Below are positions 1 to 64,000 of a stretch of DNA of 64,000 nucleotides, one piece after another. The notes under the pieces are model-generated. The model was not told the origin of the DNA. It was given only the letters and a program-made list of their open reading frames with translations, and did not search any database. The stretch is from Methanolobus sp. WCC4 (GTDB lineage: Archaea > Halobacteriota > Methanosarcinia > Methanosarcinales > Methanosarcinaceae): assembly GCF_038022665.1 (NCBI RefSeq), contig NZ_CP150629.1, positions 1,160,480-1,224,479 of the forward strand. The letters run 5' to 3'. Every line of letters begins with the position of its first letter. Within the stretch, counting starts at the first letter, position 1. Made by a program: the position numbers and the translations under genes.

Positions 1-710
1 TTCGTTTGTCAGGAAAGGAGTACATCTGCCTGATGACACTGCATGAACCTGTTCCTGAGAAGAAGGTACGCAGGGTCTGCAGGGATTTCACAGGTCCGCT
101 TTTCCAGATGCCACCTATCATCTCTGCTGTTAAACGCGCAGTTCGTGTACGTAAGATCTATTATCTTGAGGTGCTTGATGTAAAGGAAAAGTCGGTCCTT
201 ATGCGGGTTGGCTGCGAAGCAGGCACTTATATGCGAAAGCTATGTCATGACATTGGTGTTGCACTGGGCTGTGGTGCCCATATGCAGGAGCTTCGCAGGA
301 CAAAGACCGGTCCGTTCAGGGAGGACACCCTTGTCACTCTCCATGACCTGAAGGATGCCTATGAGTTCTGGAAAGAGGATGGGGATGAATGCTTCCTGCG
401 GGAGGTTGTCAGGCCAATGGAGGAAGGTCTTGCGCATCTTCCTAAGATCATCATTCGTGATAGTGCGGTGGATGCCGTGTGTCGTGGTGCGGCACTGGCA
501 GTCCCCGGGATACTCAGTCTTGATAAGAATATCAAAAAGGATGATGAGATTTGTCTCTTTACTTTAAAAGGGGAAGCTGTTGCTCTGTGTAAAGCTATAA
601 TGGATACCGGGGAAATGCTTGAAAACACCCATGGTATTGTGTCAACAACCGAAAGAGTAATAATGGATGCTGGCACTTATGCGCAAGGCTGGCACAGCAA
701 GCCAGAATAA
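1..710 (+). CDS. cbf5: tRNA/rRNA pseudouridine synthase Cbf5, 3' part
   Basis: This is the C-terminal two thirds of the archaeal pseudouridine synthase Cbf5, the catalytic subunit of H/ACA RNPs, which also modifies U55 of tRNA. The reading frame is open to the left edge, so the start and the catalytic aspartate motif lie outside the window. Visible are the TruB-family block GTYMRKLCHDIGVALGCGAH followed by ELRRTKTGPF, then a PUA domain beginning near LPKIIIRD that binds the ACA/CCA end of RNA. The first in-frame TTG at position 6 is an internal leucine, because the family sequence reads through it. A tRNA-Ser gene follows 18 bases downstream. Confidence 0.95.
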   Translation, partial: RLSGKEYICLMTLHEPVPEKKVRRVCRDFTGPLFQMPPIISAVKRAVRVRKIYYLEVLDVKEKSVLMRVGCEAGTYMRKLCHDIGVALGCGAHMQELRRTKTGPFREDTLVTLHDLKDAYEFWKEDGDECFLREVVRPMEEGLAHLPKIIIRDSAVDAVCRGAALAVPGILSLDKNIKKDDEICLFTLKGEAVALCKAIMDTGEMLENTHGIVSTTERVIMDAGTYAQGWHSKPE

Positions 711-728
711 TCACATCAAAATACGTGT

Positions 729-815
729 GCCGAGATAGTCTAGCGGTAGGGCGCAAGCCTGGAAAGCTTGTGGGGCATCCGCCCCTCGGGAGTTCGAATC
801 CCCCTCTCGGCGCCA
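729..815 (+). tRNA. tRNA-Ser(GGA), CCA encoded
   Basis: A full cloverleaf can be drawn. Acceptor GCCGAGA (729-735) pairs with TCTCGGC (805-811), the discriminator is G at 812, and CCA is encoded at 813-815. The anticodon stem CAAGC/GCTTG holds loop CTGGAAA, giving anticodon GGA. A long variable arm follows (TGGGGCATCC GCCCCTCGGG region), as expected for a class II serine tRNA, and the T loop reads TTCGAAT. Confidence 0.95.
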
Positions 816-906
816 CAACTTTTTTTAATCAACTTTTACATTGTCATAGTTGGCAAAAACACCGAACATTCTGTGTTCCGTGATATTCGAATAATGAGGA
901 TGAACG

Positions 907-1194
907 ATGAGCGAAGTAAATGTATTCCACATAAAAGAGAACATGGATGTCAATGATGATGGCAGCACAGATGTAACATGTCCGGAATGTGAGAATGAGA
1001 TAACTGTGGCATTTTCCAATGTTGCTGACGACAGCATGGCACTTATTGAGGCTATAGCATGTCCTGCATGCAACTGTACTCTGGATCAGGTACATCCTTC
1101 CGAAAGCTTGAACAAGAAGATAGCTGACCATGTAGCAAAGGAATTGTTAAAGGGTCTTGAACTTGACCTGGGTAAAGCATTGTCTGAACGCTGA
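907..1194 (+). CDS. small zinc-ribbon protein of unknown function
   Basis: This 95-residue protein has two CxxC pairs, CPEC near residue 25 and CPAC near residue 53, spaced as in a zinc ribbon. The rest is acidic and helical, ending in KELLKGLELDLGKALSER. I do not recognise a named family; a nucleic-acid or protein-binding adaptor role is only an inference from the fold. It is followed 9 bases later by a GNAT gene on the same strand, so the two are probably co-transcribed. The ATG at 907 is preceded by a weak AGGATG-like ribosome site. Confidence 0.7.
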   Translation: MSEVNVFHIKENMDVNDDGSTDVTCPECENEITVAFSNVADDSMALIEAIACPACNCTLDQVHPSESLNKKIADHVAKELLKGLELDLGKALSER

Positions 1195-1203
1195 TGGTAC
1201 TTT

Positions 1204-1656
1204 ATGGCGGAAAGCAATTCATCCTATTGTCCCGGTCTCGTATTTAGTGATGATCTGAATGAAGTTGACTGGGAAGAAGCCTCTGTAGTCTTTGAGCGGG
1301 CTCCTCTTGGCAGGAACAAACGTGACCCTGAACAGATTCGCAAAGCCTTTGAGGCAAGTTATGCAGTAGTGACTGTCTCTGATTCAGGTAAGCTTGTGGG
1401 TATGTGTCGCTCTCTTTGCGACGGCCAATATCAGGCAGCAATCTATGACATGGTCCTGTTGCCCGAGTATCAGGGTAAAGGGATTGGAAAAGAAATGCTT
1501 GACCGGCTGTGCGATAAACTGCCTGTAGAGAATATTATCCTGTATTCCGTTCCCGGAAGGGAGGGTTTTTACAGTCGATGCGGGTTTAAGAAAATGCGTA
1601 CAGCAATGGCTAAACTGAATCCTCTTATTTCTGATCCTGAAAATGGCTACCTCTGA
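1204..1656 (+). CDS. GNAT-family N-acetyltransferase
   Basis: The 150-residue protein is a typical single-domain GNAT acetyltransferase, which transfers acetyl from acetyl-CoA to an amine. The core strand and acetyl-CoA loop read YDMVLLPEYQGKGIGKEML, matching the V-x-P-x-[YF]-[RQ]-x-x-G-[IL]-G motif. The C-terminal YSVPGREGFYSRCGFKK matches the usual motif B. The substrate cannot be read from the sequence. It sits directly behind the zinc-ribbon gene and ends about 215 bases before rps13. Confidence 0.85.
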   Translation: MAESNSSYCPGLVFSDDLNEVDWEEASVVFERAPLGRNKRDPEQIRKAFEASYAVVTVSDSGKLVGMCRSLCDGQYQAAIYDMVLLPEYQGKGIGKEMLDRLCDKLPVENIILYSVPGREGFYSRCGFKKMRTAMAKLNPLISDPENGYL

Positions 1657-1748
1657 GCACAGGAAAGTATTTATCTAATTAACCTATAGTGAGTGTCCAC
1701 TTGTATTACTATCCACTTCTACACAATAGTGTTAAATACGAAAGATAG

Positions 1749-1756
1749 TATATATA
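1749..1756 (+). promoter_or_regulatory. TATA box of the rps13 operon
   Basis: The run TATATATA at 1749-1756 is preceded by purine-rich ACGAAAGATAG, a plausible BRE. Transcription should start roughly 25 bases downstream, near 1780, which leaves a leader of about 90 bases before rps13. Confidence 0.55.
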
Positions 1757-1817
1757 GGCGAGTTATTCTAAAATCTTTAGAGTTGCCTGCCTCGTAGTAT
1801 CAATAACGGGGTGTGTC

Positions 1818-1871
1818 GGGACCTTAGTTCCGAGGCTACAGGACGCTTGGCGTCCCTAAGGAGGAAAAATA
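1818..1871 (+). promoter_or_regulatory. structured 5' leader of the rps13 operon that overlaps the Shine-Dalgarno
   Basis: A perfect hairpin GGACGC (1841-1846) / GCGTCC (1850-1855) with a TTG loop sits just before the gene. Outside it, CCTTAG (1822-1827) can pair with CTAAGG (1856-1861). The second arm overlaps the strong Shine-Dalgarno GGAGG at 1860-1864. An alternative pairing GGGAC (1818-1822) / GTCCC (1852-1856) would compete. The arrangement is what one expects of a translational control leader for a ribosomal protein operon, but regulation itself is inferred. Confidence 0.45.
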
Positions 1872-2318
1872 ATGGCAGACGAAGAAATAAGACACTTAGT
1901 CCGTATCATGAATACTGACCTTCAGGGTAGTCAGCCTGTTATGTATGCGCTGACAGGTATTCGCGGTATAGGACTCAGAACATCAAGGATCATTGTTGAC
2001 AGCACGGGTATCGACCCGAAAGAGACCATAGGTTACCTTTCTGATGAAGATGTTGCAAAGCTCGATGAAGCTATTGTGAACTTTGAGAAGAACCTTCCTA
2101 TATGGATGCTCAACAGGTGCCAGGACCCAATTTCAGGTGGGGACAAACACCTTCTGGGACAGGATATAATCATGACCTTCAGAGAGGATATCAACAACCT
2201 CAAGAAGGTAAGAGCATACCGCGGTCTCAGGCACGAGAGAGGTCTCAAGGTAAGAGGTCAGAGAACAAAGTCCACAGGAAGGCGTGGCTCAACCATTGGC
2301 GTAAGCAAGAAGAAGTAA
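1872..2318 (+). CDS. rps13: 30S ribosomal protein S13 (uS13)
   Basis: This 148-residue protein is the archaeal form of S13, located at the head of the small subunit where it contacts the large subunit and tRNA. The helix-two-turn-helix region [20 protein letters not shown] and the basic C-terminal tail [20 protein letters not shown] are diagnostic. The ATG at 1872 has a strong AAGGAGG eight bases upstream. It is the first gene of rps13-rps4-rps11-rpoD, the standard archaeal order. Confidence 0.98.
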
Positions 2319-2331
2319 TTAAGGTGATCTT

Positions 2332-3283
<952 letters not shown>

Positions 3284-3304
3284 ATAATAAATGGATATGA
3301 ACTC

Positions 3305-4099
3305 ATGACAATGGAAGTAGATATACTTGAACTGTCAGAGAGGTCTGCAAAGTTCATATTATCCGATGCAAGTGCAGCTTTTGCAAATGGTATAAGGAGG
3401 GCATGTCTCTCTGACGTACCAACTCTTGCTATAGATGATGTGAACATCTACAACAATACCTCAGTCCTCTTTGATGAGCAGTTAGCTTTAAGGCTTGGCC
3501 TTATCCCACTGGCAACAGACATTGAAGAGTTCGTACCTGAAGACGAGTGCACATGTGGCTCAGAATGCCCTGCATGCAAGGTATCTCTGACGCTTAGTGC
3601 TGAAGGTCCGAGAATGGTATATTCAGGCGACTTTGTCTCATCTGATGAGAAAGTTCGCCCAGCCGACCAGAACATCCCTATCATTGACCTGAAAGAAGGT
3701 CAGAAGGTAGTGCTTGAGGCCATTGCCCATATGGGGTATGGCCACAAACATGCTAAATGGCAGGCAGGTATTGCCTGTGGCTACAAGAATATGCCAGTTG
3801 TCAAGTTCGAGAACTGTGACCAGTGTGGTGCATGTGTGAAGGAATGTCCTCAGAACATAATCCAGATCGGTCCGAACGGTGCAGAGATATCCGGCGATGA
3901 TATCCTTAAATGCATACTTTGTAAATTGTGTGTATTGTCCTGTGACATTGATGCGATCACTGTATCTGAAGATGAGAATTCTTTCATTTTCACTATGGAA
4001 TCCGATGGTTCCTACACGATCCAACAGTTAATTATAAATGCAGGAACAACTATTAAGGAGAAAGCCAGCCAGATGGGACAAATATTAGAGTCCCTCTGA
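3305..4099 (+). CDS. rpoD: DNA-directed RNA polymerase subunit D with a two-cluster ferredoxin domain
   Basis: This is the archaeal counterpart of bacterial alpha and eukaryal Rpb3, which nucleates RNA polymerase assembly with subunit L. The N-terminal half has the dimerisation motif FANGIRRACLSDVPTLAID and an insertion with CTCGSECPAC. Around residues 173-220 a ferredoxin-like domain is inserted with two complete C-x2-C-x2-C-x3-C motifs (CDQCGACVKEC and CILCKLCVLSC). It may therefore bind two [4Fe-4S] clusters, as known for some methanogen D subunits, where cluster state is proposed to affect polymerase assembly. The gene is followed by tRNA-Leu rather than by rpl18e in this genome. Confidence 0.97.
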   Translation: MTMEVDILELSERSAKFILSDASAAFANGIRRACLSDVPTLAIDDVNIYNNTSVLFDEQLALRLGLIPLATDIEEFVPEDECTCGSECPACKVSLTLSAEGPRMVYSGDFVSSDEKVRPADQNIPIIDLKEGQKVVLEAIAHMGYGHKHAKWQAGIACGYKNMPVVKFENCDQCGACVKECPQNIIQIGPNGAEISGDDILKCILCKLCVLSCDIDAITVSEDENSFIFTMESDGSYTIQQLIINAGTTIKEKASQMGQILESL

Positions 4100-4160
4100 T
4101 GTTGTTTAGGGGATTTACTCTCCTAAAATTTATATTTAGTAATAGAAAGACCAACATGAT

Positions 4161-4248
4161 GCGGGGGTTGCCCAGCCAGGCCAAAGGCGCTAGGTTGAGG
4201 GCCTAGTCTCGTAGGAGTTCGTGTGTTCGAATCACACCTCCCGCACCA
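4161..4248 (+). tRNA. tRNA-Leu(GAG), copy 1, CCA encoded
   Basis: The acceptor GCGGGGG (4161-4167) pairs with CTCCCGC (4238-4244), with one G-U pair. The discriminator A is at 4245 and CCA at 4246-4248. The anticodon stem CTAGG/CCTAG holds loop TTGAGGG, so the anticodon is GAG. The variable arm is long. The TATA-like TTTATATTTAG about 30 bases upstream suits an archaeal tRNA promoter. Confidence 0.95.
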
Positions 4249-4321
4249 TATACCTTATCTATTGCTCACTTCGAACCTTTACGGTTCAATACTTAACTTA
4301 CATTTAACTCGCTATTCACGT

Positions 4322-4409
4322 GCGGGGGTTGCCCAGCCAGGCCAAAGGCGCTAGGTTGAGGGCCTAGTCTCGTAGGAGTTCGTGTGTTCGAATCACACCT
4401 CCCGCACCA
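4322..4409 (+). tRNA. tRNA-Leu(GAG), copy 2, identical to copy 1
   Basis: All 88 positions including the encoded CCA match the copy at 4161-4248 as read by eye. The two genes are separated by 73 bases of unrelated spacer, so the duplicated unit appears to be the tRNA itself, with only short extra similarity after the CCA (ATAT). The second copy lies just upstream of a divergent region and ends 148 bases before the stop of the convergent uppS. Confidence 0.95.
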
Positions 4410-4557
4410 TATATCTTTTTTAAAAGGGTTATGATCACTTAGTTTGAACTATTGTTCTTATTCTTGGCAGGGTCTTGTGAAAAGCAGAGTATTCACTTAA
4501 CCATTGAAAATAGGAGTTATCCAATGGATAAGATGAGTATTATCATTCAAATGAGGT

Positions 4558-5439
4558 TTATTTTTTGCTCTTTGAGTGTTGCCTTACTTCCTCTATTTCG
4601 GCCTTTCCAAGGGCTTTGAGGAAATGTGCTGCACGGATGGTCACACTATGATGTTTTTCCCTCATACGGGACTGATAGACGCGTATAGAGCGAAGGAAAT
4701 CGATCTTCCTGAACTCCGGCCAGAAAGGTGCACAGAAATACGCTGCACATTCGCTTCCATTGGCCTGCCATGGGAGGAAGTTAGATACTCTTTCATCTCC
4801 TCCGGTGCGTATGATGAGGTCCACATCAGGGAGTGCTGCACTTCCTGAAGGGTAAAGGTGGTTGGATATAGTGTCCTCTTCGATGTCTTCAGGTTCAAGT
4901 TCCCCGGCTTCCACCTTTGTGGCTATCTCTTGTACAGCCTTGATGATCTCCTGTCTCCCACCATATGCTATTGCAACATTGAGGTTGAACCTGTCATAGG
5001 CTGCTGTCATAAGTTCTACATTATCGATAGATTCACGAAGGGGTTCCGGCAACTTTTCTATATCGCCGATTGCATGGACTCTCATCTTTCTTTCATGCGT
5101 CCTTTCATCAACCACTATCTCGTCGAACTTGAGCTTGATGAGGTCAAAGAGCTTATCCTTCTCTTCATCGCCCCGGTTGAAATTCTCAGTGGAAAAAGCA
5201 TATATGGTGAGATATTCCACACCAATCTCACAGGCCCATTCCATAACGTTCTCAGTGACCTCTGCTCCGCGCCTGTGTCCGTAGGATGTCATCTGCCCCA
5301 GTTTGCGTGCAAACCTGCGGTTCCCATCCATAATTATGGCAACATGCCGTGGTACCTTCTCACTTTGAACTTCCTGTGTCAGCAGGCGTTCATATCCTTT
5401 GTATACTATTCGGGATATACTTCCTGATATGAATGACAC
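4558..5439 (-). CDS. uppS: cis-prenyltransferase (Z-type polyprenyl diphosphate synthase, UppS family)
   Basis: The 293-residue protein adds isoprenyl units in cis configuration to make the long lipid carrier (dolichyl type in Archaea) used for glycosylation. The catalytic P-loop HVAIIMDGNRRFARK with the conserved aspartate is near residue 35. TIYAFSTENFNRG and the C-terminal RTGGDERVSNFLPWQ followed by PEFRKIDFLRSI complete the family motifs. Length is slightly above the bacterial norm because of an N-terminal extension of about 25 residues and a basic C-terminal tail, which is usual in Archaea. It converges with the tRNA-Leu pair. Confidence 0.95.
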   Translation of the reverse strand: MSFISGSISRIVYKGYERLLTQEVQSEKVPRHVAIIMDGNRRFARKLGQMTSYGHRRGAEVTENVMEWACEIGVEYLTIYAFSTENFNRGDEEKDKLFDLIKLKFDEIVVDERTHERKMRVHAIGDIEKLPEPLRESIDNVELMTAAYDRFNLNVAIAYGGRQEIIKAVQEIATKVEAGELEPEDIEEDTISNHLYPSGSAALPDVDLIIRTGGDERVSNFLPWQANGSECAAYFCAPFWPEFRKIDFLRSIRVYQSRMREKHHSVTIRAAHFLKALGKAEIEEVRQHSKSKK

Positions 5440-5499
5440 TCCCGTGGTCTAAGTAATGGAATATCTATCTTTGAGATTTGAAAATAAAGGATAGGGGAA

Positions 5500-5823
5500 T
5501 CAGTAGTTGTCAAGGACAGACCTTACAATTTCCCTGTAGTCTTCCTTCAAAAGGTATATGTTGTGATCTCCAGTTACGTCGATGCTCAGGATGCCAAGTC
5601 TTGTATTCATCAGGCCTACCATAGCTGAAACTCCTCTGTAGCTCACATCAAAATCTGTATTATGCAGATGCTCGTACACGTCACCAGTAGTGAATTTATC
5701 ACCGTTCAGGAACAATTTCAGTACCACTTTGCGTATGCCAGTATCATCGCGACTAAGATATTTTATCAGTCTCTCTCTTACTCGCTCTTCAATCGTTTCC
5801 AGTACAAACACCTCTCTCTTCAA
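5500..5823 (-). CDS. DUF2551-like winged-helix protein
   Basis: The protein of about 107 residues looks like a short winged-helix domain: ERVRERLIKYLSRDDTGIRK, then KFTTGDVYEHLHNTDFDVSY, then a wing-like GILSIDVTGDHNIYLLKED. From memory it resembles the DUF2551 family of methanogenic Archaea, of unknown function; a DNA-binding role is inferred. The longest frame begins at TTG (5823) with no ribosome site. A GTG four codons later (5811) directly follows AGAGAG, so the start is uncertain. The gene lies upstream of uppS on the same strand, about 60 bases away. Confidence 0.7.
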   Translation of the reverse strand: MKREVFVLETIEERVRERLIKYLSRDDTGIRKVVLKLFLNGDKFTTGDVYEHLHNTDFDVSYRGVSAMVGLMNTRLGILSIDVTGDHNIYLLKEDYREIVRSVLDNY

Positions 5824-5929
5824 TATGTTATTTTATCTTATAAAACTATTTATTTGCAATAGTTCTAAAACCCTTATTGGATATGAAAATTGTACCATCT
5901 ATATCATCCTAACATATATATTTTAGCAT

Positions 5930-6985
5930 TTAAAGGGGTATCTTTTCAACAATTAGTCCCTCTTTAAAAGGATATCTTTCGATAATATACAATTTTCTTT
6001 TATCATTTCCAATGGATCCTGCGATATCCTCAAGGATCCACCATGCGATATCTATCCCGTTTTCAACGGTTTCCAGCATTTCCTGTGGCACTTCCATATC
6101 TGAGAGTTCCCTGAGGGCAGTATCGATATCACTTTCATCATCGAATTCCATATGCCCGTAGAAAATGGTTCCATCCTCACTGATCTCGTCAAAGGGTCTG
6201 GAAATATTCTCAGCAATGCGAATAAGCCTTTTCCTGAGCTGTACGGCATCCTTGTAGCTGGATGAACAGAAATGCATCCTCTTACAATGATCATATATTC
6301 CGGTGGCGTATTCTTCTGAACCTGATACTGCATTCGACACATCGTCAATTAACTGGTAACCAAGTTCTTTCATGGCCTCTGCATTCGTATCTGAGAATTC
6401 CAGTTCATTGAGATTGATGAAACAGCCGTTCCTCTCTGCAAAAAGAGCTACCCTGTCAGCTCCTTCGATAGAAGGTATCTCTATCCCGGTTTCAATTCCC
6501 AGTTCCTTCGCATACCTGATCGAGGCTGCATAGCCGGTATCGTCCAGCTCGTTCCAGAGTTTTACAGGCGGATGGAATCTTATCTCATCGAGTCCTGCAT
6601 CTGCGAGTTCGGCCATCGATTCCCTGTCAGGTGCCATGGATGTATACATATGGATGTGATGCTCTGGTCCAAATTCCTTCTTAAGCAATCTGATATAGTG
6701 AAGCACCTTCTCCTTTCTCAGAAGTGGCTCACCGCCGGTTATTCCGGTTCCAAGGGCATCCATTTGCCTTGCTTCTTCAAGAACGTCATCATCAGAAAGA
6801 ACCTTTCTCTCATTGGCATAAGTATCGTCAGTGCGCCTCTCCTCTGACACAGGACAGTAGAAACAATCCCTGGGGCATAGGCCTGTTATGAAAAGGACCA
6901 TCTTTGCTCCCTGTTTACAGAGTTTGCAGCCTTCTGAAAGAAAAGAATGGAAAGAACCTGCTTCTCCCTGGACGATATCGCTCAT
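5930..6985 (-). CDS. radical SAM protein of the COG2108 type (related to pyruvate formate-lyase activating enzymes)
   Basis: The 351-residue enzyme has the radical SAM cluster motif CPRDCFYC (C-x3-C-x2-C) near residue 37. It is preceded by a second pair CKLC around residue 21 and followed by the SAM-binding GGEPLL block. Later blocks IRFHPPVKLWNELDDTGY and GIEIPSIEGADRVALF fit a TIM-barrel. A downstream HCKRMHFCSSSYKDA adds two cysteines that might bind an auxiliary cluster. The family is widespread in methanogens; the substrate is, as far as I know, not established. The neighbours give no clear pathway. Confidence 0.85.
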   Translation of the reverse strand: MSDIVQGEAGSFHSFLSEGCKLCKQGAKMVLFITGLCPRDCFYCPVSEERRTDDTYANERKVLSDDDVLEEARQMDALGTGITGGEPLLRKEKVLHYIRLLKKEFGPEHHIHMYTSMAPDRESMAELADAGLDEIRFHPPVKLWNELDDTGYAASIRYAKELGIETGIEIPSIEGADRVALFAERNGCFINLNELEFSDTNAEAMKELGYQLIDDVSNAVSGSEEYATGIYDHCKRMHFCSSSYKDAVQLRKRLIRIAENISRPFDEISEDGTIFYGHMEFDDESDIDTALRELSDMEVPQEMLETVENGIDIAWWILEDIAGSIGNDKRKLYIIERYPFKEGLIVEKIPL

Positions 6986-7074
6986 TGTGGCAACCTATAA
7001 CCTGCAGGTATATAAGGATATTTTAAGCGGAAAGGTCCTAAGGCTTATGTAACATTCGTACAATACTCACTTCC

Positions 7075-7260
7075 GTGGACGAACAGGACGGCTTCATTGT
7101 AGCGATGGGATGCAGGAAATGCGGCAGATGTGAGAATATCTGTCCAAATGGTGCACTTTACAGGATAAACGGTTTTGTGAACGTCGATCACGAGAAATGT
7201 GACCTGTGCATGAAATGTGTGAAGGTATGTCCTAACAAGGCCCTGCTGTATATGGAATGA
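7075..7260 (+). CDS. small 2[4Fe-4S] ferredoxin
   Basis: This 61-residue protein is almost only two cluster motifs: CRKCGRCENICP and CDLCMKCVKVCP, each C-x2-C-x2-C-x3-C-P. It would be a soluble electron carrier with two [4Fe-4S] clusters. The start is GTG at 7075, with an alternative ATG ten codons in (MGCRKCG). There is little Shine-Dalgarno upstream. It is transcribed divergently from the radical SAM gene and converges on the flavin reductase-like gene; electron supply to either is possible but unproven. Confidence 0.85.
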   Translation: MDEQDGFIVAMGCRKCGRCENICPNGALYRINGFVNVDHEKCDLCMKCVKVCPNKALLYME

Positions 7261-7323
7261 TCAGAGCCCTGTATCAACAGATCATTTTCAATGATCCTTC
7301 TATTTCTCCCTGGACCTGCCCTT

Positions 7324-7887
7324 TTACTTATCGATTCCAATTGAGAATGCCTTTCCAAGTGGTTTACCTACTCCATAATATTCCCTTTGTGGTGAGTAGA
7401 TTATCGGTTTTATCTTCTCTATGTCTGGGTTTCCATTCTCATCAAGGACCGATCCCTCTGCCTTGACATCGATAATCTCTCCTATGAACTGTGTATGAAG
7501 TCCCAGCTCGAAGCTGTGTATAAGCTTGCATTCAAGGACCACAGGGAATTCATCTACATATGGCGCGTACACAAGGTCACTTTTCACAGGCGTGAGTCCC
7601 ATTTTCTCGAACTTGTCCGTATCCTTCCCGCTTGCGATCCCAAAATAATCTGTCTCCTTCACATAGTCCTCTGAGGGAATGCTGATGGTAAAGGCTTCCT
7701 TTTCCATGATGTTGGCGTAACTATAGGTTGCCTTTCTCAGGGATACGCTGATACATGGCGGGTCCGAGCAGCAGATGCCTCCCCATGCGGCAGTCATAGC
7801 ATTCGCTTTTCCGAACATGTCATAGGTCCCGACAAGCCATGCGGGTGTCGGGTAGGCCAGAGTCTTTGCACCGATCGATCTTTTCAT
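7324..7887 (-). CDS. flavin reductase-like / flavoredoxin family protein
   Basis: The 187-residue protein belongs to the FMN-binding split-barrel flavin reductase-like family. Typical are the N-terminal [21 protein letters not shown], the [17 protein letters not shown] block and [15 protein letters not shown] near the end. Archaeal relatives bind FMN and act as flavoredoxins or flavin reductases. The partner is unknown; a small ferredoxin gene converges with it 63 bases away. Confidence 0.88.
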
Positions 7888-7962
7888 AAAAGCACCTTTA
7901 CAAAAAAAGGAATTGAGGGAGCTTTAATCTTGCGGCATAGGTTACATCATTCGGTCATGGGA

Positions 7963-9957
7963 TTATATCATTCCCCTGAAAATTATCCTTGAGAGGATCG
8001 TCGAGACAGTGAATACGATAATAGTGACCGGAAGGGTCTGACCGATCTCATAACGCAGCTGTGCTCTGTCCCCGCCATATTCTATCGTTCCGGAGAAACG
8101 TATGAGTATCACCGTTATCAGGATAATGTAGATCCCAATGGCGAACATGAAAAGGTCAGAGGGAATCGATTGATTCAGATTCTCAGGCGAGATCTGCGCA
8201 GGTCCCGGGAATGCATTATCGGGAAGACGGTCGATGCTTTTCGATATATTCTGCAGTATCTTTGCGATCACCTCGGACAGCGCAATGGTGACTCCTGCGA
8301 TGAGAGGTGCAAAGACCGCGGCCGTAGAACGCATGGTGGATGTCATGTCGTAGAGCGACTGTTTTATCTTGATCTCGACATCCTGTAGCTCTTTGAGATG
8401 GTCCGCAAGTTTGACGATTGCAACACCGGCTACCAGATGGCTCTTGCTTACACTTTCCACAAGGAGCAGCATCGTTGTCCTTATCCTTTCGGAGTAGATG
8501 TCCCTGAATGCTCCGAAATCCTCGTCGAATATGGCTGAACGGATATCCGTTCTCATATTCATGAGGTTGAGGGATATCCTCTCGAATGCATTCGATATAT
8601 CAGAGCCTTCCATGGCCCTTGCAGTGTGGATGAAAGCCTCTTCAGCGGACCTGCCCTCGGATATCCTCCTGCCGAGGACGAACAGTGCATCCGAGAACTC
8701 GTTCTCCATCCTGCGTATCTCATCCCTTATCCTCTTGTAAGGCGCATAGCTGATATTCAGGTAGATCGCAACAGCGAAGACGATTCCCCAGATGATGAAC
8801 AGTGTCGGAGGTATTATCCCGTCAAGTGTTCTCGTCGAGACTATGTTCCATGGATTTCCTTTGTATATCAGGATGTATCCCAGGGATGATATGACAACTC
8901 CGATGGCTGAAGAGAGGAGCAAAGACAACTGCTTTCTCTTTTTGATCCCTTCAAGTTCCGGGTGGCTTTCGGGTATGTCCTGTGGGATGAATGCCGCAGG
9001 TCTTTGCATCAGTATATATTCAGCATAGGTGAAGGTCAGCAGTGGAAGCATTACGTCATAGATAATGACCAGTGTACCAATGCCAAAGCGTATCCCTACA
9101 ACTGTTATTGCAGGCATGAGCGCAACCAGTGCGAGAGGTATCAGTATGAATACAGAGTAGAGTACGTAGGTAGGTGTCTTCAGTTTTGACGCGAAGGTAT
9201 CCATCAGGTTACGTGTACTTTCAAGTACAAGGTCCAGTGACCTGTTCAATGTGATGATCCTCTGTGCCTCATCAGGCTCACTTGTGGAGCTTTTGATAAG
9301 GTGCAGCGCCCTTTTGAAGTACTCGCTGTCCTTCCCCCAGATATTCGAGAACTCAAGTATCGCGTCATCTATGCCTTTGTATTCCCTTACATGCAGGTTC
9401 CATATCATCTTCTTCAGGTCCTTTGCAAGGGGCCTGCTGGAATTGCCGGCAGCAAAACGGATGGCAACCTCCATGTTAGGGACAAGTTTCATTGACATAA
9501 CTATGTAGCTGATTATCTCAGGGATGTCACCCAGGGAACTTACCTTCATCCATTTAGCGTGTATCTTGATATACTCGCTCAGGTATAGCAGCACAGCAAG
9601 AGGGAACAACAGGCTCAACAGTATCACTGCTGTGACGGTCGATCCTTCAAAGGCTGTCATCCTGAAAAGGAAGAAGTCGAAGATGAGTATGCCTATAAGT
9701 GCAAGGGCTGCGGCGACATATGAAAAGAGAACTGTCTCATGAGGTTCCAGTGTGAAGCCTGTGTAGACCATTGCATTACGATAGTTCTCGCTGATGGCAT
9801 TATCAGCTCTCTTACGGAACGAATCGAAGTCCTTTACAAGCCATCTGAAATTGGCAGAGGTGAACTTGCAGCCATTGTAGTACCAGTTCTCATTGTACAG
9901 TCTGACCACCTGCACGGGTGCATTGCTCCTCCTGTCCGAAGGGCGGCTGTCCTTCAC
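7963..9957 (-). CDS. type II/IV secretion system F-type membrane platform protein (TadC/PilC-like)
   Basis: The 664-residue membrane protein is the inner-membrane platform of an archaeal type IV pilus-like system. It contains two halves of T2SSF type: cytoplasmic helices (KLVPNMEVAIRFAAG and later GRRISEGRSAEEAFIHTAR) separated by clusters of hydrophobic helices, roughly residues 80-135, 265-320, 345-400, and several near the C-terminus. It lies immediately downstream of the ATPase gene, and the frames overlap by 68 bases if the ATG at 9957 is used. A GTG at 9915 preceded by AGGAGG would shorten the overlap. No prepilin or peptidase gene is present next to the pair. Confidence 0.9.
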   Translation of the reverse strand: MKDSRPSDRRSNAPVQVVRLYNENWYYNGCKFTSANFRWLVKDFDSFRKRADNAISENYRNAMVYTGFTLEPHETVLFSYVAAALALIGILIFDFFLFRMTAFEGSTVTAVILLSLLFPLAVLLYLSEYIKIHAKWMKVSSLGDIPEIISYIVMSMKLVPNMEVAIRFAAGNSSRPLAKDLKKMIWNLHVREYKGIDDAILEFSNIWGKDSEYFKRALHLIKSSTSEPDEAQRIITLNRSLDLVLESTRNLMDTFASKLKTPTYVLYSVFILIPLALVALMPAITVVGIRFGIGTLVIIYDVMLPLLTFTYAEYILMQRPAAFIPQDIPESHPELEGIKKRKQLSLLLSSAIGVVISSLGYILIYKGNPWNIVSTRTLDGIIPPTLFIIWGIVFAVAIYLNISYAPYKRIRDEIRRMENEFSDALFVLGRRISEGRSAEEAFIHTARAMEGSDISNAFERISLNLMNMRTDIRSAIFDEDFGAFRDIYSERIRTTMLLLVESVSKSHLVAGVAIVKLADHLKELQDVEIKIKQSLYDMTSTMRSTAAVFAPLIAGVTIALSEVIAKILQNISKSIDRLPDNAFPGPAQISPENLNQSIPSDLFMFAIGIYIILITVILIRFSGTIEYGGDRAQLRYEIGQTLPVTIIVFTVSTILSRIIFRGMI

Positions 9958-12442
9958 CTATCATGAGTTGGTCTGTGTAACTTCTACCTGCAAACCCATC
10001 GAACCATTCAAGCCACCTGTCACAGATCCTCTGATAATTTGTCCCGTCAGGTTCTGATATCTCCCTATCCATCAGCAACCAGAACATATTGTTTGCAATA
10101 GCTACGCTTCTGGCCTCCAGCAGATGCTCATCCTCTTTACCATACTCTGCTATCTTTTCCTTGATCATGGCCCTCATGCGTATGTTACGGGATGCCTCAT
10201 CCATTGAGATCCCCCACTTATCAGCTATTTTTCCTATCAGGGCCGATCGTCCCCTGTCCATGATGTCAGATGGCTTCAGGCAGTCCTCGTAAGCATCATA
10301 GCTGAGTATGTCCGAGAAAACCTTCCCTGAGTCCTCATCCCATTTGTCGTTGACCTCGGCAACCTGCATGACACGTCGTTTCATTGTCATGCTTCCTGAG
10401 AGCCTTGTATTGGCACAGATAATGACTGCATCCGTAGCCTTGAAGGATGCAGGCGGTACTCCTAATGTGTTCACCACCCTCTCATATACCGCATCCGTGG
10501 AAGAACCATGTATCGTACCGATGACAGAGTTACCTGCTGCTCCCACCTGCATGGCCTCATACAGCACTGCTACCTCAGGACCCCTGACCTCTCCCATTAT
10601 CAGGGAAGAGCTTCCAAGTCTCAGGGATGCACGCAGCGCCACGGATGGCTCGATCTCGACCCCGTACTTCATGATAGCAGATTGTGAGTTGAGTCCCTGC
10701 ACCTTCCATCCCATCTCCTGCAATTCCTCAACAGGTATCTCGGATGTGTCCTCTATGGTTATCATGCGGTACTTCTGAGGTATTTCCAGAAGCAGGGCGC
10801 ACAGTAGGGATGTCTTACCAGCCCCTACTCCACCCGCAACAAGCACGGATGCCTGCCCATCCATTATGAAACTGAGAAGGCCTGCGGTGAGCGGTGAGAT
10901 GGATCCGTTGTTGATGAGCTTTGGCAGGGTCCAGGGGTCCTTTGCATGTTTCCTGAACGCATAGGCAATACCTTTGGCACTCAACGGGTCACCGATCACC
11001 GAGACACGAACCCCATACTCTCTCAGGAACATCTCAAGTACGGGTGTTGCCTCGCCGAATGGTCGGCCACTTATGGAGCGCAGCCGTGAGACCATGGATT
11101 CCATATCCTCCTGGGACAGGTATATGTTGGTGATGCATTCCTCACCGTCAAGCACCACATGTACAGGATTCTGGTCTGCAGGGGCATTCACGTAGACATC
11201 GGTTACACGCTCGTCGGACATGAGGTCTTCCAGTATGCCCAGTCCGGTGGTATATTTGGTTAGCAGGTCACAGTATAGCTTCACCTTCTCCGGGTCAGAT
11301 GTGATGTCCTCCACATTCTCCTCTTCCAGCAGAAGCTGCTTGCTGAGCCTGCGGAAGTATTCCCTTGAGTTCACAGGGTCTGAGAAATGCAGGTCTGCAG
11401 GCCGGTGCATTATCATCTTCTTCCTGACCCTTTCCACCAGCTTGAGTTCTCTTTCCCCAAGGGCGTACTCGACGGGGTTGATGATGTACATCTTCTCAGG
11501 GCGGTCGGTCAACTGGTAGATGTTCACAGGAAGCTTTCTCTCATCCTGATAGCTGATGTCATAACATTCAAGGAATATGGTATTGTCAGGGGGTTCTGTG
11601 TATATCCTTGAGGTTGAGAATGGTGGCCTGACATAGGAACGGAGATGCTCTTCGTATTCTGAGCTGAATTCGGTAGTTTGTCCTGCATGTCCGTTGGGGT
11701 TGATCCTATCTGAAAGCTTCTTTGATATGGAGTTCATTTCATGAAGGATCTCCACGAACCTGTTCCTGCACCCGGTGCATTCTGGCCGAATTCCTGTTTT
11801 CAGGTCTTCGATCCTGTTGTATTCTAACAGTTCAACTATCATGTTACAGGTCTTCAGTGGGTCGGTCCCTGACATGTCCAGTAATGCTTCCATTATCCCT
11901 GCATGCTCTTTACTGCAATCCGGGGAAATTTTACATGAACTCTCTACAAGCTTTGTGTTCCTGTATGGTGTGAGTCTGTCCCTCAGGCCTGCCATCAGGT
12001 ATATCGTTTCAAGTGACCTTCCTTCGTAATCCCTCTCGTAGAGCTTTGAAAGGGTTAGTCGCTCAGCCACTGGTTCTTTCAGGAGGATGTTGAATATGTT
12101 CCTCCTGCAATCCTCCTCATCAAAACTGGAAGCAAGGTCACATTCCCTGCAATCGATCGTTATGGTCCTGCTGTTCTTTGAGACCTTTGACCTGTAGGAG
12201 CAGATGTCGTCCTTATCTTCTTTCTTTCCGGTGAGTGAGGATATGCACGATATGAGCTTTTCCATTAATCTGCTGGCATCTGCTTTTCTGTCAGTTGATG
12301 TTCCTCTTACAGGGTTCTGTTCTAAAAGGATCAGTTGCATTTCCTGATAATGCGTGATACTGACATTCTCATTGTCAGCTATCTGTCCATGATCGCTTAT
12401 CTCATGCTCTGCGGTTCTTTTTGATTTCACGTTTTTGTCCAA
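9890..12442 (-). CDS. type IV pilus / secretion ATPase (TadA/GspE-like)
   Basis: The 850-residue protein powers pilus assembly in the archaeal type IV system. The C-terminal half has the Walker A motif VLVAGGVGAGKTSLLCALLL, the Asp box EDTSEIPVEELQ, the Walker B SSLIMGEVRGPEV and the His box NSVIGTIHGSS. The first 400 residues are a long poorly conserved extension with a cysteine-containing stretch (CTGCRNRFVEIL) and an earlier DCRECDLASSFDEEDC, which may bind metal. It is the first gene of a two-gene operon with the F protein, divergent from xseA across a 211-base spacer. Confidence 0.92.
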   Translation of the reverse strand: MDKNVKSKRTAEHEISDHGQIADNENVSITHYQEMQLILLEQNPVRGTSTDRKADASRLMEKLISCISSLTGKKEDKDDICSYRSKVSKNSRTITIDCRECDLASSFDEEDCRRNIFNILLKEPVAERLTLSKLYERDYEGRSLETIYLMAGLRDRLTPYRNTKLVESSCKISPDCSKEHAGIMEALLDMSGTDPLKTCNMIVELLEYNRIEDLKTGIRPECTGCRNRFVEILHEMNSISKKLSDRINPNGHAGQTTEFSSEYEEHLRSYVRPPFSTSRIYTEPPDNTIFLECYDISYQDERKLPVNIYQLTDRPEKMYIINPVEYALGERELKLVERVRKKMIMHRPADLHFSDPVNSREYFRRLSKQLLLEEENVEDITSDPEKVKLYCDLLTKYTTGLGILEDLMSDERVTDVYVNAPADQNPVHVVLDGEECITNIYLSQEDMESMVSRLRSISGRPFGEATPVLEMFLREYGVRVSVIGDPLSAKGIAYAFRKHAKDPWTLPKLINNGSISPLTAGLLSFIMDGQASVLVAGGVGAGKTSLLCALLLEIPQKYRMITIEDTSEIPVEELQEMGWKVQGLNSQSAIMKYGVEIEPSVALRASLRLGSSSLIMGEVRGPEVAVLYEAMQVGAAGNSVIGTIHGSSTDAVYERVVNTLGVPPASFKATDAVIICANTRLSGSMTMKRRVMQVAEVNDKWDEDSGKVFSDILSYDAYEDCLKPSDIMDRGRSALIGKIADKWGISMDEASRNIRMRAMIKEKIAEYGKEDEHLLEARSVAIANNMFWLLMDREISEPDGTNYQRICDRWLEWFDGFAGRSYTDQLMIGEGQPPFGQEEQCTRAGGQTVQ

Positions 12443-12653
12443 CCAACCAATTTATTTGAACAGAACACGGATCTCTATTAAAAGTTTTCCAAATTAATTT
12501 AGAATAATTTCTTTTTTTATGATGTAATATTTTTGATAATGGCATTCTGCTTGCTAAGACCGGCAACAATCGTTAATATAATACTTTCACATAACTTTCC
12601 TCTGGACTTTATACTCTCAAAGCGTAATTCACTTCAAAGGCCGGAGGTCCTGC

Positions 12654-13886
12654 ATGGGCATATACACCGTTTCACAATTGAATGAGTACATCAAACAGGT
12701 TCTGACAAACGACCCGCAGCTTGGACAGGTGTGGGTGCGTGGTGAGATATCGAACCTGACCAAACATAGCTCCGGCCATTATTATTTCACTCTGAAAGAT
12801 AAGGGCGCCCAGATAAGTTGTGTGAGCTTCAGGATGACGAACCGGACGCTCAAGTTCGAACCAGAGGTTTCCATGAAGGTGCTTGTGTTCGGAACTGTGG
12901 ATGTCTACACAGTCCGTGGTCAGTACCAGCTAAGGGTACTCGATATGCGGCCTGATGGCATCGGTGAACTATACAAGGCATACGAACAGCTCAGGAACAG
13001 GTTGCAGGAAGAAGGTCTGTTCGAGGTGGTCCATAAGAAAAGGATCCCACGTTATCCTTCAAAGGTGGGTGTTGTCACATCTCCTACAGGTGCGGCGATA
13101 CACGACATCCTTCATGTGCTTAAGCGCAGGTTCCCTGTGGATGTACTTCTGAGCCCTGCTCTGGTACAGGGTGAGAACTCTGCTGAGAGCATCGTAAGGG
13201 CCATAGAGCAGCTTAACGAGATGGATGTGGATGTGATGATTGTTGGCAGGGGAGGTGGCTCTCTTGAGGATCTCTGGTCCTTCAATGAGGAGGTCGTTGC
13301 CAGGGCGATATTCGATTCAAAGGTGCCAGTGATATCTGCCGTAGGGCACGAGACTGACTACACCATTGCAGATTTTGTGGCTGATGTGAGGGCTCCGACA
13401 CCATCAGCTGCTGCGGAGATCGCTGTCCCCGAGAGGTCAGACCTGAAAAAACATGTGCTTTCGCTTTCAGCCCGTATGGAGCAGGCTGCAATACATATAT
13501 TATCTGATAACAGGAGGCAACTTGAGCATCTTTCTTCGAGGATCGAGCCTGAAAGGTTCGCTGAGATCATCCGGCGCGACATGCAAAGAGTGGACGAACT
13601 GAGTTCCAGAATGGAGTTCGGTCTCAGAAAGGTGATAGATTCAAAGGCATCATCCCTCTCGGGACTTGCAGGTCGCCTGAATGCCGTGAGCCCCCTGAAC
13701 ACACTGGAAAGGGGATATAGTATCACTTTAAGGAGCATTGACCACAGTGTTGTCAGGAGTATAGATGATGTTGATACGGATGAATCCCTTGACATCAGGA
13801 TCATGGATGGTACTGTGGAGTGCAGGGTCACCGGTGTCAGAACAGAGGATGGGAACATTGTGGATAGTGGGGAGAAAAGGAGTTGA
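12654..13886 (+). CDS. xseA: exodeoxyribonuclease VII large subunit
   Basis: The 410-residue protein is the catalytic subunit of exonuclease VII, which degrades single-stranded DNA from both ends. It begins with the OB-fold region YTVSQLNEYIKQVLTNDPQL and GEISNLTKHSSGHYYFTLKD. The core contains VGVVTSPTGAAIHDI, VGRGGGSLEDLWSFN and SAVGHETDYTIADFVAD, all highly conserved in bacterial XseA. A coiled-coil follows and ends with LERGYSI. The Shine-Dalgarno GGAGG is six bases before the ATG. The enzyme is typically bacterial; its presence with xseB suggests acquired repair capacity. Confidence 0.95.
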   Translation: MGIYTVSQLNEYIKQVLTNDPQLGQVWVRGEISNLTKHSSGHYYFTLKDKGAQISCVSFRMTNRTLKFEPEVSMKVLVFGTVDVYTVRGQYQLRVLDMRPDGIGELYKAYEQLRNRLQEEGLFEVVHKKRIPRYPSKVGVVTSPTGAAIHDILHVLKRRFPVDVLLSPALVQGENSAESIVRAIEQLNEMDVDVMIVGRGGGSLEDLWSFNEEVVARAIFDSKVPVISAVGHETDYTIADFVADVRAPTPSAAAEIAVPERSDLKKHVLSLSARMEQAAIHILSDNRRQLEHLSSRIEPERFAEIIRRDMQRVDELSSRMEFGLRKVIDSKASSLSGLAGRLNAVSPLNTLERGYSITLRSIDHSVVRSIDDVDTDESLDIRIMDGTVECRVTGVRTEDGNIVDSGEKRS

Positions 13887-13890
13887 ACTT

Positions 13891-14160
13891 ATGGAAGTTA
13901 GGGATGAAGAGAAGAACGGGTCAGAAGAGATTGAAGTACCGGACGATATCAGCTTCGAGGGTTCCCTTGAGGAACTGGAATCACTTGTAGAGAAGCTTGA
14001 AAGGGGTCAGCTTACCCTTGATGAGAGTCTCGGACTCTTTGAGCGCGGGATGAAGCTCGCACGTGTGTGCAACCAGAAACTGTCAAAGGCTGAAAGGAAG
14101 ATAGAGATCCTAATTGAAGAGAATGGGAAGTTGAAAACTGAAAAATTTATAGATGAGTAA
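13891..14160 (+). CDS. xseB: exodeoxyribonuclease VII small subunit
   Basis: An 89-residue protein containing the XseB domain: FEGSLEELESLVEKLERGQL, TLDESLGLFERGMKLA and CNQKLSKAERKIEIL. Small subunits wrap around the large subunit coiled coil. I set the start at the ATG at 13891, since AAAGGAG lies nine bases upstream, 4 bases after the xseA stop. The open frame extends further upstream inside xseA, but that part is not XseB-like. The N-terminal 20 residues are an acidic addition. Confidence 0.92.
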   Translation: MEVRDEEKNGSEEIEVPDDISFEGSLEELESLVEKLERGQLTLDESLGLFERGMKLARVCNQKLSKAERKIEILIEENGKLKTEKFIDE

Positions 14161-14188
14161 ATACCTTCTGTGGTGAAGGTAGATATGA

Positions 14189-14968
14189 ATGGAAAAGGAT
14201 TTTGATGGTAAGAAATATGAGAAGTTCTCCCAGCCGCAGAGGGACTGGGGCAGTAAAGTAATGGAGGAACTTGAACTTCGTGGAGATGAACATATCCTTG
14301 ATCTGGGCTGTGGCAATGGTCTCCTCACGGCGAAGCTGGCTGAGAGAGTCCCTGATGGCAGGGTTGTAGGTGTTGACAGCTCTGCTTCCATGCTGAAGCA
14401 GGCAGAAGAACACAGGGCTGAAAACATGGAGTTCATGCTGATGGATATGGAAACCATGGTCCTTGAGGAAAAGTTCGATGTGGTTTTCTCTAATGCAGCT
14501 CTTCATTGGGTCAAAGATCATTCCCATCTCCTGAAGACTATATACGAGAATCTTAGAACAGGTGGGTTCATGAGGGTACAGTTTGCAGGGGAGGGAAATT
14601 GCAGGAATCTATATGATGTGCTCATGAAGACTATATCCTCTTCTGAATTTGAAAAGGAGTTCAGTTCACTGGAATGGCCCTGGTACATGCCGGGAACTTC
14701 GGAATATGAAGAACAACTCTTATCAGCAGGCTTTGAACAACGAAAGGTCTGGATGGAAGATGCCGACCGCAATTTCCCGGATGAGGCGTCCTTTGTAGGA
14801 TGGATAGAGCAACCCGGTCTGGTTCCTTTTATGCCTTACCTTGAGGAAGAGAGAACTAAGCTTTTCAGGGATACTGTAGTTGAAGATACTAAAAAAAGAG
14901 CTGCTCAGCCGGACGGGACATATTTCGAGTATTTCAGAAGGATGAACGTTTACGCAGTAAAAAAATAA
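14189..14968 (+). CDS. class I SAM-dependent methyltransferase (trans-aconitate methyltransferase-like)
   Basis: The 259-residue protein has the SAM-binding motif I ILDLGCGNGLLTAKLAERVP, motif II VGVDSSASML, and the conserved VVFSNAALHWVKDH. The latter is characteristic of the Tam/BioC-like group. The C-terminal half contains a helical lid with WPWYMPGTSEYEEQLLSAGF, also seen in trans-aconitate 2-methyltransferase relatives. The actual substrate is not known. It follows xseB by 28 bases, and a bidirectional terminator separates it from ccmF. Confidence 0.82.
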   Translation: MEKDFDGKKYEKFSQPQRDWGSKVMEELELRGDEHILDLGCGNGLLTAKLAERVPDGRVVGVDSSASMLKQAEEHRAENMEFMLMDMETMVLEEKFDVVFSNAALHWVKDHSHLLKTIYENLRTGGFMRVQFAGEGNCRNLYDVLMKTISSSEFEKEFSSLEWPWYMPGTSEYEEQLLSAGFEQRKVWMEDADRNFPDEASFVGWIEQPGLVPFMPYLEEERTKLFRDTVVEDTKKRAAQPDGTYFEYFRRMNVYAVKK

Positions 14969-14975
14969 AAATAAA

Positions 14976-15006
14976 AGGCAGGACAGGGCATATACAAACC
15001 CTGCCT
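14976..15006. terminator. bidirectional terminator hairpin
   Basis: AGGCAGG (14976-14982) pairs with CCTGCCT (15000-15006) over a 17-base loop between two convergent genes. The upstream A-rich run AAAAAATAAAAATAAAA supplies a U-tract for the minus-strand transcript. Confidence 0.6.
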
Positions 15007-15010
15007 TCTG

Positions 15011-16084
15011 TCAATTCTCTTCTTTCTCATCTTCCAGGTATCTTTTACCAAGCAGGAAGATGCTGCTTCCTGTGAGTATCACAAGGAATGTGGCAATGAC
15101 AGCTCCTTCTGTTGTGAAATCCTGCCATGAGTGCACAGAGGCCCATATCCCGCTCCTTGTGACGAAGGTTGCGAATATCACAAGTACGAACGAGGCGACT
15201 GCAAGCAGTGGTGCCAGGAATCCATATTCTCCATGTCTTGTGCGTGTCTGTGCATGCAGGTAAGCGGTGGAAGTTATCCATGGTATAAGTGATGATGTTT
15301 CCACAGGGTCCCAGGTCCAGTACCAAGCACCCCAACCCAGAACCTCATATGCCCAGAATCCTCCCAGGCCTATTCCAAGTGTCAGGAAAAGCCATGCCAG
15401 TCTCATCCAGTCCCTTGCTACAAGTGTCCAGCGTCCGTCCTTTGTGATCAGGTTGGCAATTGCTGCTGCAAAGGGTATGGTGAATGCGGCGTATCCGAGG
15501 AAAAGTATGGGCGGATGGACCGCCATCCATGGATTACGCAGGAGCGGGTTCATTCCCTGTCCATATGGTACGTCATAAAGTGCAGCAAAAGGGTTCCAGT
15601 TGGTGGCCTCGATGGTACCCGACGAGAGTACGCGGAATGCAGAGAAAGGACTGTCGATCACAAGCAGTATCATGAACACGGATACAATTGCCATGGTAAC
15701 CATGGTAGTGATGTCCATCATCCTTGTCTCGGAGAGTTCCTTCGTGTATCCTGTGTAGCGTACAAGCATCAGCATGACAAGTGTTGCCCAGGTCCAGAGC
15801 AGGAGCGATCCTTCCTGTCCTGCCCAGAAGGCTGAGAGGCGGTAGAACCACGAGAGATCCGTACTGGAGTGATTGTAAACGTATTCGTAGGAAGCGTTCA
15901 CGATCAACAGGTGCAACATGAGTATGAGTGCCGAGAGTGTGATGCTGGCGGTACACAATATCTCCAGTTTCTTAGAGCGTATCCTTGCCATGTGGTCGGA
16001 TGCCGTATAATAGCGAATTGAATAGAATGTTGCTGCCCATCCGAAGATAAAGGCCAGCCATATGAGTATCATGCCTAAGTTCAA
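15011..16084 (-). CDS. ccmF: cytochrome c assembly protein, N-terminal half of CcmF
   Basis: The 357-residue membrane protein is equivalent to the N-terminal half of CcmF, the heme lyase component of system I cytochrome c maturation. It has the conserved periplasmic histidine block WMAVHPPILFLGYAA and the WWD-type motif WGAWYWTWDPVETSSLIPW, then TSTAYLHAQTRTRHGE. About ten hydrophobic helices are visible. It ends with LLGKRYLEDEKEEN where full-length CcmF would continue. The missing C-terminal half is encoded by the gene immediately upstream on the same strand, so the protein is split. Confidence 0.9.
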   Translation of the reverse strand: MNLGMILIWLAFIFGWAATFYSIRYYTASDHMARIRSKKLEILCTASITLSALILMLHLLIVNASYEYVYNHSSTDLSWFYRLSAFWAGQEGSLLLWTWATLVMLMLVRYTGYTKELSETRMMDITTMVTMAIVSVFMILLVIDSPFSAFRVLSSGTIEATNWNPFAALYDVPYGQGMNPLLRNPWMAVHPPILFLGYAAFTIPFAAAIANLITKDGRWTLVARDWMRLAWLFLTLGIGLGGFWAYEVLGWGAWYWTWDPVETSSLIPWITSTAYLHAQTRTRHGEYGFLAPLLAVASFVLVIFATFVTRSGIWASVHSWQDFTTEGAVIATFLVILTGSSIFLLGKRYLEDEKEEN

Positions 16085-16088
16085 GTCA

Positions 16089-17153
16089 TCATCTCCTGTC
16101 CTTTGTCCTCTTATCCCTGCGTTTCTTTATTTCCTGTTCGAGCATCCGGTCATATCTTTCATCTACGCCGGAGCTGACAGCATTGTTGTTGCCGGAAGGC
16201 CCTGCATTCTTTGGCCCTGACCCTGATCCGGTTATCTGTTCTGATCTGCGGTCTGTGAACAACAGGGCTATGATGCCTATCACCATGAGGTACATGCCTC
16301 CCCAGAGGCAGTTGATGAAGGGTACTGTTCGCATGTACAGGTCTATCTCACCATCTGATTCGCTGATCGCTCTTGGTGCGATGAAAAGTTCCTCGGTAAG
16401 TCCGCGGTTGATGAAGGTGGTGGTGTAGGTCTGTCCCCACTTGAAATCGGTTATATATTCGACTTTTCCACTCTTGAAATAGTTCCCATCTTTGTATATG
16501 TCGAAAATGACCTCAGTGGTATAGGATGAGCCAGGATACGTTCTGAAAGCCTCTCCACTGTAGTATGAGTTCATACTGTTGACGATAAGCTGGTAATGCT
16601 GGCCTTCGAAGGCTGTCATCTCATTTGTCCCGAGCACAGCGGAACTTTCCACTTTCATGTTGGAACTGAGGACGATCCCGAGAAGGATGAGTATGATCCC
16701 TATGTGGATAACATGTGCGCTGAGCTTCCTTATCTTTGTGCGGGTATCCATGCTCCTGCTTTTCATATAGATGCCGAATATCCTGTAAAGGGTTGCAAGA
16801 AGCGTCACGGTAAGTATTGGTAATGATATGTCTATTGGAGTGTTACCAAAAGGTGAGACAACTGCAAAGATAACAGATACCAATGAAGATGCTCCGACTA
16901 TGGGGAGTATGTATCTTCTTTCTGCATAGCCCACCAGCATACATGTACTCAGAAGCAGCATTAGGACAGCTACGGGAATGGCGGTTCTGTTATTGAAGTA
17001 TGAGGCTTCGAGGCTGAGCTCGACCCCGGTGGTGAGTTTTGCGATAAGAGGGGTCAGCATTCCCATTGTAATGATAGTTGCCAGCAGAAGAAAAGTGACA
17101 ACAGTTGCAAGCATCGTATTGCTTGTTGTCAGTTGTGGTATCTTGTTTTTCAT
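16089..17153 (-). CDS. ccmF2: cytochrome c assembly protein, C-terminal half of CcmF
   Basis: The 354-residue protein corresponds to the second half of CcmF. It has four or so N-terminal helices, then SAHVIHIGIILILLGIVLSS with the conserved histidine, a large outside beta domain (AFEGQHYQLIVNSMNSYYSG, EVIFDIYKDGNYF), DLYMRTVPFINCLWGGMYLM and a last helix. A basic, glycine-rich cytoplasmic tail follows. It precedes the N-terminal half gene by 4 bases, so both are translated from one mRNA, with the halves in reversed order. It is divergent from carS. System I supplies c-type cytochromes used by some methanogens at the outer face of the membrane. Confidence 0.82.
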   Translation of the reverse strand: MKNKIPQLTTSNTMLATVVTFLLLATIITMGMLTPLIAKLTTGVELSLEASYFNNRTAIPVAVLMLLLSTCMLVGYAERRYILPIVGASSLVSVIFAVVSPFGNTPIDISLPILTVTLLATLYRIFGIYMKSRSMDTRTKIRKLSAHVIHIGIILILLGIVLSSNMKVESSAVLGTNEMTAFEGQHYQLIVNSMNSYYSGEAFRTYPGSSYTTEVIFDIYKDGNYFKSGKVEYITDFKWGQTYTTTFINRGLTEELFIAPRAISESDGEIDLYMRTVPFINCLWGGMYLMVIGIIALLFTDRRSEQITGSGSGPKNAGPSGNNNAVSSGVDERYDRMLEQEIKKRRDKRTKDRR

Positions 17154-17327
17154 TATGGACTGAATTCTATGTATACACTGTATTTATAGTTAGACCTGAA
17201 GGCAAAGTATATTCATACCATGCATTTTTATTTTATCCACTGTATTTCGATATATTAAATAATGATGTTGTATATCAGAACAGAGCAACCGATGAGAATA
17301 TAGTATTGCTGTTATTGCAGGAATGAG

Positions 17328-17918
17328 TTGCTAAAAGAGTTACTAAGGGGATCGATACTTACGATAGAGATACTGATAACTGCTGTATGGCTTATGCTTC
17401 CAGCTTATTTGCCTAACTCAATGGCTGCCGTTTTCGGTGGCGGCCCTGCTATAGATGGCGGCAGGACGATGTCTGACGGACGGCGTATACTGGGTGACGG
17501 TAAAACCTGGCGCGGACTTGTTGCAGGGACCATTTGCGGAATGTTGCTGGGTCTTTCACAAATGTATTATCTTAGCAGGAGCAGCAGCATATTTGGTGTT
17601 GAACTGCCCTCCTTTGGTGAAGGTTCTGGTGCCCTGCTTGTGATATTCACCCTTGCTTTCGGCTCACTTCTGGGTGATATGTCCATGAGTTTTGTCAAAC
17701 GCAGGATAGGATACAAGAGAGGTGCTGCCCTGCCCGGTGTCGATCAGCTTGATTTTGTCATGGGTGCATGGCTGCTGACGCTTATCACATCACCTGCATG
17801 GTTTTTGGGCAACTTCACTTTCAGTATCGCCCTTGCTGTACTGCTCTTCACGCCTCTGTTGCATTTTGTGACCAACGTTATTGGATACTACATCGGGGTA
17901 AAGAACGAACCCTGGTGA
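17328..17918 (+). CDS. carS: CDP-archaeol synthase
   Basis: The 196-residue membrane enzyme activates digeranylgeranylglyceryl phosphate with CTP to CDP-archaeol in archaeal lipid synthesis. The motif DGGRTMSDGRRILGDGKTWRG near residue 45 is diagnostic of the family, as is KRRIGYKRGAALPGVDQLDF later. Four to five membrane helices are present. The start is TTG at 17328 with GGAATGAG just upstream; no ATG lies before the conserved region. Confidence 0.93.
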   Translation: MLKELLRGSILTIEILITAVWLMLPAYLPNSMAAVFGGGPAIDGGRTMSDGRRILGDGKTWRGLVAGTICGMLLGLSQMYYLSRSSSIFGVELPSFGEGSGALLVIFTLAFGSLLGDMSMSFVKRRIGYKRGAALPGVDQLDFVMGAWLLTLITSPAWFLGNFTFSIALAVLLFTPLLHFVTNVIGYYIGVKNEPW

Positions 17919-18005
17919 ATTCTATGAATTACTATATTTGATATTGCGACCTAAATATTGTCATTGATCGCAAATCTCGAACACTTATACTAATCAGGTG
18001 ATATT

Positions 18006-18539
18006 ATGTCTGAAGGGAATGGAAAACTTGCATTGATAGATGCCCTTAAAGCATGTGGTGCTGTAAAGTTCGGTGACTTCACACTTGCTTCCGGGAAGAA
18101 AAGTACGTACTATATTGATATCAAGAAGGCAAGCACTGATCCTGCTACGCTCAGGGTTATAGCAAGGGAAACAGGAAAGGTTGTAAGCGGCCTTGAACTG
18201 GATGCTGTGGGTGGTGTCGCGCTCGGTGGTGTTCCCCTTGCAACGGCCTTATCTCTTGAGACCGACCTTCCGCTTATACTGATACGTAAATCTGAGAAGG
18301 ATTATGGTACCGGCGGACGCTTTGTAGGCGACTTCAGGGAAGGTTCCAGAATAGTGCTCATTGAAGATGTTACCACAAGTGGCGGTTCTGTCATGGATGC
18401 CATAAAGGCCATACGTGAAGCAGGTGCCGTTGTTGACCGTGTCATAACAGTAGTGGACCGTGAGTCCGGGGCTGAGAAGGGTCTGGCTGATATGGGCGTG
18501 AAACTCGTCCCTCTTGTCAGGGCAAGCGACCTCATCTAG
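18006..18539 (+). CDS. pyrE: orotate phosphoribosyltransferase
   Basis: The 177-residue enzyme converts orotate and PRPP to OMP in pyrimidine synthesis. The PRPP-binding motif IVLIEDVTTSGGSVMDAI and the loop RKSEKDYGTGGRFVGD are clear, and the N-terminal VKFGDFTLASGKKSTYYIDI is typical. The ATG at 18006 follows AGGTGAT. It stands alone between carS and purD. Confidence 0.97.
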   Translation: MSEGNGKLALIDALKACGAVKFGDFTLASGKKSTYYIDIKKASTDPATLRVIARETGKVVSGLELDAVGGVALGGVPLATALSLETDLPLILIRKSEKDYGTGGRFVGDFREGSRIVLIEDVTTSGGSVMDAIKAIREAGAVVDRVITVVDRESGAEKGLADMGVKLVPLVRASDLI

Positions 18540-18723
18540 GCCGACATGGTCGTATCCCGGTGGATCAAGGCAGTTAAGGGAAGCTAAGGCAAGTTATTTA
18601 TTGCAGGAATTAGAGTTTTAGTATTCTGATACCTGATAAAATAACAAGAAATGATATGATATTGGATAGTACAGGACAGGACCTATCCGCATATCGCATT
18701 TTTATGATAACGAGGTTTGATAT

Positions 18724-20028
18724 ATGAATATTCTAGTAGTTGGTGGCGGCGGAAGAGAGCATGCTATCACAGCAGCAATAGCACGCAGCAGGAAGGATCC
18801 GTCCATCTATGCAGTGATGTCAAAGAAGAATCCTGGCATTGCAGCATTATGTGAGGATTTCCTCCTTGAGAAAGAGACAGATGTGGAAAAGGTTGTCGAG
18901 TTCGCGGTATCAAAGAACATCGAACTCGTTGTAGTAGGTCCCGAGGCACCTCTTGCAGTGGGTCTTGCAGATTCCCTTGAGGAGAAGGGCATCAGTGTTG
19001 CAAGTCCTAAGAAGAAGGTTGCACAGCTTGAGTTCGATAAGGCATGGGCACGCAATTTCATGAGGAACAACAACATTGCAGGTTGTCCTGTGTTCGATGT
19101 CTTCACAGATAAGGATGCAATGGATGCTTTCATCGATGAGCTTGGAAATGTCGCTATCAAGCCATCCGGTCTTACAGGTGGTAAGGGTGTCAAGGTAATG
19201 GGCGACCAGCTTCCTGACCTTGAAGCAGCAAAGAAATATGCAGCAGGTCTTCTGGACCAGGGCAGTGTTGTGGTTGAGGAGAACCTCGTTGGTGAGGAGT
19301 TCACCCTTCAGGCTTTCGTTGATGGTAAGCATCTTGCTTTCATGCCAACGGTCCAGGACCACAAGAGGGCTTTCGAGAACGACCTCGGACCTAACACCGG
19401 TGGAATGGGTTCCTACAATGCGGCTGGCGAGATCCTTCCTTTCCTGACGGAAGAGGATGTTGAAAGCTCAAAGCAGATCATGAAGGATACCGTTACTGCA
19501 CTTTACAAGGAGACCGGTCAGGAGTACAAGGGTACGCTGTACGGTCAGTTCATGATAACAAAGGACGGTCCAAAGGTCATCGAGTTCAATGCACGTTTCG
19601 GAGATCCCGAGGCAATGAATGTACTGCCTTTACTTGAGAGCGATTATGTGGATATCCTGGCTGCAATGGCAAGCGGTACACTTGATAAGGTCGATGTTAA
19701 GTTCAGTGGCAAGGCAACTGTATGTAAGTATGCTGTACCTGCCGGTTATCCTGACCATCCTACAAAGGACAGGGAGGTCGTTGTTGGTGACATCGGCGAT
19801 GCGGTACTCTTCTATTCAAGTGTCTATGAGAAGGACGGAAAGGTCTGTACAACCGGCTCAAGGGCTGTTGCGGTAGTAGGAATTGCGGATTCCATTGAAG
19901 AGGCGGAGAAGATAGCCCAGAATGCACTGGAGAACCTTTCCGGCGACCTGCACTACAGGAACGACATTGGTAAGGACTTCCTCATTCAGAGGCGTATCGA
20001 CCATATGAATGAGATACGAGGGAACTGA
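18724..20028 (+). CDS. purD: phosphoribosylamine-glycine ligase
   Basis: The 434-residue ATP-grasp enzyme makes glycinamide ribonucleotide in purine synthesis. It starts with the Rossmann-like [15 protein letters not shown], has the ATP-binding [14 protein letters not shown], the [19 protein letters not shown] block and the metal site [20 protein letters not shown]. The length is normal. It precedes argF by 38 bases on the same strand. Confidence 0.97.
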
Positions 20029-20066
20029 TAATAATTTGAATCTAGGTAATTGCGAAGGCTGATAGT

Positions 20067-20972
20067 ATGAAACACCTGATATCAATGGCTGACCTGACCC
20101 ACGATGAGATAGTTGAGATACTCGATATGGCGGAGGACCTTAAGGAGAAACGCCTGAGGGGCAAGGTCACGGACCTGCTGAAGAACAAGAGTCTTGGTAT
20201 GATATTCGAGAAATCGTCCACTCGTACCAGGGTGTCTTTCGAGGTTGCCATGTGCGACCTTGGGGGACATGGACTCTACCTGAACCCCAGGGATATGCAG
20301 CTTGGCAGAGGCGAGACGGTCGGGGACACTTCCGAGGTGCTCTCAAGATACCTCTATGGTATCATTGCCAGGGTCTACAGCCATGAAACGGTGAAACAGC
20401 TTGCTGAGCATTCCTCTATCCCTGTGATCAATGCGCTTTCCGATAAGGAACACCCATGCCAGATACTTGCCGACCTGCTCACGATCCGTGAGTACAAGAC
20501 CAAACTGGCAGGTCTGAAATACACATGGGTGGGCGATGGTAACAATGTGTGTAATTCAGCTATCATCGGCGGTGCCCTCATGGGCATGGAGGTCGCTGTT
20601 GCATGTCCTCCGGGATACGAGCCTGATGAGGATATCGTTGAGCTTGCAAGGGAGCTTGGCGGAGTTGTCACTATCACCAACGACCCTTCAGAGGCTGTAA
20701 AGGATGCTGACATCCTCTATGCCGACGTATGGGTATCCATGGGCGATGAGGATGAACGCGAGAAACGCCTGAAGGACCTCGCACCATACCAGATCAACTC
20801 AGAACTGGTAGAGCAGGCCAAACCTGATGTTATCGTGATGCACTGCCTCCCTGCACACCGCGGCGAGGAGATCAGTGCCGAGGTAATGGACGGTCCTCAC
20901 TCGGTGGTCTTCGACCAGGCCGAAAACCGCCTGCACGCCCAGAAAGCACTCTTACTGAAACTGCTGGCATGA
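20067..20972 (+). CDS. argF: ornithine carbamoyltransferase
   Basis: The 301-residue enzyme forms citrulline from ornithine and carbamoyl phosphate in arginine synthesis. The carbamoyl phosphate motif [28 protein letters not shown], the ornithine motif [11 protein letters not shown] and [13 protein letters not shown] are all intact. The length is standard. It ends 84 bases before tRNA-Leu(CAG). Confidence 0.97.
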
Positions 20973-21056
20973 TGCCACCGGTTTCAACAAACATTTTTTA
21001 ACTTTTCAAACACAAGGTTTAATTAGAAAAAGCCGCTACTAACCAACATTCACAAT

Positions 21057-21144
21057 GCGGGAGTTGCCCAGCCTGGCCAAAGGCGCTAGGTTCAGAGCCT
21101 AGTCTCGTAGGAGTTCATGCGTTCGAATCGCATCTCCCGCACCA
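21057..21144 (+). tRNA. tRNA-Leu(CAG), CCA encoded
   Basis: Acceptor GCGGGAG (21057-21063) pairs with CTCCCGC (21134-21140), the discriminator is A at 21141 and CCA follows. The anticodon loop is TTCAGAG in stem CTAGG/CCTAG, giving CAG. The body is nearly the same as the two tRNA-Leu(GAG) genes, so these isoacceptors share a recent origin. Confidence 0.95.
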
Positions 21145-21453
21145 TGTTTTTATGTTTTCTATCTCTTCTGAAAAATGGATCTTCTGAATTTCAGGATATC
21201 TATGTGTTAATTAATGATATAATATTTCTACGGCTATTTTGTGTAGTTTTTTATTTTGTCTTCTTCATATAGTTAATATCTTCTATTTAATATAAATAAT
21301 TAAATGCAAATTTGAAAAAATATTTATTCCTGAATCAGTATCTTTTTACAAAAGACATAAATTTGAATGTGTTCACTTTGATTATTTAGTCATGCTTTGT
21401 TTTCTTCTCTAATTGAAAACTAAGGATGCACTTTTAGATGGTGGTTTTTTAAA
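21145..21453. other. AT-rich intergenic stretch, promoter region of the first PKD gene
   Basis: There is no convincing ORF or stable hairpin. The composition drops to very AT-rich with several TATA-like runs (TTTAATATAAATAATTAAAT near 21290). It marks the left border of an AT-rich surface-protein island that extends to about 31.1 kb. Confidence 0.5.
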
Positions 21454-24400
21454 ATGAATGTTAATTGCGGGATTATGATTTGGTTGGGGATGATTTTGAT
21501 CATTCTGAGTATGGGAACTGCAACAGCAGAAACTATCACAGTTGATGACGATATTGGCAGTGCAGAATATACCTCTATCCAGGCAGCTATCAACGCTTCA
21601 AGCCCCGGTGATACAATTCTCGTATATCCAGGGAATTACATCGAAAATGTAGATGTCAATAAACAGTTAACTATAACATCAACTGATGGCGCTTCAGTTA
21701 CTAATATTTCCGGTCCCATCTACTATGATGGTATTTTACCCTACGATGATCATGTTATTGACATTACTGCAGACCAGGTAACAATCAGTGGCTTCACTGT
21801 AAGCATGGTAGGGCTTCAAAAATCATGTATTTTCCTGAACGGTTCTAGCTACAGTACCATAGAAAACAACGAAATAATAATTTCAAACTACTACTACGCT
21901 GGCGGCTATGGTATTAATTTGGAATCTTCAAGCAACAACGAGTTAGTAGGTAACACAATAACGGCCAGTGGTCTTCGTATGGGGTGGGAGGATCCCTATT
22001 CCACCGGTATCCGCCTATACACATCTAATGATAGTATCATTATCAGTAATACTATAATGGACTGTACTTATGCAGGCTTCGAATTATATAATTCTGGCAA
22101 CAACAAGTTAACCGACAACACAATAGTGAATAATGTATGCGGTATTTATTTCTACGAGTACGTCTACAACAACAAAATCTACAACAATTTTTTTAATAAT
22201 TCAGACAACTTGGCAAATGTAGATTATTTAGATACCAATTTATGGGACACTGAAATAATAGATGGACCCAACATCATAGGTGGCCCTTATATTGCAGGAA
22301 ATTACTGGGCAAAACTTGACGGAACAGGATTCAGCCAAACACATACAACAGATGCTAATGGAGATGGCATATGCGATAATCCATATGTCATTAATGAAAA
22401 AAACATTGATCACTTCCCACTCATTTTGCAGACAAACCAAGCACCTGTAGCAAATGAAGATGAGATTTACTTTGAATTTACAAGTAATTTAGATCTTGAA
22501 ACTGCAAATGGTGTTACTGTAGTCGACAATTATGCTTACCTAGCTGCGAACAATGGACTTGTAATAGTCAACGTAAATGATCAAACGGAACCAACAATAG
22601 TTGGTACTTGTATAACTGGTGGAGAAACAACGGATGTTGAAGTCATCGGAAATTATGCCTACGTAACCGACCTTTATGAGGGTCTGTTTATCATCAATGT
22701 AAATGATCCCACTACACCAACAATTGTAGGTACTTGTTATACTGATGGTTATGCAAGTGATATTGCTATAGTTGACAATTCTGCTTACATATGCAATGTC
22801 TATGGCCTTGTGATTGTTGATATAAGTAATCCTGAAAATCCTTTGTTAATAGATTATTGTGAAACTGAAGGACTGGCAGGAGATGTTGTAATATCTGGGA
22901 ATTATGCTTTTTTAGCTGATGGTTTGACATGCTTAGAAAGTTTCAAAATTATAGATATAAGTAATCCTCCTTCATTTCCATATACAGGTCTTTACTTGGT
23001 AAATCCTGGTGTATGGTCTTTTGGTGCAATAGAACTTGCTAAATCCGGTGATTATGTCTACCTTGTTGATTGGGTTAATAATAAATTAATTGTTGTCAAT
23101 GTAAGTGACCCAACAGCACCAATAATGGAAGGGCTTTATAATGCTAGCGGGAACGATATAGTAGTAAAAGATAATTACATATATTTAGTAACTAAAGAAG
23201 CAAATCTCATAGTCTTAAATATTGATGATCCAATAGCACCGACTTTTGCCGGCAGTTATAGCTATCCTACCAGTTTAGAATATGATTCTGGACAGAGTGT
23301 TTGTATTTATGGAAATTATGCATATATGACCTGTGAATATGATGGACTTATTATTCTTAGAATTAATCCACCATTAGTACCAAATAACTCACCATCAGCT
23401 ATAATCTCTCCAATAGACCTTGATTATGAAGGTTCGCCTGTAACCTTTAATGCTTCCGAATCATATGACCCTGATGATAATCCACTCACATACAAATGGG
23501 ACTTTGATAATGATGGAACATGTGATTTTGAATCAGAATCTCCTTATGCAACACACACCTGGGATGATGACTATAGTGGTGATGTCAAGTTGGAAGTTAG
23601 TGATGGTATTTTAACCAGCACTGATACGATTACTGTTACCGTGGGTAATGTTGCACCAAACATTACATCCTTTGAAGTACAACAAACCGAGCCTGTAGAG
23701 ATAGGTACAGAAATCGATCTTAGTTGCACTTTCACAGATATGGGTTTAGGTGATACTCACGACTGTATCATTGACTGGGGCGATGGAACAGCAACAGAAC
23801 TACTCTCAGTTACCAGCCCCGTGAGCAGTTCCCACGTATATTCTACATCCGGTGTTTATACAGTTAACCTCACCATAGAGGATGATGATACTGGATATGA
23901 TACAGAGAAGTACCAGTATGTTGTTGTCTACGACCCCGAAGAAGGATTTGTATCAGGGGAATTAAACTGTCCAGCTCATCTATATGCTTATGATTTAGAA
24001 GAAAGATATACCGGATTTTATGGTTCAGTAATTTTGGAAGAAATACCCAATTCATTCTATAACGGTCCAGAATATGATCCTGAAAAGATAATCATTCTAG
24101 GTCAGTCAGATACTATTGTGTATGTTGTTGATTCTTATGATGAAGGAACATTTGACCTTAAATTAAAGCAAAGCAATCCAGAAGGTTTGATTGAAGTTGA
24201 ATATCTAAATGTTGAGCTTGATGAAGACACAACTGCTACAATATCTGTGAACTCAGAAACCAATGATTTCTCGATGCTGATCGATATGGACAACAATGGT
24301 GAAATTGATATTATCAAAGAACTGGACTCTGTTGCAATAAATGGTAATATTGTTAATGCACCTACAGCTGTAATCTCATCATTTGAACCTGATACTGCAT

Positions 24401-25386
24401 ATGAAGGTTCGCCTGTGACCTTTAATGCTTCCGAATCATATGACCCTGATGATGATCCACTCACATACAAATGGGACTTTAATAATAATGGAACATGGGA
24501 TTTTGAATCTGAATCTCCTTATGCAACACACACCTGGGATGATGACTATACTGGTGATGTCAAGCTGGAAGTTAGTGATGGTATTTTAACCAGCACAGAT
24601 ACAATTACTGTTACCGTAGGCAATGTTGCACCAGTCGTTGGTTTTATCGATGTACCAATTAATCCGGTTGTGTTAGGCACTGATGTCACAGTTTCAGCTT
24701 CATTTGAGGATGATGGGACAGAGGATACACACATGCCAGTTTGGAACTGGGGGGACGGCAATTATTCATCAGATGAGGTATTCAAAGACAGGTCAGGTGA
24801 AGTCTCAGATACCTATACTTATGATCAACCAGGTGTCTACACCATAACACTGGAAGTGGAAGATGACGATGGTGGTTCTGGCACGAGGATTTCTGAACAA
24901 TATGTTGTTGTGTACGATCCAGATGGTGGATTCGTAACTGGTGGTGGATGGCTTAGCTCACCAGAAGGTGCCTATGTAACAGACCCAACCCTGACCGGCA
25001 AGGCAACCTTTGGATTTGTATCCAAATTTAAAAAAGGAGCAACTATACCAACCGGCTCAACTGAGTTCCAGTTCCGCGTTGCTGATCTGAACTTCAAGTC
25101 AACAACTTATGATTGGCTTGTAATTGCAAGTTCAAAAGCCATGTACAAAGGTACTGGAACCATCAATGATGAAGGAAATTATGGTTTCATGATATCTGCT
25201 GTTGACGCTGAACTCACATCAAGCACCGGTATTGATCTTTTCAGGATGAAGATATGGGATATTGATGATGATGGTACTATAGTTTATGACAATATGGTTG
25301 CATATGAAGAAAATGTAGATCTAACATCACTAATTGAAAAACCAGAGATTGGGGGGGGATCGATCAAGATACATAACGGAGAGTGA
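21454..25386 (+). CDS. large secreted surface protein: beta-helix, LVIVD repeats, PKD domains
   Basis: This 1310-residue protein begins with a signal peptide ending in GTATAETI. Residues about 30-330 form a NosD-like parallel beta-helix (TIENNEIIISN, NELVGNTITASG, closing with DANGDGICDNPYVI). Residues 345-645 hold about six LVIVD-type beta-propeller repeats, e.g. NGLVIVNVNDQTEPTIVGTC. PKD domains follow near 645-725 (YKWDFDNDGT), 730-815 (DWGDGTATELL), 970-1050 and 1055-1150 (WNWGDGNYSS). They are interrupted by a unique domain at about 820-960, and the protein ends in a GGGW...GSIKIH module. No transmembrane or sorting signal is visible at the C-terminus, so attachment is unclear. A cell-surface or adhesion role is inferred. 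A paralog follows 1 kb downstream. Confidence 0.9.
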   Translation: MNVNCGIMIWLGMILIILSMGTATAETITVDDDIGSAEYTSIQAAINASSPGDTILVYPGNYIENVDVNKQLTITSTDGASVTNISGPIYYDGILPYDDHVIDITADQVTISGFTVSMVGLQKSCIFLNGSSYSTIENNEIIISNYYYAGGYGINLESSSNNELVGNTITASGLRMGWEDPYSTGIRLYTSNDSIIISNTIMDCTYAGFELYNSGNNKLTDNTIVNNVCGIYFYEYVYNNKIYNNFFNNSDNLANVDYLDTNLWDTEIIDGPNIIGGPYIAGNYWAKLDGTGFSQTHTTDANGDGICDNPYVINEKNIDHFPLILQTNQAPVANEDEIYFEFTSNLDLETANGVTVVDNYAYLAANNGLVIVNVNDQTEPTIVGTCITGGETTDVEVIGNYAYVTDLYEGLFIINVNDPTTPTIVGTCYTDGYASDIAIVDNSAYICNVYGLVIVDISNPENPLLIDYCETEGLAGDVVISGNYAFLADGLTCLESFKIIDISNPPSFPYTGLYLVNPGVWSFGAIELAKSGDYVYLVDWVNNKLIVVNVSDPTAPIMEGLYNASGNDIVVKDNYIYLVTKEANLIVLNIDDPIAPTFAGSYSYPTSLEYDSGQSVCIYGNYAYMTCEYDGLIILRINPPLVPNNSPSAIISPIDLDYEGSPVTFNASESYDPDDNPLTYKWDFDNDGTCDFESESPYATHTWDDDYSGDVKLEVSDGILTSTDTITVTVGNVAPNITSFEVQQTEPVEIGTEIDLSCTFTDMGLGDTHDCIIDWGDGTATELLSVTSPVSSSHVYSTSGVYTVNLTIEDDDTGYDTEKYQYVVVYDPEEGFVSGELNCPAHLYAYDLEERYTGFYGSVILEEIPNSFYNGPEYDPEKIIILGQSDTIVYVVDSYDEGTFDLKLKQSNPEGLIEVEYLNVELDEDTTATISVNSETNDFSMLIDMDNNGEIDIIKELDSVAINGNIVNAPTAVISSFEPDTAYEGSPVTFNASESYDPDDDPLTYKWDFNNNGTWDFESESPYATHTWDDDYTGDVKLEVSDGILTSTDTITVTVGNVAPVVGFIDVPINPVVLGTDVTVSASFEDDGTEDTHMPVWNWGDGNYSSDEVFKDRSGEVSDTYTYDQPGVYTITLEVEDDDGGSGTRISEQYVVVYDPDGGFVTGGGWLSSPEGAYVTDPTLTGKATFGFVSKFKKGATIPTGSTEFQFRVADLNFKSTTYDWLVIASSKAMYKGTGTINDEGNYGFMISAVDAELTSSTGIDLFRMKIWDIDDDGTIVYDNMVAYEENVDLTSLIEKPEIGGGSIKIHNGE
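23428..25386 (+). repeat. long direct repeat, copy 1 (PKD and C-terminal part of the first surface gene)
   Basis: About 1.95 kb encoding the PKD domains, the intervening domain and the GGGW module is repeated with high nucleotide identity at 27429-29381. Inside this copy, the PKD-coding unit at about 23428-23658 is again nearly identical to 24403-24632, so there is a nested repeat. Confidence 0.85.
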
Positions 25387-25390
25387 ATGG

Positions 25391-25414
25391 GAGGAATTAA
25401 TCTTCCTCTTTATT
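25391..25414 (+). terminator. terminator after the first surface gene
   Basis: GAGGAA (25391-25396) and TTCCTC (25403-25408) form a short hairpin with a 6-base loop, followed by a T-rich tract (TTTATTTTT). It starts five bases after the stop codon. Confidence 0.5.
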
Positions 25415-26369
25415 TTTCCCTTGTATGATTAAATAGCATAAATGGATTGTCAGTTTCATTCACACAAATCACAATATTGCTATAAATTAGACAACGCTTA
25501 TTATCTCTAATTTCCATTAATAAATAATTAAAAACTATTATAATAATGTATAAGCGAGTTTAAAAGTACCATTTGACTTACGATTGGCACTTTTGGAGAC
25601 TTTTTGATAAATAATATGTAGACTGTATAGTTAATCCTTAAATTTTTATTGACAAAAATTGAGATTAGTTTTCTCCATCAATTTTTAAATTTTTTAATTA
25701 CTCATAGATTTATTGACTTTATGAACCGTTGCCAGGTGTTCCCCAAAGAACATGTATTTCTAAGAATGATGTTCTTCATCACTATATCGGGATTAACTCA
25801 ACTTGAAGAACTTGATTGAATGATTAATCAAGTATAATGTGCCCTTAACAAACCTCACAGAACTCCACAGTTGAGATAAATTGAATAGTTTTAACTTATC
25901 CTGCTATACATGTGATATGAACCTTAAAACCTATTTTGCTTCAGTTCAAATTATACTTTTCATAAAGTATAAGATAGATACAACTTTTCGGTATTTTGTT
26001 ATCTATAATTATAATTCATTGTTATATAAATTCTCACCAATAATACAAAAATCCATATTTCATTTTAAATATGGTTTATGTATATTTCTTCACAAATAAT
26101 TAAATCTCAATTTTCACAATATTTCTAATACATTTCATAAGTTTTTTATATTAATAAATTTATATTTATTAATAGAAGGAATTTGACATTATCCTTTGGA
26201 TAATTAGTAGTGTTTATTTTTCTTCTTTAATCAAGCAAAACTGTACTATTTAGCACTCTAAGTGTCGTAGTGCTGGGTACAAAAAGAGATCATTAAACTT
26301 ATACAGAATATTCAATACTAGCAGAACGATCTCTTTTTGTTCAGTGGTACAAAAGGGATATGTGGTGAT
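25415..26369. other. 955-base AT-rich spacer between the two surface-protein paralogs
   Basis: No gene is supported. From 25721 a short open frame starting MNRCQVFPKEHVFLRMMFF is closed by TGA after about 33 codons; it looks like a decayed coding piece, perhaps of a transposase, but I cannot assign it. Just after it, ACTTGATT and AATCAAGT form an 8-base inverted repeat near 25809-25832. A further AT-rich frame around 25881-26099 is low-complexity and probably not a gene. The right end carries the inverted repeat listed separately. Confidence 0.45.
26279..26340. repeat. 13-base perfect inverted repeat upstream of the second surface gene
   Basis: ACAAAAAGAGATC (26279-26291) is the exact reverse complement of GATCTCTTTTTGT (26328-26340), with a 36-base loop. 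GGTACAAAA also occurs both at its left arm and just right of it (about 26347). The repeat is 30 bases before the chosen start codon, so it could be a regulatory hairpin, an attenuator, or the scar of a small mobile element. Confidence 0.6.
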
Positions 26370-29300
26370 ATGGTAAATAATTTCAGAAAGATACTTTGTA
26401 TTGGTATTACTCTTATAGTAATAATATTAAGCATGAATGGTACAGCAAGTGCAGATGAAGTAAATATAAATTTTCAATCTGGAATTGGGATTTATGTACA
26501 GGCTCTTGCAATATCTGAAAATTATGCATATGCAGCGGGAAGTGGGGCTTTTTATGTAATCGATATAACTGACCCTGAGAACATATTCGTGGTCGGAACA
26601 TTAAATCGAATATGTGGTATGTCAATGATATTCGATGTTACACTATCTGACAACTACGCCTATGTAGCGGATTATGAAAATGGCATTGAGATTATGGACA
26701 TAAGTGATCCATTATCACCGCAACTTGTTTCTAGATATGGTATCCCTTGTAGTGGTCGTCTTTCTGCAAGTGAAGTAGTTATATCAGACAATTACGCTTA
26801 CGTGGCTGAGGACAACATAGGCCTTTTGATAATAGATATCAGTGATATATCGTCTCCAACACTCATAGGCACTTATGAAACTGGTGACAATGGAGATTGG
26901 AAAAAAGGTGTCGATGTAAAAGGAAACTATGCCTACCTAGCTGATGAAACCAATGGTCTGGTAATTATTAATGTTACTACTCCTACTTCCCCTACAATTG
27001 TAGGCACTTATGATACTGCTGGTTCTGCATGGGATGTCAAAGTCTCTGGAAATTATGCTTATGTAGCTGATGGTCCTAATGGTCTTGTAATTGTTGATAT
27101 TACTGACCCCACATCTCCTTCATTAGTAGGTACTTGTGATACTGATGATTGGGCCTGGGATGTTGTTATTTCCGGTGATTATGCCTACATAGCAGATGAA
27201 ATGAATGGTCTTGTAATTGTTGATATCAGTAATCCTGAATCACCGACTTTTGCAGGTGGGTACGATGCTTGTCGTGCATACAATGTTGCCGTTTCTGGTA
27301 ATGATGTCTATGTAGCTGGTAATAATGTCTATGTAGCCGGTACAGGCATAATTGCCCTTCAGACTGATATATCATTAGTACCAAACAATCCACCAATTGC
27401 TGCAATATCTCCAATAGATTACGCCTCCGAAGGTTCGCCTATAACCTTTAATGCTTCCGAATCATATGACCCTGATGATAATCTGCTCACATACAAATGG
27501 GACTTTGATAATGATGGAAAATGTGATTTTGAATCAGAATCTCCTTATGCAACACACACCTGGGATGATGATTATACTGGTGATGTCAAACTGGAAGTTA
27601 GTGATGGTATTTTAACCAGCACTGACACGATTGCTGTTACTGTGGGCAATATTGCACCAACCATAACATCCTTTGGAGTACAACAAACCGACCCTGTAGA
27701 GATAGGTACTGAAATTGGTCTTAGTTGTACTTTTACAGATCCGGGTTTAGGTGATACTCACGACTGTATCATTGACTGGGGTGATGGAACAGCAACAGAA
27801 CTACTTTCAATTACCAACCCAGTGAGCAGTTCTCACGTATATTCTATGTCCGGTGTTTATACAGTTAACCTCATCATAGAGGATGATGATACTGGATATG
27901 ATACAGAGGAGTACCAGTATGTTGTTGTGTACGATTCCGATGAAGGATTTGTATCAGGGGAATTAAACTGTCCAGCTCATCTATATGCTTATGATTTTGA
28001 TGGAATAGAAATAAGATACACTGGATCAGTGGGATCAGATATTTTTAGAGATATACCCAATTCTTTCTATAACGGCCCAGAATATGATCCTGAAAAGATA
28101 ATCATTCTAGGTCAGTCCGATACTATTGTGTATGTTGTTGATTCTTATGATGAAGGAACATTTGACCTTAAATTAAAGCAAAGCAATCCAGAAGGTTTGA
28201 TTGAAGTTGAATATCTAAATGTTGATCTTGATAAGGACACAACTGCTACCATATCGGTGAATTCAGAAACCAATGATTTCTCGATGCATATCGACATGGA
28301 CAACAATGGTGAAATTGATATTATCAAAGAACTGGACTCTGTTGCAATAAATGGTAATATTGTTAATGCACCCACAGCTGTAATCTCATCATTTGAACCG
28401 GATACTGCATCTGAAGGTTCACCTGTAACTTTTAATGCTTCCGAATCATATGACCCTGATGATGATGAACTTCAATATAGATGGGACTTTAATAATGATG
28501 GAACATGGGATAGCAAGTGGTCGAGTAATTACACTGCAACACACACCTGGGATGATGACTATAGTGGTGATGTAAAACTGGAAGTTAGTGATGGGATTTT
28601 AACCAGCACAGATACAATTACTGTTACCGTAGGCAATGTTGCACCAGTTGTTGGCCTTATCGATTCACCAATTTATCCGGTATTGTTAGGCACTGATATC
28701 GCAGTTTCAGCTTCATTTGAGGATGATGGGAAAGAGGATACACACATGCCAGTTTGGAACTGGGGGGACGGCAATTATTCATCAGATGGGGCATTTAAGG
28801 ACAGGTCAGGTGAAGTCTCAGGAACCTATACTTATGGTCAACCAGGTGTCTACACCATAACACTGGAAGTGGAAGATGACGATGGTGGTTCTGGCACGAG
28901 GATTTCTGAACAGTATGTTGTTGTCTACGATTCAGATGGTGGATTTGTAACTGGTGGTGGATGGATTAGCTCACCAGAAGGTGCGTATGTAACAGACCCA
29001 ACCCTGACCGGTAAGACAACCTTTGGATTTGTATCCAAATTTAAAAAAGGAGCAACTGTACCAACCGGTTCAACTGAGTTCCAGTTCCATGTTGCTGATC
29101 TGAACTTCAAGTCAACAACCTATGATTGGCTCGTAATTGCAAGTTCAAAAGCCATGTACAAAGGTACTGGAACTATCAATGATGAAGGAAATTATGGCTT
29201 CATGATATCGGCTGTTGACGCTGAACTCACACCAAGCATCGACATTGATCTCTTCAGGATGAAGATATGGGATATTGATGATGGTGAGATAATTTACGAC

Positions 29301-29381
29301 AATATGCTGGGTGCTGATGAGACCGCAGATCCAACGACTGCAATTCAGGGCGGGTCAATCAAAATCCACAACGAAAAGTAG
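26370..29381 (+). CDS. secreted surface protein: LVIVD repeats and PKD domains (paralog)
   Basis: The 1003-residue protein is a shorter paralog of the preceding gene, without the beta-helix. After a signal peptide ending GTASADEV it has about six LVIVD repeats (NGLVIVDITDPTSPSLVGTC and others, residues 40-330), then PKD domains (YKWDFDNDGK, DWGDGTATELL, YRWDFNNDGT, WNWGDGNYSS), the same interrupting domain, and the terminal GGGW...GSIKIH module. I start at the ATG at 26370, which has GGTG six bases upstream, rather than at an upstream TTG that would put eleven odd residues before the signal peptide. A surface or adhesive role is inferred. No anchor signal is visible. Confidence 0.88.
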   Translation: MVNNFRKILCIGITLIVIILSMNGTASADEVNINFQSGIGIYVQALAISENYAYAAGSGAFYVIDITDPENIFVVGTLNRICGMSMIFDVTLSDNYAYVADYENGIEIMDISDPLSPQLVSRYGIPCSGRLSASEVVISDNYAYVAEDNIGLLIIDISDISSPTLIGTYETGDNGDWKKGVDVKGNYAYLADETNGLVIINVTTPTSPTIVGTYDTAGSAWDVKVSGNYAYVADGPNGLVIVDITDPTSPSLVGTCDTDDWAWDVVISGDYAYIADEMNGLVIVDISNPESPTFAGGYDACRAYNVAVSGNDVYVAGNNVYVAGTGIIALQTDISLVPNNPPIAAISPIDYASEGSPITFNASESYDPDDNLLTYKWDFDNDGKCDFESESPYATHTWDDDYTGDVKLEVSDGILTSTDTIAVTVGNIAPTITSFGVQQTDPVEIGTEIGLSCTFTDPGLGDTHDCIIDWGDGTATELLSITNPVSSSHVYSMSGVYTVNLIIEDDDTGYDTEEYQYVVVYDSDEGFVSGELNCPAHLYAYDFDGIEIRYTGSVGSDIFRDIPNSFYNGPEYDPEKIIILGQSDTIVYVVDSYDEGTFDLKLKQSNPEGLIEVEYLNVDLDKDTTATISVNSETNDFSMHIDMDNNGEIDIIKELDSVAINGNIVNAPTAVISSFEPDTASEGSPVTFNASESYDPDDDELQYRWDFNNDGTWDSKWSSNYTATHTWDDDYSGDVKLEVSDGILTSTDTITVTVGNVAPVVGLIDSPIYPVLLGTDIAVSASFEDDGKEDTHMPVWNWGDGNYSSDGAFKDRSGEVSGTYTYGQPGVYTITLEVEDDDGGSGTRISEQYVVVYDSDGGFVTGGGWISSPEGAYVTDPTLTGKTTFGFVSKFKKGATVPTGSTEFQFHVADLNFKSTTYDWLVIASSKAMYKGTGTINDEGNYGFMISAVDAELTPSIDIDLFRMKIWDIDDGEIIYDNMLGADETADPTTAIQGGSIKIHNEK
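27429..29381 (+). repeat. long direct repeat, copy 2 (PKD and C-terminal part of the second surface gene)
   Basis: This is the partner of 23428-25386. Long blocks are identical or nearly so, for instance the stretch encoding EFQFxVADLNFKSTTYDW and the domain around GPEYDPEKIIILGQSDTIVY. Nested PKD units lie at about 27429-27659 and 28413-28646. Confidence 0.85.
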
Positions 29382-29393
29382 GTAGTAAATTGT

Positions 29394-29424
29394 GGATGTG
29401 TTTAATTCTCCACATCCTTTTTTT
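29394..29424 (+). terminator. terminator after the second surface gene
   Basis: GGATGTG (29394-29400) pairs with CACATCC (29411-29417), loop ten bases, directly followed by seven T residues. It starts 12 bases after the stop. Confidence 0.7.
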
Positions 29425-29652
29425 AGTTGGGTTAATACCCTCAGTTTTCTTCTATATGACTGGAAGTCAAAACAACTTATAGATAATTTCATATTTTTTC
29501 TAGTTTCATTTATGTTAAAGAAAAAACCACCACAAAAACAGCCACAATAAACAGAAGCCCACTTAAAAAAAGAAAAAAGCAATCATGCGAATAGATCTGC
29601 ATGATCACTATTGCCCGAACATCTACGACACGGGTCGATAGTTGTATTGAAT

Positions 29653-31014
29653 TCAATAATCTATAGGCCTGTAATACCAGGAATTAGTCATAATAGGTGG
29701 GTTGTATGCATCATAGACCAATGATTCTATGGTATTGTTTTCAGGTATCAGGTAGACAATCTGGGTTTCAGTCTGCATTCCGGGCTCAACATCGATAGAA
29801 TTAGAGGATATTTCGTCTGAGTATGTCACCATATCATGATCGTAGCTTACTCCGCTGGCGATCAGTTTCCAGTTATTCGGGTCTGTTGAGATGGATCTTA
29901 CTTCACGATTGTTGAGAAAGATATTACACACCACAAAATTGTACCCATCCGGTGCAGTATTATTACCTATTTGCTTTGAGAGTGCGGGCATCCAGTCCCA
30001 CCATGTGGAGCGGCTGTTGCCTTCACTATAGTACCAGGTGCTATGTATTGGTGGTATATTATCTGCGGTGCAACTTATTCCTTCTATAGTAATATCTTCC
30101 TGTATCAGGTATACTATCTGGGTTTCAGCCTCCATTCCATTCTCAACATCGATAATATTACAGGATATTTCATTCGAGTACGTTGCCATATCGTGTTCAT
30201 GGCTCACTCCGCCAGCGACCAGTTCCCAGTTATCCGGGTCAGTTGAGATCGCCTCATTATCGTTGTTCTGGAAATAGAGGTCACACACTACGAAATCGTA
30301 CCCATATGGTGCGAGATCATTACCCACTCGATCAGTGAGTTCGTATTTCCAGTCAAAATTAAGTGTGAATGCTGAAGGGTCCAGATAGCTATGATAATGC
30401 CAATCACGTGACAGGTAGTAGGGGTAATCTACGGCGCAGTTCAGTTCCTGGATACTACGATTTGTCTGTACCAGATAGACAATTTGAGTTTCCATCTCTT
30501 CTCCATCCCAATAATCCTCTCCTCCTTCAGACCAATTATCAATGTATTCATCAAGCTTTTCTTGAGTCCAATCATCGACCTCTTCTCCAGTCCAACCATC
30601 GATTTCTTCTTCATACCAAGTATCGAGCACTTGTCCTGGCCAATCATGCATCGAATGATAGGATATTTCATCCGAGTATGTTGCTATATCATGGTTATGG
30701 CTTACTCCTCCAGCGGTAAGTTTCCAGTTACCCGGCTCTGTAAAAATAGGTCCAAATTCATTATTCTGTAGATGGATCGTACACACTACAAAATTGTAAC
30801 CTTCAGGTGCTGTATAATTGCCTACCTGCTCTGAGAATTCGTATTTCCAGTCCCAGAAACATGTGCGATCTATGATGTCCTGTGCATAAGCTTCAGCCAT
30901 CATATTGGCTTCTTCCTGTAAAAAGTCAGTCTCGATTTCCCAATATGCTAATAGTAGTAAGAAAAGCAGCACAATTGCCAATACCATATATATTATGTAT
31001 TTCCCGAATTTCAT
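29653..31014 (-). CDS. membrane-anchored protein with three DUF4352-like repeats
   Basis: The 453-residue protein has an N-terminal hydrophobic helix (residues 7-24) and then three repeats of 110-150 residues. Each follows the scheme DWKYE...GNxxAPxGYxFVVC...DNWxLxAGGVSHxHDxATYSxEIS...ETQIVYLI. This resembles the immunoglobulin-like DUF4352 domains of secreted proteins, which I recognise only by general pattern. The first repeat contains a 44-residue insertion of Trp/Glu/Asp-rich 8-residue units. Function is unknown; it should be attached outside the cell. It is transcribed against the PKD gene pair. Confidence 0.8.
   Translation of the reverse strand: MKFGKYIIYMVLAIVLLFLLLLAYWEIETDFLQEEANMMAEAYAQDIIDRTCFWDWKYEFSEQVGNYTAPEGYNFVVCTIHLQNNEFGPIFTEPGNWKLTAGGVSHNHDIATYSDEISYHSMHDWPGQVLDTWYEEEIDGWTGEEVDDWTQEKLDEYIDNWSEGGEDYWDGEEMETQIVYLVQTNRSIQELNCAVDYPYYLSRDWHYHSYLDPSAFTLNFDWKYELTDRVGNDLAPYGYDFVVCDLYFQNNDNEAISTDPDNWELVAGGVSHEHDMATYSNEISCNIIDVENGMEAETQIVYLIQEDITIEGISCTADNIPPIHSTWYYSEGNSRSTWWDWMPALSKQIGNNTAPDGYNFVVCNIFLNNREVRSISTDPNNWKLIASGVSYDHDMVTYSDEISSNSIDVEPGMQTETQIVYLIPENNTIESLVYDAYNPPIMTNSWYYRPIDY
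30493..30624 (-). repeat. 24-base tandem repeats encoding DxWxxEEV units
   Basis: On the minus strand this part codes for DTWYEEEI, DGWTGEEV, DDWTQEKL, a half unit DEYI, DNWSEGGE and DYWDGEEM. The 8-residue period is clear at protein level and partly at DNA level (repeated TCCAATCATCGA-like words on the plus strand). The insertion is absent from the other two domains of the same protein, so it arose by local expansion. Confidence 0.75.
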
Positions 31015-31221
31015 GTTATTTCACTCTGTTTGATAGGAAATATTCATTCTATTAAAAACATTTGAAATTGTATGCTGCTAAAAATCTTTCGAAATATCAT
31101 CGCAAATCCGAGAGATTTAAAATAATAGTTTGTTTTTCAATCATTCCAACTCATTTATCACTCTTCATTTTCATATATCACATCTGGAATTACGAATTCA
31201 TATCAACAAGAGGAAACCACC

Positions 31222-31800
31222 ATGAAAGTCATCGCAATAAACGGAAGCCCACGTAAAGAAGGAAACACCGCACACCTCCTGAAAGAACTAACCAACAAGC
31301 TCGAGGCAGAAGGTATCGAGACCGAGACCATCAACATTGGCGGGAAGAAAGTTCGTGGCTGCACTGCATGCATGAAATGCTTTGAGAATAAGGACAGCAA
31401 GTGTGTCTTTGATGATGATGTCATCAATGAGTGCATTGCTAAGATGAAGGATGCCGATGGTATTGTCATTGGTTCGCCGACCTATTTCGCTGATGTGAAC
31501 ACAGAGACCAAGGCACTAATTGACCGTGCGGGTTTCGTGGCTATTGCTAATGGTGGGCTCTTTTCAAGGAAGGTCGGTGCTGCTGTTATTGCGGTTCGAA
31601 GGGCAGGTGCTGTTCATGCTTATGACTCCATCAATCATCTCTTCGGGATAACCAATATGGTTACCGTGGGTTCATCCTACTGGAACCTTGGTGTTGGCCT
31701 TAACCCCGGGGATGTCAATGAGGATGCTGAGGGTATGCAGACCATGGCTAACCTTGCCTCTAATATGGCATGGTTGCTGAAGAAGATAAATGCGGAATAA
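31222..31800 (+). CDS. iron-sulfur flavoprotein (Isf-like NADPH-dependent FMN reductase family)
   Basis: The 192-residue protein starts with the flavodoxin-like MKVIAINGSPRKEGNTAHLL that binds FMN phosphate. The compact cysteine motif CTACMKCFENKDSKC (C-x2-C-x2-C-x7-C) matches the [4Fe-4S] motif of the Methanosarcina iron-sulfur flavoprotein. GSPTYFADVNTETKALIDR is the second flavin contact region. Such proteins move electrons from ferredoxin to oxidants such as O2 or peroxide. It ends in a strong terminator. Confidence 0.9.
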   Translation: MKVIAINGSPRKEGNTAHLLKELTNKLEAEGIETETINIGGKKVRGCTACMKCFENKDSKCVFDDDVINECIAKMKDADGIVIGSPTYFADVNTETKALIDRAGFVAIANGGLFSRKVGAAVIAVRRAGAVHAYDSINHLFGITNMVTVGSSYWNLGVGLNPGDVNEDAEGMQTMANLASNMAWLLKKINAE

Positions 31801-31802
31801 GT

Positions 31803-31826
31803 GTAAGCTTCCAGCTTACGTTTTTT
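31803..31826 (+). terminator. intrinsic terminator after the iron-sulfur flavoprotein gene
   Basis: GTAAGCT (31803-31809) and AGCTTAC (31813-31819) form a perfect 7-bp stem with a TCC loop, followed by a run of six T residues. Confidence 0.8.
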
Positions 31827-32274
31827 ACTTTTCTACATATGTGAAGTTCCGTTTTTGGCTCTGTATGGATCCTTCTTTGGATAGTTCATGCCTATTAAGA
31901 TATGGAAAAATAATGATTTTTAGTTGCCGTTATGCAGAAAAAAGTTCAAGCAGCAAATTATTCTTCACTTTTTCGGATTGTGCCGGCTTCGCCGGGTCCC
32001 TTCGGGATGGTTGAAGTTATCCATGACTTCGGTTTGCAAAACTTGTTGTATAATGTATCGTTGTGTTTCTGGTAGTTCTGCAAAAGGTTATTTGGAAATA
32101 AAGAACAGTACGACCACCCGCCGCAGGCGGCACGTTCCATTGCTACTAATTGAAAAAATTGACTTTATTCGATAATTGATAGCTGTTGACTTCAAAGCTC
32201 AATTAACATGGTCTCTACAGAGCTGAAATATAGATTATATGCCTAAGGCAGGCCAGGTGGCATTGCCTTAGTCA
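31827..32274. other. 448-base intergenic stretch with GC-rich hairpins
   Basis: No gene is supported. Compact hairpins stand out in an AT-rich background: CCGGC/GCCGG (31983-31995), TCCC/GGGA with a TTC loop (31997-32007) and GCCG/CGGC around 32120-32131. They may belong to a small RNA or to the 3' end of the neighbouring transcripts. A weak frame on the plus strand at 31790-32014 lacks any family resemblance. Confidence 0.4.
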
Positions 32275-33084
32275 TCAATAGATTCCATCGCCAGCGACCA
32301 TAGATCCCTCTGCTGTGATCCAGCCGTCCTGTGGTCCGTTCATCCGGACGGCAACCCTGTCCTGGAAAGAGTTATGTCTCCATCCACCGGTCCTCCATTC
32401 ATTTGCGCCGTTCACCTCAACGCGGATATAGACATCTGTCTGGTTCGAGGAGTTGTATTGTGCAAATATCCTGCTTTCATACTCATAGTATTCAGGTTCG
32501 ATGTATTCCGGGGTCGGTATGTCGTATGGTGATCCTGAGCTGATAATATCGTATTTAGGGAGCAGGATCGATGCATTATCAAGAGGATCTTTTGTGTCGA
32601 TGCTCTGGTTCACCCTTGTCATTACTGAGAACTCAACAGGCCACAACACGGGTGTTTCCTCTGAGTATTCATTCGATTCTGTAGCTACAGAAACTTCGTT
32701 CTCTGTATCTTCATCTTCTTCAATGGCAATCGGCAATGACTGATACCTGGGGATTATCCTGTCGTTTGTTATCGATAACATAGTTCCGTGCTCGGTTTCC
32801 ACAATACTGAAGTTCCAGTCAGGAGCGTTATTATAGAAACCTCTGGAGAGCATATCCTCTCCAACAACAGATGTATTATTAAAGATGGGCAGTGGAACGT
32901 ACAGTGTTACATTGTGCAGGGGCTTGTTAGCTTCGATAGAAATATCATAGTTGTAACTGCTCATGTACGACTCTTCCCTATGGCTGCCAGTCTCTACATA
33001 CAACACTATCCCTGCAATGGAAATGATTACCAGTGCAGCAATTAATAGTGAGATTATCTTTAATATCCTGACTAGTTTCTTCAC
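32275..33084 (-). CDS. membrane-anchored extracytoplasmic protein, unknown function
   Basis: The 269-residue protein has one N-terminal membrane helix (about residues 8-30) and a soluble outside domain. The domain starts SYMSSYNYDISIEANKPLHN and ends VRMNGPQDGWITAEGSMVAG. The mid-part is acidic (EEDEDTENEVSVATES). The pattern resembles secreted proteins often seen in methanogen genomes, but I cannot name a family. It is transcribed towards the flavoprotein gene, and its promoter region is shared with thrC. Confidence 0.7.
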   Translation of the reverse strand: MKKLVRILKIISLLIAALVIISIAGIVLYVETGSHREESYMSSYNYDISIEANKPLHNVTLYVPLPIFNNTSVVGEDMLSRGFYNNAPDWNFSIVETEHGTMLSITNDRIIPRYQSLPIAIEEDEDTENEVSVATESNEYSEETPVLWPVEFSVMTRVNQSIDTKDPLDNASILLPKYDIISSGSPYDIPTPEYIEPEYYEYESRIFAQYNSSNQTDVYIRVEVNGANEWRTGGWRHNSFQDRVAVRMNGPQDGWITAEGSMVAGDGIY

Positions 33085-33266
33085 TGTCTCTCAACCTATA
33101 AGTTCTTTAGAATGTCATACTGTTGCATATTATTTAAATCTGTCATTCATCTGTCCGTAGGGGCAGTTGCTTTATGCGAATAGCAAGGTATTCATACTTA
33201 TTTATCCTTTAAAGGTCATTATCTATCAATTACACTAATCCATATCAACTTTAATTCCTGATCAAA

Positions 33267-34610
33267 ATGAAACTCTACAGCACAAATCTTAACGCGCCGG
33301 AAGTCAGCTTTGAGGAAGCCCTTATCACAGGACTTGCACCTGACAGGGGGCTTTACATGCCTCGCAGCCTTCCGAAATTCTCAAAGGAGGAGATCGATTC
33401 CTTTAAAGATGCACCGTATCCTGAGATAGCTTACAGGGTACTGAGCAAAGTACTCGAAGGCGAGGTAGATGACGAGTCACTGAGATCCCTCGTATATGAT
33501 GCTTACAACTATGACGTCCCTCTTGAGGAGGTTGACGAGAATACCTACATCATGAGGCTTGACAGGGGGCCAACTGCATCATTCAAGGATTTTGCAGCCC
33601 GCATGATGGCAAGGCTCATGCAGTACTATCTCAGCAAGGAGAACAGGAGCCTCACTATACTCACAGCCACATCCGGTGATACCGGCAGCGCGGTTGCAGA
33701 TGCCTTCTACGGTCTTGACAACATCAAGGTCATCGTACTCTTCCCGACAGACGAGGTATCCGACCGCCAGCGCAAGCAGATGACAACCCTTGGCAAGAAC
33801 ATCACCGCCATCTCTGTGGATGGCAAGTTCGATGACTGTCAGGCAATGGTGAAGCAGGCATTCGCAGATGAGGACCTTAAAGGTTTCAACCTCTCCTCGG
33901 CAAACTCCATCAACATTGGTCGCCTTGTGCCACAATCTATCTATTACGTCTACTCTTACGCAAAGCTCAGGAACTATCCTGAGGATATCATATTCTCTAT
34001 TCCCTCAGGTAACTTCGGTAACATGATGGGCTGTGTCCTGGCAAGGACCATGGGAATCCCTGTGAAAAAGATAATAGCATCCGTCAATGAGAATGACGAG
34101 GTGCCAGCCTTCCTGAACACAGGCGAGTACAGCAAGATCGAACCTTCAAGGAACTGTCTCTCCAATGCTATGAATGTGGGACACCCAAGCAACCTTGCAA
34201 GGCTCATCGCTGTCTATGATGGTGTCATGGACGAGACCGGTCATATCAGTAAAGAACCTGATATGGCAAAGCTCAGGAATGACATCTACTCCGGCTCCGT
34301 AACAGATGATGAGACAAAGGCAACCATCAAAGAGATCTACGAGAAATACGGCATCCTTATAGAACCACACGGTGCAGTTGGAATAAAGGGACTTCTTGAC
34401 TTCAGGGCCAGTACCGGCGACAACACTCTTGCTGTCACTCTGGAAACAGCAGACCCTGCCAAGTTCCCTGAGCATGTAAAGGCTGAGACTGGTGTTGAGC
34501 CTGAACTTCCTGAAAGCCTCAAAAAGATCGAGGCAAAGGAAGAGTTCATGGATTATCTCGGTACGGACTACGCAGGTTTCAAGAAATATCTTCAGGAAAA
34601 GCTCGGTTGA
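33267..34610 (+). CDS. thrC: threonine synthase
   Basis: The 447-residue PLP enzyme converts O-phosphohomoserine to threonine. The N-terminus MKLYSTNLNAPEVSFEEALI and GLAPDRGLYMP are typical of the fungal/E. coli-type enzyme. The PLP lysine lies in GPTASFKDFAARMMA and the phosphate-binding loop in TATSGDTGSAVADAFYG. A second block, SANSINIGRLVPQSIYYVY, is conserved. It is a stand-alone gene with its own terminator. Confidence 0.96.
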   Translation: MKLYSTNLNAPEVSFEEALITGLAPDRGLYMPRSLPKFSKEEIDSFKDAPYPEIAYRVLSKVLEGEVDDESLRSLVYDAYNYDVPLEEVDENTYIMRLDRGPTASFKDFAARMMARLMQYYLSKENRSLTILTATSGDTGSAVADAFYGLDNIKVIVLFPTDEVSDRQRKQMTTLGKNITAISVDGKFDDCQAMVKQAFADEDLKGFNLSSANSINIGRLVPQSIYYVYSYAKLRNYPEDIIFSIPSGNFGNMMGCVLARTMGIPVKKIIASVNENDEVPAFLNTGEYSKIEPSRNCLSNAMNVGHPSNLARLIAVYDGVMDETGHISKEPDMAKLRNDIYSGSVTDDETKATIKEIYEKYGILIEPHGAVGIKGLLDFRASTGDNTLAVTLETADPAKFPEHVKAETGVEPELPESLKKIEAKEEFMDYLGTDYAGFKKYLQEKLG

Positions 34611-34640
34611 GCTTTCCTTCTTTTTCTTTTCTTTTCTTTC
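34598..34640 (+). terminator. terminator overlapping the thrC stop codon
   Basis: AAAGCTC (34598-34604) pairs with GAGCTTT (34609-34615) over a GGTT loop, and a long pyrimidine tract of T runs follows. The stem includes the last thrC codons and the TGA. Confidence 0.65.
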
Positions 34641-34682
34641 TTTCTTTTCCATTTTACCATTCCTTTATCATAGTGACTGAAC

Positions 34683-34922
34683 ATGACCGATGATAGAAAC
34701 TGTTTCTCCGAAGGACGTGGCAAATACTTTGGTATCTGTACATCCTACCATCATTCCAAGGGTTGCAATTGTCCACAGTGTCCTTCCTATTCTGAAAAAG
34801 GAGTCTTTATGTTCTGTTCGAAAGGCCCTCGTCCGGATGTGAGTAAAAAGGGATGCCTCTGTTCAGGGTGTATAATACGCAGAAAATTCGGTCTTGAAGG
34901 AGATTACTTCTGTTCGGAGTGA
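34683..34922 (+). CDS. DUF2769-type small cysteine-rich protein
   Basis: The 79-residue protein has nine cysteines in a repeated CxxC scheme: CNCPQCPSY, FMFCSKG, GCLCSGCIIRRKFGL and YFCSE. This is the pattern of DUF2769, common in methanogens and likely metal-binding. The function is unknown. The ATG at 34683 is the only sensible start. Confidence 0.8.
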   Translation: MTDDRNCFSEGRGKYFGICTSYHHSKGCNCPQCPSYSEKGVFMFCSKGPRPDVSKKGCLCSGCIIRRKFGLEGDYFCSE

Positions 34923-35035
34923 TCTCTATGTGGTCTATTGACACATTATTTATCTGAATATTCGCCTCATCATTATGATAATCATTATATATTATAATAT
35001 AGATATATTAATATAGTAGAAAAAGATATTCTTAA

Positions 35036-35400
35036 TTGTGGCAGGAACTTCCCTCAGTGACTGCCCGCAAAGAAATAAACCATAAGGTGTTACGATATGG
35101 TTTTTCCTCCCAGAATTACCCGGTAAAAAAACGTAAAGAACGGAATTGGATTGCACGGAAATGCGAGCACGATGTCTCTCCCCTCTGCATCATAAAAACG
35201 AAATGCTCACATTTCCAATAACCGGGATAAAAAGGAAAGGAGTATGAGCGGCTAAGGAACGGGGTGAGATCGTCCGAAAGGACAAATGGAGTATGAGCAG
35301 ATCCGGGGCGTCATCCAGATTGTCAGGATGACGATGGGTTATTGTCGAACGGATCCTTAAAATTGCAATAAGGGGTTATTGTCAATTTCTTTTTCTATTT
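35036..35400 (+). ncRNA. candidate structured non-coding RNA of unknown family
   Basis: Between a TATA-rich stretch (34980-35025) and a T-rich end, about 360 bases without a credible ORF hold many pairings. These are GGCAG/CTGCC (35040-35044 with 35061-35065) and AACCATA/TATGGTT (35078-35084 with 35096-35102). CCCGGT/ACCGGG (35119-35124 with 35221-35226) encloses GGAAATG/CATTTCC (35157-35163 with 35210-35216), GAGCA/TGCTC (35165-35169 with 35204-35208) and GATG/CATC. Next come a GAAA tetraloop on GTCC/GGAC (35272-35283) and GATCCG/CGGATC (35300-35305 with 35350-35355) enclosing CGTCATCC/GGATGACG (35309-35316 with 35326-35333). A last hairpin CAATAA/TTATTG (35366-35381) before a T-rich tract could be the terminator. 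GGAGTATGAGC occurs twice (about 35239 and 35288). I do not recognise RNase P, SRP or a known riboswitch. Strand is inferred from the promoter and terminator. Confidence 0.5.
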
Positions 35401-35428
35401 TTTATAATGAATAGACGGTTCTATCACT

Positions 35429-35806
35429 TCATTTTCTGCTGATGATCATAGCAATACAAATAACAATGAACACAGGAATCGCGATGAAGGGGAATTCTGG
35501 TATCTCCTCAACTTCGTTCTTATCATTGTTGGTGGCTCCTTCACCGGAGCTGCCACTTCCCTGATCATCGTTCGAATGGGATACCGAACTATGGCCTGTA
35601 TGCTTCCACCATCCTTTCTTTTCCTCGGTGGATGGATTATCAGGTGATGACATCAAAGATGTTCCTTCATTTTCGTCCTCTTTTGTCGTATTTGTGGAAT
35701 TATCTGGCATATCAGCTCCGGATAGTTCCATTGGCATCCTTGCCACCAGAACAAGGAACATGAATATGATGATGCCTGCAAATACATGCATTCTGTTTAT
35801 TTTCAA
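35429..35806 (-). CDS. short secreted protein with a PEF-CTERM sorting signal
   Basis: The 125-residue protein has a signal peptide or anchor at residues 8-23 and a low-complexity Ser/Asn/Glu-rich middle. It ends with IPEFPFIAIPVFIVICIAMI followed by the basic ISRK. That end matches the PEF-CTERM tripartite signal (PEF motif, hydrophobic helix, basic tail) recognised by archaeosortase C in methanogens. After processing almost only the hydrophilic linker would remain, so it may be a spacer-like or glycosylated surface protein. No archaeosortase is in the window. Confidence 0.82.
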   Translation of the reverse strand: MKINRMHVFAGIIIFMFLVLVARMPMELSGADMPDNSTNTTKEDENEGTSLMSSPDNPSTEEKKGWWKHTGHSSVSHSNDDQGSGSSGEGATNNDKNEVEEIPEFPFIAIPVFIVICIAMIISRK

Positions 35807-36000
35807 GGATGTTGCCTCTTGTATTGGGATATCTTTTGAATTCCCGAGAATGCATTTATATCTTTCGTACTAGATATGCATTTTTTTTACACATAAAGTA
35901 ACAATTAGCTCAATGAAAAAGAAAAACTACTTTACCCAGTTCTTCTAAAGATACATGAGTCTGGTGATCCAACTGTTAGATCCTCGGTGGTGGTAAATAA

Positions 36001-36426
36001 ATGATAATTAAATACATAAACATGTTTCAGACCGTGGTCATCAAAGCAATTATCGTAATGATGGCATTAGTTATTCTGAGTGCTACACTGGAGATCGGAT
36101 GGATCGTAGTTCTTGATATGGTCACTCCGCCTTACTTTGTGATTGGTGTGGAACAGATACTGGATGTATTCGGGCTTTTCTTCCTTGTTATCATCGGTAT
36201 TGAGCTGCTCGAGACGGTCAAGATGATAATCATGGAATCATCCATGAATGTTGATGTGATCATCCTTGTAGGTATCACTGCAGTTGTAAGGAAAGTAATG
36301 ATCATCGATATCAAAAGTACCGATCCAATCTTTCTGATGGGTATGGGTGTACTGATAGTTGCACTTGCAGCAACATACTATCTTGTGACCTCATCTGAAA
36401 AGGAGTTCAAGTGTACTCTTGACTGA
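36001..36426 (+). CDS. PsiE-like membrane protein
   Basis: The 141-residue protein has four hydrophobic helices and matches the phosphate-starvation-inducible PsiE family pattern. Its features are a central FLVIIGIELLETVKMIIMES, the conserved VDVIILVGITAVVRKVMIID and a last helix ending VALAATYYLVTS. The role of PsiE is not established. It is a single gene preceded by a GGTGGT ribosome site. Confidence 0.8.
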   Translation: MIIKYINMFQTVVIKAIIVMMALVILSATLEIGWIVVLDMVTPPYFVIGVEQILDVFGLFFLVIIGIELLETVKMIIMESSMNVDVIILVGITAVVRKVMIIDIKSTDPIFLMGMGVLIVALAATYYLVTSSEKEFKCTLD

Positions 36427-36585
36427 GTGATGATGTGAATCAGAGCTTAAATGGCTGCTTGATTATTTTTTATTTTCATTTTTCATTTTCATTTTTCATG
36501 TATCCTCTGATTCCTGGTGGAAGTATTTCCAGTCAGTATACCCAAAAAGGTATATGTTCAAAACCCCCTTTCGAACCTGAATACT

Positions 36586-37299
36586 ATGAATATACACTGT
36601 CTGGTACATCTGGAATTCGAAACACTCGGTAACATCAGGGAGTGGGCATGCAATAATGGTTATTCCATATCTGTGACCATGCCATACGTGAACTCTATCT
36701 ATCCACAGCCTGATGAATTCGATCTCCTGATCATCATGGGTGGTCTTATGAGCGTCTATCAGGAGGATGAACATCCGTGGCTCATACAGGAAAAGGAGTT
36801 CGTAAAGGGAATCATCGATTCCGGAAAAGCTGTCTATGGAATATGTTTTGGTGCCCAGATGCTCTCGGAGCTGCTGGGAGGAAAGGTTTCCAGAAATGAG
36901 TTCCGTGAGATCGGCTGGCACAGTATAAGGTCACTCGATACTTTCAATGAGGACGAAGTGTTATTCAGCATTCCTTCAGAGTTGACCGTACTTCAGTGGC
37001 ATGGTGATACTTTCACTCTCCCGGATGGGGCCAGGAGGCTCTTTGAAAGTGAGGCCTGCCCTGAGCAGGGATTCATATATGGCGATAATGTTCTGGCAGT
37101 ACAGTTCCATCCGGAGGCCGATGAAAGCTGTATTGACAGTCTTATTTCAGAGTGCAGTTCTGATCTTGTGGAAGGGAAGTACATCCAGTCTGAAAAGGAG
37201 ATCACTGGAAGGGATGACCTGTTAGCTTCATCTTCTGCACTTATGTCTGCGATACTGGACTGGTTCGAGGATGGCATAAAGGCAAGCACTCAGGAATAA
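36586..37299 (+). CDS. class I glutamine amidotransferase-like protein (GMP synthase-like)
   Basis: From the ATG at 36586 the protein has 237 residues and forms a GATase class I domain. The nucleophile is in AVYGICFGAQMLSELLGG, the catalytic His/Glu in LAVQFHPEA, and LLIIMGGLMSVYQEDEHPWL is typical of the GMP synthase-like subgroup. It lacks a synthetase domain. An extra 23 residues upstream in the same frame look random, so the later ATG is preferred. It probably acts on a small substrate or as a gamma-glutamyl hydrolase; the reaction is not known. The next gene follows by 16 bases. Confidence 0.85.
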   Translation: MNIHCLVHLEFETLGNIREWACNNGYSISVTMPYVNSIYPQPDEFDLLIIMGGLMSVYQEDEHPWLIQEKEFVKGIIDSGKAVYGICFGAQMLSELLGGKVSRNEFREIGWHSIRSLDTFNEDEVLFSIPSELTVLQWHGDTFTLPDGARRLFESEACPEQGFIYGDNVLAVQFHPEADESCIDSLISECSSDLVEGKYIQSEKEITGRDDLLASSSALMSAILDWFEDGIKASTQE

Positions 37300-37315
37300 A
37301 AAGGAGTTCTTAATT

Positions 37316-37783
37316 ATGGATTGCAGAGATGACGGGGAAGTAAGACTTGGCTTGATGAGGGAATTGTGCAGGACTCGTCCTTTGAAGTACTCGGACCTTG
37401 ATCATCTCAAAAAGGGCTCCACGAAGTTCCTCCATGAAAATGGATATTCACTTGAAGGCATTGCAGAGGCTCTTGAACTGGGTCTCAGGGATGTTGAGAA
37501 CAACCTGAAAGGGACAGGTTATGAACTTGATTACAGGAAGATCGCTCCTTTTGAGGATAAGCTGCCGGATAACATTGGTGATGTGATCACAATAAAAGTT
37601 CCCACATGGGGAAAAGAAGATGTTGATGCATCTTTTAAGGCAAAGGTCCGGCAATGTATTCCCAGAGGTGGAGGATGTGGTCTCTCTGTTATCCTCCTCG
37701 AGGATGCAGGGGTTGAGATCCCACTTTTCGGAAAATGCAAAAAAGGTGATGAGATTGTCGTCCCTCTGGAATGGTATATCTAA
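37316..37783 (+). CDS. hypothetical protein linked to the amidotransferase gene
   Basis: I do not recognise this 155-residue protein. The first half is helical with a possible helix-turn-helix (SLEGIAEALELGLRDVENNL). The second half is beta-rich (VITIKVPTWGKEDVDASF, GCGLSVILLEDAGVEIPLFG) and ends VPLEWYI. It contains four scattered cysteines (CRTR, CIPRGGGCG, KCKK). Its spacing of 16 bases from the amidotransferase gene and an own AAAGGAG site suggest one operon. Confidence 0.7.
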   Translation: MDCRDDGEVRLGLMRELCRTRPLKYSDLDHLKKGSTKFLHENGYSLEGIAEALELGLRDVENNLKGTGYELDYRKIAPFEDKLPDNIGDVITIKVPTWGKEDVDASFKAKVRQCIPRGGGCGLSVILLEDAGVEIPLFGKCKKGDEIVVPLEWYI

Positions 37784-37944
37784 TGAGGGTGCTTCAGAGT
37801 TGCCTTAGTCTTATGCTGGTCATATATCTGGGCTCATATATTGGATAAGTATTGAGATCTCAAGGCTGGCAATGTTCTTTCCGCTTTGTTCAGTGGAAGT
37901 AATGTATTGTTCTCTGTAAACATGCAGTAGGAATTGTGGGAAGC

Positions 37945-37962
37945 CGGTCGGATGACCGACCG
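37945..37962. terminator. bidirectional hairpin between convergent genes
   Basis: CGGTCGG (37945-37951) and CCGACCG (37956-37962) form a perfect 7-bp GC-rich stem with an ATGA loop, placed between the hypothetical gene and the convergent glnB. An A-rich tract (AAGAAAAAAGAAG) on its right gives a U-tract for the minus strand. Confidence 0.6.
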
Positions 37963-38002
37963 CACTAAGAAAAAAGAAGTGGATGTGGGATAACTCCCAA
38001 CA

Positions 38003-38338
<336 letters not shown>

Positions 38339-38348
38339 TCATATCACC

Positions 38349-39545
38349 TCAGGCTATTGTAGATTCTCCATGCTGGGATATGTCAAGTCCAACATATTCT
38401 TCTTCGTCGGTCACGCGCAGTCCTATTGTCTTGTCTATAACTACTGCAAGTATGTATGTCATAACGAATGCATATAACATTGCAACGGTTGCGTCAAGCA
38501 ATTGTACAAGGAACTGATGTGTGTTTCCGTAGAGGAGTCCATCCACTCCGCCGATAGCTGCGGTTGCGAATATTCCTGTTGCGATCGCGCCCCAGAATCC
38601 ACCTACTCCATGTACTGCCCAGGCATCAAGACTCTCATCAAGTCCCTTGCGTACACGGAAGAGAAGTGCGCTGTAACAAAGTATACCTGCAGATCCACCG
38701 ATCACAATTGCGGACATAGGTCCTACAAATCCTGATGCTGGCGTGATAGCTACAAGACCGGCTACAGCTCCACTGATAAGACCAAGGGAACTTGGTTTGC
38801 CCTTGATCCATGATGCTGCCATCCAGGTAATAGCTCCTGCTGCTGCTGAGATGTTGGTAACTACAAGGGCGTTGACAGCAAGTCCGTCTGCTGCAAGTGC
38901 GCTTCCTGCATTGAAACCGAACCATCCGAACCAGAGAAGTGCTCCACCTACCAGTGTCATGGTGATGTTCTCAGCTTCCATGCTGTATTTGCCGAAACCT
39001 GAACGGTTGCCTATAACAAGTGCCAGTGCAAGTGCACCGAATCCGGAGCTGATGTGAACAACAGTTCCACCTGCAAAGTCAAGTGCTCCCAGTTCGCCGG
39101 CCCAGCCGCCTCCCCATGCCCAGTGGGCAAGAGGGTCATACACAATGGTTGTCCAGAGGACTCCAAGTACTATAAATGAGCTTAATTTTATACGTCCGGC
39201 AACACCTGATGTGAGGATTGCCAGTGTTATTCCTGCGAAAACAAGCTGGAATACCATGAACAGCATATCAGGGATTCCTTCACCGTCTAGGCCTACGCCT
39301 TTCAGGAAGAGATAGTCAAGTCCTCCGATGAATCCGGATATGTCCGATCCAAAGGAGAGTGTGTAACCGATCGTTACCCACTGAATACTTACAACGGCAA
39401 ATGAGATGAAAGCCATTGCGATCATGGAAATTACATTCTTGCTACGTACCATTCCGCCGTAAAAGAGCCCGACTCCGGGTGTCATCAACATTACAAGGGC
39501 GGTACAGATGATGATAAATGCTGTGTCTCCTGTGTCAAGAGGCAT
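38349..39545 (-). CDS. amtB: ammonium transporter
   Basis: The 398-residue membrane protein with eleven expected helices moves ammonium into the cell. Conserved parts are [40 protein letters not shown] with the pore histidine, and [19 protein letters not shown]. It lacks a signal peptide, unlike E. coli AmtB. It is the first gene of amtB-glnB. I looked for an NrpR-type GGAA-N6-TTCC operator upstream and did not find a good match. Confidence 0.96.
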
Positions 39546-39758
39546 TTAGACCACCATCTCTGTTCTTTTTGATCTGATAATATTCTCCATAGTTCCACCT
39601 ATTTTATATATCATTAATCGGATGTCTGCAGTGTCCTTCTTCCTTCCTATGCCTATATATTTAAAACTTTTGCTTAATCTTTAATGATAAACATTTTCAA
39701 AAACGACACAAAGGATCTTTTATATTTGTAACACCCATAGTACATCTGGAGTTTGAGT

Positions 39759-39959
39759 ATGAGTGATAATGAAACATCTATTGAGGTCAGTAAAGACGGC
39801 CCTTATCTGGTAAAGAATCTCAATACCCTTGTGAATTCAAAGGGAGAGTCTCTTGAGACACAAGCTGTTGTAGCACTTTGCAGGTGTGGCTCTTCAAAGA
39901 ACAAGCCGTTCTGCGATGGTTCCCATATTGAGGTCGGCTTCAAGGACGATAAGAACTGA
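39759..39959 (+). CDS. CDGSH iron-sulfur protein
   Basis: The 66-residue protein has the CDGSH motif ALCRCGSSKNKPFCDGSH, with three cysteines and one histidine that bind a labile [2Fe-2S] cluster. Such small proteins are redox or cluster-transfer factors. The ATG at 39759 is preferred over a TTG two codons earlier because GGAG lies 10 bases upstream of it. Confidence 0.92.
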   Translation: MSDNETSIEVSKDGPYLVKNLNTLVNSKGESLETQAVVALCRCGSSKNKPFCDGSHIEVGFKDDKN

Positions 39960-40117
39960 TCCATCCGGGCTTAACTGTCTATCTTTTTCTTATTGACCTA
40001 TACAAAGCCTATTTATTGGTAGATCAACTATAGCAGAGGCATACTGTTAATTTGAATGATCTCTATATGTTGATATATCTACTATCTATTGAGATCATGA
40101 TCATGGAGATTCAATAA

Positions 40118-41455
40118 ATGGCAATCCATCCTATAGAATACCGTTATGGAACGGACGAGATGAAATTCGTCTGGAGCGAAGCAAACCGCCTTGAAAAGAT
40201 AATGAAAGCCGAGGCTGCACTTGCCAGGGCTGAGGCAGATATAGGACTTATCCCTAAAGAAGCTGCAGATATAATAGAGAACAGTATCGGTTCTGTTGAG
40301 CTTGAAAGGGTAAAGGCGATAGAAGATGAGATCCACCACGATATGATGGCAGTGGTGCTCGCTATCTCTGAGAAGTGCGAGGAGAATGCTGACAAATGGG
40401 TCCACTTCGGTGCAACATCCAACGACATGCTTGATACAGCAACAGGCCTTCAGTTAAAGGAAGCCGTGCAGATCCTTGAGGCGAAGATCCACAAGTTACT
40501 TGATGTACTTCTTCTTCAGGCAGACACCCACAAGAATCTCGTATGTGCCGGAAGGACACACGGCCAGATCGGTGTCCCTACAACATACGGTCTCAGGTTC
40601 GCTATCTGGGCATCAGAGGTCGCAAGACACATCGAGCGTCTTGAGCAGCTCAAACCACGTCTTATCGTAGGTCAGATGACAGGTGCGGTTGGTACCCAGG
40701 CCGCATTCGGCAAGGATGGTATTGAGATCCAGAAGCGTGTAATGGAATATCTGGAGATCGGTTCTGTGGATGTTTCCAACCAGATCATCCAGAGGGACCG
40801 TCATGCAGAGTTCGTCATGTGGATGGCAAACACAGTAACAACCCTTGACAAGATCGCTGTTGAGTTCCGCTCTTTGCAGAGGAGTGAGATCGCTGAGGTC
40901 GAGGAGAGCTTCAGGAAGAAGCAGGTAGGTTCTTCCACAATGCCTCACAAGCGTAACCCTATCAAGTCCGAGCAGATATGCGGTCTTGCAAGGATCGTGC
41001 GTGCAATGATCGAACCTGAACTCCAGAACAACACACTCTGGGATGAAAGGGATCTTACCAATTCCTCGTGTGAAAGGATCGTTTTCCCAGAGGCATGTGT
41101 GCTCACCGATCATATCATCAAACTGGGAATAGGTGTCATCGAGAACCTCAGGTTCTATCCTGAGAACATCCGCCGCAACCTTGACCTTCTCAAGGGTCTG
41201 AACATGGGAGAGGCTGTGATGATCGAGCTTGCAATGCGTGGTGTCGGTCGCCAGGAAGCTCATGAGATCGTGCGTTCCAGTGCAATGGAAGCCCACGAGA
41301 CCGGAGCACATTTCAAGGATGTCCTGCTGGAAAACAAGGAAGTTGCGAACTACCTGAGTGAAGAGGATATCATCAACCTTGTTGACCCTGACAAATACAT
41401 CGGCACAGCAGTCGAGCAGGTCGAGATGGTAGTTGCTAAGTTGAAGAGGAACTGA
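40118..41455 (+). CDS. purB: adenylosuccinate lyase
   Basis: The 445-residue enzyme acts twice in purine synthesis, making AICAR and AMP with release of fumarate. The fumarase/aspartase superfamily signature SSTMPHKRNPIKSEQI is intact, with HFGATSNDMLDTATGLQL and CAGRTHGQIGVPTTYGLRFA upstream. Length and order are normal. It follows an AT-rich promoter region. Confidence 0.97.
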   Translation: MAIHPIEYRYGTDEMKFVWSEANRLEKIMKAEAALARAEADIGLIPKEAADIIENSIGSVELERVKAIEDEIHHDMMAVVLAISEKCEENADKWVHFGATSNDMLDTATGLQLKEAVQILEAKIHKLLDVLLLQADTHKNLVCAGRTHGQIGVPTTYGLRFAIWASEVARHIERLEQLKPRLIVGQMTGAVGTQAAFGKDGIEIQKRVMEYLEIGSVDVSNQIIQRDRHAEFVMWMANTVTTLDKIAVEFRSLQRSEIAEVEESFRKKQVGSSTMPHKRNPIKSEQICGLARIVRAMIEPELQNNTLWDERDLTNSSCERIVFPEACVLTDHIIKLGIGVIENLRFYPENIRRNLDLLKGLNMGEAVMIELAMRGVGRQEAHEIVRSSAMEAHETGAHFKDVLLENKEVANYLSEEDIINLVDPDKYIGTAVEQVEMVVAKLKRN

Positions 41456-41474
41456 GGTTCCCTTCATTTTTAAT

Positions 41475-41582
41475 TTAATCTTTCTGAAGTTCCTGTTTTA
41501 TTAGTTCTATTTCTTCCTCTATTCTTTCACGCAGGCAAAATACATTTTTTGTTATTTCCTGAACGAAATCCCATAATTTCAT
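41475..41582 (-). CDS. possible 35-residue small protein
   Basis: In the 311-base gap between purB and the histidine kinase, the minus strand codes for MKLWDFVQEITKNVFCLRER then IEEEIELIKQELQKD, ending in TAA. The composition (regular heptad-like acidic and basic residues) looks like an amphipathic or coiled-coil peptide rather than noise. No strong ribosome site is seen. It lies downstream of the kinase gene on the same strand. Expression is unproven. Confidence 0.35.
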   Translation of the reverse strand: MKLWDFVQEITKNVFCLRERIEEEIELIKQELQKD

Positions 41583-41766
41583 CCGGCTTGGGATTTATGG
41601 AATTAAAGGGTATGACTATAAATCTCTAGTATCAAATATCCATGAAAATTATCTCGGAATTTGCACATTAAAAAAGATGGATGCTTCATTTCCATTGTTT
41701 GTCATGACCATCCCGGCATCTGTGAGGGATTTGGAAATAATTCTCAGGGAGATATCCATACTGATC

Positions 41767-43665
41767 TTATTTGTTCTCTGCAATGGGTATCGAAAACCTG
41801 TTTACATTCTCATCTTTCTCAATATCCTGGCAGTTGTCCTCTTGAGTTCTTATGATGACTGTTTCATTGTTTTCAATAGGTGTTCTTACTGTGAAATAGA
41901 ACGTACTACCTTTGTTTGTCTCACTATCAAGCTCAAGTTTTGAACCCATAAGTTTCAGGAGTTTGTTGGATATTGTTAATCCAAGGCCAGTTCCTCCGTA
42001 TTTTCGGTTGATCGACCCATCTGCCTGTGAGAATGACTCGAATATCCTTTTCTTATTATTCTCCTCGATACCTATGCCTGTATCGATAACAGAGAACGCG
42101 ACCTCTATCTCATTTTCATTATCCTGGATTGCCGGGGTTTCGACCTTTAGTTCGACCTTACCTTCTTCAGTGAATTTTATAGCATTGCTCAACAGATTGA
42201 TCAATACCTGCCTCAATCTTAACTGATCCACGAGAATAAATGCAGGAACCCTGTCATTGATGGTGAATTTGAGTTCCAGTCCCTTCTCATGGGCTTTGAA
42301 CTTGATGATATCCATTATAAGTTCCAGCAGGTGTCTGAGATCTGTCCTTTCAGGGGCCAGTTCAAGTCTTCCAGCCTCTATCTTTGAAAAATCGAGTATT
42401 TCATTGACAAGGTCAAGTAATGTGTTTGCTGATGTGTATACTGTTTTCATGTAATGGGCCTGGGAATCTGTCAGCTTTGTATCCATCAGGATATCTGAGA
42501 AACCGATAATACCGTTAAGTGGGGTGCGGATCTCGTGGCTCATATTCGCAAGGAACTCACTTTTGGCACGATTCGCCATCTCTGCACGGGCGGTCGCATC
42601 TTCAAGTTCCCTGTTAGTTTCCAGTAGTTTTTCTTCAGATTCTTTACTCTCAGTGATATTCATGAGAATGATCATTTGTCCCATCAGTTCCCCATTCTCA
42701 TTGGAGAGTGGAAGGGAAGTTATCTTCAACCAGAAATTAGTTCCATTGATGTCTTTTTTTACTTCAATGCTATTGTTCTGCACTGTTTCTCTTCCGCAGG
42801 TTGTCAGTTCCGGCCAGTGATCCGTAAATTCCGCTACGTTCTTTCCAATATCATGTGGTCTAAGTCCAATGTAGTTTGCTGCAGATCTGTTGCAATCAAC
42901 AATCCTTTTTGTTCCGTCAAGGACAATAACACCATCCGGTAGCTTCTCAAAAAGGGTGCTTCTTGCAATTGGTGCAACATCAAGTAATCTGTAATGTGTA
43001 AGCCCGACATAGATCATCAGGCCGGTAAATGGCAGTGAATAAGGTATCGGGTCGAGTCCCAGTGGGAACATACCAGCTATATACAGGAGCAGTACCATGA
43101 AAGGGAACAGTGCACCCGCGGTTACAATACTTACCTGCCTGCGGAACGCAGGAGTTATTTCCATCCACATGTTGATAAGAAGGACCATGCTGAAAAGAAG
43201 ACAGAGCACATTGTAGAAATCCTGTACTGCGTACCATATCCCGGGTTCGAACACCAATGAGGGAAAGATGGTCGCAGAACTCATAATGATCGATCTGTGG
43301 TAAAGTGTATGCTGCTCAGTAGTAAACACAAGTATCATGGTTACCAGGGGAATGGAGAACAATGCAACGATGGTCGGGGTTTGCAACCAGTGTTTCTTAC
43401 CTGTGTATTTGATCGCAAAAGTAAGGAAAAAAGCAGGTATGAATGGAATTCCAATATACTCCAGTTTATAGAATGTCAAAGCATTCTCAAATGTTGTTGA
43501 AGATATCTCCATTGCGTAGAAGAATACATATATGATAGTGGAGATGAGCAGAAATGTAAAACATGTAGTACCAACTGCATCTTTGTGTCTTCGAATACTG
43601 AATAACAGTGATCCAAGTATTAACGTCAGAACTAACAACGGGATTGCATAATAATTGAGGTACAT
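41767..43665 (-). CDS. hybrid-free histidine kinase with 7TM sensor, PAS and kinase domains
   Basis: The 632-residue sensor kinase starts with seven hydrophobic helices (to about residue 220) of the histidine kinase 7TM type. A PAS domain follows (GVIVLDGTKRIVDCNRSAAN), then a short coiled coil and HisKA with FLANMSHEIRTPLNGIIGFS holding the phosphorylated histidine. The ATPase domain has VLINLLSNAIKFTEEGKVEL, DTGIGIEENNKKRIFESFSQ and YGGTGLGLTIS. No receiver domain is present and no response regulator is adjacent, so it is an orphan. The ligand is unknown. Confidence 0.93.
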   Translation of the reverse strand: MYLNYYAIPLLVLTLILGSLLFSIRRHKDAVGTTCFTFLLISTIIYVFFYAMEISSTTFENALTFYKLEYIGIPFIPAFFLTFAIKYTGKKHWLQTPTIVALFSIPLVTMILVFTTEQHTLYHRSIIMSSATIFPSLVFEPGIWYAVQDFYNVLCLLFSMVLLINMWMEITPAFRRQVSIVTAGALFPFMVLLLYIAGMFPLGLDPIPYSLPFTGLMIYVGLTHYRLLDVAPIARSTLFEKLPDGVIVLDGTKRIVDCNRSAANYIGLRPHDIGKNVAEFTDHWPELTTCGRETVQNNSIEVKKDINGTNFWLKITSLPLSNENGELMGQMIILMNITESKESEEKLLETNRELEDATARAEMANRAKSEFLANMSHEIRTPLNGIIGFSDILMDTKLTDSQAHYMKTVYTSANTLLDLVNEILDFSKIEAGRLELAPERTDLRHLLELIMDIIKFKAHEKGLELKFTINDRVPAFILVDQLRLRQVLINLLSNAIKFTEEGKVELKVETPAIQDNENEIEVAFSVIDTGIGIEENNKKRIFESFSQADGSINRKYGGTGLGLTISNKLLKLMGSKLELDSETNKGSTFYFTVRTPIENNETVIIRTQEDNCQDIEKDENVNRFSIPIAENK

Positions 43666-44024
43666 GTTCAGTTTTTCCTGTATTCAGCAAGTTCTATAGC
43701 AGGATGCTGTCCAATCCCTTCGAATTATAGCCAATGATATATTCGTTCAATGAAGAGTCAATATTATGACTTTCTGGCAAAAATATCTGCTTCTTTCATA
43801 CTGCTGTACTCGTCCATACTCCGTTTTCCAGAAACCATTATTTCTGAAAGGTCCTTGCTCTTCCTATCACAGGATATGAACTCAAATAAAAGCCATATCT
43901 CTACAAGTACGGATGTATGATATTCTAAATATATAACAGTTGTCTTGATCTTTCGATGGGAATAGTAATTTTTTTAAAAATAATGACTTAAAATGCCTGT
44001 ATGGTGATCGGTCGGGTGACCTGA
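43666..44024. other. 359-base intergenic stretch, with uvrA terminator hairpin
   Basis: A hairpin for the minus-strand uvrA transcript is visible at 44005-44027: TGATC and GGTC pair with GACC and GATCA, with one bulge. On the minus strand an open frame of about 60 codons (about 43768-43965, with HTSVLVEIWLLFEFISCDRK and SEIMVSGKRSMDEYSSMKEA) looks protein-like but has no ATG, GTG or TTG before its middle. It may be a decayed gene remnant. Confidence 0.35.
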
Positions 44025-46853
44025 TCATTCAAGCATCTTCTTCAAAAACTTACCAGTATAGGATATATCACTTTTAGCTACTTCTTCAGGAGTTCCCTGT
44101 GCGATAATCTCTCCGCCTCTGTCTCCCCCTTCGGGTCCCAGATCGATCAACCAGTCTCCGGTCTTGATCACATCGAGGTTGTGCTCAATGACTATCACGG
44201 TGTTTCCTGCATCAACAAGTCTTTGAAGCACCTCTAGCAGCTTTTTCACATCATCGAAGTGAAGACCTGTTGTAGGTTCGTCAAGTATGTAAACGGTCTT
44301 GCCGGTTGAGCGCTTGCTCAGCTCCGTTGCAAGTTTTACCCTCTGGGCTTCTCCTCCAGAGAGTGTAGTTGAGGATTGTCCAAGTTTAATGTACCCCAGT
44401 CCTACATCGTTGAGGGTCTGTAGCTTGCGGCTGATCTTCGGTACGTTCTCGAAGAAATCCAGTGCTTCCTCTACTGTCATATCAAGGACCTCAGCAATGT
44501 TCCTGTCCTTGTAGTTGACTTCCAGTGTCTCCCTGTTATAGCGCTTGCCGTGGCACACTTCACATGGAACATAAACATCAGGCAGGAAATGCATCTCAAT
44601 GGTGATCGTTCCGTCACCTGAACATGCCTCGCACCTGCCGCCGCGAACATTGAAACTGAAACGTCCGGGCTTGTATCCTCTCGCACGTGCCATCTTTGTC
44701 TGTGCGAAGAGTTCCCTGATAGGTGTGAAAAGGTTAGTGTAAGTGGCCGGATTTGACCTTGGTGTACGTCCGATAGGTGACTGGTCAATGGTTATGACCT
44801 TATCAACGTTCTCCAGACCTTCAATGGAACTGAACTTGCCCGGCCTTTCCCTTGCCCGGTTCAACTCTTTTGCCAGTACTTTGTTGAGTGTCTCGTTGAT
44901 CAGTGTGCTTTTACCTGATCCGGAAACACCGGTGACACATACAAGCACTCCCAATGGGAATTCCACATCAACTGATTTCAGGTTATTCTGGCTTGCACCG
45001 TACAATGTCATGGTGCCTGTAGGTTCCCTTCTTACTTCCGGTACTTCTATCTTGAGCTTTCCACTGAGGTACTTCCCGGTTGTGGAGTTCTTGTTCTTCA
45101 TGATCTCCTTCGGGGTTCCTTCGGCAACTATCTCCCCGCCGTGGATTCCTGCACCAGGTCCCATGTCGACAACGTAGTCTGCATCGGAGATAGTCTCCTC
45201 GTCATGTTCCACTACAAGCACGGTATTACCGATATCCCTGAGGTGTTTCAGGGTGGTGATCAGTCTGAGATTGTCCCTCTGGTGAAGGCCGATGCTTGGC
45301 TCGTCAAGGATGTAGAGCACACCCATAAGACTTGATCCGATCTGTGTTGCCAGCCTGATACGCTGTGCCTCTCCACCTGAAAGTGTGGCAGCGGACCTGC
45401 TCAGTGTCAGGTAGTCCAGTCCAACATCCACAAGGAAACCAAGCCTTGCCTTTATCTCTTTGAGTATGAGGCGGGCAATGGTGTATTCCCTTTCATTGAG
45501 CTTTGGTTCAAGTTCTTTGAAGAACTCCAGAGCTTCCTCTACTGACATCTCCGTAGTATCGATGATGTTCTTCCCATCGATGGTAACTGCAAGTGTTACA
45601 GGTTTGAGCCTCTTCCCATGGCATGTAAGGCATGGTTTTGTGCTGATGTACCTGCTCATCCTTTCCTTACTGTTCTCGGACTCGGATCCCTCATATATCC
45701 TTGAGAGATTGGCGACAACTCCCTTGAAGCGTCCTTTATGTTTCCACATTCCACCATTCTTTCCGACATGGACGAAAGGAATGAGTTCCTCGCTGCCGTA
45801 GAATATGATATTCTGTATCTCAGGGTCCAGTTCCTCAAAGGGAGTGTCCATTGAGAATCCTTTGTGGTTCGCAAGTGACTGGAGGGACTGCATGTAGTAA
45901 CCGTCCTTCTTCTTGCTGTACCAGGGTTCTACTGCTCCTTCATTCAGTGAGAGTGTTCTGTCAGGGACTATGAGTTCAGGGTCGAACTCCATCGTTGTCC
46001 CGAGTCCGTGACATTCGGCACATGCACCCTGCGGGCTGTTGAAAGAGAACGCTGCTGGTTCCATTTCCTCAAAACCTATTCCACATTCAGTACATGCCAG
46101 CTTCTCGCTGAACGTAAGCTCCTCTCCGTCAAGAATCTGAACTGCTATCGTCCCTCCGCTTTTTTCAAGTGCGGTTTCCACGGAGTCTGACAGTCTTTCC
46201 CTGATACCTTCCTTGATGACGAGTCTGTCAACCACGATGTCAATATTATGTTTGAAGTAACGTCCGAGCTCTATATCTTCAGCATCATCCAGTGAGTGTA
46301 TCTCTCCGTCCACACGTACACGTGTAAAACCTTCAGCACGCAGGTCAAGGAGGAGTTTCTTGTACTCGCCTTTTCTTTCCCTCACCAGAGGGGCAAGTAC
46401 GTGTATCTTTGTCCCCTCCCGCAGGTTCATGATACTGTCAACTATCTGGTCGACGCTCTGTGTCTCGATTATCCTGCCACAGTCTGGACAGTGCCTGATG
46501 CCGATGCGGGCGAAGAGCAGTCTCAGGTAGTCGTAGATCTCGGTGACGGTTCCTACGGTGGAACGGGGGTTCTTGCTAGTGGTCTTCTGCTCTATGGATA
46601 TGGCAGGGGACAAACCTTCGATGTACTCCACATCCGGTTTTTCCATAAGGCCGAGGAACTGTCTTGCATACGCAGAGAGTGATTCCACATACCTGCGCTG
46701 TCCTTCGGCGTAGATGGTGTCAAAAGCAAGTGATGATTTGCCAGATCCGCTGAGCCCGGTGATAACTATAAGTTTGTCACGGGGCAGGGTCAGGTCTATA
46801 TTCTTGAGGTTGTGCTCCTTAGCACCTTTTATCCTGATGCTGCTCAAAGACAT
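44025..46853 (-). CDS. uvrA: excinuclease ABC subunit A
   Basis: The 942-residue protein is the damage-sensing ATPase of bacterial-type nucleotide excision repair. It has two ABC ATPase units: [14 protein letters not shown] with [14 protein letters not shown], and [14 protein letters not shown] with [14 protein letters not shown]. Zinc modules are [11 protein letters not shown] ... CAECHG and [10 protein letters not shown] ... CEVCHG. The sequence is complete and of normal length. uvrB and uvrC are not in the window. The system is of bacterial origin and is known in Methanosarcina relatives. Confidence 0.98.
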
Positions 46854-46918
46854 TGTCTACTCTGATGCCTGATTAATAATTATAGTTTGTGGTATAACGA
46901 ACAAATATTCAATACATC

Positions 46919-47023
46919 TCAGTTAAACGCCTGACCATTCTCCTTCTTTCTGGCAACGGCATTCTTTTTCTGTATGCTTCTGATCGTGGTGATCATCTTA
47001 ACCCTTCTCTCGAATTCTGTCAT
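46919..47023 (-). CDS. possible leaderless 34-residue small basic protein upstream of uvrA
   Basis: The minus strand has an ORF reading MTEFERRVKMITTIRSIQKK then NAVARKKENGQAFN and stop, 65 bases before the uvrA start. It has no Shine-Dalgarno, but a TATA box lies about 27 bases before the ATG, so the transcript would begin at or next to the start codon. That is the pattern of leaderless archaeal genes. The peptide is basic and helical. If real, it is the first gene of the uvrA operon, or an upstream ORF controlling it. Confidence 0.4.
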   Translation of the reverse strand: MTEFERRVKMITTIRSIQKKNAVARKKENGQAFN

Positions 47024-47046
47024 GTATGGATAATTGAAAAATAGTG

Positions 47047-47052
47047 TATATA
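47047..47052 (-). promoter_or_regulatory. TATA box upstream of the uvrA unit
   Basis: The minus strand reads CATATATAC here, with the centre about 27 bases before the ATG at 47023. This fits the archaeal distance between TATA box and transcription start for a leaderless mRNA. Confidence 0.5.
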
Positions 47053-47196
47053 TGGAATACGTAAGCGGGGTGAAAGTGTTTTAGGAGAGCCCGGGTCATT
47101 TTTTTGTATCGCAGGAAAGTTGCTACATTTTCCTGACGCTTATCTATATAAATCTATAGCAGATACACTATTTATCCAAATATAGAGGTATCTAAA

Positions 47197-47691
47197 ATGA
47201 AAACACTTGTAACATACATGACCCAGACAGGGAACACACAGAAGATCGCAGAAGCCATCTTTGGCGAACTCGAGGGCGAGAAAGATATCAAACCTATAGG
47301 TGAAGTTGCAGACCTTGAAGGATATGACCTTGCTTTCATAGGTTTCCCTGTACTGCAGTTCGATGTGCCTGCAAACGTAAAGACATTCATCTCCGAGAAG
47401 ACAGCAGGTAAGAACATTGCCATCTTCATGACCCATGCAGTCCCGGAAGGCACTGAGGTCATCCACTCATGGACAGGTTCAGCAACTGATGCTGCTGCAG
47501 ATGCTAATGTACTCGGTTCATTCGATTGTCAGGGAGAGCTTGCACAGCCGGTCATCGATATGCTTCTGAAGATGGATGACCCACAGATGAAAGCATTCGG
47601 TGAAATGGGTCCATCCACAAAGGGACAGCCTGATGAATCCCGTGTCCAGAAGGCAAAGGAATTCGCAAAGGAAGTACAGGCAAAATTATAA
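47197..47691 (+). CDS. flavodoxin family protein
   Basis: The 164-residue protein has the FMN phosphate loop TYMTQTGNTQKIAEAIF, a second flavin loop GFPVLQFDVPANVKTF and AIFMTHAVPEGTEVIHSW. It is a long-chain type with a helical C-terminus. It is a likely electron carrier using FMN. A 64-residue cysteine-containing protein is encoded 78 bases downstream, maybe co-transcribed. Confidence 0.88.
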   Translation: MKTLVTYMTQTGNTQKIAEAIFGELEGEKDIKPIGEVADLEGYDLAFIGFPVLQFDVPANVKTFISEKTAGKNIAIFMTHAVPEGTEVIHSWTGSATDAAADANVLGSFDCQGELAQPVIDMLLKMDDPQMKAFGEMGPSTKGQPDESRVQKAKEFAKEVQAKL

Positions 47692-47769
47692 TTATCTGTC
47701 TGACTTATCTTTATCTGGAAAAACAGAAAAATGTTCGAACAACTGAGAAACAAGCGGAGGGGATAATAA

Positions 47770-47964
47770 ATGACAGACCAGAAGAAGGCTCCAGTATTCT
47801 GTGAGAACTACTGTCTCGTATGCAGAGGCGCACGTGCCGGAAATGGCTTTTTCAAGGCCATCCAGAACCTTGAACTTAAGATATTCGGCAAGAATGGCTG
47901 CCCATGGGGCAAGGCAAGAACAGAATACTATGGTGTCACGCCTGACAAGCCAATTAAAAAATAA
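47770..47964 (+). CDS. small conserved-looking protein with a three-cysteine motif
   Basis: The 64-residue protein begins MTDQKKAPVFCENYCLVCRG and has a further cysteine in GKNGCPWGKAR. The CxxxCxxC spacing suggests a metal or cluster site, though no known family is recognised. The start has GGAGGGG seven bases upstream, which supports translation. Position after the flavodoxin gene suggests a redox link, by inference. Confidence 0.65.
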   Translation: MTDQKKAPVFCENYCLVCRGARAGNGFFKAIQNLELKIFGKNGCPWGKARTEYYGVTPDKPIKK

Positions 47965-48049
47965 GTTTTTAGTTAAAATGAATCATGATGGGTCTTTATG
48001 ATCCATCTCATTCTCTGTTTTCCTGGTTTTTGAGCTGATATGATCTGCT

Positions 48050-48715
48050 TCAAAGCCTTTCTTCGACTATTTTGGCAATTCTCATAGCTTCATCCAGGTC
48101 TTTACCCGGCTCATCTCTTACATTTATAGTTACCAATTCATTATTAGAGGTCATGAATATTAGCTCGGTCCGTGAAGTATCTGGATCATCGGCAGGAGAA
48201 CTGGATGAATAGATACCATTAGTGCCAATGTTGCAAGTGTCAGTATCGTATTCTGCTCCCTGTGTTTCTATACTCTGCTGTTCTGTTGCATTTCTAAACA
48301 TTTCGATCCATTCATAACTTCGTTCAAACATTGCTTCCAGTCCTTCATCTGAATCATATCTTTCAATCTCAACAGCTACCGCACGCTGCCCCGATTCATC
48401 CATCCAATAGGATTTCTCCCCAACATTGCGAGTACCCAATGGCAAAGCGTCTGTATATTTACTAGCATTGTATAGTCTCCTGGTGTAATGATCATTTTCA
48501 GGGACTGCATAGAAGAAATAACTGTTTAAAGTACGTCCTGGTATATCTTCCTGATCAACTATTATATCAGGGATTTGAATTGATCCTACTCCTGTTTCCG
48601 AAGAATATGATGTTTCTGATGTACTTCCATCTTCATCATTAACACAGCCTGAAAAGAGTATACAGACTATTAACATAAAATGTATCAATAATTTTTTTAT
48701 ATCAACCCACTCCAT
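48050..48715 (-). CDS. lipoprotein of unknown function
   Basis: The 221-residue protein has a hydrophobic N-terminal stretch ending in the lipobox-like ILFSGC near residue 24, followed by a Ser/Thr-rich linker. The folded part has YFFYAVPENDHYTRRLYNAS and ERYDSDEGLEAMFERSYEWI and ends EAMRIAKIVEERL. It should sit on the outer face of the membrane. No family recognised. Confidence 0.7.
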   Translation of the reverse strand: MEWVDIKKLLIHFMLIVCILFSGCVNDEDGSTSETSYSSETGVGSIQIPDIIVDQEDIPGRTLNSYFFYAVPENDHYTRRLYNASKYTDALPLGTRNVGEKSYWMDESGQRAVAVEIERYDSDEGLEAMFERSYEWIEMFRNATEQQSIETQGAEYDTDTCNIGTNGIYSSSSPADDPDTSRTELIFMTSNNELVTINVRDEPGKDLDEAMRIAKIVEERL

Positions 48716-48939
48716 AACTTTACATATTTACTTTATTATAGTTTAATTTATTGTACTATGTATATTTTTATTTGATTTTCTGATATTTTTCTCTCGAACT
48801 TTTTTAATGGTTAATTAGGAGTGCGAGATGTTTGATTGATTTTACTTCCAATTTCGCCAAATAAAGGAAAAATGAATATGAGCGGATGGGTACTATATTC
48901 GATTAATTCTTTGCCGAAATTATTTACAAGAAAGAGCCA

Positions 48940-49380
48940 TTAATTTGTTACTTCAAAATTAGCATAGTAAATCTTTTTATCATAATTTCCTGCACTTCTG
49001 AAATCATAAATCTCTTTACCTATTCTGTAATTACCTTCAGGTAGCTCACCATATATCCATTCCCAAGAAAATGCCCATTGTACAGTGTCATTCATTGGAA
49101 TAAGCCAAGCCTCATCTGTCCAAGCTCTTTCATATTCTGATGGTGTCATTTCTACAGGTAACCATTGTTCATTTATTGATTCTTCTAATACAAGATAGCT
49201 ACCAGTAAATAATTCTCCAGTTGGTTCTCCACCTGACTGTTTACATAGCAACGTCATTCCAGTAGGAGTAACTTTAGTTGCAGTTAATTGAATACCCCAA
49301 GGATCATCTATTTCTTCTTCAACGCATCCTGCAACTGCAAGAGCAGTTAGTAATACTAGTAAAATCATTAATTTCTTCAT
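48940..49380 (-). CDS. small lipoprotein with an immunoglobulin-like domain
   Basis: The 146-residue protein has a signal peptide with lipobox ALAVAGC. Its mature part follows a beta-sandwich pattern: LTATKVTPTGMTLLCKQSGG, WLPVEMTPSEYERAW, FSWEWIYGELPEGNYRIGKE. Similar domains occur in secreted bacterial proteins as Ig-like modules (the block W-x-W-x-Y-G-x-L-x-x-G-x-Y-R-I is typical). The role is unknown. It lies in an AT-rich part with the other lipoprotein. Confidence 0.75.
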   Translation of the reverse strand: MKKLMILLVLLTALAVAGCVEEEIDDPWGIQLTATKVTPTGMTLLCKQSGGEPTGELFTGSYLVLEESINEQWLPVEMTPSEYERAWTDEAWLIPMNDTVQWAFSWEWIYGELPEGNYRIGKEIYDFRSAGNYDKKIYYANFEVTN

Positions 49381-49745
49381 TTACGCCACCAATAACACAA
49401 GCTAGATACACCTATTTAATAAATTACACGTGCGTCCTATTTTCTTATGAAGTATATTGCATACAAAGTATATTTAACTGTTATCATTTTAAATTGAACT
49501 AGATATAACTGTAGAAAGGTGGGTAAAGATGTTTTTGTTTGTTCCATTATGCCCTAATAAAGGAAAATCTTCCAATAGCTTTATACAAATCCCTTTGTCC
49601 TTTAAAACAATCCTGGTTTTATTGCAAGCCAGCAGAGGCGAAGGAGATTTATTCCTATTATGCCAACTAATCGGAAATTATTAGGAATGAAAAAATTGAA
49701 CATTAAGGTATAATGCCTGATCCGCCAAACTCAAAATTGAAATTA
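49381..49745. other. intergenic stretch of 365 bases
   Basis: No gene is seen. CCTAATAA (49553-49560) and TTATTAGG (49678-49685) form an 8-base inverted repeat 117 bases apart. The neighbourhood of the two arms also shares words such as ATTATGCC, which might be a decayed small repeat element. The left part is the promoter region of the lipoprotein gene. Confidence 0.35.
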
Positions 49746-49790
49746 CTAAAAAAGTACCAAGAATAAGAAGACTGAAAGTGCTTCTTATTC
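49746..49790 (-). terminator. terminator of the FAD/iron-sulfur oxidoreductase gene
   Basis: GAATAAGAAG (49761-49770) and CTTCTTATTC (49781-49790) form a perfect 10-bp stem with a 10-base loop. On the minus strand it is followed by a run of six T residues (plus-strand AAAAAA at 49748-49753). It is 15 bases after the stop codon. Confidence 0.8.
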
Positions 49791-49804
49791 CTTGCATGTT
49801 ATGT

Positions 49805-52800
49805 TCAGTTCGCCTTAATATACTCTATCATCTTCGGCGTCAGCAATGGTGCTATCTGCGGAAGCATATTAGGCAGCAGGTTACCCATTGCAGCAGGCAT
49901 GAGGTCAGGCATCTGTTCCTTCATGTGATCTGGCATCGGGACTCTCTTCTCCACGGCCTTGAGCATCTTCGGCATGACCTTTGGCATCAGGGATGGCATG
50001 AGCAGAGGCATCATCTTCGGCATCATTGGCTTCATGAGTGCATCCATGCCCGGTACGTACTTCACCGTCTTCATCATGGCCTGCATGGGTGCAGGCATGG
50101 CTGCGATCATATCAGGCAGCAGTTCCACCATCATCTCGGTCATGTTCTCCGGTTCCATGAGTTCGATCATCTTGTCGAAGGTTGACCAGGCAACAAGTGC
50201 TTCATTCGTGGAATCGGGGATGTCATATCCGAGACTGCGGGCTGCAAGGGCTCCAAGGTCCTGTATCTCCATGTTGACATTGTTCTCCTTGGCAGCTATC
50301 CTGAACTGTACCATACAACATGGACATAGTGCAGCCATAATGTCAGCATCCTGGTCCACAGCTTCCTGCAGACGTACATTTCCGATCTTACTGGCCACTT
50401 TCGGCTCATCGATAAGTGTCACAACAGAACCACAGCAAAGGGCATTTTCACGATTATGTTCCATTTCTTTGAACTTGACCCCTGGGATTGCTTTCAGCAG
50501 TTCCCTTGGAGGCTCGTAGACACCTGCACCGGCTCTGCCGAGGTGACATGAGTCATGCCATGCAATGGTCTTGTTCAAAGGTACCTTGAACTTAGGCTTA
50601 AGCACATCCAGTTTATCCATGAGCACTTCAGAATAGTGCTTTGCCTCAATGTCAAAGCTCATTCCCAGTTTCTCAGCCCACTGCGGATATATCGTTCTCC
50701 ACATAAGCAGACATGCAGGACATGAAGTGACAACGGTCTTGGCACCTGCCTTCTGCATGTTGGCGATGTTCATTTTCAGGATCCTCTCGAAAACGTCCCA
50801 TTTTCCTGCAACAAGCATTGGTATTCCACAGCATGCTTCCTTGTCACCAAGGTATGTGAACTCAATTCCCGCATCATCCAGCAGGCGTGCGGTTCCGATA
50901 GCAACGTCCTTTTCAACGAAGGATGCGGTACAACCGGCGAAATAGGCGATCTCAGCCTTGTCCTTTATCTTTGCTTTGAGATCATCAGGCAGCCATTTGG
51001 CCCTGTCCTCACGATAGCTGGCCCAGATATTCCTCTGGTTATCCAGACTCTGTGCCATGATCTCGAATGGAGGAATGGTCATCATGCCTCTCTTCTGGAC
51101 GAAGTTCTCCCTGAGCGTCATCCATGAGCGCTCGATCGGAAGGTCCAGTTGACAGTTATGGTCACACATCTCACACGTGGTACAGGCAAGGAAAGTATCC
51201 ACCTGTTCCTGGTCAAGGGGCATCTTCCCGGCAAGGTGTTCCTTGATGAAGAACCATTTGCCACGTGGTGACTGTGATTCCCAGCCACGGCCGTAGTACT
51301 GGTCACACTCATTGACACAGTATCCGCACTGTGCACAGGTGTAAGCATGGGATATGATGTCTCCGGGCAGTCCTTTCTCATCTTTGAATTCCTGATCACC
51401 CACACCTGACATATTTCCAACCGCACGTGCCATTGGTTCGAATGTCTTTGCAAGGGAAAGTCCCGTATTGATCATGGACTTGCCTGTCATGGTCTCAGGG
51501 TTCATGATATCATCAGGGTCGATCTGCTTCTTGAAGTCCTGAATTGTTTTAAAGCGGTCCTTGTACACTTTCTCTGCCTGACTTGCAAAGTAAAGACCGG
51601 AAGCGTATATTCTTCCACCATTCTCCTCTGCGATCTTCACAATGCTCAGTGCGAGAGGGAATGCGAGGTTGTACTTGAATGACCTTTCAGAGTGTGGCAT
51701 GAAACAGAGCATGATCGCCTCGTCACCCTTTGTCACCATACCTTCAACAAGGACCGGAAGGCCGATCTTCTTCTCTATCTCGGTGAACATCGTGTCGATC
51801 TTGTCAACCGGTACAACAACCTCTGCCGGGATGAACGAAGGACCGAGTCTCTTGACCTTCATGGACCTGAACCATTCCTGAGTCTCATGTTCAGCGATCT
51901 CATCAGGAAGCTTCTCTCCTCCTGCTTCTTTGATCACGCTTTCAAGGTCACTTACATCCCTTGACTCAGGATAGGCGAAGTTGCATATGTAGGAAAGTGG
52001 CAGCTCCGGTCTGTGTTCCTCAACCGTCTCGCCGTAATGTGTTTTATAAGGAGACTTGTTCTTCATCTCGGCCCACTGTGGATTCAGGAAGGAGATCGCC
52101 CATATCGGGATATTCCTCTCACCAACCTTTTTGATAGCTTCCTTCATGCTGGCAGCATCAGGGAACTTTGCTGAGATGGCTGCGGTCTTCTCGTATTTTC
52201 TTAAGTTAAGTGTGACCTGTGTGATAATTCCGGTAGTACCCATGGTACCTATGATCTTTCCAAGCTCAGCACCTGAGAAATCCTTTACCTCGCCGGTCGG
52301 TAACACTACCCTTGCTGATTCCATGGTGTCCTGTGACCAGCCGTATTCATAACTTCCGTAACCCACGCCGTTCTGGGCAAGCCATCCTCCGACGGTTGCT
52401 GCCATGGCACTTGAAGGGACTGCCTGCAATGCAAGTTCTTCCTCGTTCAGCTTTTCTTCAAGGTCATGCCATACGGCACCTGCACCAACTGTGACTTTGA
52501 GATTGTCCTTATCAAGATCGATGATTTCTCTCATTGGAGTTACATCGGCAACGATACCACCTTTTGTCGGGATGATACCTCCATATCCTGAGGATGCTCC
52601 TGCCCTTGGGACCACAGGGATCTTATATTTACGTGCAAAATTGATGAGTTCAACAGCCTTTTCTTCATTCCTTACTTTTACAATGGCAGCAGGTTTTGAG
52701 TTTCCGACCATCGTTTTGATGAGTGATGGTAATGCTCCCACATCATGTGTGTAAAAGTGTCTTTCCTTATCTTTGAAGTTAACTCCTTTTCCAAAAATAT

Positions 52801-52852
52801 CCGCAAGCTCTTCCTTTTGCTGGTCCGAAAGTTCATGAATTGTATTTCCCAT
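49805..52852 (-). CDS. FAD-linked oxidase / iron-sulfur / CCG-domain oxidoreductase (D-lactate or glycolate dehydrogenase type) with a Met-rich tail
   Basis: This 1015-residue protein fuses a GlcD-like FAD part with a GlcF/HdrD-like part. Residues about 40-200 bind FAD (VVPRAGASSGYGGI, AQNGVGYGSYEYGW) and 220-450 form the FAD-oxidase C-terminal domain. Two cluster motifs follow at about 505-570 (CAQCGYCVNEC, CTTCEMCDHNC). Two CCG modules end in KEACCGIP and NALCCGS. Such enzymes oxidise a 2-hydroxyacid and pass electrons to a membrane or soluble acceptor. The last 120 residues are unusual: a Met/Pro-rich tail with about 27 methionines and repeated MPxLMP words. The substrate is not certain. 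Confidence 0.88.
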   Translation of the reverse strand: MGNTIHELSDQQKEELADIFGKGVNFKDKERHFYTHDVGALPSLIKTMVGNSKPAAIVKVRNEEKAVELINFARKYKIPVVPRAGASSGYGGIIPTKGGIVADVTPMREIIDLDKDNLKVTVGAGAVWHDLEEKLNEEELALQAVPSSAMAATVGGWLAQNGVGYGSYEYGWSQDTMESARVVLPTGEVKDFSGAELGKIIGTMGTTGIITQVTLNLRKYEKTAAISAKFPDAASMKEAIKKVGERNIPIWAISFLNPQWAEMKNKSPYKTHYGETVEEHRPELPLSYICNFAYPESRDVSDLESVIKEAGGEKLPDEIAEHETQEWFRSMKVKRLGPSFIPAEVVVPVDKIDTMFTEIEKKIGLPVLVEGMVTKGDEAIMLCFMPHSERSFKYNLAFPLALSIVKIAEENGGRIYASGLYFASQAEKVYKDRFKTIQDFKKQIDPDDIMNPETMTGKSMINTGLSLAKTFEPMARAVGNMSGVGDQEFKDEKGLPGDIISHAYTCAQCGYCVNECDQYYGRGWESQSPRGKWFFIKEHLAGKMPLDQEQVDTFLACTTCEMCDHNCQLDLPIERSWMTLRENFVQKRGMMTIPPFEIMAQSLDNQRNIWASYREDRAKWLPDDLKAKIKDKAEIAYFAGCTASFVEKDVAIGTARLLDDAGIEFTYLGDKEACCGIPMLVAGKWDVFERILKMNIANMQKAGAKTVVTSCPACLLMWRTIYPQWAEKLGMSFDIEAKHYSEVLMDKLDVLKPKFKVPLNKTIAWHDSCHLGRAGAGVYEPPRELLKAIPGVKFKEMEHNRENALCCGSVVTLIDEPKVASKIGNVRLQEAVDQDADIMAALCPCCMVQFRIAAKENNVNMEIQDLGALAARSLGYDIPDSTNEALVAWSTFDKMIELMEPENMTEMMVELLPDMIAAMPAPMQAMMKTVKYVPGMDALMKPMMPKMMPLLMPSLMPKVMPKMLKAVEKRVPMPDHMKEQMPDLMPAAMGNLLPNMLPQIAPLLTPKMIEYIKAN

Positions 52853-53071
52853 TTTATACTAACTCCACAAGTTCTATTTGTTTTTAGTAGATGTTAATGA
52901 TTTTCACTTAATATAGTGACTATATGCGGACTATATATACTGAATTATATACTGCAGAATACGGTTGAATTATGGCAGTTCTGTATGGCTTTCATTATCC
53001 TCCTGAATTATTCCGGAACATTCCATAATTATATCTGGAAAAAGTTACAATTACTACCGGGAGAAGGAAAC

Positions 53072-54511
53072 ATGCATTTACCTGATCATAAAACAAAGAT
53101 CGTATGCACTATCGGACCTGCGTCATCTTCAGAGGATGCGTTGCGAGGCCTTATTCATGAGGGAATGGACGTTGCCAGGCTGAATTTCTCGCATGGTGAC
53201 CTTGATGATCATCGCGTTATTATCAGAAGGATAAGGAAGATCGCTGATGAGCTCAACAGGGTGGTAGCTATCATGGCCGACCTCCCCGGTCCTAAGATAA
53301 GGGTGGGTTCAATTGAAAATGAGCCTATGATGCTGACATCGGGTTTACATGTCGTACTTACTCCAAGGGATGTAAAGGGTAAGGATTCGATCATCCCTGT
53401 CCAATATAAACAGATAGCAGAGAGTGTCACACCAGGCAGTCCTATCTATCTGAACGATGGTTTCATCCAGCTTGATTGCAAGGATATCGTTGATGGGGAT
53501 ATCCATTGTGATGTGGTTGTAGGCGGCCCGCTATTTTCCAGAAAAGGTCTCAATCTCCCCGGTTCACGGATACTGGTAAGCCCGATAACAGGAAGGGACC
53601 TGGAAATTATAGATTTCGGTCTTCGGGAAGGTATCACCATATTCTGCCTGTCGTTCATAGAATCCAGGGAGGATGTTATTCAGGTAAGGAACTATGCTGC
53701 AAGCCAGGGCAAAGAGGTATTCCTTGTTTCAAAGATAGAGAGAGAAGAGGCTGTAAAGAACATAGATTCAATTATCAAGGAGAGCGATGCTATCATGATA
53801 GCCCGTGGTGACCTCGGTGTTGAGATCCCTATCCAGAAGGTTCCGATAGTTCAAAAGGACATCATACACAAGGCCAACCTTATGAGCACTCCTGTTATCA
53901 CAGCAACCCAGATGCTCGAGTCAATGACAGAACACATCAGGCCAACACGTGCAGAGGCAACAGATGTTGCAAATGCGATCATCGACGGGACAGATGCAGT
54001 AATGTTGTCAGCAGAGACTGCTGTGGGAAAATATCCTGTTGAGACGGTCAGAATGATGGCAATGATAGCTCACTCCACGGAAAAATGGCGAGACCATACA
54101 ACTATAGGCCTCGAGATGATGAAAAAGGCCATTCAGCGCATGAATCCCACCGTGGAGGATATGATCTCAATACAGGTCAATGATGCTCTTCGCAGTCTGC
54201 CGATCAATTATGTTATGACCCCCACCGTATCCGGGAAGACCCCACGCCACATCTCAAGGTTCAGGCCTGACGTGTGGATACTTGCTTTCAGTCGCTATAC
54301 CCTTACATGTGAGCAGCTTGCCATGCAATATGCAGTATATCCGGTACTTGTAAAGCAGAAAGTATCAGACTGGGAGGTCACTGCCATGGATGTCCTGGAA
54401 AAGGCCGATCTTGTAGGCTCAGGTGACATGGTTATACTGACCCAGGGTCAGGCATCAGGTCATGGCAGACCAGGTGGCACCAATCTTTTGAAGTTCATTG
54501 AAGTGAAGTAG
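53072..54511 (+). CDS. pyk: pyruvate kinase
   Basis: The 479-residue enzyme converts phosphoenolpyruvate and ADP to pyruvate and ATP. It starts HKTKIVCTIGPASSSEDALR, has the catalytic ISKIEREEAVKN-like FLVSKIEREEAVKNID, the metal site MIARGDLGVEIP and ATQMLESMTEHIRPTRAE. I choose the ATG at 53072, preceded by GGGAGAAGG, because the 52 extra codons upstream (from 52916) are low-complexity and unlike the family. A C-terminal allosteric domain is present. Confidence 0.95.
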   Translation: MHLPDHKTKIVCTIGPASSSEDALRGLIHEGMDVARLNFSHGDLDDHRVIIRRIRKIADELNRVVAIMADLPGPKIRVGSIENEPMMLTSGLHVVLTPRDVKGKDSIIPVQYKQIAESVTPGSPIYLNDGFIQLDCKDIVDGDIHCDVVVGGPLFSRKGLNLPGSRILVSPITGRDLEIIDFGLREGITIFCLSFIESREDVIQVRNYAASQGKEVFLVSKIEREEAVKNIDSIIKESDAIMIARGDLGVEIPIQKVPIVQKDIIHKANLMSTPVITATQMLESMTEHIRPTRAEATDVANAIIDGTDAVMLSAETAVGKYPVETVRMMAMIAHSTEKWRDHTTIGLEMMKKAIQRMNPTVEDMISIQVNDALRSLPINYVMTPTVSGKTPRHISRFRPDVWILAFSRYTLTCEQLAMQYAVYPVLVKQKVSDWEVTAMDVLEKADLVGSGDMVILTQGQASGHGRPGGTNLLKFIEVK

Positions 54512-54539
54512 CCAGGATCATTTAGAAACTCTTTTATAT

Positions 54540-54566
54540 AATGCACATTCACTGTATATGTGCATT
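54540..54566. promoter_or_regulatory. 9-base inverted repeat between pyk and the sensor kinase gene
   Basis: AATGCACAT (54540-54548) is perfectly complementary to ATGTGCATT (54558-54566) over a 9-base spacer. It could be the pyk terminator stem or an operator for the kinase gene 45 bases downstream. Further TGCATA words follow (GCATACATG, TTTGCATATAATG). Confidence 0.45.
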
Positions 54567-54610
54567 ATTTGCATACATGTCACATTTGCATATAATGGGG
54601 GTTAATGTAA

Positions 54611-56323
54611 TTGAGAGTTTCGGGTCTACCTATAAGGTCACTATTGCTCTTTATGATCGTTAGTTCGATCTTTGTTCCAATGGCCAGTTGCAGTTCGGAT
54701 GTTTACAGGATAGGTGTGCTTTCTGTATATGGGGAAAAGAGTGAAACTACAGAACAATGGACCCCAACTGCGGAATATCTGGAAACCAGTATCCCAAATA
54801 CCACATTTGAAGTGATCCCTCTTAATTATGATGAATTCGTTCCTGCAGCAACCAATGGATCGATCGATTTCTATTATGTGAATCCTATGGTCTACGTTGA
54901 ACTGGCGAGACTACATGGGGCAGGCAGGATCGCAACTTTCCAGCCAACGTGGAACAATTCTTCTTGCGCTGGTTTTGGTGGTGTTATCATCACAAGGGCG
55001 GACAGGGATGATATCGATCTACTTTGGCATTTGAAGGGCAGGTCTTTCATGGCGGTCAATGAAAGGTCATTCGGTGGATTCCTGGCACCAGTGGAGGAAT
55101 TGAAACAGAATGGCGTAGACTACAAGAAAGACCTTGGTGAACTTACATTTGGTCAGAAACATGACAAAGTGGTTCTTGCAGTTCTCAACGGGGATGTAGA
55201 TGCAGGAGCTGTCAGTACCGGCACTCTGGAAAGAATGGCTCTGGAGGGCATTATAGATATCGAGGAAATAAAGGTCATTGGCCAGAAAGAATATATGGGT
55301 CATCCTTTCCTTGTCAGCACGGATCTTTATGCAGACTGGATGTTCGGAAAAGTCGCTTCAACGCCTGAAGATATTGGTAATAAGGTATCTATAGCCCTTC
55401 TAAGCATGCCTGCGGATAGTGATGCTGCCATTGCACTTGGTTCGGCTGGCTGGTCAGTCCCGGCAAGTTACAGTCCTGTAGATAATCTCATGAAAGAACT
55501 CAGGGTCAGTTTGTATGTCGATCATGGAAAGGTAACTCCTGCACAGTTTCTTGTTCAGTACTGGTATCTTCTGGTTCTTCTATTGATGTTGATAGTTCTC
55601 ATGGGAATACACTCACGTCTGATGCTGGAAAAAACTAAAAAGGAACAACTTGAGGAATCTAACAGGCTTAAGGACCTTTTTGCAGATATTATGAGGCATG
55701 ACCTGATGAATCCTGTAAATGTGATCAAGGGATTCAGTGATATTCTTTACATGGATGAGACCGACCCCGGGAAAAAAGAAACACTTGGTCTGATACGTGA
55801 CCAGGCCGATCATCTTGCCTTTATGGTAGGGTCGGCAGCAAAACTTGCAAAGCTTGAATCCCAGAAGGAAATGGAATTCAAAGTGCAGGATATTGGTACT
55901 ATACTCCGGACAGTGGCAAATAGATTCTCTTTGGAGTTCTCTGGAAAAGGGATTGGTCTGGACCTGAGTTTCGATGGTGAATATCTTTCCCGTATGAATG
56001 ATATTATCGAGGATGTCTTTTCCAACCTTGTATCCAATGCCTTGAAGTACAGTCCAGAGGGGAGTAAGGTCAGCATCGATATTCTCGATTCAGGTGACTC
56101 GTGGAAGGTGACGGTCACAGATGAGGGTGATGGTATCCCTGATGAGGACAAGGAATATGTTTTCGAGAGGTTCAAGCGGGCTGATAAAAAAGGTATAAAG
56201 GGAACCGGTCTTGGCCTTGCCATCGCAAAGAGGATAGTGGATATTCACAAAGGTTCTCTTGGTATTGAGGACAATCCTGATGGTGAAGGTTCCATGTTCT
56301 GGGTCATGCTCAAAAAAGCATAG
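54611..56323 (+). CDS. histidine kinase with a PhnD-type periplasmic binding domain (TtrS-like)
   Basis: The 570-residue protein has a signal sequence ending around ASCSS, then a phosphonate-binding-like domain (residues 30-305: DFYYVNPMVYVELARLHGAG, GRSFMAVNERSFGGFLAPVE). One transmembrane helix follows (about 318-338), then HisKA with LFADIMRHDLMNPVNVIKGF (His in RHDLMNP) and the ATPase domain (VFSNLVSNALKYSPEG, DEGDGIPDEDKEYVFERFKR, KGTGLGLAIAKR). This order equals bacterial TtrS-type sensor kinases. The ligand is unknown. The start is TTG at 54611. No regulator gene is adjacent. Confidence 0.9.
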   Translation: MRVSGLPIRSLLLFMIVSSIFVPMASCSSDVYRIGVLSVYGEKSETTEQWTPTAEYLETSIPNTTFEVIPLNYDEFVPAATNGSIDFYYVNPMVYVELARLHGAGRIATFQPTWNNSSCAGFGGVIITRADRDDIDLLWHLKGRSFMAVNERSFGGFLAPVEELKQNGVDYKKDLGELTFGQKHDKVVLAVLNGDVDAGAVSTGTLERMALEGIIDIEEIKVIGQKEYMGHPFLVSTDLYADWMFGKVASTPEDIGNKVSIALLSMPADSDAAIALGSAGWSVPASYSPVDNLMKELRVSLYVDHGKVTPAQFLVQYWYLLVLLLMLIVLMGIHSRLMLEKTKKEQLEESNRLKDLFADIMRHDLMNPVNVIKGFSDILYMDETDPGKKETLGLIRDQADHLAFMVGSAAKLAKLESQKEMEFKVQDIGTILRTVANRFSLEFSGKGIGLDLSFDGEYLSRMNDIIEDVFSNLVSNALKYSPEGSKVSIDILDSGDSWKVTVTDEGDGIPDEDKEYVFERFKRADKKGIKGTGLGLAIAKRIVDIHKGSLGIEDNPDGEGSMFWVMLKKA

Positions 56324-56325
56324 CT

Positions 56326-57306
56326 TCAGTCTATCTTACGCATGACAATGGACCCGTCACGCATGTGTACTTCTACGTATTTCTCTTTTTCCTTATCAGG
56401 TTCATACTTGTTGTAGAGCATGGATTCAACCCTTCCTGCATCCATGAGTTCCCTGATAAGTTTACTCTCCTCTCCTTTCATTCTGGACTTTGCAGCAGGA
56501 GGACTTGTCTTTGCCTTACTTTTGGAGTAGATCGAGCCACCTTCCATTCCGGCACCAATGAAACCTTTAGCATTCAGGAAGATGAGTTTTCCGTCTTTCA
56601 TGTAAGCTCCGGCGAACTCTCCCACATCACCGTGAACAACAACGGTACCTCCATTGAGATGTGAACCGGTGTTCATTCCCGCATTACCATTCACTATGAC
56701 CGTGGCTTTCTCTGCAAGCAGGCCGGTTCCGTTCCAGGAATCTCCTTCAATGACAACCTTTGCATCACAATTACATCTTGCAGCGACAGTTCCCCTGGCA
56801 ATACCATCTTTGAGGACAAGTGTTTTCTGTTCTTCGCTGAACTCATTCCCTATGAGTTCATCCTCTCCAAGTCCGTTGCAGAGGATATCCGTGATCGAGC
56901 GGAATTTCCTGAAATCCTCTGCATCTGACACAAGTTCCACGATGTTACCCAGAGGATATTCAATATTTCCTTTGACATAGAGGGTTCCGGATACCATTCC
57001 CATACCGGTCTCCGGTCCGACATTCCCTGTTATGAATATCCTGCCTGCCTTTTCAGCCTCTCCACTTCCTCCGAAGTGTTTCAGGTCAGCACCCATACTG
57101 TAGGCGAAGTTCTTACCTGCATTTCCTATTATGTGAACCTCGCCACTGCTTTTCAGCTCATTTACAAGGTCCCTGTATGTTAGTTCCGTGCCTTTCTGGT
57201 ATGGTATGACCGAATCAGGATCAAGGTTCTCGTTATGCCAGTGGAAATTAAAAGTGTAGTCGCAGAGGTGATCCACCTCTTTGACCAGCTCGATCTCTAT
57301 GGTCAT
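56326..57306 (-). CDS. GXGXG-motif protein (GltB C-terminal domain / FwdC-like)
   Basis: From the ATG at 57306 the 326-residue protein has the right-handed beta-helix with repeated GxxGxxxG units seen in the third domain of glutamate synthase and in formylmethanofuran dehydrogenase subunit C. Examples are GNAGKNFAYSMGADLKHFGG, GNVGPETGMGMVSGTLYVKG and NGNAGMNTGSHLNGGTVVVH. In Archaea glutamate synthase is split and this domain can stand alone, but no synthase core is nearby here. A longer frame from 57369 overlaps the ferredoxin by 59 bases; the later ATG begins 4 bases after the ferredoxin stop and fits an operon. The C-terminal 75 residues form an extra charged tail. Confidence 0.85.
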   Translation of the reverse strand: MTIEIELVKEVDHLCDYTFNFHWHNENLDPDSVIPYQKGTELTYRDLVNELKSSGEVHIIGNAGKNFAYSMGADLKHFGGSGEAEKAGRIFITGNVGPETGMGMVSGTLYVKGNIEYPLGNIVELVSDAEDFRKFRSITDILCNGLGEDELIGNEFSEEQKTLVLKDGIARGTVAARCNCDAKVVIEGDSWNGTGLLAEKATVIVNGNAGMNTGSHLNGGTVVVHGDVGEFAGAYMKDGKLIFLNAKGFIGAGMEGGSIYSKSKAKTSPPAAKSRMKGEESKLIRELMDAGRVESMLYNKYEPDKEKEKYVEVHMRDGSIVMRKID

Positions 57307-57310
57307 TATC

Positions 57311-57679
57311 TCATCCGTGGATAAGCCGTGGCAGGCATCTTGTGCACACCCAGAGACTTTCCATGTCATGTCTTACAGGTATGAGATAATTGCCCTGTTC
57401 CCCGCAGCCACAGCTGAAGCATTTGATCGAGATGTCTGTCTTCTTTTTCTGTGCCTCGGCCTTCCTGAGGTCGAAGGGGACAGCTTCCCTTTCCTCAATG
57501 GTGATAGCATCTTCAGGGCAGACGCCTATGCAGAATCCCATTCCGTCACAGAGTTCCTCAGCTACGACCTTTGCCTTTCCATTGATTATCTGTATAGCAC
57601 CTTCGGCACAGGGTGAAACACATTTCCCACAGCCTGTACACTTTTCTTCATCTATCTTAACTATCAGTCTCTTACCCAT
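57311..57679 (-). CDS. ferredoxin with a cysteine-rich C-terminal extension
   Basis: The 122-residue protein starts with a two-cluster ferredoxin domain: [11 protein letters not shown] is complete. The second motif [16 protein letters not shown] has methionine at the second cysteine position, as in a known ferredoxin branch with the following EEREAVPFD. The last 40 residues hold [20 protein letters not shown] and [10 protein letters not shown], five more cysteines that may bind zinc or a further cluster. It lies between the CGGC gene and the GXGXG gene. Confidence 0.88.
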
Positions 57680-57696
57680 GTTACTTCCTCCTGTAT

Positions 57697-58011
57697 CTAA
57701 TGATGTGTTCCTTCTACAAGTTTTATTCCTGCGTTCTCAACTGTTCTTTTTATCTCATCGATATGAGGACATTTGGGGTAGTTCTCCATTTGCATGCATG
57801 AACTCAAATGGATCACATCCACACCTCTTTTCTTCAATGACTTTAACAGGCGATAGACCCTGCGACCTGAGCATCCTCCGCAGGTGAAAAATGCAACCAT
57901 CTCGGTGTTCTCATCATATTCACTGAAATGCATGCTCCTTTTGTTGAAAGCCATGAAACATCCGACTCCGGGACATGCTTCCGAAACGATATCGCATCTT
58001 ATGATTGCGAT
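57697..58011 (-). CDS. CGGC-domain protein, start codon unclear
   Basis: The protein has the CGGC-domain hallmark [20 protein letters not shown] and the second part [20 protein letters not shown]. The first ATG in frame is at 57954, but family-like sequence ([19 protein letters not shown]) continues upstream of it in the same frame to about 58011. No ATG, GTG or TTG occurs between there and the in-frame TAG near 58122. Either a rare start codon is used, or the 5' end has been mutated. CGGC proteins are thought to bind metal or clusters; the function is unknown. Confidence 0.75.
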
Positions 58012-58080
58012 CTTTGTTACAGGTTTAACATCTTCGATAGGATCAGCTCCGTTTTTAAGAAAATCTAAAAATAAGAATAG

Positions 58081-58098
58081 CAGGGGAGTCTTCCCCTG
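58081..58098 (-). terminator. hairpin after the sulfite-reductase-like gene
   Basis: CAGGGGA (58081-58087) and TCCCCTG (58092-58098) form a perfect 7-bp stem with a 4-base loop, 20 bases after the minus-strand stop. It is followed by a U-rich tract (TATTCTTATTTTT on the minus strand). It may be a full or partial terminator between this gene and the CGGC gene. Confidence 0.65.
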
Positions 58099-58117
58099 AA
58101 AAGATATGTTTCTGAAT

Positions 58118-58786
58118 TTAAAGTCCTACTTCTTCCTTGAACTTGTCAAGCCCGATGTCTTCAATTACTCTTCCAAGGCGGTGTTTTGAACCGTGTGCCT
58201 TGGTGAATGCGATGATCTTCTCTACAAGTGCAAGAACTTCATCTTCGTCGAGTTCATCTGCAATGACATCTGCAATTCTTGGTCTGATAGCTGCATTACC
58301 ACCGACCATGACAGTGTATCCCTTTGGTGTTCCCATGATACCTATGTCCTTGATAGCAGGTTCTGAGCATGAGTTCGCACAGCCGGAAACAGCCATCTTG
58401 AACTTGCATGGAAGTTCCATTCCGTGGTATTTCTCGTCGAGCTTGAGTCCGAGACCAACGGAGTCCTGCTGTCCACGCTTACAGAATGTAGTACCCGGAC
58501 AGATCTTTACGCTCCTGACACAAAGTCCGATAGCTGCACCTGGTTTGATACCGAGGTCTTCCCAGGCATTGTCAATATCACCCTCTTTTAATCCAACGAT
58601 AGCAACTCTCTGGGATGAGGTTACTTTCAATGTTGCTGCCTCGTACTTCTCGGCAACGTCGGCGATCTTACGAAGCTGTTCTGCTGAAACCACTCCACCA
58701 GGAAGATGTGGTGCAATTGCATATGTCTCCTGGTCTCTCTGCAGGATCGCTCCCTTTTCAAGTAAGTCTTTTGCCAATTTTGTCAC
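58118..58786 (-). CDS. small dissimilatory-sulfite-reductase-like protein
   Basis: The 222-residue protein is the short form of the sulfite/nitrite reductase family (Dsr-LP type). It has an N-terminal half domain (VTSSQRVAIVGLKEGDIDNA) and the siroheme/[4Fe-4S] motif CPGTTFC followed by SGCANSCSEP, C-x5-C then C-x3-C. All four cysteines are present, so it can in principle carry siroheme coupled to a cluster. Such small proteins are frequent in methanogens, and their reaction is not settled (sulfite or other sulfur compounds, or siroheme chemistry). It is the first gene of the minus-strand cluster and is divergent from an HxlR regulator. Confidence 0.88.
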   Translation of the reverse strand: MTKLAKDLLEKGAILQRDQETYAIAPHLPGGVVSAEQLRKIADVAEKYEAATLKVTSSQRVAIVGLKEGDIDNAWEDLGIKPGAAIGLCVRSVKICPGTTFCKRGQQDSVGLGLKLDEKYHGMELPCKFKMAVSGCANSCSEPAIKDIGIMGTPKGYTVMVGGNAAIRPRIADVIADELDEDEVLALVEKIIAFTKAHGSKHRLGRVIEDIGLDKFKEEVGL

Positions 58787-58810
58787 TCCTTTTCCAAAAT
58801 TCTGTTCTGG

Positions 58811-58820
58811 ATACTAGTAT
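58811..58820. promoter_or_regulatory. palindrome ATACTAGTAT, candidate operator
   Basis: The perfect 10-base palindrome lies in the 80-base divergent gap between the sulfite-reductase-like gene and the HxlR gene. A related GATACTATG/GATGATACTTA word occurs downstream, up to the HxlR start. HxlR proteins commonly bind palindromes in divergent promoters, so this is a plausible site. Confidence 0.45.
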
Positions 58821-58866
58821 ATTGATGATACTTACTTATATATTGGGTGGTTTCCTATAGGATACT

Positions 58867-59223
58867 ATGAAAGATTGCACTATTTACAAAACAGTCGACA
58901 TTATCGGCAAAAAATGGTCTTTATGCATCTTACATGAATTATATAAAGGTGAGAACAAGCAGAAAAGGTTCAATGAACTGAAGAGTAAACTGCAGGATGT
59001 AACTCCCAAGACCCTTTCTACAAGACTGAAAGAACTGGAAGAGCATGGTCTTGTTGACAAGAATGTCGATGATTCGGTATTCCCGATAAGATCGGAATAC
59101 ACTCTTACACAGAGTGGGGAGGAGTTCCTTCACGTTCTTCAGAACATCAAGCAATGGGGCCTTAAATGGCAGTTCGAGAACCCTGATTGTGGCGGAACCA
59201 ACTGTAAGACCTGCGAACTCTGA
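58867..59223 (+). CDS. HxlR-family transcriptional regulator
   Basis: The 118-residue winged-helix protein has the HxlR core: DIIGKKWSLCILHELYKGEN, KQKRFNELKSKLQDVTPKTL and STRLKELEEHGLV. A cysteine near the N-terminus (MKDCTIYKT) matches the redox- or aldehyde-sensing cysteine of HypR/HxlR-type factors, and the C-terminus ends with PDCGGTNCKTCEL. Four more cysteines there could bind metal. It is divergent from the redox cluster and likely controls it. Confidence 0.92.
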   Translation: MKDCTIYKTVDIIGKKWSLCILHELYKGENKQKRFNELKSKLQDVTPKTLSTRLKELEEHGLVDKNVDDSVFPIRSEYTLTQSGEEFLHVLQNIKQWGLKWQFENPDCGGTNCKTCEL

Positions 59224-59327
59224 TCCTCGAGATGCCCCGGGTCTCGCAAACACCATATATGAGCACTTCCATACTTTTATATCATAGATAGTATATGCTA
59301 TATAAGAAATAATTAGTAGAGGTAATT

Positions 59328-59513
59328 ATGGATAAACAATTAAGACGTTCAGTGAGTGACAAAATGGTCGCAGGAGTTTGCAGCGGTCTTGGCAACTACC
59401 TTGGTATCGATCCGGTAGTTGTCAGGCTTGTCTGGGCACTGGCCACACTCTTCAGTATGGGCACAGGAATCCTTGTCTATATTGTAGCATGGATAGTGAT
59501 CCCGGAAGAATAG
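59328..59513 (+). CDS. PspC-domain small membrane protein
   Basis: The 61-residue protein is a bare PspC domain: RRSVSDKMVAGVCSGLGNYL and a hydrophobic helix LATLFSMGTGILVYIVAWIV ending in IPEE. PspC proteins sit in the membrane and, in bacteria, relay envelope stress. The ATG has GAGGTAAT upstream. Confidence 0.93.
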   Translation: MDKQLRRSVSDKMVAGVCSGLGNYLGIDPVVVRLVWALATLFSMGTGILVYIVAWIVIPEE

Positions 59514-59632
59514 GACTCAAACCTTTAAGGAGAATAATATTTTCTCTTTCATTCTTTCTTCTCTATCTTGCATGGGTCATATGATCCACAAAAAATAAAT
59601 AGCCTGTAAGTAGTGTATCACTTGTGGGAAAT

Positions 59633-60298
59633 ATGTACGGACTAGACAGTTCAGATACATCTATTTCAACTGGCGGTGCATTCACTGGTAAGTTTGCTGG
59701 AACATCTGTTACTATCATCCTTATATTGATAGTTCTTTCCTTTTCAGGATGCGTTGAACCCGGTATGGAAGAACCGGATGTGATCCCTGATCCTACAGAT
59801 GTGAACATCACTCCTGATGAACCTTCCTTAATAGAGTATACTATCGATGACGATCCCATGAAGGAATTAACTGTGACCAGTCCTGCTTTTGATAATGGGG
59901 CCATGATACCGGAGATATACACCTGTGACAGCGACAATATCAATCCTTCTCTGGATGTATGGGGCATTCCTGATGGTGTTCCTTCATTATTGTTGATAAT
60001 GGATGACCCGGATGCACCATCAGGCACTTTCACTCACTGGGTTGTCTGGAACATCCGTCCGGATGAGGTGATAAAAGAAGATAGTATTCCAGGTGTTGAA
60101 GGCGTGAACGATGCAGGCACTTCATCCTATGTGGGTCCATGTCCCCCATCAGGTACCCACAGATATTTCTTTAAATTCTATGCTCTGGATACGGAACTTG
60201 ACCTTGAGGGCGGTTCAGAACTAAGTACTGTAGAAGATGCAATGGATGGACATGTTGTGGCTTACGGTGAACTGGTAGGTCTTTACAGGCGCTCATAA
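59633..60298 (+). CDS. PEBP-family lipoprotein (YbhB/YbcL-like)
   Basis: The protein of 221 residues has a long N-region, a hydrophobic helix and a lipobox-like VLSFSGC near residue 40, then an acidic linker. The PEBP domain begins LTVTSPAFDNGAMIPEIYTC and has the motif DDPDAPSGTFTHWVVWNI and GTHRYFFKFYALDTEL. Such proteins bind phosphate-containing ligands; the archaeal role is not known. A GTG three codons upstream (59624) is an alternative start. Confidence 0.9.
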   Translation: MYGLDSSDTSISTGGAFTGKFAGTSVTIILILIVLSFSGCVEPGMEEPDVIPDPTDVNITPDEPSLIEYTIDDDPMKELTVTSPAFDNGAMIPEIYTCDSDNINPSLDVWGIPDGVPSLLLIMDDPDAPSGTFTHWVVWNIRPDEVIKEDSIPGVEGVNDAGTSSYVGPCPPSGTHRYFFKFYALDTELDLEGGSELSTVEDAMDGHVVAYGELVGLYRRS

Positions 60299-60343
60299 GT
60301 TCCGGCGGTATATGTTCTATCACCCAAATATGGATGCTATCAT

Positions 60344-61669
60344 ATGACAAACGATATGAGAAATGATGCGTATGCAATAATGTCAGAGGCTATCTCTGCA
60401 GTAGATCCTTCTTCCTGTGTCTATCGGACTGTGAGAATGGAAGACGGGAATATCCTCATAAATGACACTTTGTATGAGCTTTCGAAATATGAGAACATAT
60501 ATTGCATAGCTTTTGGAAAGGCTGCAACAGCCATGTCAAGGGCCATTGAGGATATCCTGGGTGATTCACTTACCAGGGGCATCGCTGTCACAAAGTACGG
60601 TTTTGGCAGTCCACTACATAAGATGGAGATATATGAATCGGGGCATCCGATACCTGATGCGAACAGTGTCGCTGCCGGACAGACAATCTATGACCTTCTT
60701 GAGACCACAGGTCCAGGAGACCTTATCTTCTTCCTGATATCCGGTGGTGGTTCTGCTCAGGTCACACATCCACGAAAAGGCGTGTCGCTCACTGATATTG
60801 TGAAACTCACCGATACTCTTATTCGTGCAGGTGCTACGATAGATGAGCTTAACACCGTGAGGAAACACCTCTGCTCCATCAAGGGCGGTGGCCTTGCAAG
60901 AATGGCATATCCTTCCGACTCGGTGAGCCTTATTCTCTCTGATGTCGTGGGTGACCCTCTTGATGTGGTAGCTTCAGGTCCCACGGTCCCTGACAGATCT
61001 ACATTTTCCGATTTCAGGGAGATAGTCGACAGATACAGTATTGCTTTATCACCGGCTGTTGCCGGATTGATAGAGGATGGTCTGGAAGGTATGATCGAAG
61101 AGACTCCAAAAGCAGGTGATGTGGTCTTTGAAAAGACATCCCCACATCTCATAGGAAGTAATGCGCTTGCTCTCAATGAGGCCAGAAGTAAGGCATCTGA
61201 ACTTGGATACAACACGATGCTGCTCAGCTCCTCCATCGTTGGTGAGTCTAAGGAAGTTGCAAAAGTGCTAGCAGCAATCGCACGTGAAGAAAGGTTAAGG
61301 GAAGACCCCCTCCCTCTTCCTGCCTGTATCCTCGCAGGCGGTGAGACCACAGTGACCATGAAAGGAAATGGCCTGGGTGGAAGGTGTCAGGAGATGGCGC
61401 TATCATTTGGAATGGAGGTAGCCGGCCTAAAAGGAGTGCTTTTGCTTGCTGTAGGTACCGATGGTAATGATGGTACCACTGACAGTGCAGGTGCATTTGC
61501 AGATGGTGAAACGATCCGGCGTGGAAAGGATATGAAAATGGATGCAAGGCGTGAGCTGTATATCAATAATTCGCATTATTATCTCAGGGAGACAGGCGAC
61601 CTGATAGTGACAGGTCCCACCGGCACAAATGTAATGGATATCTACATGATCCTGGTTGACAGGTTCTAG
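60344..61669 (+). CDS. glycerate 2-kinase (MOFRL family)
   Basis: The 441-residue enzyme of the class II glycerate kinase / TtuD family phosphorylates glycerate to 2-phosphoglycerate. Conserved parts are CIAFGKAATAMSRAIEDIL, FFLISGGGSAQVTHPRKG, HLCSIKGGGLARMAYP and the MOFRL domain GGETTVTMKGNGLGGRCQEM with VGTDGNDGTTDSAGAFADGE. Its product could feed directly into lower glycolysis together with pyruvate kinase in this window, by inference. Confidence 0.93.
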   Translation: MTNDMRNDAYAIMSEAISAVDPSSCVYRTVRMEDGNILINDTLYELSKYENIYCIAFGKAATAMSRAIEDILGDSLTRGIAVTKYGFGSPLHKMEIYESGHPIPDANSVAAGQTIYDLLETTGPGDLIFFLISGGGSAQVTHPRKGVSLTDIVKLTDTLIRAGATIDELNTVRKHLCSIKGGGLARMAYPSDSVSLILSDVVGDPLDVVASGPTVPDRSTFSDFREIVDRYSIALSPAVAGLIEDGLEGMIEETPKAGDVVFEKTSPHLIGSNALALNEARSKASELGYNTMLLSSSIVGESKEVAKVLAAIAREERLREDPLPLPACILAGGETTVTMKGNGLGGRCQEMALSFGMEVAGLKGVLLLAVGTDGNDGTTDSAGAFADGETIRRGKDMKMDARRELYINNSHYYLRETGDLIVTGPTGTNVMDIYMILVDRF

Positions 61670-61693
61670 GTATATATACTACCAACTGATGCT

Positions 61694-62536
61694 TCAGAGT
61701 TCGATATCCACATCGTAGACATATTCGGGATTTTCCTTGTGGATCTTCCAGAATGGTTCTTCCCCGAACTCTTCTGCCAGTTTTAATGTCCTTCTGGGTA
61801 TGGTCTTTGGTCCGAGAACTGCTCCGGGTCTGTCCGGGTCATCGATGTAGTCGGTCTCCATCATGAACCGGGTTCCCTGTTCAAGTGCTTCCTCAATGGC
61901 ACCTTTTCCTGCCAGGACCCCGGGGAATATACCAAGACGTTCGCAAACATCTACCAGTGGTGGAGCATAGTGCTTGACAACCCTGTGGAGTTTGATTCCG
62001 GTCTTTTTGGCACGTTCTGTTATATCTATAAGTTCCGGCTCTTCCACGGTTTCTGTATGGAGCTGGATCGCACAGTCCAGATCAGCTGCCAGTGTGAATC
62101 CGTATTCCATGACCTCGTTGGAGGCATCCCAAACTTCAGGACTAACGGGATAGTGAGGCCTTCCACTCTTCAGACCCACAGCAAGTCCCTTTTCCACATA
62201 TCCGGCAGCGATGTCAAGTCCTCCTTTCATGGTCTCCACCGCCCTTTCAAGTTCCATGTATTCGGTGAGCTTTGTGATCTCTGCCGGATGCACTCCCAGA
62301 ACCGGGAAGGATGTGACACCGGTCTCGTTTATCTGACGTGATATCTCAACGGTTTCATCAAAGACGGCTATCTGGTCCTCAGGCTTCGTTACCTTTATAC
62401 CAAGGGTCCAGCTTGGTTTCATAACAAGGAATATGTGCGTTCCGCCTGTATTCTGGAACTCCTTTACGGCTTTGAGACCCTTTGCCCGTGGGTCTATGTG
62501 CATGTGCTCGTCCGTTATGGGGAAACTCTGTGTCAT
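61694..62536 (-). CDS. TatD-like metal-dependent hydrolase (COG1099 type)
   Basis: The 280-residue protein is a TIM-barrel metallohydrolase of the archaeal COG1099 group. It begins ITDEHMHIDPRAKGLKAVKE with the HxH metal motif, and has VLGVHPAEI, IQLHTETVEEPELIDI and TRFMMETDYIDDPDRPG at the metal sites. The substrate is unknown. It converges with the glycerate kinase gene. Confidence 0.9.
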   Translation of the reverse strand: MTQSFPITDEHMHIDPRAKGLKAVKEFQNTGGTHIFLVMKPSWTLGIKVTKPEDQIAVFDETVEISRQINETGVTSFPVLGVHPAEITKLTEYMELERAVETMKGGLDIAAGYVEKGLAVGLKSGRPHYPVSPEVWDASNEVMEYGFTLAADLDCAIQLHTETVEEPELIDITERAKKTGIKLHRVVKHYAPPLVDVCERLGIFPGVLAGKGAIEEALEQGTRFMMETDYIDDPDRPGAVLGPKTIPRRTLKLAEEFGEEPFWKIHKENPEYVYDVDIEL

Positions 62537-62643
62537 GCTTTTCTGTATGTTATTACTTACCTAAAATGCTACTGCCCTGAGCTCCGTGTACTCAATTGCA
62601 GGTCGTGAATAGCTATAAATGAACGTAACATCAATACAGGCCT

Positions 62644-62877
62644 ATGAACATGAAGCCCTTTTTAACAAGGAGAGAAGTATGGCTCAGTCTGCTTTCGTTG
62701 CTTGGTCAGTTGATGATCGTATCCATTGCTTCTTTCATGCTGCTGAATACGGATGTTTCCATGGAGAGGGCTGCTATTCTGGTAATTGTGATAATTGGAT
62801 TTGCTTTTGTTATTGCAGTTACCATTCTGAGACTTTTAAGGCTTGCAAAGGTCACGGGTCTTTATGGTAAGGAATGA
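62644..62877 (+). CDS. small membrane protein, two helices
   Basis: The 77-residue protein has two hydrophobic segments (about residues 13-33 and 43-63), basic loops and the end RLLRLAKVTGLYGKE. No family is recognised. The overlapping plus-strand frame at 62619-62870 is in a different phase and looks random. Confidence 0.6.
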   Translation: MNMKPFLTRREVWLSLLSLLGQLMIVSIASFMLLNTDVSMERAAILVIVIIGFAFVIAVTILRLLRLAKVTGLYGKE

Positions 62878-62998
62878 AGTTTCAATTTTTTTAGTACCCA
62901 TGTTTCCTTTCTGGGTATTACATATATATGATGCTGTCGTCAATAAAGCAATTTGTACTTAGCTTGCATTTTATAATATTAAATTATCAGAAGGTTGG

Positions 62999-64000
<1,002 letters not shown>

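Follow-up and report, generated by a model that had tools for sequence, protein, structure and literature searches.

The closest described counterparts of the RNA presented here come from the same genus. According to the main text of Li et al. 2015 (PMC5378194), dRNA-seq detected 195 sRNAs in M. psychrophilus, and nine conserved sRNAs of this organism are induced at 8 °C and have a common upstream 'cold box'. They resemble the present family in that several highly conserved sRNAs of one genus carry a common motif upstream of their promoters. However, that main text describes them without a structure, a family, a partner or complementarity. Another related system is that of the bacterial sponge RNAs, which likewise hold antisense blocks to one sRNA and several binding sites per RNA. 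The present family is unlike these in being multi-copy, long, highly structured and archaeal, and in having a promoter element that resembles the one of its proposed target. A full-text literature search on sponge RNAs and archaea found no example of an archaeal sponge RNA. For the proposed target itself, a possible counterpart is sRNA41 of Methanosarcina mazei, which is described as masking ribosome binding sites (PMC5867862).

The window analysed here, a stretch of 64,000 nucleotides from the complete 2.85-Mb chromosome of Methanolobus sp. WCC4, holds a structured RNA of about 350 nt at 35036–35400 on the forward strand, as are all features of the RNA and its promoter given below. Upstream of the RNA lie thrC, encoding threonine synthase (33267–34610), and a syntenic DUF2769 gene that is outside the RNA (34683–34922, forward strand; Pfam PF10967, E 6e-12). 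Relatives found by BLASTN and by a covariance model occupy the equivalent thrC/DUF2769 site: within the window's class, in other Methanolobus genomes, thrC is upstream of the RNA in 20 loci and a DUF2769 orthologue was found in 13 loci. The RNA had no match in Rfam 15 at the gathering threshold, and only chance-level matches appeared up to E 10. Its sole sense ORF of note, with 61 aa and a TTG start, is not conserved. A small protein-coding gene was rejected, since the longest ORFs vary in frame and length among the relatives, and the peptides following AUGAGC showed no conservation across the type I sequences. Elsewhere in the window, ARAGORN called two tRNA-Leu(gag) genes (4161–4248 and 4322–4409, 161 bp apart), which fall below the threshold of the Rfam tRNA model; both calls are possibly false.

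A conserved upstream promoter element, CCTCATCATTATGATAATCATTATATA (34965–34991), was recognised from the alignment of relatives and a promoter-pattern search. It is followed by a TATA-box region, ATATATTAATATAG (35004–35017), also conserved in the aligned relatives, with an expected start at about 35033–35040. In M. psychrophilus, BRE/TATA elements are reported about 19–22 nt upstream of start sites (main text of PMC5378194). The pattern made up of the upstream element and the TATA region, with up to three mismatches, was found in all 27 Methanolobus genomes, and the reversed control gave 0. At the sequence level, this own promoter is supported as driving the RNA independently. The U-rich 3' end (35386–35404) is, from its sequence, a likely terminator. 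Matches to the promoter pattern also occur ahead of protein-coding genes (L262, L263, L264, L272, L273 and L274), some of them recurrent between species, and the downstream genes are candidates for control by the common promoter element.

The BLASTN relatives of the RNA were confined to the genus, with 13 of 25 Methanolobus genomes and 0 of 15 others. A covariance model was built from 22 of these relatives, with the promoter left out, and the genome set searched comprised 112 Methanosarcinaceae genomes, namely 27 of Methanolobus and 85 others. Every one of the 27 Methanolobus genomes was matched by the model, and 97 candidate RNA loci were found in them, with between one and six per genome. 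The 85 other genomes gave a single match, at a locus that has no 3' module and lies in a related MAG on a short contig. The promoter motif was found 92–141 nt upstream of 69 of the 80 model matches; as the promoter is absent from the model, this set distance validates even the weak matches. A few model-only matches among the 97 loci, such as L229, are probably false. The family RNAs split into several sequence classes, of which the window's class (type I) keeps the site behind thrC. Some relatives, L216 and L226 and, by inspection, L265, L266, L269 and L271, retain the promoter and the 5' domain, and the 3' module is absent. In the last four, the region about 60–330 nt past the promoter match contains a GGUGGUACGAU hairpin as well as a long one with UCCCUC loops; this class may show a function of the 5' domain itself.

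Taken alone, the sequence has a minimum free energy that does not stand out from chance (z = -0.78), with 20 of 100 shuffled versions folding equally well. A fold no better than that of shuffles means that a comparison of relatives is needed to decide, and the energy was not used as evidence. This ordinary folding energy is what favours the view that the interval is not an RNA gene, and that it is a 3' untranslated region or a set of chance palindromes within an AT-rich spacer. Covariation was tested with a hand-built structure on 15 type I sequences (alignment A2). Changes on both sides were counted in 17 pairs; shuffles gave 6.7±1.8, with none of 500 reaching 17, and sliding the structure along the alignment gave 5–8. 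The structure paired 90% of the cells, compared with 31–41% when slid, although this percentage is biased upward because the structure was drawn from the tested sequences, and the count of both-side changes is the better evidence. These counts disfavour chance palindromes or a 3' untranslated region, and a conserved own promoter at a fixed distance, many loci per genome and the absence of ORF conservation speak in the same direction, which makes that view very improbable. That the interval 35036–35400 encodes a structured RNA belonging to a Methanolobus family is established by computation.

The best-supported helices are the 3' hairpin, the long central hairpin with its inner stem, and the 5' stem. 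The 5' hairpin, GGCA (35040–35043) with TGCC (35062–35065), is paired in 98.3% of cells and has one both-side-changed pair. It is followed at 35080–35100 by a hairpin CCATA/TATGG, paired in 93.3% of cells, which has a conserved loop with the family consensus GGUACGAU (here GUUACGAU); the loop sequence GGTACGATATGG was present within one mismatch in 61 of the 97 loci and in none of 97 shuffled ones. The long central hairpin, GGAAATGCGAGCA/TGCTCACATTTCC plus GATG/CATC (35157–35216), shows compensatory changes in seven pairs. In the alignments its apical loop UCCCCUC (35179–35185) is conserved as pyrimidine-rich, and a candidate pseudoknot between the UCCC of this loop and a downstream G-run, noticed by eye, is plausible. 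Eight both-side-changed pairs were counted in the 3' hairpin, CGTCATCC/GGATGACG (35309–35333), which stays intact at a predicted three-way junction discussed below. In other classes different palindromes take the place of this hairpin, and in some the stretch between the flanking blocks is without any hairpin. A long-range helix TTCATCC/GGATGAA was dropped, being paired in 55.8% of the type I alignment.

An earlier note on this DNA had proposed, from the letters alone, a structured RNA gene outside the known families in an interval free of credible ORFs, and had named an Rfam covariance search, a de novo covariance model of relatives and compensatory changes as ways to check it. The proposal is borne out by the missing Rfam match, the model matches in 27/27 Methanolobus genomes, the 17 both-side-changed pairs, the own promoter and the lack of any conserved ORF. 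All of the segments it had listed are present in the sequence, and its boundaries agree with the expected start site. The 7+5 bp stem it described (GGAAATG..CATTTCC with inner pairs) is the central hairpin that survives comparison, the GAAA loop is carried by GTCCGAAAGGAC, and both the last hairpin before the T-rich tract and the TATA-rich region upstream are there. The two enclosing long-range helices fared less well: CCCGGT (35119–35124) and ACCGGG (35221–35226) exist as segments, with a helix that can be formed by eye in some relatives only, and the helix between the likewise existing GATCCG (35300–35305) and CGGATC (35350–35355) is absent from most relatives.

The same note had pointed to a twice-used sequence, GGAGTATGAGC, which indeed occurs at 35239–35249 and 35288–35298. 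Beyond what it had claimed, sequence comparison shows that the window RNA belongs to a family that is multi-copy and genus-wide, and that the GGAGTATGAGC repeat and the GGGTTATTGTC blocks are antisense to a universal partner sRNA. The repeat corresponds to the two copies of block A (GGAGUAUGAGC), antisense to the partner, of which the second adjoins the 3' module as judged from block counts and cofolding. The GGGG at 35305–35308 pairs with CCCC of the partner in the predicted duplex. Block B, also antisense to the partner, is found as GGGUUAUUGUC at 35336–35346 and, within the terminal CAATAA/TTATTG hairpin, as GGGGUUAUUGUC at 35372–35383. Within one mismatch, block A was found in 87 of the 97 loci against 1 of 97 shuffled, and block B (GGGGTTATTGTC) in 89 against 0. 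Blocks A and B (GGGGUUAUUGUC) are the most conserved unpaired parts of the family RNAs, and GAGTATG-G and GTTATTGTC are invariant columns in the type I alignment. Many of the 97 loci hold at least two block copies, compared with a lone partner locus in each genome. One family RNA (L213, G021:C136) has four tandem AACAGGGTTATTGTCAA-like copies at its 3' end. In the genome presumed to be that of M. psychrophilus R15, the family RNAs L224, L225 and L227 contain a long run of GGA-rich, GUGGGGAAUGG-like repeats, which may give extra binding sites for the C-rich loop of the partner. Exact copies of GGGTTATTGTC number eight in the window's own genome, five in family RNAs, one antisense to the partner and two inside coding-like sequence; GGGTTATTGTC was rejected as an mRNA target motif.

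The partner came to light when the family-derived pattern GAGTATGAG..GGTTATTGTC was found to match also, on the antisense strand, one near-identical 35-bp locus in all 27 Methanolobus genomes. It is a single-copy sRNA with one locus per genome (27/27), located at about C1:2436979–2437050 in the genome of the window. Its transcript, 5'-GAUGAGCGGGUUAUCCUCUUUUUGACAAUAACCCCCACUCCCCAACCCGCUCAUACUCCACU, forms a hairpin whose stem has 11 bp and whose loop is C-rich. It had no match in Rfam, where loose thresholds gave chance-level hits only. A 44-nt block, TTTTTGACAATAACCCCCACTCCCCRACCCGCTCATACTCCACT, has one variable position (A/G) across the 27 genomes. The promoter consists of TCATNATNATGATGA, which is cold-box-like, and a TATA element, so oriented that the transcript is complementary to the family blocks; a simple regular expression found the upstream box in 26 of the 27 genomes and missed one. 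Both family-complementary blocks together are present in 27/27 Methanolobus genomes and in 0/85 other Methanosarcinaceae. By contrast, BLAST found the partner core in 98 of the 112 Methanosarcinaceae genomes (71 of the 85 outside Methanolobus), from 12 of 14 genera.

Among the 98 genomes with core matches, the subset inspected showed GAGCGGG..CCCGCUC hairpins with CCCCCACUCCCC in the loop. The partner appears, by sequence, to belong to a Methanosarcinaceae-wide group of C-rich hairpin sRNAs, which was absent from Rfam where tested. The Methanolobus genomes hold a second C-rich hairpin sRNA, and just one of the two has both family-complementary blocks. A further example, L288 (G000:C1:~2314650), with the homologues L290, L291 and L301 in other genera, has a GAGCGGG/CCCGCUC stem and a loop that repeats CCCC(C)ACUCCCC. 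The C-rich loop and ACUCC tail of the partner are of a type able to mask Shine-Dalgarno sequences, and it is conceivable, if somewhat doubtful, that the partner blocks such sites. Compared with sRNA41, the group of the partner consists of hairpin sRNAs with CCCCCACUCCCC loops and a potential for Shine-Dalgarno masking; the possible link between the two is a lead only.

In the cofolding prediction for the 3' module of the window and the partner of the same genome, GGAGUAUGAGC is engaged with the partner in an 11-bp helix, GGGG pairs with CCCC of the partner, and GGGUUAUUGUC makes up a further helix. The predicted complex is a three-way junction, in which two intermolecular helices surround the intact 3' hairpin. 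The ddG of the window module is -26.1 kcal/mol, compared with -8.6±3.5 for 200 shuffles (minimum -19.2). For 87 modules, the median ddG with the partner was -29.6; shuffled modules had -8.7, and pairing with the second C-rich sRNA of the genome gave -12.1. In these predictions, the binding of 85 of the 87 modules to the partner is stronger than that of any of 87 shuffles, and every module favours the partner over the second C-rich sRNA by at least 5 kcal/mol. The antisense relation of the 3' module to a conserved sRNA is established by computation, on the sequence, and the pairing very probably takes place in cells. No compensatory change was found between family and partner, both RNAs being invariant in Methanolobus, which leaves little to vary. 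Searches for the compensated motif gave few matches per genome in genus g21 (GGAGAATGAGC), some of which were the antisense of the sRNA itself, and in genus g12 (GGAATATGAGC) only that antisense and two coding-like places.

The U4/U6 snRNA pair has two intermolecular helices around an intact hairpin, and the predicted geometry here is alike; no sequence relation or splicing context exists, and no membership is claimed. This likeness leads to the idea that the two RNAs make up a stable working particle, in which the universal short RNA docks on structured RNAs. Besides the predicted junction with its intact hairpin, the idea draws on the 3' hairpin varying in sequence and keeping its form in most classes, and on the similar promoters of both RNAs. 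However, the hairpin is missing from between the blocks in some classes, no common protein partner is known, and we regard such a particle as unlikely. Similarly unlikely is a wider version, an archaeal two-RNA network in which a nearly invariant sRNA docks onto paralogous RNAs with variable 5' domains under similar, possibly cold-responsive promoters, giving modular particles or signal integration rather than a simple sponge. A further explanation is that the RNAs act independently, and that the complementarity is a relic of an inverted partner copy now used as a terminator or stability element. A common origin is plausible, as the module is the antisense of the 3' half of the partner. However, both blocks stay near-exact from genome to genome and class to class, in contrast to the freely diverging sequence between them, and a relic is quite improbable.

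The genome G040, which we take to be that of M. psychrophilus R15, was found to hold four family RNAs with the promoter and one partner, against the nine published sRNAs. A BLASTN search of this genome with one family RNA gave three full copies and one promoter match, and nine were not found. As the presumed R15 genome carries family RNAs and the partner, family transcripts have probably already been detected in M. psychrophilus. Judged from the main text of the published study (PMC5378194), the family promoter element CCTCATCATTATGATAATCATTATATA is probably the 'cold box', and the nine cold-box sRNAs probably include part of the present family; the family structure and the partner probably went unrecognised in that main text. 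Cold induction in Methanolobus sp. WCC4 itself is considered rather likely.

Taken as a whole, the best explanation, to which we give a probability of about 0.6, is that the multi-copy family RNAs pair with the partner and titrate it under a cold-linked promoter. The Methanolobus-specific structured RNAs would be transcribed from a conserved common promoter, and their 3' module (GGAGUAUGAGC, the G-run, a free hairpin and GGGGUUAUUGUC) would base-pair with the universal single-copy hairpin sRNA, the two intermolecular helices flanking the intact hairpin in a three-way junction. Being multi-copy, and many of them having repeated binding blocks, the family RNAs could titrate the partner as a sponge, and both sides would answer to a cold-linked promoter signal. 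For titration as the purpose of the pairing, taken separately, the odds are about even. The 5' domain, kept in relatives without the 3' module, points to a separate role for this domain, for which a plain sponge offers no explanation. The direction may also be reversed, with the partner as the regulator and the family RNAs as its targets: annealing of the partner to the 3' module would lead to decay or remodelling, and the active parts would be the 5' domains, which might for instance bind a protein. The conserved structure of the 5' domain, its retention in some relatives without the 3' module, and a single-copy, nearly invariant partner are in line with this. Nevertheless, the many family loci with repeated blocks, and a 3' module that is the best-conserved unpaired part, fit titration of the partner better, and the reversed direction seems improbable.

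Regulatory RNAs of archaea are poorly understood, and few of them have known partners. The present analysis offers a concrete RNA-RNA pair in every one of the 27 Methanolobus genomes searched, with blocks that can be mutated on both sides. It also suggests how the cold-induced 'cold box' sRNAs of M. psychrophilus, so far unexplained, might be understood. Should the proposed circuit prove to be real, it would rank among the early cases of archaeal RNA titration and would tie a cold response to control by C-rich sRNAs that are common to most of the Methanosarcinaceae genera searched.
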